Shown in pieces: positions 1 through 37,595 of a DNA stretch of 37,595 nt. Origin of the DNA: Methylococcaceae bacterium (GTDB lineage Bacteria; Pseudomonadota; Gammaproteobacteria; Methylococcales; Methylomonadaceae). The translations under genes were made by a program, and so were the position numbers. Under the pieces are notes generated by a model that ran no database searches, was not told where the DNA came from, and worked only from the letters and a program-made list of their open reading frames with translations. Positions within the stretch are counted from its first letter, which is position 1; each line of letters begins with the position of its first letter. The DNA is taken from assembly GCA_947504985.1 (NCBI GenBank), contig CANNKH010000005.1:1-37595 (forward strand), read 5' to 3'.

Positions 1-90
1 CACGATACATTGGGTACTCTGTAAAGCACTTCTGAGGTTAGCAAGATCAGTTTTAGAATCATCGCAAATCAATATTTTTTGAATAGCCAT
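1..90 (-). CDS. Response regulator receiver protein, PilH-like (partial, runs off the window)
   Basis: Only the first 30 codons are inside the window; the gene continues past base 1. The start reads MAIQKILICDDSKTDLANLR, the typical first beta-strand and acidic pair (Asp10-Asp11) of a CheY-like receiver domain, where phosphorylation chemistry binds Mg. The opening MAIQKIL...DDS.TDL resembles single-domain PilH-type regulators of twitching motility; that assignment is inference from few residues. A good ribosome binding site (AAGGAA) lies about 5 bases before the ATG. The larger receiver protein upstream (296-1282) has the same orientation, so the two may belong to one pilus/chemosensory locus, although repeat copies separate them. 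Confidence 0.75.
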   Translation of the reverse strand, partial: MAIQKILICDDSKTDLANLRSALQSTQCIV

Positions 91-215
91 AACATTTCCT
101 TATTTGTATTCGATTAAATGGAGGGGAAAAGACGCTCCCACTAATTTTGGTTTTCTAAGAAGCCGCAATTTTTCCGCGTAAATTACAGGGCACGATTAAT
201 GCTGCATCGTAGCGG

Positions 216-240
216 GTAATTATTCAGCCCCCCCCCTGCC
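216..240. repeat. Solitary end of repeat family B
   Basis: GTAATTATTCAGCCCCCCC followed by CCTGCC matches the terminal inverted repeat of the family B elements at 6491-6657 and 19887-20090, but no element body follows. It is probably a remnant. Confidence 0.5.
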
Positions 241-266
241 AAAAATAACACTGTAAGCGTAGACTG

Positions 267-364
267 CCCCCTTTGAAAAAGGGGGAGAGGGGGATTTATC
301 TAATCAAATCTCCCCTAACCCCTTTTATGCCCTTTGGGTACTTTTCTAAAGAGGGGGACTGAAT
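267..364. repeat. Dispersed repeat family A, copy A1
   Basis: A C/G-rich element: CCCCCTTTGAAAAAGGGGG hairpin, then GAGGGGGATTTAT, a central TCTCCCCTAACCCC, and a right end AGAGGGGGACTGAA. Close copies lie at 3035-3150 and 9754-9840. This copy overlaps the 3' end of the response regulator gene on the minus strand and encodes its last ~23 residues and stop codon. No transposase is nearby, so it is a non-autonomous or simply dispersed repeat. Confidence 0.85.
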
Positions 365-1282
365 ACTTACCGTAGCGGTAGCATCATGTTGGTTTTGTTC
401 TTGCAGCGTTCGCGTCGTCAACCATGCCAGCACTCTGACGCTAAGCTTTTGAAAGGCGTCTTCTTGCACCGGTTTAGTCAAGTAAGTCGTAGAGCCCGCC
501 ATAACCCCCTTAACTTCATCCAGCGGCGAGGTCTTGCCCGACACCATAATAATCGGCGTTTTTTTGTAATGCGGACTGTTACGCAATCGGGTGCAGGTTT
601 CATAGCCGTCAATACCCGGCATCATCACGTCCAGAAAAATTAAATCATAATGATTGGCTTCCGCCATTGCCAATGCGGTTAACCCATTGTCGGCAAAATC
701 AATACCAGAAATTTGTGCCAACGCCGACAATTTCAACTCTAGGGATTTTTGTATGGCAAGACTGTCATCCACAATCAACGCTCGATATTGTGGCTGGCTA
801 GCGACGGATAGTTGGGGGGGATTAGCTACCAAGTCAGGTTTTTGGTAGGGCTTAAGCGTCGGATAAGCCAACAGGGTTGCTGATGGTGCCGGAACAGGTT
901 CAGCGCTAGGCAAAGCAGGTATCTTGGCCAGCACTGCCATGAGTCGTGCAGCGGTCAGTACGCCACCAATATAATAAAGCGGGGCGTTATCCAATGGCTC
1001 TTGACTGACAGCAACAATATAAGCATTAGCACATTGGCTGTTAAGAAGAAGCTCCTTTTTGCGTAGCGCCAATGGATTGTCGTAATTGACAAGCAAAATA
1101 TTAATATTGGCTACTGTAGGTGATACTAAACGATAAGTGTTTTTATAAAGGGAAGGTTGCTGAAAGAGCTGGGCGAGCTTTTGCTCAAGTGCCGCGCCAA
1201 AGCCCAAAGCGCAAACCAATAAAGGCTGCATATCTCTATCTTGGGTATTTTGATGTTGCTTGCGCATATTGTTCACTTGCAT
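296..1282 (-). CDS. Response regulator with degenerate N-terminal domain and C-terminal receiver domain
   Basis: The C-terminal half (residues ~166-290) is a complete CheY-like receiver: acidic pair Asp172-Asp173, phosphoacceptor Asp218 in DLIFLDVMMPG, and Lys269 in the TYLTKP loop. It should accept phosphate from a histidine kinase. The N-terminal ~125 residues (VANINILLVNYDN, AYIVAVSQ, LYYIGGVLTAARL) have the alternating pattern of a receiver fold but no acidic phosphorylation site, suggesting a pseudo-receiver; a Pro-rich linker (~122-160) joins them. No DNA-binding domain is present, so output is probably by protein contact, as in PilG-type regulators. The ATG has a good GGAG binding site. 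The last ~23 residues (SPSLEKYPKGIKGVRG...) are translated repeat A1, so the original C-terminus was probably replaced. Confidence 0.8.
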   Translation of the reverse strand: MQVNNMRKQHQNTQDRDMQPLLVCALGFGAALEQKLAQLFQQPSLYKNTYRLVSPTVANINILLVNYDNPLALRKKELLLNSQCANAYIVAVSQEPLDNAPLYYIGGVLTAARLMAVLAKIPALPSAEPVPAPSATLLAYPTLKPYQKPDLVANPPQLSVASQPQYRALIVDDSLAIQKSLELKLSALAQISGIDFADNGLTALAMAEANHYDLIFLDVMMPGIDGYETCTRLRNSPHYKKTPIIMVSGKTSPLDEVKGVMAGSTTYLTKPVQEDAFQKLSVRVLAWLTTRTLQEQNQHDATATVSIQSPSLEKYPKGIKGVRGDLIR

Positions 1283-1332
1283 AAGATTACTCCAATATCA
1301 TGGATTTTTGATGGCTTACACGAAGGTAACTC

Positions 1333-1346
1333 GCAATACTGTTGCC
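1333..1346 (-). promoter_or_regulatory. Possible sigma-54 -24/-12 promoter upstream of the response regulator
   Basis: On the minus strand the sequence GGCAACAGTATTGC has the GG-N10-GC spacing and TTGC box of RpoN promoters, 51 bases before the ATG of the response regulator at 1282. It lies at the edge of a family C repeat, so the match may be coincidental. Confidence 0.25.
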
Positions 1347-1443
1347 TTAAGCGGTTCGCTGAGCGGAGTCGAAGCGAGCAACTGGCTTCGACTCCGCTCA
1401 GCCAACGGTCGCTTTGATGCGGTTTGTCCCGCCTTAAATTGGT
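1339..1443. repeat. Repeat family C, copy C1 (long inverted repeat)
   Basis: A 17-base arm CTGAGCGGAGTCGAAGC (1359-1375) is followed after 9 bases by its exact complement (1385-1401), so transcripts from either strand would fold into a strong hairpin. The flank continues with GGTCGCTTTGATGCGG and TTGTCCCGCCTTAAAT, which recurs at about 16555-16605. Because of the symmetry both strands carry short open frames reading SGVEAS...LRLRSAN; these are repeat translation, not genes. The rest of the gap 1283-1736 is A/T-rich and holds no gene I can support; GGTGCA half-sites occur near 1668 and 1694. Confidence 0.85.
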
Positions 1444-1736
1444 AGCTGTTCTGCTCAAGTTACCTTGCCTTTATGCCGAAAATGAATATCTATTCATTTT
1501 AGATTGTTTATTGTTAAGCAAAAATTAGGTGAGCATTTTTAATGCCAATGAAATAATTTACTTTAATAACAATATATTATGTTTCTTAAATAGCTAAAGA
1601 CTTTATTTATTGTATTCGCTACGCACCAAACCTAAAGTAAAAATACCGACATCGATTTATTTTGGTGCATGAACAGATCATTGACCTAAATAGGTGCAAC
1701 AGCATTCTCTGCGGACATCATTTATGCCTGAATTAG

Positions 1737-2903
1737 CTAGGCTTCCAACAAACCTGATACGGCACAGGCGTTATGGAAATCAATAACTTTCGCTAAAGGT
1801 TGCTGAGTAGCCTCAGCAATTTCGGAAAGTGTCATGGCATTATTGGTCGTCATAAACGCGGTGAGGGGAAAAATATACCGTTCCGCCGGTATGCTGGCAG
1901 ACTCCCTAAGTAATAACTTGTCTGGATGGGTGCGAAGGCGCACAAGGCTATCGAGCTGATAACCCGAAAGCAAACGACCTTGCGAGGCATATAATGCCGA
2001 TCTAAACAACAAATCAGCAAGCGGTCGTCCTGGACCTTTGGGTAACAAAACCGCTGTTTTGCGACGCACCCGTGATCTTCCTATCTGTACAAATTCTTCT
2101 GCTGCGCTACTGTTATCGACAATGCTCAGCGCCATGTCAGATAGACGGGTAGCAAAAAGTTGGGCAAGGCCTGACGCACCAAGCTCGGTATAATATTTTC
2201 CCTCGTCAGGCACGATTATCAACGGCACACCTTCAGCCAATGCACAACGACGCATTAGTCGGTCAACATTGGCTTTTTCCAACAAACCCGGCAAATAGTG
2301 AGTAGCGGTAAAGACATCATCCTGCTCAATTAAACCGATCATCGCGCAAGCATTATAAAAGTCGAAAACCTGAGCTAAAGAGACGCCCGTCTCAATACTT
2401 ACCGTCATTAAATCTACACTGGCTTTAAGCATAAACGCAGTAATCACAGGATCGTGTTCGCGCTGGAACAGCCTTGAAAAATCCGGGCTAGACATTAAAT
2501 GCACTGGCGTGTTGGCTTGGCAACCTTGTAGCAATCGTCCATCAGAAGCGCAAAGTGTGGCATACCAGAGTAGTTCCGACAGGGGCTTAGCGATTAGCTC
2601 AGGACGCCCTGTTGATATTTTGCGATGCAGACGTCCTGCTTGCACCTCTTGATCGCCACCTGAACCATAATGCCAATCCGGCACGGAATTGACATTCAGA
2701 TCAAACGGAGCGGCAAGACACAAGGGTTGTAAGGTTTGTATATCCGGCGATGGGCTATAAAAAATATGTTCTGCGGGAACAATATAAATCTCTGAACCGC
2801 TCGGATGGGCGCAATGGCGAGTAATACCATCCGTAATCGCTTTTTGTACCAACCCCAAAAAATGAAATGCGGGATTAAAATTGCCTTCTAATGCTTGGGT
2901 CAT
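1737..2903 (-). CDS. Internally duplicated protein of unknown function (388 aa)
   Basis: I do not recognise a named family. The protein has two related halves. Residues ~108-195 (SELLWYATLCASDGRLLQG ... VFDFYNACAMIGLIE) and ~295-388 (ADLLFRSALYASQGRLLSG ... VIDFHNACAVSGLLE) align across a module ending in a helix-rich segment that resembles the winged-helix-like tails of pilus-associated and DUF4388-type regulators. The N-terminal part of each half contains a short nucleotide- or ligand-sensor-like stretch (SGSEIYIVPAE; VPLIIVPDEGKYY). There is no signal peptide or membrane segment, so it is cytosolic. It points the same way as the two receiver proteins downstream, hinting at a shared regulatory role, but 450 bases and a repeat lie between. 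Function is unknown. Confidence 0.7.
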   Translation of the reverse strand: MTQALEGNFNPAFHFLGLVQKAITDGITRHCAHPSGSEIYIVPAEHIFYSPSPDIQTLQPLCLAAPFDLNVNSVPDWHYGSGGDQEVQAGRLHRKISTGRPELIAKPLSELLWYATLCASDGRLLQGCQANTPVHLMSSPDFSRLFQREHDPVITAFMLKASVDLMTVSIETGVSLAQVFDFYNACAMIGLIEQDDVFTATHYLPGLLEKANVDRLMRRCALAEGVPLIIVPDEGKYYTELGASGLAQLFATRLSDMALSIVDNSSAAEEFVQIGRSRVRRKTAVLLPKGPGRPLADLLFRSALYASQGRLLSGYQLDSLVRLRTHPDKLLLRESASIPAERYIFPLTAFMTTNNAMTLSEIAEATQQPLAKVIDFHNACAVSGLLEA

Positions 2904-3034
2904 AACAGGCTCACTAACTTGCTTATTTTGATTGCGTAATAGCAGACATGAAGCATTAATTGCGCCAAATTAAAATATAGCTATGCATATTGACCATATA
3001 TATTTTAAGCGATCAAGTTTTTGGCTGCTTCAGC

Positions 3035-3150
3035 TTCCCCCTTTGAAAAAGGGGGAGAGCAAAGCGAGGGGGCAGAGGGGGATTTATTAAAAAAACCTCC
3101 CCTAACCCCTTTTATGCCCTTTGGGTACTTTTTCAAAGAGGGGGACAGAA
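3035..3150. repeat. Dispersed repeat family A, copy A2
   Basis: Same structure as copy A1: TTCCCCCTTTGAAAAAGGGGG, a central CCTCCCCTAACCCCTTTTATG and a right end AAGAGGGGGACAGAA. This copy carries a small duplication (GAGCAAAGCGAGGGGGCAGAGGGGG) in the left half, making it longer. Confidence 0.85.
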
Positions 3151-3274
3151 GTGAGTGAGTAGTAAAAAACCGAAAACATGACCGTTCGGAGTATAAATAA
3201 GCACTGCAATGAAATTTTCATTCTTAAATATAGATGCCAATCGGTCATAAATTGCTTTTTTGCTGTTTCGCGTA
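3133..3274 (-). pseudogene. Possible gene remnant between two repeats
   Basis: The minus strand has an open stretch that reads like protein (KKAIYDRLASIFKNENFI and then AVLIYTPNGHVFGFLLL) and runs from a family C repeat (around 3271-3300) into copy A2, where it stops. It has no start codon of its own in this frame. The pattern suggests the middle of a former gene left between two repeat insertions; I cannot assign a family. The frame could also be chance. Confidence 0.25.
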
Positions 3275-3388
3275 GACCGTTGGCTGATCGGAGTCGAAGC
3301 CAGCGATGGTTTATTTTCTGCAAATTTCCTTAAAGCCTATATAACTCTGCAATCATAATGTGCGTAGAACCTGAGTTTTGACTTAATC

Positions 3389-3425
3389 TGGTGCAAAACC
3401 TAACCTTCATCCACATCCTGCACCA
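3389..3425 (+). promoter_or_regulatory. Pair of NtrC-like half-sites upstream of amt
   Basis: TGGTGCA (3389-3395) and TGCACCA (3419-3425) match the half-site of the nitrogen regulator NtrC and lie 25-60 bases upstream of the -24/-12 element. Their orientation is everted with respect to the classical NtrC palindrome, so binding is uncertain. Confidence 0.35.
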
Positions 3426-3447
3426 ACCAAATCAAACTCCAAAGTCT

Positions 3448-3464
3448 TTGGTATAAATCCTGCT
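3448..3464 (+). promoter_or_regulatory. Candidate sigma-54 (RpoN) promoter of amt
   Basis: TTGGTATAAATCCTGCT has the GG-N10-GC core (3450-3451 and 3462-3463) of the RpoN -24/-12 promoter. It sits about 58 bases before the amt start codon. Ammonium transporter genes are commonly NtrC/sigma-54 controlled, which fits, but the -12 box is CTGC rather than the usual TTGC. Confidence 0.5.
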
Positions 3465-3521
3465 CCACGCTATTCAATCGCTAAGCACATCAGCAAGATA
3501 ACCCGTTTTAAGGAGCGTCAA

Positions 3522-4916
3522 ATGAAAAATCGATTACGTCTTTTAGCATTACTACTGCCTACGTTGTTATATTCCAATCTAGTAACGGCAGAGCAGGCTT
3601 CACTACCTCTGCCTAACAAAGGCGATACCAGCTGGATGATTGTTGCGACGGTACTGGTCATTCTGATGACAATACCCGGATTAGCGCTGTTTTATGCCGG
3701 TATGGTTCGGGCAAAAAATATTCTCTCTGTTTTAATGCAAGTCTTTATGACCTTTTGCATGATTGCCGTACTTTGGGCTTTATACGGTTACAGCATTGCA
3801 TTTACTGAAGGCAATGCTTTTTTCGGTGGCTTCGACAAACTTTTTTTAAGCGGCGTAACACCCGACGCCGTAGTGGCAACCTTCAGTAAAGGTGTCTATA
3901 TCCCGGAATATATTTACATTATGTTCCAGTTGACTTTCGCTGCAATTACCCCTGCCCTTATCATCGGTGCTTTTGCCGAACGCATTAAATTCTCTGCTGT
4001 ACTATTGTTTATCTTCTTGTGGTTCACCTTTTCCTACCTGCCCATTGCGCACATGGTTTGGTATTGGGCTGGCCCAGATGCCTACACCGATGCCGCCGCA
4101 GCAAGTACGGCAACAGGAACAGCAGGTTTTATTTTTCAAAAAGGCGCATTAGATTTTGCTGGCGGCACCGTGGTACATATTAATGCCGGTATTGCCGGTT
4201 TAATTGGCTGTTTGTTGATTGGTAAACGCATCGGTTTTGGTGAAGAATCAATGGCACCGCATAACGTGCCAATGACCATGATGGGCGCGGCGCTGTTGTG
4301 GGTAGGCTGGTTCGGCTTTAATGTCGGCTCTAACCTAGAAGCCAATGGCGTAGCGGGTTTAGTCTTTGCCAATACGCTCTTGGCAACGGCATCGGCAGCG
4401 CTGGCGTGGATGTTTGCCGAATGGTTTAGACGCGGAACACCTAGCCTATTAGGCGCGGCTTCCGGTGCGGTTGCCGGCTTAGTCGCCATTACCCCTGCCT
4501 GTGGCTGGGCCGGACCGATGGGTTCTATCGGCTTAGGCTTACTAGCGGGCACAGTATGTTTTTGGGCAGTAACAGAATTAAAAAATGCCCTAAACTATGA
4601 TGATTCTTTGGATGTTTTCGGTGTGCACGGTATCAGCGGCATACTCGGATCACTCGGTACGGCTTTCGTCGCCTCACCCACACTCGGTGGCACGGGGGTT
4701 TACGATTATGTCGCCAACGGCTTTGGTGAGTACAGTATCCTAACGCAATTGCAAAGCCAGTTTTGGGGGGTTCTATTGACGTTGTTATGGTCGGGCGGTA
4801 TTTCTTTTGTCGCCTATAAAATAGTGGATAGGCTCATTGGCTTGCGTGTCAGTGAAGACATTGAGCGTCAAGGGCTAGACATTAACGAACATGGTGAAAT
4901 TGCTTATCATGATTGA
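3522..4916 (+). CDS. amt: Ammonium transporter (Amt/MEP/Rh family)
   Basis: 464 residues, the usual length for a secreted-start bacterial Amt. A cleavable signal peptide (residues 1-23, ending VTA) precedes eleven membrane helices, starting with WMIVATVLVILMTIPGLALF and the family signature FYAGMVRAKN. Other Amt features are the helix with GGTVVHINAGIAGL (the first pore histidine) and DSLDVFGVHGISGILGSLG (the second pore histidine), the twin-His pair that conducts ammonium. It acts in the inner membrane as a trimer. Translation starts from a strong AAGGAG site 6 bases before ATG. A sigma-54 promoter candidate lies upstream. Usually the PII gene glnK is next to amt; none is here. Followed by a family D repeat rather than a second gene. 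Confidence 0.97.
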   Translation: MKNRLRLLALLLPTLLYSNLVTAEQASLPLPNKGDTSWMIVATVLVILMTIPGLALFYAGMVRAKNILSVLMQVFMTFCMIAVLWALYGYSIAFTEGNAFFGGFDKLFLSGVTPDAVVATFSKGVYIPEYIYIMFQLTFAAITPALIIGAFAERIKFSAVLLFIFLWFTFSYLPIAHMVWYWAGPDAYTDAAAASTATGTAGFIFQKGALDFAGGTVVHINAGIAGLIGCLLIGKRIGFGEESMAPHNVPMTMMGAALLWVGWFGFNVGSNLEANGVAGLVFANTLLATASAALAWMFAEWFRRGTPSLLGAASGAVAGLVAITPACGWAGPMGSIGLGLLAGTVCFWAVTELKNALNYDDSLDVFGVHGISGILGSLGTAFVASPTLGGTGVYDYVANGFGEYSILTQLQSQFWGVLLTLLWSGGISFVAYKIVDRLIGLRVSEDIERQGLDINEHGEIAYHD

Positions 4917-4974
4917 TAGTGCTGTTAAATTCTACAAGGTGTTTTTTTACTAATTTTAAAGCAAAAATAGCTTA

Positions 4975-5041
4975 GGAATGCGCATGAAATAAGTTCAGCC
5001 GTAAAGCTGAACACTTGCATAAGTTATTTCATACGCATTCC
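4975..5041. repeat. Repeat family D, copy D1 (palindromic element)
   Basis: Arms GGAATGCGCATGAAATAA (4975-4992) and TTATTTCATACGCATTCC (5024-5041) are inverted with one mismatch, enclosing a second hairpin TTCAGC-N6-GCTGAA. The end sequences match copies at 8525-8634 and 13213-13273. This is the shape of a small miniature element; it lies just after amt and may also end its transcript. Confidence 0.75.
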
Positions 5042-5158
5042 TTACCGTTACAGAAATTCAAGTTGCCGTAAACGTTTTAATAAACGTATTTTTGTGGCAT
5101 ATTTAGATCAACGAGGAACGATCATCTAAATTCGAATTAATAACATGCTAGGATACTC

Positions 5159-5845
5159 ATGGACGATTCATTGAGATTGCAATATCTGGACGCTATGGGC
5201 ATTGATGTCTGGGTGTCCAGAATGCCATCCGAAATACCGCAATTACCCGCTGCAACTGATACACCTATCAGTAACGCGATACCTCAAATACCCCCCTGGG
5301 ATCTATTGCAACTTGATGTTGCTAACTGCACAAAATGCACACTGTGTGAAACGCGTACTCGAACTGTATTTGGCACAGGTAATAAAAATGCGGATTGGTT
5401 GTTAATAGGTGAAGCGCCAGGACAACATGAAGATGAGCAGGGCAAACCGTTTGTTGGTAATGCTGGGCAGTTATTAACAGAAATGTTACGCGCAATGGGA
5501 TTGTCGCGAGAAACCGTCTTTATTACTAATATTATAAAATGCAGACCACCGCGTAATCGTGATCCTCATGTTGATGAAGTGCAAAGCTGCAACGCATATC
5601 TGCAACAACAACTCGCCATCATCCAGCCTAAAATTATTCTCGCGGTAGGGCGTATTGCTGCCCAGACCTTGTTGAATACGGATATGCCCCTAGCCGGATT
5701 AAGGGGGAAAGTCCATAACCTGAATAATACGCCTCTTGTGGTCGTCTACCATCCCGCTTATTTACTCCGATCTTTATCAGAGAAACGGAAAGCTTGGCAA
5801 GACTTGCAACTGGCAATGCAAACAATAAAAAAAAGTGAAGATTAA
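5159..5845 (+). CDS. Uracil-DNA glycosylase, family 4 ([4Fe-4S] type)
   Basis: Removes uracil from DNA that arises by cytosine deamination or misincorporation, the first step of base excision repair. Family 4 motifs are present: motif 1 GEAPGQHED (residues 84-92) for uracil binding and the loop HPAYLLR (198-204). Iron-sulfur cysteines fit Cys57, Cys60, Cys128 and Cys144, with the last pair 16 residues apart as in the family. The N-terminal ~45 residues (RLQYLDAMGIDVWVSR, then a Pro-rich linker) are the extension typical of gammaproteobacterial homologues. The ATG has AGGA 5 bases upstream. The stop codon is 2 bases before the acetyltransferase ATG, so the two are co-transcribed; the rimI neighbour is a frequent one for this gene. 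Confidence 0.95.
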   Translation: MDDSLRLQYLDAMGIDVWVSRMPSEIPQLPAATDTPISNAIPQIPPWDLLQLDVANCTKCTLCETRTRTVFGTGNKNADWLLIGEAPGQHEDEQGKPFVGNAGQLLTEMLRAMGLSRETVFITNIIKCRPPRNRDPHVDEVQSCNAYLQQQLAIIQPKIILAVGRIAAQTLLNTDMPLAGLRGKVHNLNNTPLVVVYHPAYLLRSLSEKRKAWQDLQLAMQTIKKSED

Positions 5846-5847
5846 CC

Positions 5848-6387
5848 ATGCGTGGATTATTTGACCAAATAAAAAATTTCATTATTTATGATGCTGATAA
5901 AGAGTTTTATGCCAAAGTATTTCCTGATTCTGTATCAAGGAAAGATTTAATGCGTCTTAGAAAAATGACGGTTTCCGACTTGCCTGAAGTGTTGGCAATA
6001 GAAAGAAAAAACTATCAATTTCCTTGGGAAGAAGATATTTTCAGAGATTGCTTTAAGGCAGGTTACAGTTGCTGGGTTTGTGAGGAGCAAGATAAGGTAC
6101 TGGGTTATAGTCTGATCACTATTGCTGTTGGTGAAGCGCATATTCTTAATATTTCCGTTGATCCGGCCGAACAAAAGCAAGGTATAGGTCGCAAGATGCT
6201 GGAAAATTTGATTGAGGTGGCGCGTGGAAAGGCAGAAACCGTTTTTCTCGAAGTCAGACCGTCTAACCCAGCGGCAATGGCCTTATATGAAGACATGGGG
6301 TTTAACGAAATAGGCGTCAGAAAAGACTATTATCCCGCTGAAAATGGTCGTGAAGACGCCATTATGTTGGCGTTGCAATTGTTTTAG
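5848..6387 (+). CDS. rimI: Ribosomal-protein-S18-alanine N-acetyltransferase (GNAT family)
   Basis: A GNAT acetyltransferase that acetylates the N-terminal alanine of ribosomal protein S18. The core begins at MRLRKMTVSDLPEVLAIE; the acetyl-CoA loop reads VDPAEQKQGIGRKML (about residues 108-122), and the family tail NPAAMALYEDMGF...RKDYYPAENGREDAIML is intact. Two starts are possible. ATG 5848 follows the upstream stop almost directly and gives 179 residues. ATG 5950 (residue 35) has a strong AAGGA site and gives 145 residues, the usual RimI length. The 34-residue extension (NFIIYDADKEFYAKVFPD) has coding-like codons, so I keep the long form but consider the short one equally likely. Confidence 0.9.
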   Translation: MRGLFDQIKNFIIYDADKEFYAKVFPDSVSRKDLMRLRKMTVSDLPEVLAIERKNYQFPWEEDIFRDCFKAGYSCWVCEEQDKVLGYSLITIAVGEAHILNISVDPAEQKQGIGRKMLENLIEVARGKAETVFLEVRPSNPAAMALYEDMGFNEIGVRKDYYPAENGREDAIMLALQLF

Positions 6388-6420
6388 GCTAGAGTTAAAT
6401 AGCTTCCCTAAACAATAAGT

Positions 6421-6462
6421 AGGCTTTCAAAGGTCTTTTTAACAAACAAGCCTTATTTTTAT
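6421..6462 (+). terminator. Possible weak terminator after rimI
   Basis: AGGCTT (6421-6426) pairs with AAGCCT (6448-6453), followed by TATTTTTATT. The stem is only 6 bp with a long loop, so termination is plausible but weak. Confidence 0.35.
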
Positions 6463-6477
6463 TGCTGAGGTAAAAAT

Positions 6478-6780
6478 GTTAAAAAAATTAGTAATTATTC
6501 AGCCCCCCCTAAAAATTACTGCGATTAAGCCGTCATTCCGGCATGGATTGCCGGAATCCAGAACACAGGGAGGTGTTTGTAGCTTGCCATCCGTGGCTTC
6601 TGGATCTCAACAATCCCTGCTGAGATGACGTAACTAAGGAGGGGTCTGAATAGTTACAAAAATTATGATCGGTTACTTCGTTCTGTTTTTAAAAAGATAG
6701 AGCAAAATGTAGTCGCTACCTCCCCATCGCCACTGAGGTTGGGACAGCCCAAAACAGGACTAACCGCTAGTCTATTTTAG
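6478..6780 (+). pseudogene. Possible small gene interrupted by repeat B1
   Basis: An ATG at 6478 with a good GAGGT binding site opens a frame reading MLKKLV, then runs straight into repeat B1. After the repeat the open stretch KNYDRLLRSVFKKIEQNVV (6659 onward, to a stop near 6780) reads like protein. This looks like a short gene split by the element, but no family is recognisable and it may be chance. The rest of the gap up to 6945 shows no gene. Confidence 0.25.
6491..6657 (+). repeat. Repeat family B, copy B1 (miniature element with terminal inverted repeats)
   Basis: Bounded by GTAATTATTCAGCCCCCCCT and the inverted AGGAGGGGTCTGAATAGTTAC. Inside are two hairpins: GTCATTCCGGCATGG...CCGGAATCCAG and GGATCTCAACAATCCCTGCTGAGATGACG. 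A longer inverted copy lies at 19887-20090. It has no coding capacity and looks like a MITE-like element. Confidence 0.85.
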
Positions 6781-6945
6781 CTCTGCCTGTAAAAAATAAT
6801 TCTTCGAAAAATAATAATCAGTATAATCTCACAAAAGTCAGAAAAAACAGAAAAAATCGCTATAGCAGATTACATCGATGCACGATAATTTATGCCTAAA
6901 AGCGAATCTTGCAGAATTTAGAGTGTATTCAAACTGAAACATAAC

Positions 6946-8025
6946 ATGACAATTCAAAGCGCCAGTCAGAATAACCCCATAGCACATAAACGAGGTATTG
7001 CTTTTCATGAAGCAGGCTATGCCACGGCTATTTATTTAAATAGTAAAACTTGTTACCTTCCCGCCGTTTTTTTTCAAATTACCGTTAAGGATTTAAACGG
7101 TACGTCCGAAGAAAGGCAAACAAGTTATCGCGTATCGCATGATAAATGTATGGTAAGCGTGGAGGGTGGGCGGTTAATTGAAAGCGTATTGCCTTCTATT
7201 GATCACGCACAGGACACTCCAGACGAAGTAGGCGCATTAATAGAGGACGAAATGATTGCCTTTGAAACGGACATCATTAATCTACTTATTGGCTCACTGG
7301 CGGAGGCTAAATATGTTGCTGAAATTGACGATGAACCTTTTAATCAAAAATTGGTTCACCTCCATGCCTTGAAAAACTATGGTGGCAACACCGCGATTGC
7401 TTTAACCGCTGACTATTTGCAACGTTTTTCGATCTGTAAGCAAACACAGGACAAAAAACGCCATGAGTTGCTTAATGTAGCTTTTAACTTCATCAATGAT
7501 CAGGCACACTGGCTAGCCATTACGCTGCTCGCGAACACAATCATCAATAGTGATAACAAAATTATTAGTGCTGAAGAAGTGGCTGCAATCGCCAATAACG
7601 CAATAATGTCAACCAAGCTGTTGCCTGTTGCTAATGACAAACCTGCAGCGATATTGTTTGTCGATGATGAGATAAATATACTTAACGCCTTGGGGCGACT
7701 GTTTCATCGAGAGCCTTATGTGACTTACTTTGCCGCAAGTGGTGAAGAAGGCCTGAGAATATTGCAACAGCATCCGGTTGATCTGATTATTTCTGATATG
7801 CGTATGCCAGAAATGAATGGTGTGGAATTTTTAGCTCAAGCGGCTTTGCATTGGCCCAAAACCATCCGCATTTTATTGACAGGCTATGCCGATATGCAAT
7901 CAATCATTGATGCCGTCAATAAGGGGCGCATTTGCAATTATTGTAATAAACCCTGGAATGATGAAGAGCTTAAGTTACTCATTCGTCAAGTCCTAGAACA
8001 AAAAGCCGCGACACGAGACAGGTAA
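6946..8025 (+). CDS. Degenerate M41 (FtsH-type) peptidase-like domain fused to a receiver domain
   Basis: Residues ~12-220 resemble the peptidase domain of FtsH/M41 proteins found alone, without the AAA ATPase: AFHEAGYATAIYL at 19-31 corresponds to the HEAGH zinc helix, and NYGGNTAIALTADYLQRF (144-161) to the second conserved region. The second zinc histidine is Tyr25, and the Asp that is normally the third ligand is not seen, so peptidase activity is unlikely. Residues ~233-355 are a full receiver domain: Asp240-Asp241, phosphoacceptor Asp284 in DLIISDMRMPEMNG, and Lys335 in NYCNKPW, of the RpfG/HoxA-like type. No signal peptide; cytosolic. It stands alone, with repeat B1 upstream and a convergent DUF411 gene downstream. 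A phosphorylation-controlled adaptor is one possibility, but the function is unknown. Confidence 0.75.
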   Translation: MTIQSASQNNPIAHKRGIAFHEAGYATAIYLNSKTCYLPAVFFQITVKDLNGTSEERQTSYRVSHDKCMVSVEGGRLIESVLPSIDHAQDTPDEVGALIEDEMIAFETDIINLLIGSLAEAKYVAEIDDEPFNQKLVHLHALKNYGGNTAIALTADYLQRFSICKQTQDKKRHELLNVAFNFINDQAHWLAITLLANTIINSDNKIISAEEVAAIANNAIMSTKLLPVANDKPAAILFVDDEINILNALGRLFHREPYVTYFAASGEEGLRILQQHPVDLIISDMRMPEMNGVEFLAQAALHWPKTIRILLTGYADMQSIIDAVNKGRICNYCNKPWNDEELKLLIRQVLEQKAATRDR

Positions 8026-8058
8026 AGTCTTGGCTTCCGTATATTCACCAAATCGGCG

Positions 8059-8523
8059 TTATTTGTCTGTATAGCGCTTAAACAGCCGTGCCTGATGTTG
8101 CTCGTCAAAACTGACCACATCGTAAGCTTCTTTTTTTGCCCCCATTTCCATACCCGGCGCACCCATCGGCATACCTGGAACCGCAATGCCGACTACTTTG
8201 GGTTTTGTTGTCAATAAAGTTCTAATATCACCAGCAGGAACATGACCTTCAATAACATAACCATTGATAATCGCGGTATGACAAGAGGCCAGTTCTGGGG
8301 TAACCCCATGTTTAATTTTGATAACCTGCATATCGTTCGTCACAATATCTTTGATGACAAACTTATTTTGTTGCAAATGTGCCCGCCAATTCTCGCAGCA
8401 ACTGCACGTCGGACTTCTATAAACTGTAATTTCAGTGACTTCTTCAGCGGCTACAGCCACATTCACTATTAATAAAGCGGCAGGCAAAAAACGTTTAACT
8501 ATTGTCATAGGAAATTTTTGCAT
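8059..8523 (-). CDS. DUF411 periplasmic metal-binding protein
   Basis: A signal peptide (KRFLPAALLIVNVAVAA) is followed by a small thioredoxin-like domain with the family's SPTCSCCENW motif, a conserved GVTPELASCHTAIINGYVIEGHVP block, and a Met-rich segment GMPMGAPGMEMGA near the C-terminus. DUF411 proteins bind copper and are often found near copper resistance or export genes. The Cys and Met residues here fit Cu(I) binding in the periplasm. The start could also be the ATG at 8508 (MTIVKRFL); neither has a clear ribosome binding site. The upstream region is taken up almost wholly by repeat D2, which therefore supplies the 5' leader. Confidence 0.9.
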   Translation of the reverse strand: MQKFPMTIVKRFLPAALLIVNVAVAAEEVTEITVYRSPTCSCCENWRAHLQQNKFVIKDIVTNDMQVIKIKHGVTPELASCHTAIINGYVIEGHVPAGDIRTLLTTKPKVVGIAVPGMPMGAPGMEMGAKKEAYDVVSFDEQHQARLFKRYTDK

Positions 8524-8524
8524 A

Positions 8525-8634
8525 GGAATGAACAGGAAATAAGTTCGGTAAATAATGACTGCCAGTCCTTTGAGGACTGGCAGTCATGGCATCCACCGAG
8601 GTTACAATTGATGAAGTTGTTTTGTACCCATTCC
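8525..8634. repeat. Repeat family D, copy D2
   Basis: The element runs from GGAATG (8525) to CATTCC (8634). Its centre is a perfect 14-bp stem (8555-8568 with 8574-8587, ATGACTGCCAGTCC) around a 5-base loop. The right half, GGCATCCACCGAGGTTACAA...GAAGTTGTT, matches the copy at 13213-13273. It fills the space between hemE and the DUF411 gene and could stop hemE transcription, though no T-run follows the stem. Confidence 0.8.
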
Positions 8635-8638
8635 ATAG

Positions 8639-9706
8639 CTAGTCGTGATGATAAGTCGGGCTATATTGATGCACGGCATCGACCATCGCTTTAACATGAT
8701 CGGGATTAATGTCAGGCAAAATGCCATGACCTAAGTTAAACACATGCCCTGAGCCCGAGCCGTATTTATCCAACACCGTTTTAACTTTTTCGATAATAAT
8801 TTCCGGTCTGGCATAAAGCGAAACAGGATCCATATTACCTTGCAAAGCCACTTTATGACCGACTCTCGCACGGGCGTGATGAATATCGGTCTGCCAATCG
8901 AGCCCTAACGCGTCATAACCCGCATCCGCCATCGTTTCCAGCCATAAGCCGCCGCCCTTGGTAAACAGGATGGTTGGGATGCGTTGCCCATCCACCTCCG
9001 TTTTAAGCAATGCTCTGACTTGTTTGGCGTAATATAACGAAAACTCAACATAATCTTCGCTGCTCAGCATACCGCCCCAGGTATCAAACAACATGACCGC
9101 CTGAGCGCCCGCCTCGATTTGAGCATTTAAGTAAGCAGCGACGGCTTGCGCCAGTTTATCCAGCATAAGGTGCATAACGGCAGGCTGTTCATACATTAGG
9201 CCTTTTACTTTTTGAAAGCTCTTACTACTGCCGCCTTCAACCATGTAAGTTGCCAATGTCCAAGGACTACCGGAAAAACCAATAAGCGGCACGCTACCCT
9301 GTAAATTTTTACGGATCAGACTGACCGCATCGACGACATAGCGCAACGCTACACAAGGGTCAGGAATGGGCAATTGCTCAACATCTGCGGCGTTGCAAAC
9401 TGGTTTTTTAAATTTTGGACCTTCGCCTTCAGTGAAATAAAGACCTAATCCCATCGCATCAGGGATGGTCAGGATGTCTGAAAATAAAATAGCAGCATCG
9501 AAATTAAAGCGTCGTAAAGGCTGCAAAGTCACTTCGCAGGCTAATTCAGGATTGGTACATAAATTTAAAAAACTACCCGCCTGCTCTCTAATTTGTCGGT
9601 ATTCTGGTAAATATCGACCTGCCTGCCGCATCATCCATACCGGTGTCCGATCTACCGGTTGTTTTAATAGCGCTCTAATAAAGGTGTCGTTTTTTAATGG
9701 AAGCAT
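8639..9706 (-). CDS. hemE: Uroporphyrinogen decarboxylase
   Basis: Converts uroporphyrinogen III to coproporphyrinogen III by four decarboxylations, in cytosolic haem synthesis. 355 residues, the normal length. Near the N-terminus [16 protein letters not shown] is the first family signature, carrying the essential arginines; [15 protein letters not shown] contains the active-site aspartate, and [17 protein letters not shown] is the second signature. The C-terminal [15 protein letters not shown] is also conserved. It appears to be a single-gene unit between repeats A3 (upstream) and D2 (downstream), on the same strand as the aro-damX block; co-transcription with damX, which lies upstream, is possible. 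No strong ribosome binding site is visible at the ATG. Confidence 0.98.
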
Positions 9707-9753
9707 TGTATTTTCATAGGAGTTAGGAAGTTACACTTATCGTAAGTATTCAC

Positions 9754-9840
9754 TTCCCCCTTTGAAAAAGGGGGATTGAGGGGGATTTATCTAAAGAAAA
9801 TCTCCCCTAACCCCTCTTTGTCAAAGAGGGGGACTGAATA
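9754..9840. repeat. Dispersed repeat family A, copy A3
   Basis: TTCCCCCTTTGAAAAAGGGGGA, then TTGAGGGGGATTTATCT, a central TCTCCCCTAACCCC and the end AAAGAGGGGGACTGAA. Shorter than copies A1 and A2. It fills the gap between damX and hemE and ends 8 bases from the damX stop codon. Confidence 0.85.
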
Positions 9841-9848
9841 AGTACCAC

Positions 9849-11276
9849 TTATTTTTTAATAGCGCTTATTTTTTTTACTACGGAATGACTAAATTCGCGC
9901 GGCAAAATTTGTTTGGTCTTTAATGCCGATACTGAGTTGGAGAAGGAGCCATAAAGCAAAAGAAATTTTTCCTTACCACCAATAAGTATTTTGATGTATT
10001 TTAAATCAGCCGCTAATGAGGGATATTTTTTCGCAACCTCTTTAATTGATTGCTCTTTTGACAACAGCATAACTTGTAACGTGTAATTATTAGGCGGTTG
10101 TATTTTGAGCCATTCAATATTGTCGCTTGGTGTTTCTATAGACGTTATTTCCTGTGTTTTTGGAACGGGACTGCTCTCAGTGAGCTGAGTAGCAACAGGG
10201 ACTGGTTCAACGACTTTCTGTTCGATTGTTGTCAAAGATGCTTTGTTAGCGTCGAGAGTATTCACTGGCATATCGGGCTTATTTTGTGGAGCAACTATCA
10301 TTTCAAAACTAGCTGGCTTGTTAGACTTAACCACATATTGATCCAAAATAAGTTGACTGGCCTGTATCGGTTGTTCCTGTTGTTTTATTACCGGGGTATC
10401 CGCTGTATGCGTTAAGGGCTTGGAGGGAATTACAGGTTGTTGATTAATGACAACCGGCGTGACAACGTCTGCTAGATTACTTTTTTTAGAACTGTACCAT
10501 TGAATACCCAAGGCAACCGCAACCAATCCTGCCACCGCCGCGATCAGTATCCCTATTGAATTGATGCTTTTTTTAGCCTTAGCCAAGCAGGGGATTTGCT
10601 CAATAACTCGTCCTGGAATGCCGTGAGTGTTCCGGTAAACATTTTGTATCATGCTGTCATTAATAGCATTAAGCGATAAACGTGCCCAAGGCTTTGTTGA
10701 TAGCTGCTGTAAAAAGTCGCCACATTCTTTTTCTGAAAGCGGCGGAATTTCAACAAAATGGCAATCATCAACAACCTGATCAGTGCGGCTTTTTACATGC
10801 AGTTCATCAGGGGTTAACACAAAAACCACCCTAATAAGCGGGTTTGTCCAAGCATATTGGATAATGGTTGTCATTAATCCGGGCATCAAAGTACCCGCAT
10901 CATCAATCAGTAAAACGATATTTTTGTTTTTGCTTTGATATTGGCTGAAATCTTGAGGGGATTTACTCCGTTTATCTGGTTTTGTCAGCAGATTGACCTG
11001 TTCCTGAATCGCCTCAAAACTTAGGTCAGCATGACCTTGAATTGGACAATACCACCATGAGGGAATTTTACGTTCATTCAGCGCCCGTAACAGCGTGGTT
11101 TTACCAATGCCTTGGGGTCCACAAATAACCAAAGCTTGTGTCAAGTTAGAAACCAGATGAATTAATAATTCCAGTTTCTGTTTGCGCTCCTGGGTTATCA
11201 ACGCGTGATCAACCGTACTGATTTGATCACTGATAGATTTTTTCATCGAATAGGTAAAAGTATCATTTTCTACCAT
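9849..11276 (-). CDS. damX: DamX-like cell division protein: AAA ATPase plus SPOR domain
   Basis: 475 residues. An N-terminal AAA-type ATPase has Walker A GPQGIGKT (53-60) and Walker B VLLIDDAG (121-128). A single membrane helix follows at about 239-260 ([18 protein letters not shown]), then a long Pro/Thr/Gln-rich region and a C-terminal SPOR domain (about 395-472: [13 protein letters not shown] ... FLLLYGSF). SPOR domains bind glycan-stripped septal peptidoglycan, so the protein is anchored with ATPase inside and SPOR in the periplasm. The position after aroK-aroB matches damX in gammaproteobacteria; E. coli DamX has lost the ATPase part. The gene overlaps the end of aroB by 14 bases, so translation is probably coupled. 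An alternative ATG is at residue 11. Confidence 0.9.
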
Positions 11277-12345
11277 AGGTATTTAGCGTCAGCTCTAATA
11301 GATTTTGGTCAACATCAATGGGTAAGGTTGCCAAACCTATTTTTTTTAATAGGATTAAGCGAATTTTACCGTCGATATTTTTTTTATCGACAGCCATTAA
11401 ATCTAAAAATCGGTCGGTATCAAGTTGAGGTGGCGGGGTTATCGGTAATGCGCTTTTTTTAAACAAATTAATAATCCGCGCTACCTCGGCATCGGTCAAC
11501 CAACCGTGTCTTCTGGAAAGATCAGCGGCAAGACAGGTACCTATCGCTACAGCCTCACCATGCAAATATTCGCCATAACCGACACCGGTTTCAATGGCAT
11601 GACCAAAAGTATGACCCAAATTTAAGGTGGCTCGAATACCTGTTTCTGTTTCGTCTTCAGCAACAATTTCAGCTTTGTTTTTACACGATTTTTCAATCGC
11701 ATAAGCTAAGGCTGATTTATCTCTGGCAAGCAATAACTCAATATTCTGTTCCAACCAATCAAAAAAATCGACGTCCCGAATTAAACCGTATTTAATAACT
11801 TCCGCTAAACCGGCTGAGAGTTGTCGGTCATCCAGCGTATCTAAAACATCAGCATCAGCAATAACACATTGCGGTTGGTAAAACGCGCCGATCATATTTT
11901 TACCTAACGGATGATTAACCCCCGTTTTCCCACCAACAGAGGAATCAACTTGTGCCAACAGGGTGGTCGGTATTTGCAAAAAAGCAATACCGCGCTGATA
12001 ACATGCTGCTGCAAAGCCGCCCATATCACCGACAACACCGCCCCCTAAGGCAATTAAGGTGGCGTTACGACTAAATTTACAGGCCAATAATTTATCAAAA
12101 ATTTGCGTGACATAATCCAGCGTTTTGTATTGCTCGCCATCAGGCAATATCACTTGTTCGACAAGGTATTCATCAAGGTTTTTTAAAACGCTGTTCATAT
12201 ACAGCGGCGCAATCGTGGTATTGCTGACCACAACAACTTGCTTGGATTTGATATGTTTTTTAAATAGCTCGGACTGCCTCAGGATACCTGAGCCTATATA
12301 GATGGGGTAACTACGCTCGCCTAGTGCAACAAGGAGATTTTTCAT
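11263..12345 (-). CDS. aroB: 3-dehydroquinate synthase
   Basis: Second step of the shikimate pathway: NAD- and metal-dependent cyclisation of DAHP to 3-dehydroquinate. 360 residues, typical. NAD site elements are DGEQYKTLD and the glycine-rich [40 protein letters not shown] is the central active-site stretch. Zinc ligands fit Glu in [11 protein letters not shown], His in [12 protein letters not shown] and His in [10 protein letters not shown]. It lies 15 bases after aroK and overlaps damX, forming the classical aroK-aroB-damX operon; pilQ, which often precedes aroK, is not there. Confidence 0.99.
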
Positions 12346-12360
12346 TGATGTTAATGACGT

Positions 12361-12888
12361 TTAACGGTTAATAGTTCGGTATTCTTCCAGAATATGCTCA
12401 ACGACCTCTTTACTCTGCAAAATACCCGTATCAATTTTAAAATCCGCGCAAGACAGATAAAGTGGCTCACGCTGGGTGAACAAGGTTTCTATCCGCGCTT
12501 TAGGGTTCTCTGTTTTAAGTAAAGGCCGTTGGGTATCTCGGCGGGTACGCTCCAATATTCTTTCTACCGAGCACTGCAAATAAACAATAAAGCCATTCTC
12601 TTTTAGTACGTTACGATTTTCTTCCCGCAGGATCGCGCCGCCGCCAGTGGCCAACACGATACCTTTCATTTGCACCAATTGCTGAATCATTTTTTGTTCA
12701 CGATCCCTAAAGCCTTCTTCGCCTTCAAATTCAAAAATAGTTGGGATATCAACACCGGTTCTCTCTTCTATCGCTTTGTCACTGTCATAAAAAGGGACAG
12801 ATAATGCTCTTGCCAATTGTCGCCCTATCGTTGTTTTTCCTGCACCCATAAGGCCAACTAAATATATATTCTCTGATTTTTGCATCAA
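12361..12888 (-). CDS. aroK: Shikimate kinase
   Basis: Phosphorylates shikimate with ATP to shikimate 3-phosphate, fifth step of the shikimate pathway. 175 residues. The P-loop GLMGAGKT (12-19) is followed by FYDSDKAIEERTGVDIPTIF, with the Asp that binds shikimate, GEEGFRDREQ with the substrate arginine, and ATGGGAIL, the second substrate loop; RDTQRPLL is the lid. Two adjacent Met codons allow a start at 12885 as well. First gene of the aroK-aroB-damX operon. The upstream 430 bases hold a possible gene fragment and a partial D repeat. Confidence 0.98.
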   Translation of the reverse strand: MMQKSENIYLVGLMGAGKTTIGRQLARALSVPFYDSDKAIEERTGVDIPTIFEFEGEEGFRDREQKMIQQLVQMKGIVLATGGGAILREENRNVLKENGFIVYLQCSVERILERTRRDTQRPLLKTENPKARIETLFTQREPLYLSCADFKIDTGILQSKEVVEHILEEYRTINR

Positions 12889-12931
12889 AATACCTTGCTG
12901 GTCTGTTCCCCCAACGGGGAAGTATTAAAAT

Positions 12932-13066
12932 TCAACAGCCTTGCTCTGCAAGACTGATGGTTTCGATAATATCGTGGTTAATATTATGATGGTGACTTTC
13001 AATTACCGCGTTTTCATCTTTAGTTTGTTCAGTGTAGAGACGCTGTAAGACAACAAATCTACAAAA
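12932..13066 (-). pseudogene. Possible gene fragment upstream of aroK
   Basis: A 44-codon open stretch in the aroK direction ends LYTEQTKDENAVIESHHHN...ISLAEQGC and stops at 12932, about 40 bases before aroK. The composition is protein-like and acidic, but there is no ATG, GTG or TTG start in frame, and a stop lies directly upstream. It may be the C-terminus of a lost gene. I cannot assign a family. Confidence 0.25.
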
Positions 13067-13212
13067 TCAATACATGAAGATTAAATAGGCTATAAAAGTA
13101 GCCTTTATGATTCAATTTTTAGCCCAGAATTGTACCAGATGAACCCTACCCTTTGACGCTAATTTTAGCTGGGTTGAAGTAAGCAATGAGTACGACACAC
13201 ATGGCCACATAA

Positions 13213-13273
13213 CGACTGGCAGTCATTGCATTCACAGAGGATACACTTGACGAAGTTGTTCCGTATCCATTCC
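13213..13273. repeat. Repeat family D, partial copy D3
   Basis: CGACTGGCAGTCATTGCATTCACAG and the end GAAGTTGTTCCGTATCCATTCC align with the right half of copy D2. The left half is degraded. It lies 50 bases before the TSUP gene. Nothing else is recognisable in the gap 12889-13324 except the fragment at 12932-13066. Confidence 0.7.
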
Positions 13274-13324
13274 TTAATCAGGCAAAGCGATTCACCTTAT
13301 AAAAACATCTCAGCAGGAAAATAA

Positions 13325-14116
13325 ATGATAACGATATTTTTAGCCAGTCTGGTATTAGGACTGGTCGCCGGATTATTGGCAGGCTTATTTGGCATTGGCG
13401 GTGGATTAGTTATTGTTCCCGTTTTAGCCTTGTTATTCACAGTGCATGGTTTCCCTGCCGAACAAGTGCTGTTAATGGCTGTAGCAACGTCATTGGCGAC
13501 GATTATTTTGACCGCAATGTCATCCGTGGCCGCGCACCATCGCTTAGGAACTGTCGTGTGGACAAAAGTGTTACGCCTGAGCCTGATGATTATGGTCGGT
13601 GCCGCCCTCGGTGCGGTGCTTGCCAAGCAAATACCTGTTGATGCCTTGCGTTATATTCTTGTCGTGTTTTTGGTTTATGTGGCGATTTTAATGGCGTTGC
13701 AAGTAAAACCAAAATCAGGTGCCGTTCAGCAAACTATTGCCATGGATTGTGCCGTCGCGGTTGTGATTGGCTTATTGTCGTCAATCGTCGGCATTGGTGG
13801 CGGTACACTCACGGTACCTTATCTGGTACGTGGGCAAATGCCAATGCGCAATGCCGTCGCGGTAGCCAGTGCTTGCGGTTTGCCGATAGCACTGGCCGGA
13901 ACCGTAAGTTATGCGCTGTTAGGCTGGAATACCGATAATTTACCGGCATGGAGTTTAGGTTACGTCTATTTTCCGGCCTTTGTTGGCGTAAGCTTATGCA
14001 GTATGTTAACGGCGCCCTTAGGCGCAAAGCTTGCCAACAAACTTCCGGCGGCGAAATTAAAGCGCTATTTTTCGATATTGCTATTGGTGATGGCTGTTAA
14101 ATTGCTATGGCATTGA
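13325..14116 (+). CDS. TSUP family membrane permease (TauE/SafE type)
   Basis: 263 residues with about eight membrane helices arranged as two related halves, each opening with the family's glycine-rich motif: LLAGLFGIGGGLVIVPVL near residue 18 and LLSSIVGIGGGTLTVPYL near residue 149. TSUP proteins export sulfite or organosulfonates or move related anions across the inner membrane; the substrate here cannot be told. Its stop overlaps the stop of pgl by 12 bases on the other strand. It is a lone gene behind a D repeat. Confidence 0.93.
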   Translation: MITIFLASLVLGLVAGLLAGLFGIGGGLVIVPVLALLFTVHGFPAEQVLLMAVATSLATIILTAMSSVAAHHRLGTVVWTKVLRLSLMIMVGAALGAVLAKQIPVDALRYILVVFLVYVAILMALQVKPKSGAVQQTIAMDCAVAVVIGLLSSIVGIGGGTLTVPYLVRGQMPMRNAVAVASACGLPIALAGTVSYALLGWNTDNLPAWSLGYVYFPAFVGVSLCSMLTAPLGAKLANKLPAAKLKRYFSILLLVMAVKLLWH

Positions 14117-14791
14117 CAGCGCATCACTATCAATATAAATATCAACAGGATTTTCAGGAATAAGCGTTGCGACCGGCAAATGCTGACCTGAACGCCAAAC
14201 TTTAACGATTTCCCGTTTATTAGTACCCGTAATCAAAAAGATAAGCTCGTGGGTATTGCTTAAGGCTTTGGCACTGATAGAAACACGCTCAGGTGGCGGT
14301 TTTGGTGAATTATTAACAGCATGTACCAGTTCATCTTCATCATGTACATGGCCGGGAAACAGGCTGGCAGTATGACCATCTTCGCCCATACCCAGCAAAA
14401 CCATATCAAAGGGCATGGCGGCAGCGACAATGGCGCGATAATCCTGCGCCGCCTGTTCATTACCAAGTTCGCCTGCGATAGTAAAAATTTGTGCCGCAGG
14501 AATAGCGACATTATCAAGTAAGGTGCGACGCGCTATTGCACTGTTTCTCTCCACATCATCAGCGGGCAAACAACGTTCATCACCGTAATAAATCACCCAA
14601 TTTGCCCAATCAGCGTCAGTTTTCGCCAATAAGCCATAGACTTTTTCAGGGGTACTGCCACCAGCCAGTACCAACTTGAATTTACCGTGATCGGCAATGG
14701 CTTTATCAGCCGCTTTAAGGATATGTTGGCAAGCCGCATCCGCGACTTGATCAGCAGTTTCTAATGTGTGCCAATGGCTTGTTTGTTGCAT
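14105..14791 (-). CDS. pgl: 6-phosphogluconolactonase
   Basis: Hydrolyses 6-phosphogluconolactone to 6-phosphogluconate, after zwf in the oxidative pentose phosphate and Entner-Doudoroff routes. 228 residues. The family motifs are LVLAGGSTPEKVYGLL near residue 40, WVIYYGDERCLP, and LLGMGEDGHTASLFPG, where the GMGEDGH segment carries catalytic residues. The ATG follows the zwf stop without a gap (TAGATG), so translation is coupled. In gammaproteobacterial methanotrophs this pair can drive the dissimilatory RuMP cycle that oxidises formaldehyde; that role is inference. Confidence 0.97.
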   Translation of the reverse strand: MQQTSHWHTLETADQVADAACQHILKAADKAIADHGKFKLVLAGGSTPEKVYGLLAKTDADWANWVIYYGDERCLPADDVERNSAIARRTLLDNVAIPAAQIFTIAGELGNEQAAQDYRAIVAAAMPFDMVLLGMGEDGHTASLFPGHVHDEDELVHAVNNSPKPPPERVSISAKALSNTHELIFLITGTNKREIVKVWRSGQHLPVATLIPENPVDIYIDSDALSMP

Positions 14792-16273
14792 CTATTTACA
14801 CTCCGGTGTTAAGGAACTGCGCCAGGATTGGCTGTCTTTATCAAATAATCGGCTGTCTTCAGGTCCCCAAGAGCCGGCGGGATAAGTGGCAATGAAGTCA
14901 CGTTCAATAGCCCAGGTTTGCAAGATAGGATCAACAATGCGCCACGCATACTCAACTTCATCAAAACGCAGAAACAATGAACGATCACCTTTTAACACAT
15001 CCAATAATAAATCTTCATAAGCATCAATGGCTTTTTCGTCTTGATTACGGAAACTGGCATCCAGGCTACTGGTGCGCGTACTCATTTCCAGACCCGGTTC
15101 TTTAACGGTCATTTCAATACGGATACATTCTTCCGGCTGTATGCCCAGCAGCACCCAGTTAGGATTCATGCACTGTACATTGGTATCGCGAAAAAACTGT
15201 AAAGGGGGATGACGGAAACATATCGAAATGGACGATTGCGCTTTTGCCAGACGTTTACCGGTACGCATGTAAATGGGCACACCGCGCCAACGCCAGTTAT
15301 CGATATACAGCTTCATCGACGCGTAGGTTTCCGTGGTGCTGTTTGGGGGGATATGGGTTTCTTCAAGATAGCCATTGACTTTTTCACCATCAATATGACC
15401 TTTGGCATACTGCCCACGGAAAGCCTGTGCGTGAACGGCTTCCTTGGGAATAGGGCGAATCGATTTCAATACTTTAACTTTTTCATCGCGTAACGATTCG
15501 GCATCCATCGATACCGGCGGCTCCATAGTCACCAGCGTCAGTAATTGCAGTAAATGACTTTGCAACATGTCACGCAAGGCACCAGCGCTATTGTAGTAAT
15601 CGCCACGACTGTCTATGCCGATACTTTCCGAATGGGTAATTTGGATATGGTCTATGTAATTGCGATTCCATAAGGGTTCCAGCATAACGTTGGCAAAGCG
15701 GAATACCAGTACGTTTTGTACCATGCCTTTACCTAGATAATGATCGATACGATAAACCTGTTCTTCATTCAAATAATGGCTGATACGTTTTTGCAGCGCT
15801 TCTGCACTATCCAGATCATAGCCAAAGGGTTTTTCAATAATGACACGCCGCCAGCCGCTATCTTCAGTAAATAAATGCTGGTCGCTTAACATGCTCATAA
15901 CGGGGCCAAAATCAGCCGGGCTTATTGATAAATAAAACGCGATATTTTGGGGGAATTCTTTTTTTGCCAAGGTATCGGCTAACAGTGTGTAGCATTCGGT
16001 CTGGCTAATATCGCCTTGGTGATAATAAAGGCGTGCACTGAAGCGTTGAAAAATGGTTTCATCAAAATCGTCTTTGGCTTTTGCCTTAACCATGTCACTG
16101 ACTTCGTCCAGCCATTTTTGTTGATCCCAAGGTCTACGACCTATTGCCAGAATACGTGTGCCTTCAGGCAGCCGATCAGCAACATCCAAATGATACAGCG
16201 CGGGCATTAATTTAATGCGGGAGAGATTTCCGGTAGCACCAAAAATCACATAAGTACAGGGTTCGGCTTTCAT
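14792..16273 (-). CDS. zwf: Glucose-6-phosphate 1-dehydrogenase
   Basis: Oxidises glucose 6-phosphate to 6-phosphogluconolactone with NADP(+) or NAD(+). 493 residues. The coenzyme site is at the N-terminus (VIFGATGNLSRIKLMPALY); IEKPFGYD precedes the signature RIDHYLGKGMVQN, which contains the catalytic histidine and the substrate lysine. RMRTGKRL-like residues occur as YMRTGKRLAKA. First gene of the zwf-pgl pair. The upstream region 16274-16957 carries repeats only. No obvious regulator site is visible. Confidence 0.99.
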   Translation of the reverse strand: MKAEPCTYVIFGATGNLSRIKLMPALYHLDVADRLPEGTRILAIGRRPWDQQKWLDEVSDMVKAKAKDDFDETIFQRFSARLYYHQGDISQTECYTLLADTLAKKEFPQNIAFYLSISPADFGPVMSMLSDQHLFTEDSGWRRVIIEKPFGYDLDSAEALQKRISHYLNEEQVYRIDHYLGKGMVQNVLVFRFANVMLEPLWNRNYIDHIQITHSESIGIDSRGDYYNSAGALRDMLQSHLLQLLTLVTMEPPVSMDAESLRDEKVKVLKSIRPIPKEAVHAQAFRGQYAKGHIDGEKVNGYLEETHIPPNSTTETYASMKLYIDNWRWRGVPIYMRTGKRLAKAQSSISICFRHPPLQFFRDTNVQCMNPNWVLLGIQPEECIRIEMTVKEPGLEMSTRTSSLDASFRNQDEKAIDAYEDLLLDVLKGDRSLFLRFDEVEYAWRIVDPILQTWAIERDFIATYPAGSWGPEDSRLFDKDSQSWRSSLTPECK

Positions 16274-16957
16274 AAGTTTATTAAGGTTATGTTAGGGGAC
16301 GAGTGGCTGTTATAAGCAGCGGTTTGTTCGTAAGATGCTCATTCTAGGGTGGCGGCTTTGCGCGGGCTAAAGCCAATCAGATCATCGGCTATCCGCTACC
16401 ATCCTTGCTGCTTTTTTATAGCATCGTTAAGGAAACAATGCAAACAGAGCCGTATGAGTGGGTTGTTTTGAATAGTTCCCACTCGACTCCACTTAGCGAA
16501 CGAATCATCAAGCTGCTTAACTTGTGGTGGCTACTAATTTAAGGCGGGGCAGTTTAAGGTTAAGTCGTTCGCTTTGACGCGGCTTGTCCCGTCTTAAATG
16601 GGTAGCCGAAAAACCTTGGGTACTCGCTTCACGAGTCAAATGGGCTTGATTGGAAAGAGGCGCAAAAAAGCGTTGAGTTTAAGACGAGATTGATCGAGAA
16701 GCGATAGTGCTGGGCGTTTTCCGAAGCGTTTTTTTGCGTATTGAAAATGCAAAGCATCACGCAATCGCGTCGAGTTATTAAGATGATGTGAGCCCCTCGT
16801 TGGGCGGCGAACGAGAGACTCAGTACGACTGGGGCACGGCAGGTATTAGCTATGTCGTGATTTTTCGCCGCTTGCTTGGACGGGGAAGCCCAAAACAAGC
16901 GACAAAAACAGCGACTCCCCGCTCTTAGTTAAGGGAGTACTGTAATTTACCTATTTT
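16274..16957. other. Long intergenic region without a supported gene
   Basis: About 680 bases between zwf and the secreted repeat protein, which is transcribed toward zwf. It holds a degraded family C segment (16483-16610: TCGACTCCACTTAGCGAAC, then GTCGCTTTGACGCGG... matching 1408-1443) and a stretch at 16620-16930 with small open frames in both directions, such as GGGCGGCGAACGAGAGACTC. None has a convincing start or family. It looks like old mobile or repeat debris. Confidence 0.5.
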
Positions 16958-17371
16958 TTAGTGGGTACGCTGACACAATAGAATCACGTCTCTCCAATCG
17001 CTGCCTGCACTAACACCGTTATTAAAACACGCTATTGTTTTTTCTGCGTCATTGGTGCCAGAGCATAAATTAATAATGTTTTTCCATTCCCAATCCGTTC
17101 CTTTTCCCCAATTAACGCGCCCTGTTTTAATGCTGGAAAAACATTTGCGCGGTTCAGTAGGATTAGTCGTCCCTTTACAAAGCTGTTTTACGTTTTCTGG
17201 TTCCCAGTTCATATTGTTATTATCATCGTTCCAAGACAACTTTCCTTGAATATCATTGAAACATTGGCTTTCATGATCTGCTGCCATTGCAACAGGAGCT
17301 ACTGTCAAACCTGTTAAAGCCGTAATGGATACAAACAAAACGGTACGAATTAAATTATATTGTGATTTCAT
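16958..17371 (-). CDS. Secreted protein with three Cys/Trp repeats
   Basis: 137 residues of unknown function. A signal peptide (residues 1-30, ending PVAMA) precedes three degenerate repeats of about 40 residues, each with the pattern C-F-x(n)-W-x(n)-L-C: CFNDIQGKLSW...VKQLCKG, CFSSIKTGRVNW...IINLCSG and CFNNGVSAGSDW...VILLCQR. The paired Cys at start and end of each unit suggest one disulfide per repeat in the periplasm or outside the cell. It sits downstream of msrQ on the same strand, 69 bases away, and may share the transcript. No catalytic motif is visible. Confidence 0.8.
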   Translation of the reverse strand: MKSQYNLIRTVLFVSITALTGLTVAPVAMAADHESQCFNDIQGKLSWNDDNNNMNWEPENVKQLCKGTTNPTEPRKCFSSIKTGRVNWGKGTDWEWKNIINLCSGTNDAEKTIACFNNGVSAGSDWRDVILLCQRTH

Positions 17372-17440
17372 AAGACAAATACCTAAAGAATGATTGGTGG
17401 AATGATTAACTTATCACCAGAGAATATTTAGTCAATTAAC

Positions 17441-18076
17441 TTAATCTGATAATTTTGAAGTTTTACGGCCTTTAGGGATCATTAATTTGCTCATATGACG
17501 TGTCTTAAATGAAATAAGCACTCTAAAGCCCAGCAATATGAATACAATTATTGAATATAAAAAAGGTTCGGCAAGATTGCCTTTAAGTTGCCAAAAATAA
17601 TGGGTAACTGCTGCAATTGCCGCCAAATAAATAAACCGATGCAGCTTTTTCCAGTTTTTACCCATAACTTTTTTAGACCAATTAGGCGTTGTAATCGCTA
17701 ATACGAAAATTATAAAATAAGAAATGATCCCAAACCAAATATATGAACTTTCAAGAATATCGACGCCAATAATTTTCCAATGTAAAACTTGGTCAACAAT
17801 TAAATAACCCAACATATGCAAACTTGCATAGACAAATGTAAATAACCCAAACATCCGTCGATATTCTGACATCCCGCGCCAATTCGTAACTGCCTGAATG
17901 GGTGTAATAGCTAACGTGATACATAAAAAACGCAAGGCCCAATCACCTAAGCGGATATGTAATGCCCTAATAGGATTTGAACCCAAATTATCGAAAACGG
18001 CGTCAACCAATAAAAACAACAAAGGCAGCCAGCAGACAATCAAAATTTTTAGTCGTAAATTACTTTTTTGTATCAT
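17441..18076 (-). CDS. msrQ: Haem-binding membrane subunit MsrQ (YedZ)
   Basis: 211 residues, six membrane helices, ferric-reductase-like fold. It passes electrons from the quinone pool through haem b to the periplasmic methionine sulfoxide reductase MsrP. Family landmarks are GDWALRFLCITLAITPIQ, FVYASLHMLGYLIVD and RFIYLAAIAAVTHYFW, with the histidines that bind haem. The start codon overlaps the msrP stop by one base (ATGA-type junction), so translation is coupled. Well-matched length. Confidence 0.97.
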   Translation of the reverse strand: MIQKSNLRLKILIVCWLPLLFLLVDAVFDNLGSNPIRALHIRLGDWALRFLCITLAITPIQAVTNWRGMSEYRRMFGLFTFVYASLHMLGYLIVDQVLHWKIIGVDILESSYIWFGIISYFIIFVLAITTPNWSKKVMGKNWKKLHRFIYLAAIAAVTHYFWQLKGNLAEPFLYSIIVFILLGFRVLISFKTRHMSKLMIPKGRKTSKLSD

Positions 18077-19011
18077 CAGAAGAAATGCCGTAAATCCATA
18101 TCTTTATATAACGCAGCTACTTGCTCACCGTATCCGTTGAATAATTCAGTTTTACGCCGAGGGGTAAAAAATTCACTTCCTAATAAACGTTCGCTATTTT
18201 GACTCCAACGCGGGTGTTTGACTAATGGATTAACATTAGCGTAAAAACCATACTCATTTCGTGCAAAAGTATTCCAGCTTGTCGTCGGTGGTTTTTTTAA
18301 TAGCTCAATTTTGACAATGGCTTTTATATTTTTAAAACCATACTTCCACGGTACTATTAAACGTAACGGTGCCCCATTTTGTTTAGGTAATGTTTCGCCA
18401 TACATACCCACCGCTAATAACGTTAGTGGATGCATAGCTTCATCAATGCGTAATCCTTCCGTATAAGGCCATTCCAATACCGTATTGGTATTTTGGTTAG
18501 CCATTATTTCAGGTTGATAAATAGAGGTAAATTTTATAAATTTCGCGGTTGATAAAGGATTTACTTTTTTTAATAAATCACCTAAAGAAAAACCAACCCA
18601 AGGAATAACCATAGACCAAGCTTCGACGCAACGAAAACGATAAATCCTCTCCTCCAGTGTTTGTTGCCGAAGAATATCTTCTAAAATAAATGTGCCTGGT
18701 TTTTCCACTTCGCCACTGATTTGTAAAGACCAAGGATCAATTGGCAGGCTTTGGGCTAATTTAGTAGCCTCTTTCTTATTGAAAGAAAACTCATAGTAAT
18801 TTGTATAATTCTCTACGATTTCACTTGGCGTAGTCATTATGCCAGTAGACAAATTGCTTTTCGGTAAATTTTGCCAACGTGCATTATCACTAGCTGCAAA
18901 AGCCGGCACGATACTAGACCCTGTTGCCGCTAGTATCGCTTTGATTATTCTACGCCTGTCTTTAAACGCTTTAGAATCGGTAATTTCGGAGTTAGGGATT
19001 TTATTAATCAT
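18076..19011 (-). CDS. msrP: Periplasmic methionine sulfoxide reductase MsrP (YedY), molybdopterin subunit
   Basis: 311 residues. Repairs oxidised methionines in periplasmic proteins. The N-terminus has a twin-arginine type signal (DRRRIIKAILAATG), as expected for a cofactor-loaded protein exported folded. The molybdenum-ligating cysteine is in YRFRCVEAWSMVIPWVGFSL, which is the typical MsrP segment. Further conserved blocks are PLTLLAVGMYGETLPKQNGAPLRL, VPWKYGFKNIKAIVKIEL and the C-terminal ETELFNGYGEQV-like region (KTELFNGYGEQV). It overlaps msrQ and follows a fatty acid hydroxylase gene by 40 bases. Confidence 0.98.
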   Translation of the reverse strand: MINKIPNSEITDSKAFKDRRRIIKAILAATGSSIVPAFAASDNARWQNLPKSNLSTGIMTTPSEIVENYTNYYEFSFNKKEATKLAQSLPIDPWSLQISGEVEKPGTFILEDILRQQTLEERIYRFRCVEAWSMVIPWVGFSLGDLLKKVNPLSTAKFIKFTSIYQPEIMANQNTNTVLEWPYTEGLRIDEAMHPLTLLAVGMYGETLPKQNGAPLRLIVPWKYGFKNIKAIVKIELLKKPPTTSWNTFARNEYGFYANVNPLVKHPRWSQNSERLLGSEFFTPRRKTELFNGYGEQVAALYKDMDLRHFF

Positions 19012-19051
19012 AATTACTAGGGCAAAAATTGGGTATAAAAAACTGTTCTTT

Positions 19052-19843
19052 TTATTTTCTACCTTTCGGAATTAAGCGTAACAATCGGAATAACTTTCGC
19101 TCGGTTATAAAAGCCAACGAAAAGAGTTGGATAAAATTCTCCGCTTCAATAATGTCCAATCCAATATTTACTGGAACGGCTTCTATACGTGTCCCAAAAA
19201 TACGATCCCAAACTGAAAAGACTATGCCATAGTTATGATCATGCTCTTTCCGTAATGTGGAGTGATGGACGCGATGAAGCGAGGGCGTAATAATTAACTT
19301 TGATAGGGCTTGTTCGTTTGGGATTTGAATATTAGCATGGTGGAAAAATATAAAAAATAATTGAATGGTTTCAATGGACAGCACAACATAAGCATTGACA
19401 CCGAATATAATGACAAAAAAGCATTTATAAATTATTTCTAAACACAGATCGAAAACATGAAACCGGAAACCAGTTGAAACATTAAAGCTTTTATCAGAAT
19501 GATGAATTTTATGAAAACGCCATAAAAACTCGTATTTATGGCTCATAAAATGCCAAAAATAAATAGCCAGATCATAGAAGGCGAATGATAATAACCATTT
19601 GATTGGCCCATTATCAAAACCACTTAAAATGCCATGATCAGCATATTGCTGTGCGACAAAAAATAATGAGGATATTCTTAAGGTCGCAAGAATAAGATTA
19701 TTAACTAAAAATGCTGTGACATTAGTAATAAAGGATTCTTTAAAGACCTTGGGTGGAAATTTACGAAACGGGTGACGCTTTTCTATAACAAGCAAAAAAA
19801 CAAAAGCAATAATTGCAATCGCAAACAATATTTCGTTTAACAT
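19052..19843 (-). CDS. Fatty acid hydroxylase / sterol desaturase family protein
   Basis: A di-iron membrane hydroxylase of 263 residues. The histidine clusters that bind iron are present in order: HFMSHKYEFLWRFHKIHHS, HHANIQIPN and HRVHHSTLRKEHDHNYG, the last characteristic of the family. Four or so hydrophobic segments surround them (LNEILFAIAIIAFVFLLVI at the N-terminus). It probably oxidises a lipid such as a fatty acyl chain, sterol or hopanoid; methylotrophic gammaproteobacteria do make sterols and hopanoids, but the substrate is unknown. It is first in the group with msrP-msrQ, 40 bases apart, and repeat B2 lies upstream. Confidence 0.92.
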   Translation of the reverse strand: MLNEILFAIAIIAFVFLLVIEKRHPFRKFPPKVFKESFITNVTAFLVNNLILATLRISSLFFVAQQYADHGILSGFDNGPIKWLLSFAFYDLAIYFWHFMSHKYEFLWRFHKIHHSDKSFNVSTGFRFHVFDLCLEIIYKCFFVIIFGVNAYVVLSIETIQLFFIFFHHANIQIPNEQALSKLIITPSLHRVHHSTLRKEHDHNYGIVFSVWDRIFGTRIEAVPVNIGLDIIEAENFIQLFSLAFITERKLFRLLRLIPKGRK

Positions 19844-19886
19844 AAACCCATTTCCAAAAGTTGATATTACTTTATATAAAATTAAA

Positions 19887-20090
19887 GTAACTATTCAGCC
19901 CCCTCCTTAGTTACGTCATCTCGGCATACCCTCTGGGGTACAAGGGGATTGCCGAGATCCAAAAGCCACGGATGGCAAGCTACAAACACCTCCCTGTGTT
20001 CTGGATTCCGGCAATCCTCTTGTACCCCAGAGGGTATGCCGGAATGACGGCTTAATCGCAGTAATTTTTAGGGGGTGGCTGAATGATTAC
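19887..20090 (-). repeat. Repeat family B, copy B2 (inverted, longer arms)
   Basis: The reverse complement of B1: GTAACTATTCAGCCCC at the left and GTGGCTGAATGATTAC at the right. The two internal hairpins are each extended relative to B1 by ACCCTCTGGGGTACAAGG-type sequence that pairs with itself between arms, so the whole element can fold as a long cruciform. It ends 10 bases from the stop of the LOV gene. Confidence 0.85.
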
Positions 20091-20100
20091 AAATTAAAAC

Positions 20101-20562
20101 TTAATCATTATTGTCTTGTAAGGCATTTAATAAATCATTCAAAGCTTTAATTTCGTTGTTTGCATTTACTTTTTCGGTTATATCGTATTGCACACCCAGA
20201 TAGTAAAGAACGCGATGCTTTTTATCAAATAAAGGGGTCATTCTAAAACTGTTGTGGAACAAGGTGCCATCTTTCTTATAGTTCCTCAAGGTTACTTCAA
20301 TCGCCTGTTGATTTTTCATAGCCTCGGTAATTTTGAAGCGTGCCTCTTGATTCCTGTCATCACCTTGCAGAAAACGGCAATTGCGTCCAATAATATCCTC
20401 TTGTGAATAGCCGGTTAAGCGCTCAAAGGCTTTATTCGCATAAACGATAGGGCTATCGTCCAAGTCTGGATCAGCCAATGTCACGCCATTCACACACTCA
20501 TCTAAAATGGCAGAGAGTACTTGCGGAATTAATCCGCTATCTTTTTCAATAATAAATGACAT
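20101..20562 (-). CDS. Short LOV-domain blue-light photoreceptor
   Basis: 153 residues, essentially one PAS/LOV domain with a short helical tail. The flavin-adduct cysteine is Cys62 in GRNCRFLQG, the diagnostic LOV motif, and the flanking FMN-binding residues are present (ANKAFERLTGYS; RNYKKDGTLFHNSFRMTP; YYLGVQYDITE). It resembles the short LOV proteins of Pseudomonas putida, which have no output domain and signal through dimer changes of the C-terminal helix. The C-terminal helix here (AKVNANNEI-like, NEIKALNDLLNALQ) fits. Good binding site AGGATGA before the ATG. The partner gene upstream (20606-21082) lies 43 bases away in the same direction. Confidence 0.93.
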   Translation of the reverse strand: MSFIIEKDSGLIPQVLSAILDECVNGVTLADPDLDDSPIVYANKAFERLTGYSQEDIIGRNCRFLQGDDRNQEARFKITEAMKNQQAIEVTLRNYKKDGTLFHNSFRMTPLFDKKHRVLYYLGVQYDITEKVNANNEIKALNDLLNALQDNND

Positions 20563-20605
20563 ACATTCATCCTAATTTTATTTAATTCAAAAACGTGTTT
20601 TGTAG

Positions 20606-21082
20606 TTATGCCGCCAGCAGTTTTTCTAAATTCCCGACGATATTTTCAGCACCATCTTCAATTGCAACGCGTATTAATTTTTGAAAAGGCCACATAAAAA
20701 TTTCAATCTCCAGTAATTCGAAACGGAAGATTAACCGTGTCGACAATGCTGCTTGAGCCTTTTCAACTAAGTAACTGTTTCTATAAGGCGCAGTCAAACC
20801 TTGAAATACCAATTTGTAATTTGGTTGATAATCTATTATTTCAAACACGGACTCCACTACTTCGCCGTTATCACTACGAACTTGTTTTGCTTGGGCGCCA
20901 ATGAAAATTTCATTGCCATTGAACGGTTCAAAAACAACCACATCATCCGCCCATTTAGGGTAGTTCTCAAAAAAATTTACACCAATGTAATCAAAAACTT
21001 CTTGTATCGATTTGTTTATTTCTATGCTGGCTTCTCCAGCGATAGGCTTGGAGGTATCGTACGGTAATTTAATCTGCATCAT
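20606..21082 (-). CDS. SRPBCC (START/Bet v1-like) family protein
   Basis: 158 residues. The N-terminal GEASIEINKSIQEVFDYIGVNFFENYPKWADDV pattern is the start of the SRPBCC helix-grip fold, and the middle (FEIIDYQPNYKLVFQG, then a C-terminal amphipathic helix FQKLIRVAIEDGAENIVGNLEKLL) completes it. Such proteins bind hydrophobic ligands such as lipids, polyketides or sterols. No signal peptide: cytosolic. Strong binding site GAGGAA before the ATG pair. It is upstream of and probably co-transcribed with the short LOV receptor. That pairing suggests that light affects ligand handling, but this is inference. Confidence 0.88.
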   Translation of the reverse strand: MMQIKLPYDTSKPIAGEASIEINKSIQEVFDYIGVNFFENYPKWADDVVVFEPFNGNEIFIGAQAKQVRSDNGEVVESVFEIIDYQPNYKLVFQGLTAPYRNSYLVEKAQAALSTRLIFRFELLEIEIFMWPFQKLIRVAIEDGAENIVGNLEKLLAA

Positions 21083-21733
21083 ATTTCCTCTTCGTTAAAC
21101 CTCATAACTCAAATATATTGTTATTGTTATTGCTTATGAACACTTAAATCGTACACATTTTGGATTAGCGAAAGTATTTTAAACCCTGCCGAACTCTCGG
21201 CTTCAACAAACCCGTTTGGTAATTACACTTATTTTATTTTTATTTATGACAACAGCTTCGCCAAACGCATAAGGTCAGTTGAAAAATGGACTTTAAGCTA
21301 TTTTAAACCATCGATTTGATGTAATTATCCACTCACTAGACAATACTATTGACATAACGATAATGAACCCAAAGCGACGGATGGCTTCGGCTCAAGTCAA
21401 CAGTATTTGCCCGCTCTTTCAGAAAATAATAGTGAGCTGAATAATTAAAAACCAATAATTTTTTAACTTTATTTAATTGATTTATCGTTTTTTTTCGGAT
21501 TGTCAATGAAGGGTTCGCTTAAATAACCTTCCAACCGCATTTTAGGGCGATGCTTACCCTCAATATCGTTGACTTAACGATGATTAAGCCAAAGCAACCG
21601 TTGACTGAGCGGAGCCGAGGCCATAAGCCAAACTGGTTATCCGCTTCGGCTCCACTCAGCCAACCCGCTTAAGTCAACAGTATTGACGCTTACCGCGTCT
21701 TCCAAGCTTTTTAAGCCTTTTTAGCCAACCGAT
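21083..21733. repeat. Intergenic region with family C repeat copies
   Basis: A clear family C copy spans about 21567-21690: CGTTGACTTAACG, then CTGAGCGGAGCCGA...TCGGCTCCACTCAG arms, and outer AAGTCAACAGTATTGACG complementary to the left end. A shorter, degraded copy lies near 21347-21411 (CATTGACATAACG...AAGTCAACAGTATT). The first 100 bases are A/T-rich and probably carry the promoter of the SRPBCC-LOV pair. No gene is supported. Confidence 0.7.
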
Positions 21734-23758
21734 TTAATCTAATGCCGGATTATGGCGAAAAAAGCCATAGGGCAACAAGCGGAACGCCAACAGGCTTTCC
21801 GTGTTCATGACTGGATATTGCTCGACATCAGGGATATGCGTAAGCCCCGCCGTCACCCATAACACCAAATCCTGATCGACTAGGCTTTCGTTGGTTGAAT
21901 AACTTGGCAAGCCTTCGCCGACCTTGCCTTGGTTAGGATATTCGCCTGTTGCGTACAGCTCGTTTGGATAATATTGGGTCACCCAAAGCGGATGTTCGAC
22001 AAAGCCGCCACGTTGGCGGGCAGGAAAATTGCTTGATGAATACGGCACAGCGGTATCACCCAAATACAAGCTATAGCCCGTCGGCATCCCTAGGGCGTTT
22101 TTGGCATCGCTGCTGAATATTTTCCAACTACGAGCCTTGTCGATGTTGATGTCGCGTTTGGCGTTACCTTCACTGGTCAACGGCGTTTCCACTGCAGCAA
22201 AGGCATTGCCCAACGCACTGGCCTGCGGATTGACATTGCTTTCGCTGATTTGGTTGGTAACCCCGTCAACATCCATATCAATTCGGAAATTGAAGAAATG
22301 CTGATGGTTAGGTGCCGCAACCAAAGCCTTGCCACCATCTGCCGATTTTGCCACATCGACGACATGACCATGCTGCGAGCCTTCTGCAACACTGTTCACC
22401 CCTTGGTTCAAGGTCGTACCTGTCGCATCGACGCGCACTTCTAACTCGCCGCTCATATGGAAAATATAGGTTAGTGAATAAATGTAGTTGCCTATCCAGG
22501 AATTAGCGGTGATGACCAGTTGCCGCGCCTCGCGCCGGTCTTGGGCGGCAGAGCTGGGATCGACACGTTTCCACAACAAGCCGCCATTGCGTTCATAAAG
22601 GGCGACGGCATTCGGGTAGACGAAGGAACCGCCTACATCATCGGCGATACGGGCGTTAAAAAATGCCGCGTTATTCGGCACATCGGAGGTAGGCGAGAGC
22701 GGGTTCGCGTAGCGACCCATACCGTATTCACCGACATCAAACGCCGTGCGCCAAACCCAATTCAGGTCAGGGACGCCATAAGGCACATAAATTTCCGTCA
22801 AGCTCAAACGATGGGCGACAGGGCGCAACACCCCTTTGTTTTCATGCTGCAAGGTGTACAACACCAAACCGTCACGCGGATGCAAGGCGAAACGAAAACG
22901 CCAGCCTTGCCAGCTCACTTCCTGCCCACATAATTTGTAACCGGGCTGTTTTTGAACAACTTGCAAAGGTTGCAACGGCTCACGTTCGATGTTGTTGCTC
23001 TTGCCGTTGTATTGCGAGACGGGGGCGATCACCGTATCGGTTACTTGCAACACTTTCAGGCGATTCATGTCCACCGCCACCACCACCCCTTCAATAGGAC
23101 GGTCATAAGGATGGGGTTTACCGCCGCGTAGGAAAGATAGCACTCGCATGATGCGTGTTCCTTCCGGCACCGCTTTGCCGTCACGGTCAACACTTATCTC
23201 AAGATCACCGCCCGCCCAGACATCCAGATACACATCATCTGGGTTGACACCGCGTTTGGTCATCGCCGCCCGCCATTGGGCATCTTCGGACACTATCGGC
23301 AAAATCGTGCTGTATTCGTCCAAGAAAGTAGCCGGTTGCGTAGCGGGTGGTAATTTATCAAAAGTCAGTATCTGTTTTGCCTGCAAATCGACCAACGCAC
23401 GGTACAGTTGGTTGTTGGCGCGATCATAGGCTTCAACAATAGCTTCACGCCGATAAGTATCGCCTGGTTTGAAAGCCAACACCTCAGTCTTAGGCGGTTC
23501 GTTCAACACCACATTCGGAAAAAATGCGCCGGCAGGTGTGCCCGGATGGGTTTTAACCAAGCTGACCGCACGTTCAATTTCAATACGATTAAGTGGATCC
23601 AATGGATGGGCACAAGCGTCAGCAACGTTTTCCGTAGAGGAACTCAGCTCTACAGCAAATCCCTGGATAGCGGTAATACGCGGCGAGACCGCTGTAGGCA
23701 ATGACGCCGCATTAACGGTAAGGCAAGATAAACTGGCTAACAATATGACATGGCGCAT
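21734..23758 (-). CDS. Copper-containing primary amine oxidase (TPQ type)
   Basis: Oxidises primary amines to aldehyde, ammonia and hydrogen peroxide in the periplasm. From ATG 23758 it is 674 residues: this start has an AGGA site and begins a signal peptide (MRHVILLASLSCLTVNA). An upstream in-frame start at 23887 would add 43 residues that do not look like a leader. Catalytic base Asp341 (AFDVGEYGMG) and the cofactor tyrosine Tyr425 (in GNY) are 84 apart; copper ligands His485 and His487 (NHQHFFNF) and His641 (LTHIPDVEQYPVM) all match E. coli MaoA spacing. The TPQ site reads N-Y-I-Y where the usual consensus has Asp or Glu in the third place. No amine transporter or aldehyde dehydrogenase is adjacent. 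Product amine substrates are unknown. Confidence 0.95.
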   Translation of the reverse strand: MRHVILLASLSCLTVNAASLPTAVSPRITAIQGFAVELSSSTENVADACAHPLDPLNRIEIERAVSLVKTHPGTPAGAFFPNVVLNEPPKTEVLAFKPGDTYRREAIVEAYDRANNQLYRALVDLQAKQILTFDKLPPATQPATFLDEYSTILPIVSEDAQWRAAMTKRGVNPDDVYLDVWAGGDLEISVDRDGKAVPEGTRIMRVLSFLRGGKPHPYDRPIEGVVVAVDMNRLKVLQVTDTVIAPVSQYNGKSNNIEREPLQPLQVVQKQPGYKLCGQEVSWQGWRFRFALHPRDGLVLYTLQHENKGVLRPVAHRLSLTEIYVPYGVPDLNWVWRTAFDVGEYGMGRYANPLSPTSDVPNNAAFFNARIADDVGGSFVYPNAVALYERNGGLLWKRVDPSSAAQDRREARQLVITANSWIGNYIYSLTYIFHMSGELEVRVDATGTTLNQGVNSVAEGSQHGHVVDVAKSADGGKALVAAPNHQHFFNFRIDMDVDGVTNQISESNVNPQASALGNAFAAVETPLTSEGNAKRDINIDKARSWKIFSSDAKNALGMPTGYSLYLGDTAVPYSSSNFPARQRGGFVEHPLWVTQYYPNELYATGEYPNQGKVGEGLPSYSTNESLVDQDLVLWVTAGLTHIPDVEQYPVMNTESLLAFRLLPYGFFRHNPALD

Positions 23759-23950
23759 AGGTATATCCTGTAATGTGTTGGCTGGTTTGTGGACTATGCA
23801 AACAACAAGGATAGCCACAGACGAAGCATCGGGGCAATAAGATGATTTATGACCACAATTGATTAGGGTCGAATCAGAGCATATCACAGATTTATTTTGG
23901 GTATGAATAGCTTAGAAGCCATCAAGTAAGCTGCTGATTCAAATCTGTAA

Positions 23951-23975
23951 GGCAGTTTCGCGCTAGCAAACTGCC
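23951..23975. other. Hairpin of unknown role
   Basis: GGCAGTTT (23951-23958) pairs perfectly with AAACTGCC (23968-23975) around a 9-base loop. No T-run follows. It lies between the divergent amine oxidase and secreted-protein genes. The rest of this gap (23759-24195) includes only one small uncertain frame. Confidence 0.4.
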
Positions 23976-24195
23976 ATCGATGCACCCCAAAATGGGGGAT
24001 TGCCTAGCGGCGAATCCACCCATGACAGTTCCAAATACTCAGCATGACATTTTTGAAAATAGGCGTACCCGGCGTATTATGAGCTTGTGGCTTCGCTTTG
24101 AAGTCCATAGCGCGTTGCTGTTGACGATGGTCGAAACGGTGCGTTGACTTTTCGTAATCCCGACCATCAACTTGAGCGTGAATATCATGAATATC

Positions 24196-24864
24196 ATGAA
24201 TAACACAAAACACCTGAAATCAAGATTGAGCGGAACGATGTTGGCACTGGGATTAATCGCTTTATCCTCGCCTTCGATGGGAGATGAGTCGGCTCTGGAT
24301 GCAACAACTTACTGCTCCAGTGCCAGCATTGGACAGATTTGTGATCAGCGTTTTAGTTTTGATGCCACCACTACAGATAAGCTACAAATCAACTTTATCG
24401 TACCGGAAACGCATTGTTCATCGGTAAAGCTGAATATCTCTGTCGATGGCGTTTACCTGCTTTCAACAGACTTTTTAGGATGGAATGGTGATCCTGACGC
24501 GCGACCTCTGGAAACCGGGCTAATCGATTTGGGGCCAGTATCTGCTGGAACGCACAACGTCGCATTAGAAGCGGAAGGAACAGAAGGGGGATGTAATGTC
24601 GGTGACCTTGCTAGTTGGGGGGGCACAGTGCATGTTTTCGCAGAAGTTCCGCCAGTAGTTATCTTGCCTGGTGTCGGCGGGTCATTGACAAAAATGAGCT
24701 CAACAGTAGGCACGGTAACCTGCCAAAATATGAAGACTAAGCAAAAGATCAAGTTTCCGCTGCCTGCCGAAGCGAGATCATGGGACTGTGAATCCGAAGG
24801 GTTAGTTGTCAATTCTGGTAATAAAATAAAACAAACTATTTCGGTCACTGGCCCTGCCGATTAA
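24196..24864 (+). CDS. Secreted protein of unknown function
   Basis: About 222 residues from ATG 24196; an ATG at 24187 and non-ATG starts back to 24172 are also in frame, and no strong ribosome binding site decides. A signal peptide (RLSGTMLALGLIALSSPSMG) is followed by a beta-rich exported domain with paired cysteines (YCSSASIGQICDQ; THCSSVKLNIS; EGGCNVGD), then a second short domain (GTVTCQNMKTKQKIKFPLP ... RSWDCESEG). I do not recognise a family. It is divergent from the copper amine oxidase and ends at a strong terminator, so it is a one-gene unit. Confidence 0.75.
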   Translation: MNNTKHLKSRLSGTMLALGLIALSSPSMGDESALDATTYCSSASIGQICDQRFSFDATTTDKLQINFIVPETHCSSVKLNISVDGVYLLSTDFLGWNGDPDARPLETGLIDLGPVSAGTHNVALEAEGTEGGCNVGDLASWGGTVHVFAEVPPVVILPGVGGSLTKMSSTVGTVTCQNMKTKQKIKFPLPAEARSWDCESEGLVVNSGNKIKQTISVTGPAD

Positions 24865-24905
24865 TAGGCGTTAACCGTTTTGCTCTGATTTTCAATCAGA
24901 TTATG

Positions 24906-24944
24906 GGCAGGGTAGATAGCCAAACAAAGCTACCCTGCCTTTTT
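24906..24944 (+). terminator. Rho-independent terminator
   Basis: GGCAGGGTAG (24906-24915) pairs perfectly with CTACCCTGCC (24930-24939) and is followed by TTTTT. It ends transcription of the secreted-protein gene at 24864 and argues that the ASCH-like gene starts after it, at 24972. Confidence 0.9.
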
Positions 24945-24971
24945 ATTTATCTCAATTTATATGGAACCGAT

Positions 24972-25307
24972 ATGGACGCTTTACCCGAAAAAACCTGTTC
25001 AATAGAGCGGCTAGTGACACAAGAAAAGCTTGTCGCCGCCGCCAAAGCAGGCATTAAAACCCAGCAACGTCGTGATGGTGTTTATGGTTGGCCTGGTGAA
25101 AGCTTTGAGCTGGAAGGCATGGCATTTATTGTTACCGATTTAAGCCGCCAGCGTTTGGGGGATATGACTGACGACGATGCCAAAGCTGAAGGCTTTCCTG
25201 GCTTGGCAATGTATAAAGATATTATTCTAAAAATGCACACGGGCATGACATGGGAAGAAGATCATTTTGTCTGGGTACATCGCTTTGCCGCTAAAACTGA
25301 TAGCTGA
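24972..25307 (+). CDS. ASCH-like domain protein
   Basis: 111 residues from the ATG at 24972; a longer frame from 24903 would cross the terminator hairpin and is unlikely. The sequence LVAAAKAGIKTQQRRDGVYGWPGESFELEGMAFIVTDL, then RQRLGDMTDDDAKAEGFPG and ending HFVWVHRF matches the layout of ASCH domains (a PUA-related beta-barrel that binds RNA or nucleosides). The exact role is unknown; ASCH proteins have been linked to RNA binding and to amidohydrolysis of acetylcytidine. It is a lone small gene with no partner. The gap 25308-25448 shows nothing. Confidence 0.7.
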   Translation: MDALPEKTCSIERLVTQEKLVAAAKAGIKTQQRRDGVYGWPGESFELEGMAFIVTDLSRQRLGDMTDDDAKAEGFPGLAMYKDIILKMHTGMTWEEDHFVWVHRFAAKTDS

Positions 25308-25448
25308 GAAACAACGGGGTATGCGGTAAAAGTACCTTCCTTTCACGCGAGCAAATCGGCATCAGTACCTCTCGGCATGGCAGATTAGCTATCAACAAAT
25401 CTGTCGTCTCTTTCATTAGAATTCAGGAGACTGATGCCCTACCCTTAT

Positions 25449-26642
25449 TCATACCTTCCCGCCAACAAAACCCATCGCTTGTCTGGTCAATAAACGTTTA
25501 GCACTGGGCAAATGATCCAGTAAAGACAAGCCAATATTTCTAGCGGCGGATAGCGCCAGCCAGTCGTTAGAAAAAATTTTTACCACATTGTCGGTAAAAC
25601 CAATAACTCGATCATGATCCGCTTGCCTGGATTGAGTGTAGGCATTTAACAGTGCCGTAGCGCCTATATCGTCATGGTTATGTGCGGCTTTCGACAAAAC
25701 TGCCGCCAATTGCACGACATCCCGTAAGCCTAAATTAAAGCCTTGACCGGCAACCGGATGCAACTGATGCACTGCATTACCAATAATAACGGCGCGACCA
25801 GCTACCATGCGCTCTGCACGTATCAATGACAGGGGAAAGGCACGTCGGGGCGCGGTTAAGGTCAATTCGCCCAATCGGTAACCAAAATACTGTTGTAATT
25901 CAGCAATAAAATCAGCCTCACTGCCCAGCATCAAGGCTTGCGCTTCTTCATCGGTACGCGTCCAGACCACTGAGCAATAGTTTTTATCGACGGGCAATAA
26001 GGCCAACGGTCCAGAGCAAGTAAAGCGCTCGAAGGCGGTATGGTTATGAGGAAGCGTAGCTTTTACGGTGGTGACCAACGCGGTTTGTTGATATTCAGTA
26101 ATACGTTGGGGAATGTCTAACAGCTGCCGCACTGATGAACTGCCGCCATCGGCACCTACCAGTAATTTTGCAGATAGATTTAATGTGTCATTACCGCTTT
26201 TTAAACTGACATTAACTTCGCTATTACCAGACATCAGACCGACCACGCGTGCTGGACAGTGCAGCGTTATTCCGGCTTGTTCAACCAGATGGGCAACATG
26301 GGTTTCAATATCGCGTGCGCTGATGACATAACCCAATGCGGCGACATTTTCTTTTTCTGCCGATAAACGCACTTTACCAAAATGCCCCCGGTCAGAAATA
26401 TGGATATGCGTTATCGCGGTTGCTTTATGGTGAATACCTTGCCAGATACCCAGCGTGTCCAACACTTCGACAGTGCCTGCCGCTAGGGCTAATGCCCGAT
26501 CACCTGCGGGTGATAACTGACGCTGTTCTTGGGTACTGGCTTCAACAATGGCGATGTTAAGCCCAGTATTATTTAACGCCAGTGCCAGGGAATTACCTGC
26601 CAAACCACCGCCAACAATAATCAGATCATAATCGGGTTGCAT
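25449..26642 (-). CDS. ubiH: 2-octaprenyl-6-methoxyphenol hydroxylase, UbiH/VisC type FAD monooxygenase
   Basis: 397 residues, a flavin aromatic hydroxylase of ubiquinone synthesis. FAD sites: YDLIIVGGGLAGNSLALAL near the N-terminus, and RAVIIGNAVHQLHPVAGQGFNLGLRD near residue 285, where the IGNA.QxLHP form is characteristic of UbiH. LVGADGGSSSVRQLL is the DG motif. It follows pepP with a one-base overlap and is the third gene of the ygfB-pepP-ubiH operon seen across gammaproteobacteria. UbiI/VisC is usually next; it is not present in this window. Confidence 0.96.
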   Translation of the reverse strand: MQPDYDLIIVGGGLAGNSLALALNNTGLNIAIVEASTQEQRQLSPAGDRALALAAGTVEVLDTLGIWQGIHHKATAITHIHISDRGHFGKVRLSAEKENVAALGYVISARDIETHVAHLVEQAGITLHCPARVVGLMSGNSEVNVSLKSGNDTLNLSAKLLVGADGGSSSVRQLLDIPQRITEYQQTALVTTVKATLPHNHTAFERFTCSGPLALLPVDKNYCSVVWTRTDEEAQALMLGSEADFIAELQQYFGYRLGELTLTAPRRAFPLSLIRAERMVAGRAVIIGNAVHQLHPVAGQGFNLGLRDVVQLAAVLSKAAHNHDDIGATALLNAYTQSRQADHDRVIGFTDNVVKIFSNDWLALSAARNIGLSLLDHLPSAKRLLTRQAMGFVGGKV

Positions 26643-27952
26643 TAGTTTACCTGCATGAGTGCTTCAATATCGGTGATGGTTTTCGGTACGCCACTGGTCA
26701 AAATTTCATGACCTTGAGCCGTAACCAAGACATCGTCTTCTATGCGTATGCCAATACCCCGCCATTTTTCATCGACAGTTTTACAATCTGCCGGAATGTA
26801 GATGCCGGGCTCTACCGTTAACACCATGCCTGCTTCGAATACGCGCCATTCTTGATTGATTTTATAGTCGCCGACATCATGGACATCCATGCCCAACCAA
26901 TGACCAGTGCGGTGCATATAAAACGGTTTATATTTTTCTTTTTTAATCAAACTCTTTATCCGACCTTTAAGCAAGCCTAAGCTCACAAGACCTTTCGTAA
27001 TAACTTCAACGGCGGCATCATGCGGAAAAATCCATGATGAACCCGGTTGAATCTGTTCGATAGCGGCGGTTTGCGCATCCAAAACCAATTGATACAATAT
27101 TTTTTGCGGCTCGCTGAAGCGTCCTGATACCGGAAAAGTTCGGGTAATGTCCGCCGCATAATGATCACATTCGGCACCAGCATCTATCAGCAATAAATCG
27201 CCGTTTTTTAATTTGCTGGTGTTTTCGGTGTAATGCAACGTACAGGCATTCTTTCCAGACGCCACAATGGACGGATAGGCAACGGCGCGTAAGCCATTTT
27301 GTATAAAATGATAAATCAGTTCCGCTTCTATTTGGTATTCATACAGACCTGCTTTGCAAGACTGCATGGCTTTGACATGCCCGGCAGCCGATACTTCGGC
27401 GGCGCGACGCATCAGTTTAAGTTCAGCCGCACTTTTGAATAAGCGCATTTCATGCAGGATATAATCCAGAGAAATCAATTCTCCCGGCGCAATGAGTCCG
27501 CTTCTGGACTGAGTACGAATATGGTTAATCCATTCTAGTAGACTATGGTCAAGCTCAGAATCGCGTCCCATAGGGTAAAAAACTTTGGTTTTACCTTCCA
27601 GCATACCGGGCAAAATGTCATCCAGATCAGCTATTGGAAACGCATCGTCAGCATCATAATGCAGGGTCGCGCCTTCTAATCCGGCATGTGCGCCTTCCCA
27701 TAAAGCCTTTTTTTCGTCAAACTCTCGACAAAATAAAATATATTCGCCTTGCTCACGCCCCGGAATAAATACTGCCAGCGAGTCCGGCTCATTAAAGCCC
27801 GTTAGATAATAAAAATCGCTATCCTGACGAAACGGATAATCCACATCGCGATTACGAGTACGTATCGAGGCACTATCGATAAGCGCAATATTACCGATAC
27901 CAATACGCTGCATGAGTTGTTTGCGGCGTTTTTTAAATTCTGATTGTTTCAA
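26642..27952 (-). CDS. pepP: Xaa-Pro aminopeptidase
   Basis: Cleaves the N-terminal residue when proline is second. 436 residues, a creatinase-like N-domain followed by a pita-bread metallopeptidase. Metal ligands lie in DAGAECDHYAADITRTFPVSG (two Asp), HRTGHWLGMDVHDVG (His) and VLTVEPGIYIP (Glu), plus a final IRIEDDVLVT Glu. Starts 12 bases after ygfB and overlaps ubiH; same operon. Confidence 0.98.
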   Translation of the reverse strand: MKQSEFKKRRKQLMQRIGIGNIALIDSASIRTRNRDVDYPFRQDSDFYYLTGFNEPDSLAVFIPGREQGEYILFCREFDEKKALWEGAHAGLEGATLHYDADDAFPIADLDDILPGMLEGKTKVFYPMGRDSELDHSLLEWINHIRTQSRSGLIAPGELISLDYILHEMRLFKSAAELKLMRRAAEVSAAGHVKAMQSCKAGLYEYQIEAELIYHFIQNGLRAVAYPSIVASGKNACTLHYTENTSKLKNGDLLLIDAGAECDHYAADITRTFPVSGRFSEPQKILYQLVLDAQTAAIEQIQPGSSWIFPHDAAVEVITKGLVSLGLLKGRIKSLIKKEKYKPFYMHRTGHWLGMDVHDVGDYKINQEWRVFEAGMVLTVEPGIYIPADCKTVDEKWRGIGIRIEDDVLVTAQGHEILTSGVPKTITDIEALMQVN

Positions 27953-27963
27953 GTAATCCCTCC

Positions 27964-28512
27964 TTAATGAACACTATTACTGCTTATATTGCTGCTGAAT
28001 TCATCCCGCAGCAAGAATACGGCTGATCTTAAATATTCAGTAATTTCAGTAAACGCATTTTCATCTTCGTTACCTTCGACATCTTGGTCGATTCGAGTGA
28101 ATTCGCTAATATCCTTAAGTATTTCGCGAGTTTCTGCACTTAGGCGGGAGGCTGAATAGGCAGAACCTATTCCGAATAAAAAACCCTGACACCAAAACTT
28201 CAGTGCAGCCACTTGTTCGCTTAACGAGACATCATCATCGGGTAAAAAAAGATCAAATTCAAACGTATCACTCAACAGCAATCGCCGCGTTTCCTCAAAC
28301 AGCCTGATTAATAGTTGTTGCTGAGTTTCATCGACCACCGCTTGGTTATCATGCCACAGTTCTGACAACCAATAATGACTGGTCGTTCGGCCATCAACGC
28401 AGAGCATACCCGAGGCAATGCCATGCGCTTCGGCCGCTGTGAGATCGATATCCGCTTGTATAAGTATCTTGTTGACTATAGAGTAAGCCATAAAAACCAC
28501 ATAATTGTTCAC
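27964..28512 (-). CDS. YgfB/UPF0149 family protein
   Basis: 182 residues, a cytosolic helical protein. The family opening AEAHGIASGMLCVDGRT and the central LKFWCQGFLFGIGSA are both present. In Pseudomonas aeruginosa YgfB represses the ampDh3 regulator AlpA; the role here is unknown. An alternative ATG at residue 8 (28491) would give the usual N-terminus. First gene of ygfB-pepP-ubiH, divergent from the zapA pair across a ~135-base promoter region. Confidence 0.93.
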   Translation of the reverse strand: MNNYVVFMAYSIVNKILIQADIDLTAAEAHGIASGMLCVDGRTTSHYWLSELWHDNQAVVDETQQQLLIRLFEETRRLLLSDTFEFDLFLPDDDVSLSEQVAALKFWCQGFLFGIGSAYSASRLSAETREILKDISEFTRIDQDVEGNEDENAFTEITEYLRSAVFLLRDEFSSNISSNSVH

Positions 28513-28648
28513 TATCGCTAAAATAAAAATAGCGCGTATGCTACCATTGATCGTTAATAAAATGAGGCGTTAATCTTTGTAATTAACGGCTTTAAACTCA
28601 CTCTTTACTCAAAACATTTGCTGTGTGCAACATCATTCAGTTACCGTC

Positions 28649-28879
28649 ATGACACAAACATTTACCGATCAACCTTTCGAATTGAAAGAACTTGAAGAGA
28701 AGCTGGATCAGCTTATCGGACAATATTATGCCGTGAAAAATGAAAATCACGCGCTAAAAACAAAGCAGGAAGCTTTAGTCCAAGAAAAAACTCAACTGCT
28801 GGAAAAAACGGCTTTAGCCAAAACCCGCGTTGAAGCCATGATTACCCGTTTAAAAGCAATGGAGCAGACGCATGAATAA
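28649..28879 (+). CDS. TIGR02449 family coiled-coil protein
   Basis: 76 residues from ATG 28649 (a GTG at 28625 would add eight). It is one long coiled coil: LKELEEKLDQLIGQYYAVKNENHAL, then KQEALVQEKTQLLEKTALAKTRVEAMITRL, with heptads throughout. This family sits immediately before zapA in many gammaproteobacteria and is thought to help cell division, though its job is not established. Overlaps zapA by 8 bases, so the two are translated together. Confidence 0.88.
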   Translation: MTQTFTDQPFELKELEEKLDQLIGQYYAVKNENHALKTKQEALVQEKTQLLEKTALAKTRVEAMITRLKAMEQTHE

Positions 28880-29171
28880 TAAACCTCAATCCGTATCGTT
28901 GATGATTATGGGCAAAGAATATCGAATTGTTTGCGACGATGAAGAACAGGATGACCTTATCCAGTCTGCGATGCAATTGGATGTACAAATGCGAAAAATG
29001 CGTGATTCAGGGAAAGTAAATGGTGCAGATAGAATTGCGGTGATGACAGCGCTTAATCTGGCGCATGAACTACAGATAGTAAAAAATCAAAATGCGGCGC
29101 TTAAACTCAGCCTAAGTGAATGCTTGGCAAATATGAATCATAAAATAGAAAACGTTTTAGAAAATCCCTAA
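28872..29171 (+). CDS. zapA: Cell division protein ZapA
   Basis: 99 residues. ZapA cross-links FtsZ filaments at the division site in the cytosol. The N-terminal globular part SVSLMIMGKEYRIVCDDEEQDDLIQSA and the C-terminal helix with DRIAVMTALNLAHELQIVK are family features. It overlaps the TIGR02449 gene and is followed at once by 6S RNA, the standard arrangement. Confidence 0.97.
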   Translation: MNNKPQSVSLMIMGKEYRIVCDDEEQDDLIQSAMQLDVQMRKMRDSGKVNGADRIAVMTALNLAHELQIVKNQNAALKLSLSECLANMNHKIENVLENP

Positions 29172-29190
29172 ACACACGCTAAACTATTGT
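29157..29190 (+). promoter_or_regulatory. Candidate sigma-70 promoter of 6S RNA
   Basis: TAAACT (29180-29185) sits at the -10 distance from the expected 6S RNA 5' end (about 29191), with TTAGAA about 17 bases upstream as a weak -35. It overlaps the last codons of zapA. Confidence 0.4.
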
Positions 29191-29378
29191 CCTGTATCTC
29201 CTGCAGTGTTCGACAGTGTGCTGGGTGTTTCCTGAACCTGTATTACCCTCGGGGGCTGATGTCTGCCTTGGTGAGCATGCCCGTTTAATACGGGAAGCCT
29301 GATTGGCAAACCGCGCCCCCACTTGAACCGCCGGTTCAAGGACGAAAGCGTGCATCGGCACAGGCGGGAGATACAATT
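29191..29378 (+). ncRNA. ssrS: 6S RNA
   Basis: A regulatory RNA that mimics an open promoter and sequesters the housekeeping RNA polymerase holoenzyme in stationary phase. The terminal stem pairs GTATCTCC (29194-29201) with GGAGATAC (29367-29374). Strongly conserved segments are present: TTGGTGAGCATGC followed by GGGAAGCCT (29269-29299) and the hairpin CTTGAACCGCCGGTTCAAGG (about 29322-29341). The central bulge and upstream stem are as in gammaproteobacterial 6S RNA. The position directly after zapA is the canonical one. The gene usually following, encoding 5-formyltetrahydrofolate cyclo-ligase, is absent. Confidence 0.92.
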
Positions 29379-29541
29379 TTATATCAAAGACATCCATCGT
29401 CTACACAGCTTGTTTTTAATCCCCTCATCGTTGCACCCGCCGCCGATTCTAAACAAAATTGATCAAATCAATTAAACCAGAAATAACAGCGTTGACACCC
29501 TCATTCCTGGCTTTATAGCTTAAGCTGATGCGTCGGTCGTG

Positions 29542-30867
29542 TTAAAAATTAATAATACCCTGTATCCATATTTTTTGAGTGTCGGTGCTCTTAAAAAGTG
29601 GGTCGCTATTGTCTCCGGCATTGTAGTAAGCATATTTGGCAAGCACCGAGTAATGCTTACCAAATTTTTTAACCGCCTGAAAGTTCCATTCATCACCGTA
29701 ATCAAAACGCCCGCTATCATCCGAATAGTCATGATACATCCCAGTAAACACGAGGTCACCGTTTTGAAACGGCACCATCACCGTTCCAAATAGATCACGC
29801 ATACCGTTGCTAGGCGTTACCACGAACAAATCCGCCCAGCCTTGGAAGGCGTGATTAGTGCCTAATGGAAAGTCGAAGGACTGATTTACGCCAGAACCGT
29901 CGAGTTGTTCCATAGCTCCCTGAAACATGAGCTTATAAGCACTAAAGCCTCCCATCAAGTTATAACGATCAGCATCATAAGGGGTGGAACCATGACCATA
30001 ATCACTTTGATGACCGTATTCGGCAGTGTAAACCAAGCCAAAGTTGTCGCTTATTTTTATAGAATCGAGTTGTTTTTCACAACACGTTGCACGCACACCA
30101 TAACTTTGGCTAGATTTTTCATAATTTTCGATTTCCGTGTAATCCAGCCAATAGCCGTAACCCACCAAATTGCCGTAATTCCCCAGCTTGTAGTTAAGGT
30201 TAAGCAACGGAGCTTCCATATTTTCCGTCAAGCCGTTGTACATTTGGGCATTCCCCAGATAGCCGACATTAGCAACCAAACCTGGCAACAGTTGATTTTT
30301 GTTGGTGATCATCACGGCATCATAGGTGATTTCCATTTGCCGCCAGATCACGTTACCGATAAAACGGCTATCATCCAGCGTAATTCGTTGTCTACCGATT
30401 TTGAAAATATTATTGGCAAGGCCGGTGTAAGCGAGCCAGAACTGGTTAAGTTCGCTTCGATCAGGATCAGCAACTCTTGAATACATTGCATTACCGCCTA
30501 GCAAAGTGTTGTTATATTCATCTTGCATCGCCAAATTGCCTTCATATTCGGCATAAGCTTGAAGCCCATGAAACACCGGCGTCAAATAACCCAAGCGCAA
30601 ACTGGCGGTATTCGCATTGGCTGTTTCTGGTTGTACTAGCAGTGGCAATCCTGTTTTAGGGTCAAACCTATTATCTTCATTGACGTTTTCAAAACGGTAT
30701 TTCAGTTCAAATTTAATTGCCCCACTGTTTCCTTTGTCATGAAAAGTAAGCGCATCTTCAATGTCCTGAGTCATTCCTGCTGATGTAGGGCTACTGGCTA
30801 TTAGCATCGACAGTATTCCCGTAGCGGCTAATAAGCGCAATGTCACATGATGATGATGATTTAGCAT
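29542..30867 (-). CDS. Outer membrane porin, alginate-export-like beta-barrel
   Basis: 441 residues. A signal peptide (RLLAATGILSMLIASSPTSA) precedes a barrel built of alternating strands. Features of the alginate-export/OprD-like porin group are FELKYRFENVNEDN near the start, TASLRLGYLTPVFHGLQAYAEYEG, IFKIGRQRITLDDSRFIGNVIWRQ and the paired aromatic strands, with a C-terminal Phe as for BamA substrates. The N-terminus carries a run of four His after MLN. Good binding site GAGG. It stands alone; the transported compound is unknown. Could be any channel of this shape. Confidence 0.85.
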   Translation of the reverse strand: MLNHHHHVTLRLLAATGILSMLIASSPTSAGMTQDIEDALTFHDKGNSGAIKFELKYRFENVNEDNRFDPKTGLPLLVQPETANANTASLRLGYLTPVFHGLQAYAEYEGNLAMQDEYNNTLLGGNAMYSRVADPDRSELNQFWLAYTGLANNIFKIGRQRITLDDSRFIGNVIWRQMEITYDAVMITNKNQLLPGLVANVGYLGNAQMYNGLTENMEAPLLNLNYKLGNYGNLVGYGYWLDYTEIENYEKSSQSYGVRATCCEKQLDSIKISDNFGLVYTAEYGHQSDYGHGSTPYDADRYNLMGGFSAYKLMFQGAMEQLDGSGVNQSFDFPLGTNHAFQGWADLFVVTPSNGMRDLFGTVMVPFQNGDLVFTGMYHDYSDDSGRFDYGDEWNFQAVKKFGKHYSVLAKYAYYNAGDNSDPLFKSTDTQKIWIQGIINF

Positions 30868-31128
30868 AATGCCTCACGATTAATGGAAAAAATGGATTTA
30901 AACGCTCTATTTGGCGTGGGGTAGTTTAAATGGAAAATATAAAAACGCGAAACATCAGCTTATTTTGAAAACACCTAACTTGGACAGCAGAATACCTTTC
31001 TGGTAGATTGCCCGCCTCGGGTTACTTGTCCTAATATTTTAACCATGTTTCAACCTAAGACTGAGTACAAAACCACCGCGTTGCATGTTCACGCCTTACC
31101 CACCTCAACTATCTACTATTAAAACATC

Positions 31129-32127
31129 ATGTCGCATTGGCTAAAACGAGTTGGTATTGTTACTGTTGCCTTGTTGGCAATATTAATTTTATTAGTGCTG
31201 TTCATTCGCTTTCAAGGCATTCAATATCTGGCGGCGTATTCTGGTAAAGGCTTTGCACATGAGCTACCCGCGTTAAAGGCTTATTCAGCACAGAACACCT
31301 GTACCAGTGAACCAATCAATGTCATAACTTATAATGTCGAGTATGGTTCAGATTTTATCGAATCGATGGCTGCGCGTTTTAATAACGGCAATACGGGCGG
31401 CGCCCTGCCGTGGTCAGTCCGTCTACCTGAAATTCGCGAGCGTATTAGCGGTTACTCACCTGATTTAATCGGCCTACAGGAAACCCATACGGATACAGAC
31501 ATTGCTACCATTGTGCCTTTCACAAAATACACGCTGGTCAGCTATCATCTGGGCAGCTTTCAATACGGCGATGCGGCTCTACTGTTTAAAACCAATCGGT
31601 TTGAATTATTAGACAATGGTCAGCTCTGGCTAGGGTCAAATCCAAAACTGCCGATGAGCTTCGGGTTTAAACCGTTAGCAATGATACGTTATGTCAATTG
31701 GGCAATGTTGCGCGAAAAAAATACCGGCTTTACTTTTATGTTCGTCAATACGCATTTTGATAATGCCCGTGTCAATAAAGAACCCAGTGCAATATTATTT
31801 CGCGAACAACTTGCTGAACTCGCAGTTGGCATACCCATGATTGTCACTGGAGATTTTAATACCACAGCAGCAACCGAACGCTATCAGCGCTTTACCGGTG
31901 CAGATAAGCATCCTCCATTACTACGCAACGCCTACAGCTTGGCTAACAACCCGCCTGTTAAGAAGGCGTTACACCCTGACCAACGCATAGACCATATTCT
32001 GGCAGGCGGACCCTGCCAAATAAAAGCAGAAGTGTGGTTTATTGATCCTCGCCCTCTTAAGAATGGGCAGCGCCTATCAGATCATGATCCTATTGTTGCG
32101 AGATTACGTTTTATGCCTGCAAATTAA
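31129..32127 (+). CDS. Membrane-anchored endonuclease/exonuclease/phosphatase family protein
   Basis: 332 residues. One N-terminal membrane helix (VGIVTVALLAILILLVLFIRF) anchors a periplasmic EEP domain. The Mg-binding and catalytic motifs are in order: VITYNVEYGS (Asn), DLIGLQETH (Glu), TGDFNT (Asp and Asn) and LSDHDPIVARL (Asp-His). EEP proteins cleave phosphodiesters in nucleic acids, lipids or phosphoinositides; substrate unknown. It converges on the GTPase pair (36 bases between ends) and its 5' region faces the porin gene across about 260 bases with no further gene. Confidence 0.88.
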   Translation: MSHWLKRVGIVTVALLAILILLVLFIRFQGIQYLAAYSGKGFAHELPALKAYSAQNTCTSEPINVITYNVEYGSDFIESMAARFNNGNTGGALPWSVRLPEIRERISGYSPDLIGLQETHTDTDIATIVPFTKYTLVSYHLGSFQYGDAALLFKTNRFELLDNGQLWLGSNPKLPMSFGFKPLAMIRYVNWAMLREKNTGFTFMFVNTHFDNARVNKEPSAILFREQLAELAVGIPMIVTGDFNTTAATERYQRFTGADKHPPLLRNAYSLANNPPVKKALHPDQRIDHILAGGPCQIKAEVWFIDPRPLKNGQRLSDHDPIVARLRFMPAN

Positions 32128-32163
32128 CGCATAAATTGGTCAGCGCGGTATTGTTATGCTCAA

Positions 32164-33762
32164 TTATCCCACCAACATCCGTGCCAAAGGACTATTGCTT
32201 TCAATCGCTAATCGCTGTTCAAGTTCGTGGTCATCGCAGTGTTCGATAATGACGGTAAGTTGTTTCAATTGCTCAACATGTTCAATATTAAGCGCTTTAA
32301 CAACCTCAATAACATCGTGATCTATCAAGCCCAACGCTTGAATTAAGCCTTTGTGCAAACCTTTTAATGCACTTTTTTTCAGTGAGGGCTGCGCTTTCTG
32401 CAAAATAAAATACGGTGTTAGCCAAGTCAGGGCAATTAACAGCGTACTATGAACGGCAAAATCAACCCCTAAATAAGGGGTGCTGGTCATATTGCTGTCG
32501 TAATAACCGATAAACACTTGACTACCAACCCAAGTCATCGCGGCCAACGGCAACATAATTTCACATAAACGCATACTTTTTAAAAACCCGCGCTGCACCG
32601 TATTGCCTGGATTAGCCAAGGCTTGGCGAGCCGCCAATTCAGTTTGGGCCTGCATAATTTTGGCGGCTTTTTCGCGTAACAAAGACAACCGACTTTTAAA
32701 CGGTGTCGTCGGCAAGCCTTGCTGATCGATATTAATGATAAATTCATCCAATCCATCATCAAAACGGGTTTGCGCCCAAGCATCCCATAACGAAAGAGGG
32801 ACTGATTGAGAATGCGTAATCAAATCGGCGGCATGTTCCGCATAATAAGTGGCTGTCTGCTGCATCGGCCATGCAAAACCTTCTTGTAATTGCTGGCTGG
32901 TTTGCAACCATTGCTGCTGCCATAACGGATAGGCTTGCTGAAAAGCCGACTCAGTCCCCAATAGGCTCAACATTTGTAGCAACTTTTGCTTTAATTCATG
33001 TTTTCGCAACTGCTGTCCACGCTGCTCTAATTGCTCAACAATATGCTCAGTCGCCAACGCGCCAATGGTTTCTTCCAACAACGCAAACTCATCCTGTTGC
33101 ACATCTTCGGAGCATACGGTCTTAAAAATAACCGGCTCATAAAACCCCGCTTTATGCAATTGCTGTTTAAAATCATCGAATTGCTCTAGCTGCCCTCTAT
33201 CCCATTGATTCAAAACAAACAACCACGCATGTCGAGCGCCTTCTGCAAGCAGCAATTGCCAAGCCTTTTCATCGCGATAACGCTCGGGACTCACAACATA
33301 AATCAACACATCAATATGGGGTAGCCATTGCAACACCAATTGTTTGTTACTTTGTTCCGTGCTGTCAAAATCCGGCATATCTATCCAGATAATATTTTTT
33401 TTCGCTTCTTCTTCGTGCTGGGCGATTTTGATTTGCGTGATAGGCAATTGCTCAGGCAAATGCTGTATCGCAACACTGTGATGATGAAATAAAGTCACTT
33501 CGCGAGACGTTGGTCTTTCTATGCCGGTTCTAGCAATTGATTTTCCCGCCAAACGATTAAGCAACGTACTTTTGCCGACACCACTCCCGCCCATAAATGC
33601 AACAATCAACGGTCTGGCAGTGTTATTAAATAAAGAATCTGGCGACCTGAGATCTAATTCTGTTAATTGCTGTGCCGCTTCCTGCGAAATCCAGCCTGCT
33701 GCACAGGCTTGTTCTGCCCAATGTTGGGCATTTTTTGCTAAATCAGAGTAATCGTAAGCCAT
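32164..33762 (-). CDS. Dynamin-like GTPase with C-terminal membrane helices
   Basis: 532 residues from ATG 33762 (an upstream ATG at 33783 would add seven). G1 GGSGVGKSTLLN, G3 IDMPDFDST and G4 LNQWD are all present, so it binds and probably hydrolyses GTP. Near residues 395-460 are two hydrophobic segments (IMLPLAAMTWVGSQVFIGYY; STLLIALTWLTPYFIL). It overlaps the end of the 577-aa GTPase by 20 bases, and the two share the odd D-F-D-S switch 2. Start chosen for the GAGAAG site inside the upstream gene. Confidence 0.85.
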   Translation of the reverse strand: MAYDYSDLAKNAQHWAEQACAAGWISQEAAQQLTELDLRSPDSLFNNTARPLIVAFMGGSGVGKSTLLNRLAGKSIARTGIERPTSREVTLFHHHSVAIQHLPEQLPITQIKIAQHEEEAKKNIIWIDMPDFDSTEQSNKQLVLQWLPHIDVLIYVVSPERYRDEKAWQLLLAEGARHAWLFVLNQWDRGQLEQFDDFKQQLHKAGFYEPVIFKTVCSEDVQQDEFALLEETIGALATEHIVEQLEQRGQQLRKHELKQKLLQMLSLLGTESAFQQAYPLWQQQWLQTSQQLQEGFAWPMQQTATYYAEHAADLITHSQSVPLSLWDAWAQTRFDDGLDEFIINIDQQGLPTTPFKSRLSLLREKAAKIMQAQTELAARQALANPGNTVQRGFLKSMRLCEIMLPLAAMTWVGSQVFIGYYDSNMTSTPYLGVDFAVHSTLLIALTWLTPYFILQKAQPSLKKSALKGLHKGLIQALGLIDHDVIEVVKALNIEHVEQLKQLTVIIEHCDDHELEQRLAIESNSPLARMLVG

Positions 33763-35476
33763 AGCGCTTCTCTTGCTGTTCAATCACCCGCAATTGTTCG
33801 GGCGAGATATTAAAATGTGAAATCGGCGGTATTTGCCCCGGCAGACCCAACAGTTTTTTAGCCAGACTATCCATAAAAAGCACCTGCTTGACTTCATTAA
33901 ATTGCTGCTGTTTCAACTCTCTTTCCACCTTGTGCATATAACTGCCAATGGAGCTTTCCGCCAGCAAGGTAGTCACTGTCAACATGGCTGGCGCAATCAC
34001 CAAGTCATGCACGCCGATGCCACCAGTATACAAAGTAAACGCAATAACGGCCGCATCCGCCGTTGCCCGAGTCGCACGCAGACTGTTCAATGCCATCGGC
34101 TGTTCTTGCAGTTTATCGTATAAATGATGTGCGGTCTTTTCCACATCCTGCTGAAAAGACAGATGATAGTTATTTGCCGCTACGCTAAAATTTTGCTGAA
34201 TAGCTTGCCGCTGACCTCGCAATAAACTGCTCAGCCCTTTCCACCAAAGCGCCTGTTTATGTTGCTCCGCTTTATCCAACAAGCTATCGACTGCCTGGAT
34301 TAAAGCATGTTCAACAATTTGATTCAGCAAGACTATTTCATGACTACTATCGACAAGATGCCCTTGTTTTCTCCCCAACTTCATCAACTGTCTGACCGGC
34401 CAAGTAAGGGCTTTGCGCACGCCTGTCAGCACACCTGCCAAACCCGGTATTTCAAGCAAAATCATCAATTCTGCTAACGCGTGTTGAAAGGTTTCATAAT
34501 GATGTGGATGATCCAAATACTCGCGTCGATAACTTGCCAACGCGTGTGCTATCACATCATTAATAATGGCTTGCCACTCCATGAATGCCTGATGTTCTTC
34601 AAGCACCGGTTCCAGCCAATGCGACCAGTATTTTTGCAATAAATCTCGCTCAAAACCTACATGTTGACGACTATCGACCTGTTGTTGCGTATCGATTAAC
34701 AAATGTTGTTGTGTCGTTGGCCAATTCGGCAATCCTGCTGGCTTTTGGTAGTACAAAGCAACAACTTCAGGAAAAACATCAGCTCTAGCTTGCTGCCATT
34801 TTTCTTTTAATGAGTGCGTTAATACCGCCTCTGAACCCTCACTGAGTTTGTTCAAGCAGATAACCGTCGGTTGATGTAAATCAGCAAGAATCGACATCAT
34901 GTCCCAAACCGATTGATCGGCATATTTTTCCTTGCTAACGACCAAAACAATAATGTCTGCCAAAGCGACCGCCCTAATAACGCCTTCACGGTAAACAGCC
35001 GAATCTATCGAATCAAAATCTGGCGTATCCCATATCACACATGGCGGCAAATAAGGCGAAGCGCCAGCTACTTCAGTCAGTGCATAGCAATCATATCGCT
35101 CTACGGTTAGCTGGGCGGTTGGCAAGCACTGAAAACGACCGAAGTAGCGTTGTAAATCGCTACATTCATGTTCGCTTACCCGATGACAAAAGCCCTGAGG
35201 ATGAACCGTATAACCTGCCAAGGGACTGACCCCGGCGACGTTACTATTTAGCAAGACATTAACTAATGAACTTTTGCCGGCCTGCGTTGGGCCTACCACA
35301 GCAATCTGCAATGGCAATTTTGCTTTTAAATCAATTAATTGTCCTTTACGGATAAACGCTTCCGCTAATATAAGCTGATCTATCCGTTGCTGATATTGAA
35401 GGTGGGTAGACTCATTATGCCGCTGAGCCAAAACTACTTGATAACGCTGCTTTAATAATTGGATAAATTCCAGCAT
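33743..35476 (-). CDS. Dynamin-like GTPase
   Basis: 577 residues. G1 GPTQAGKSSLVNVLL, a following VSPLAGYTVHPQG switch 1, G3 WDTPDFDSIDS and G4 CLNKLSEGS are in the right order. A helical middle and a hydrophobic C-terminal stretch (AVIAFTLYTGGIGVHDLVIAPAMLTVTTLLA) suggest membrane association. It overlaps the smaller partner downstream; no other gene is in the operon. The pair resembles bacterial dynamin-like pairs of unknown function, not Era, Der or YcjX. Could remodel membranes; not proven. Confidence 0.85.
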   Translation of the reverse strand: MLEFIQLLKQRYQVVLAQRHNESTHLQYQQRIDQLILAEAFIRKGQLIDLKAKLPLQIAVVGPTQAGKSSLVNVLLNSNVAGVSPLAGYTVHPQGFCHRVSEHECSDLQRYFGRFQCLPTAQLTVERYDCYALTEVAGASPYLPPCVIWDTPDFDSIDSAVYREGVIRAVALADIIVLVVSKEKYADQSVWDMMSILADLHQPTVICLNKLSEGSEAVLTHSLKEKWQQARADVFPEVVALYYQKPAGLPNWPTTQQHLLIDTQQQVDSRQHVGFERDLLQKYWSHWLEPVLEEHQAFMEWQAIINDVIAHALASYRREYLDHPHHYETFQHALAELMILLEIPGLAGVLTGVRKALTWPVRQLMKLGRKQGHLVDSSHEIVLLNQIVEHALIQAVDSLLDKAEQHKQALWWKGLSSLLRGQRQAIQQNFSVAANNYHLSFQQDVEKTAHHLYDKLQEQPMALNSLRATRATADAAVIAFTLYTGGIGVHDLVIAPAMLTVTTLLAESSIGSYMHKVERELKQQQFNEVKQVLFMDSLAKKLLGLPGQIPPISHFNISPEQLRVIEQQEKRYGLRLL

Positions 35477-35607
35477 GGGTGATTAGCTCAGAGTTATAAT
35501 AACTGACCATTTTACTTTGTTTGGTGAACTGGCATACTTAAGAGAATAACAATAAAAAACACAAAATAACATAACATAGACCTGCAATTGACATCGAGGT
35601 TATCTTC

Positions 35608-36036
35608 ATGAAAAAACTATCTACTCTGCTAATTATTCTAAGCTGTACTGCGTTAATGGCTTGTAACAATGGACAAAAAATTAATGGCCATACCACCAAA
35701 ACCGCTTATAAATCAGTAAAAATGTTGAAAAATCGCCTGCTTCCCGAAAACCGCATTGAGTTTGAAGTGGCCTTCTGGACGATCCGCGATGCCAACAAAG
35801 ACGATAGTCAGTTCCTTGATTCAGTCGATGGCAAAAAGCCTGAAGAAATTATTGCCTTGGGCAAAGAAATTTATCAGCAGCGTAAAGATTCCGGTGTTAA
35901 AGAATATAGCCAGTATTCAAGCTGGGAAGAGATGATTACGAAATTTGGCAGGGAACGGATTGACCAAGATAATCGCAAAGGTTCCAAAAAAGAAGACGCT
36001 AGAGACAAAGCCAATGATGTCTTATACAAACTTTAA
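35608..36036 (+). CDS. Small lipoprotein (DUF6694-like)
   Basis: 142 residues with a lipoprotein signal and lipobox LMAC (Cys19). The mature part FEVAFWTIRDANKDDSQFLDSVDGKKPEEIIALGKEIYQQRK is the conserved core shared by a family of small lipoproteins, which I think is DUF6694, though I cannot confirm the number. Probably outer-membrane attached, function unknown. Its stop abuts the stop of the DUF2959 gene on the other strand. Confidence 0.8.
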   Translation: MKKLSTLLIILSCTALMACNNGQKINGHTTKTAYKSVKMLKNRLLPENRIEFEVAFWTIRDANKDDSQFLDSVDGKKPEEIIALGKEIYQQRKDSGVKEYSQYSSWEEMITKFGRERIDQDNRKGSKKEDARDKANDVLYKL

Positions 36037-36732
36037 TCAACGGCTCGGCAAGTTTTTTTGATCCTGATGTTGCTGATTAACCAAGATAGCAACAAACTGA
36101 TTGGCTTCAGCAATAATTTGCTCCATCGCTAAAATCAATTGAGAAATGTCAACGCTGATCTCAATAAATTCATGCTGTAATGCGGCAACAGCTTGTGCAT
36201 TAAGATTATGCTTGAGGAATAATACCTGATCTTTAAAGGCTGCAAGTACCGGTTGAATTTTGCTTGTTGCCTTGTACATGGCTTTAATCAGCCGGACATA
36301 ATTTTGTCTGGCTGCCTTTAACTGCTGTTTACTACTATTACGCAGCGCCCGATTAGTGTATTCATTCAGCTCTTTTTCCCATTCTGCAAATAACGCCTCA
36401 CTAACTTCTTCTATCGCCTTAATGCGGGTATTCACTGCATCCGATTTGGCGCAACAACTTTGATATTGCCGATTCAACTGACGATATCGATGCTCCAATG
36501 ACGACTCATTCACCGCCAGCAAATGATTAAAACGCGTCAGCGTATCCTCAAATTCATCACGCGTTCCCTGCAAACTCAGACAGGCTTGCTCAACTTGATA
36601 AACCACAATCGCTCGTTTGGGATCTCCTATTGACTCCCGGGCACGGTAATAAACCGTCTTAAGTTTTTTGGCAAAAAACTGTTTGAAAAAAACAAAAGCA
36701 TGATGTGATGGATTATAGTTATCGCTAGCCAT
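36037..36732 (-). CDS. DUF2959 family protein lacking the usual lipoprotein signal
   Basis: 231 residues. The long helical DUF2959 signature is clear: ALFAEWEKELNEYTNRALRN, then KAMYKATSKIQPVLAAFKDQVLFLKHNLNAQAVAALQ. Typical members begin with a lipoprotein signal; this one begins MASDNYNPSHHAFVFFKQFF without lipobox Cys or signal, so it is predicted cytosolic. Its start overlaps the end of the MfnE-like kinase by 8 bases, so the two are coupled. The function of DUF2959 is unknown. Confidence 0.85.
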   Translation of the reverse strand: MASDNYNPSHHAFVFFKQFFAKKLKTVYYRARESIGDPKRAIVVYQVEQACLSLQGTRDEFEDTLTRFNHLLAVNESSLEHRYRQLNRQYQSCCAKSDAVNTRIKAIEEVSEALFAEWEKELNEYTNRALRNSSKQQLKAARQNYVRLIKAMYKATSKIQPVLAAFKDQVLFLKHNLNAQAVAALQHEFIEISVDISQLILAMEQIIAEANQFVAILVNQQHQDQKNLPSR

Positions 36733-37330
36733 TGAAGTGTAGTGCGTTAATAAGGGTTATTGGAAAAGTAACGTGAGCGACGCTATCGCAGAAAGCCTTA
36801 TCGATAATATCGCGTTCAGCAAGCTCAACCAAACTGAGATTAGCATCAATATCCGCAGATTTTATCAGTAACAGTTCGCTTGCCGAAAGCGAGTCAGCCA
36901 ACCATACCGCTAAACTGTCGGAAGTGACATCCCAAGAGGCCTGAATACCCGCCTGTTCAAGCTCAGCAACATCGGGCGACCAAATGACTATTTTTTTTAG
37001 CAAAAGCTGTTGACGAATCTGCGCCACCGAGCCAGCCATCACAAAATGCGGTTTAAGCCCATTAAACAGCAACGCCATTTGCTGCATCGCCAGCAGTGCC
37101 ATCGCATGGGCTGTGCCATCATCAAATTGCCAGCGTTGCTGAGCTAATCTTACCTGATCCGCAAATGCCCCGCCGCCCGGCACAATGACCACTGCCCTGC
37201 CCTGATAGCGTTGCTCGATGCTGTCAAGACAATAACGCAAGTTATCAGAATGCGCTAGGCTGCCGCCGAGTTTGATGACGGTTATATCACCGTTTGTAGG
37301 CGCTAAGCAGTGAATAGCTGAGTTTTTCAT
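36725..37330 (-). CDS. Amino acid kinase family protein, MfnE-like
   Basis: 201 residues, an amino-acid-kinase fold reduced in size. Motifs are TVIKLGGSLAHSD at the N-terminus (nucleotide phosphate loop), VIVPGGGAFADQVR (second glycine loop), WDVTSDSLAVWLAD and LLLIKSADID. This resembles the archaeal MfnE group, which phosphorylates an aminomethylfuran intermediate in methanofuran synthesis, and its homologues in methylotrophs near H4MPT/methanofuran genes. Methylotroph identity is inferred. It overlaps the DUF2959 gene. No other C1 genes are in view. Confidence 0.85.
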   Translation of the reverse strand: MKNSAIHCLAPTNGDITVIKLGGSLAHSDNLRYCLDSIEQRYQGRAVVIVPGGGAFADQVRLAQQRWQFDDGTAHAMALLAMQQMALLFNGLKPHFVMAGSVAQIRQQLLLKKIVIWSPDVAELEQAGIQASWDVTSDSLAVWLADSLSASELLLIKSADIDANLSLVELAERDIIDKAFCDSVAHVTFPITLINALHFNG

Positions 37331-37369
37331 GATGATGGTTGTTCCCGTTGTCCAATGTCAACAACAGGC

Positions 37370-37567
37370 TTAAATGGCAACCCGCTGGGCAATCTCAATC
37401 GCTTTGCGTAACAAATCATTGACTAACATTTGCAGTTTTTCAGGGCTGCATTTTTGGCTTAAATACCTTGCCACGTCTTGATCAAGATAAATCGGTGTTT
37501 GAATGTCTTCGATAGGCGTATAAAACTTGCCCTGTTCGGCGTTGGAAAAATCGTAGCCGTCTTTCAT
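37370..37567 (-). CDS. Small antitoxin-like protein (ribbon-helix-helix-like)
   Basis: 65 residues, ATG 37567 with GGGAG about 10 bases before it. The C-terminal part TPIYLDQDVARYLSQKC, then LQMLVNDLLRKAIEI has the strand-helix-helix pattern of CopG/BrnA-like antitoxins. No toxin gene is downstream; a partner could lie beyond the window edge upstream. Annotation as antitoxin is tentative. Confidence 0.6.
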   Translation of the reverse strand: MKDGYDFSNAEQGKFYTPIEDIQTPIYLDQDVARYLSQKCSPEKLQMLVNDLLRKAIEIAQRVAI

Positions 37568-37595
37568 TTTGTCACTGCTCCCATCAAAACAATTC

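Follow-up and report, generated by a model that had tools for sequence, protein, structure and literature searches.

Response regulators are known to act as protease adaptors: RssB and CpdR do so for ClpXP, and the output domain of RssB is an inactive, phosphatase-like one. In the available parts of the reports on chloroplasts, the FtsHi proteins are described as pseudoproteases, whose M41 domain has lost its zinc motif and which have non-catalytic roles in heteromeric complexes (PMC8197885, PMC11266112). YqgP of Bacillus subtilis is presented, in the accessible portion of its report, as a protease-fold substrate adaptor for FtsH that works independently of its own catalysis (PMC7231995).

Here we describe a gene of a Methylococcaceae bacterium that joins an inactive M41 domain to an intact receiver; its relatives suggest that the dead enzyme has been retained to work with live proteases under the control of a signal. 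Positions refer to the window, i.e. the whole stretch of 37,595 nucleotides analysed. No M41-receiver fusion was found in the open-access literature searched, where the one joint match, in the part of its text available, names M41 and receiver domains in separate proteins.

Domain architecture of the fusion protein

The fused gene (6946-8025, plus strand, as are all its parts below) opens with ATG and codes for 359 amino acids. It is composed of an M41-like (FtsH peptidase-type) domain whose active site is not intact (residues 1-225, 6946-7620), a linker modelled with low confidence and resembling the short pre-receiver stretch of Methylobacter RR-HD proteins (residues 226-235, 7621-7650), and a receiver domain (residues 236-346, 7651-7983; Pfam PF00072, E 1e-20). 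Since the same two-domain protein is present in three other genomes at 62-63% identity, the fusion is more than a chance product. The relatives start with ATG-AAA-CGT-AA(T/C), to which CTG-AAA-CAT-AAC at 6934-6945 corresponds, and the first in-frame ATG of the window copy lies four codons downstream of their start position. Pfam detects the receiver alone, with no AAA+ ATPase domain in the same chain, and neither Pfam nor NCBIfam assigns the N-domain to any family (0 families).

Receivers filled the results of a structure search with the model of the whole protein, so a separate prediction of the N-domain was made and used as the query. This second model, built from a 71-row alignment (pLDDT 86.1, pTM 0.84), retrieves FtsH-type chains in all of the top 20 rows (FtsH, YME1, AFG3L2 and chains of the FtsHi complex), with VIA-align Z values of 10.3-13.3 over 130-160 aligned residues and rmsd of 2.8-4.0; unrelated folds reach Z 4.3 at most. 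Row 21 is PDB 5iqj, a Vibrio cholerae protein of unknown function (Z 9.6), which may be a further M41-like protein. Profile comparison points in the same direction: hhalign of the family profile against 23 FtsH peptidase domains gives a probability of 94.3 (E 1e-7), driven mainly by the HEAGH helix. Other searches are fainter, namely Foldseek alone (best E 0.074, to FtsH, probability 0.99), the sequence profile against the PDB (marginal, best E 0.082, all nine matches FtsH-type), Pfam M41 against the family (22 of 37 members matched weakly, best E 0.005) and FtsH models against the relatives (best E 0.0065). The M41-like fold that the first-pass annotation had proposed for residues 1-225 is thus well supported.

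The receiver had been called fully conserved, and rightly so: D240, D241, D284, T312, Y332 and K335 are present in all four fusions, including the phosphoacceptor Asp284 (7795-7797) and Lys335 (7948-7950). Its structural match to 3hv2 has a Z of 20.4.

The M41L family and the loss of the active site

We call the family of the window N-domain M41L; its members are mostly stand-alone proteins, and no description of it was found in the open-access literature searched. Of the order's 311 genomes, 191 carry it, and all the matching ones that were listed belong to the host's own family; in a sample of 398 genomes from across the phylum, the host alone matched (0 of the 397 others). Among the best 80 of 283 relatives, the named carriers are Methylobacter, Methylovulum, Methylomonas, Methylomicrobium, Methylotuvimicrobium and Methyloprofundus, together with less precisely named relatives. 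Stand-alone M41-like proteins do exist, as the first-pass annotation had held for Proteobacteria, but M41L was seen in one bacterial family only. A viral origin was considered and rejected, as 206 viral-contig stretches match a search pattern and just one of them codes for a relative, which stands alone. L261:1329-2024 is a stand-alone M41L gene next to an alcohol-dehydrogenase-like gene, on a contig that is classed as viral; it keeps HEAGH and has Glu for the relatives' Asp in the second motif.

The live motif is nearly universal outside the fusions. When duplicates, contained sequences and domains below 150 aa are left out, 103 of the 108 stand-alone rows read HEAGH, one each reads HEAAH, HQAGH (L131), HKAGH (L046) and HEAGY, and one is without the stretch. 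The scan of relatives, which kept the best 80 of 283, was collected partly with the HEAGH pattern; among the 39 stand-alone rows not picked by it, 37 read HEAGH, one HKAGH and one is truncated, and none of three fusions is intact. The stand-alone relatives also carry a G-x-x-D-L/I-type motif, and the presumed third-ligand Asp is found in 107 of the 108 rows (Gly in the other). Both stand-alone copies of the host have HEAGH and the Asp, and HEAGH paralogues are present in all four fusion genomes.

In the window protein, HEAGY (residues 21-25, 7006-7020) places Tyr25 where the second zinc His is expected, and YGGNTA (residues 145-150, 7378-7395) places Ala150 where the presumed ligand Asp is expected. 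Both losses had been noted at first pass, where conserved HEAGH in others and HEAGY in a subclade were named as support for ligand loss; in the alignment and the tree, almost every stand-alone relative has HEAGH, and HEAGY occurs in a subclade of the fusions. We presume from the motif pattern and from co-loss that Asp at position 150 is the third zinc ligand. The three rows without this Asp (listed as the window, L003 and the stand-alone L120; among the fusions, the window and L066 combine HEAGY with Ala) all read HEAGY, and this joint loss of His and Asp supports a single metal site. Of the hhalign alignments, the best leaves the M41L Asp and the FtsH Asp unpaired, and a suboptimal one (probability 1.6) pairs them. 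Ligand loss in the window protein is well supported.

The receiver fusion was found in at least 4 of the 237 genomes of the family: the window, G010 (L066, cut off within the receiver by the end of its contig), G034 (L064) and G095 (L063). The search scored the best eight candidates per genome, with the fusions at the top, and the fusion profile covers both domains in these four proteins (E <= 1.6e-207), the next match being to the N-domain only (7.8e-98). The active sites read HEAGY with Ala in the window and L066, HAAGH with Asp in L064 and HEAGY with Asp in L063, so that Asp is kept in two of the four and all three presumed ligands are kept in L064. The site is therefore broken in 4/4 fusions versus 3/107 readable stand-alone rows (HQAGH, HKAGH, HEAGY), a contrast given without a p-value because the independent-pairs test had one pair and no power; nor do the fusions count as four independent cases, since with sites scored as broken or not, a single change on the fusion stem suffices. 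The earlier reading of lost zinc ligands holds for the window copy but not for the HAAGH fusion, which keeps its presumed ligands and has lost the catalytic Glu. Judged from the motifs, then, the property common to the fusions is loss of catalysis rather than of zinc binding.

One might suppose that the protein is still an enzyme, with His21, Glu22, Tyr25 or other residues arranged around a different metal, given that His21 is kept in all four fusions and Glu22 in three. This seems extremely improbable, as the window protein and L066 hold one of the three presumed ligands, L064 is devoid of the general base, and no compensating His or Asp was seen to be conserved in the fusion alignment. Neither an unrelated fold nor a substitute zinc site, the outcomes that the first-pass annotation had held to speak against it, was found.

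A stand-alone M41L of Methylobacter sp. KS41 (L120:5992-6852) combines HEAGY with an Asp-to-Gly change and is a pseudoprotease candidate without a receiver. By eye, in three forward frames, no receiver remnants were seen behind L094, L069 or L120.

Origin, constraint and genomic surroundings

The four fusions form one clade among HEAGH proteins in a tree built from 48 N-domains (92/88, with the motif columns kept and the bootstrap not settled); in a wider, quick tree two stand-alone proteins join the group, which is not firmly supported. The fusion thus probably arose once, with moderate support from the sequence trees. At least two different inactivating changes are then implied, Glu to Ala on one branch and His to Tyr on the other. 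In the receiver tree the fusions fall among Methylobacter RR-HD and RR-GGDEF-EAL receivers; three of them group (88/91) with L064 apart, and one origin is not rejected (p-AU 0.186). Since four RR-HD receivers from the host's genus, the host's own included, branch outside the fusion-receiver group, the fusion may have reached the host lineage from a Methylobacter-like donor.

The rates of change argue that the dead domain is kept. N-domain dN/dS is 0.29 for L063-L066 (dS 0.34) and 0.26-0.31 for three wider fusion pairs (rough values at dS 0.88-1.15, most fusion pairs being near saturation), compared with 0.09-0.16 for four stand-alone pairs and 0.25 for the mixed fusion/stand-alone pair L061-L064. 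The values thus point to purifying selection on the fusion N-domain, under weaker constraint than in the live family since dN/dS is about twice that of the stand-alone pairs. If the fusion arose by chance and is on its way to being lost from the few genomes that have it, this would account for the rarity (4/237 found), the raised dN/dS and the shifted start codon of the window copy. We nevertheless consider such decay very unlikely, because dN/dS stays at 0.26-0.31, receiver dN is below N-domain dN in all four pairs, the receiver residues are intact in 4/4 fusions although the N-domains are only 54-57% identical, and no stop or frameshift is seen in the window, L063 and L064 copies or in L066 up to its contig end.

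The fusion receiver is 79% identical to an RR-HD receiver, and hence may share its kinase. The protein might then be a phosphate sink or decoy, with the receiver competing against RR-HD and RR-GGDEF-EAL regulators for phosphoryl groups and the M41-like part serving just to stabilise or dimerise it; the rare and scattered occurrence of the fusions would suit such a role. Phosphate sinks, however, are usually bare receivers, and a sink has no need of a 225-residue N-domain under purifying selection, which makes this role distinctly unlikely.

As for the source of the phosphoryl group, the receiver donor modules contain genes for RR, HDOD, hemerythrin-PAS histidine kinase and RR-HD proteins, and in one of them RR-GGDEF-EAL is present as well (families scanned in L177). 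The hemerythrin-PAS kinase of L177 shares 68% identity with one encoded by the host. We infer that this kinase is the best candidate for Asp284. No kinase gene adjoins the window fusion; a PAS histidine kinase lies close downstream of the L063 fusion, and a receiver-kinase gene 493 bp downstream of the L064 fusion. A hemerythrin-PAS protein of Methylomonas denitrificans is a proposed oxygen sensor, and hypoxia raises the expression of its neighbouring genes, according to the available part of that report (PMC12607906).

The genes around the fusion differ in each of the four genomes, and in the window they look like housekeeping genes. Upstream are what we take to be a uracil-DNA glycosylase gene and rimI, and downstream, on the opposite strand, presumably a DUF411-like gene and hemE. 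A rimI relative is present at 19 other loci in sister genomes of the genus, with the glycosylase gene adjoining at 15. The fusion is found at none of the 19, and the DUF411-like gene and hemE are likewise absent from these rimI flanks (up to ~1.5 kb, shorter at some). This suggests a recent insertion in the host lineage, and no more than suggests it, because the downstream gene order is not common to the sister loci either. The search for a carrier was negative: a repeat search of 6200-8700 revealed no mobile element, just a REP-like interspersed palindromic repeat (6525-6640, no strand assigned) upstream of the window gene; the L064 fusion, too, is preceded by an element of this type. This repeat has 49 matches in the host genome, some being two arms of one copy, and is not thought to be part of the fusion's function.

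The REP-like repeat also occurs at 19945-20017. A perfect 15-bp inverted repeat with a 3-nt loop (8555-8587), possibly a terminator, lies between the DUF411-like gene and hemE, and a 6S RNA gene is located at 29195-29374 (Rfam RF00013, 87.6 bits).

Putative role in proteolysis and relation to known systems

At 31 of 80 M41L loci (77 stand-alone, 3 fusions), an FtsH gene follows directly downstream on the same strand; 12 loci share the same frame overlap between the two genes, and two more overlap as called. The linked FtsH is short or in pieces at four of the 31 loci, and the 27 full-length ones have HEAGH in 25/27 and GAxND and Walker A in 27/27. FtsH as a neighbour points to proteolysis for the M41L family. 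An example of M41L directly upstream of a second FtsH gene is L067:5971-8659, with 30 similar loci. From L108:6680 onwards, a 1000-aa ORF occupies FtsH's place, and its start resembles the FtsH N-terminus.

The fusions themselves are not so placed. FtsH adjoins none of the four, with the L066 flank cut short at its contig end, and in the host genome (92.8% complete) no close counterpart of the M41L-linked FtsH is seen, the two FtsH proteins encoded there being 44% identical to it. An M41L-FtsH pair is found elsewhere in two fusion genomes, G034 (L096) and G095 (L090). The dead M41 domain might therefore serve a response regulator for binding in general, with c-di-GMP enzymes or something in the membrane as possible targets, and be unlinked to proteolysis. 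The receiver indeed derives from c-di-GMP regulators, PAS-GGDEF-EAL and DUF2934 genes lie upstream of M41L-FtsH in the one operon scanned (with similar ORFs in others), and the fusions L063 and L064 have kinase genes rather than FtsH beside them. We consider this role unlikely, however, as FtsH is the commonest M41L neighbour after a broad signalling-protein cluster (53/84 sources).

In our most likely reading, which we hold at somewhat less than even confidence, the fusion would be a phospho-controlled pseudoprotease that regulates live M41L or FtsH proteases. It is the most economical reading, since it accounts for an intact signal input, an enzyme domain without its own key residues and a family tied to FtsH; our confidence is lowered because no fusion adjoins FtsH. 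In a fusion that probably happened a single time, an M41L protein, soluble and related to the peptidase domain of FtsH, would have acquired the receiver found at the N-terminus of a c-di-GMP-type response regulator (RR-HD or RR-GGDEF-EAL), and would then have lost catalysis by different residue changes while purifying selection kept its fold. A sensor kinase, most plausibly the hemerythrin-PAS kinase of the donor module, would phosphorylate Asp284 and thereby alter binding by the dead M41 domain, which may pair with live M41L paralogues or dock on FtsH. The domain would thereby inhibit proteolysis, recruit to it or tune it, and would not itself cut. The identity of the kinase, the phosphorylation, the partner and the sign of regulation are what we infer at this stage. 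A narrower version, in which the phosphorylated pseudoprotease inserts into or blocks live M41L (or FtsH) assemblies so that oxygen or redox signals set the rate of proteolysis in methanotrophs via the hemerythrin kinase, seems rather doubtful.

The fusions constitute a natural experiment: after what was probably a single fusion event, one and the same active site was inactivated in at least two different ways, and live-motif paralogues exist in the same genomes. They would allow a direct test of whether active relatives are regulated by a phosphorylation-controlled pseudoprotease, and in what way. The family is also of interest in itself, since its M41-like members were found here in a single family of methanotrophs and their genes often lie directly upstream of a second FtsH gene.

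Compared with known systems, the window N-domain shares with FtsH and peptidase family M41 (Pfam PF01434) the peptidase fold (Z 10-13) and, within its family, the HExxH helix. Unlike FtsH, the window protein has no AAA+ ATPase and no membrane part that we could find, and two ligands are gone; the spacing from HExxH to Asp is 124 residues, compared with 74 in E. coli FtsH as listed in Table 2 of one partly accessible source (PMC11266112). As in FtsHi, an M41 domain with a lost zinc motif is kept, but FtsHi is a plant protein with its AAA+ motor retained, whereas this is a bacterial domain without a motor, under a receiver. YqgP differs in being a rhomboid membrane protein that is still catalytic and has no receiver. 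RssB and CpdR act on ClpXP, and their output is unrelated to the putative adaptor domain described here; by analogy, the receiver-controlled, non-catalytic control of proteolysis that we propose would follow the same logic.
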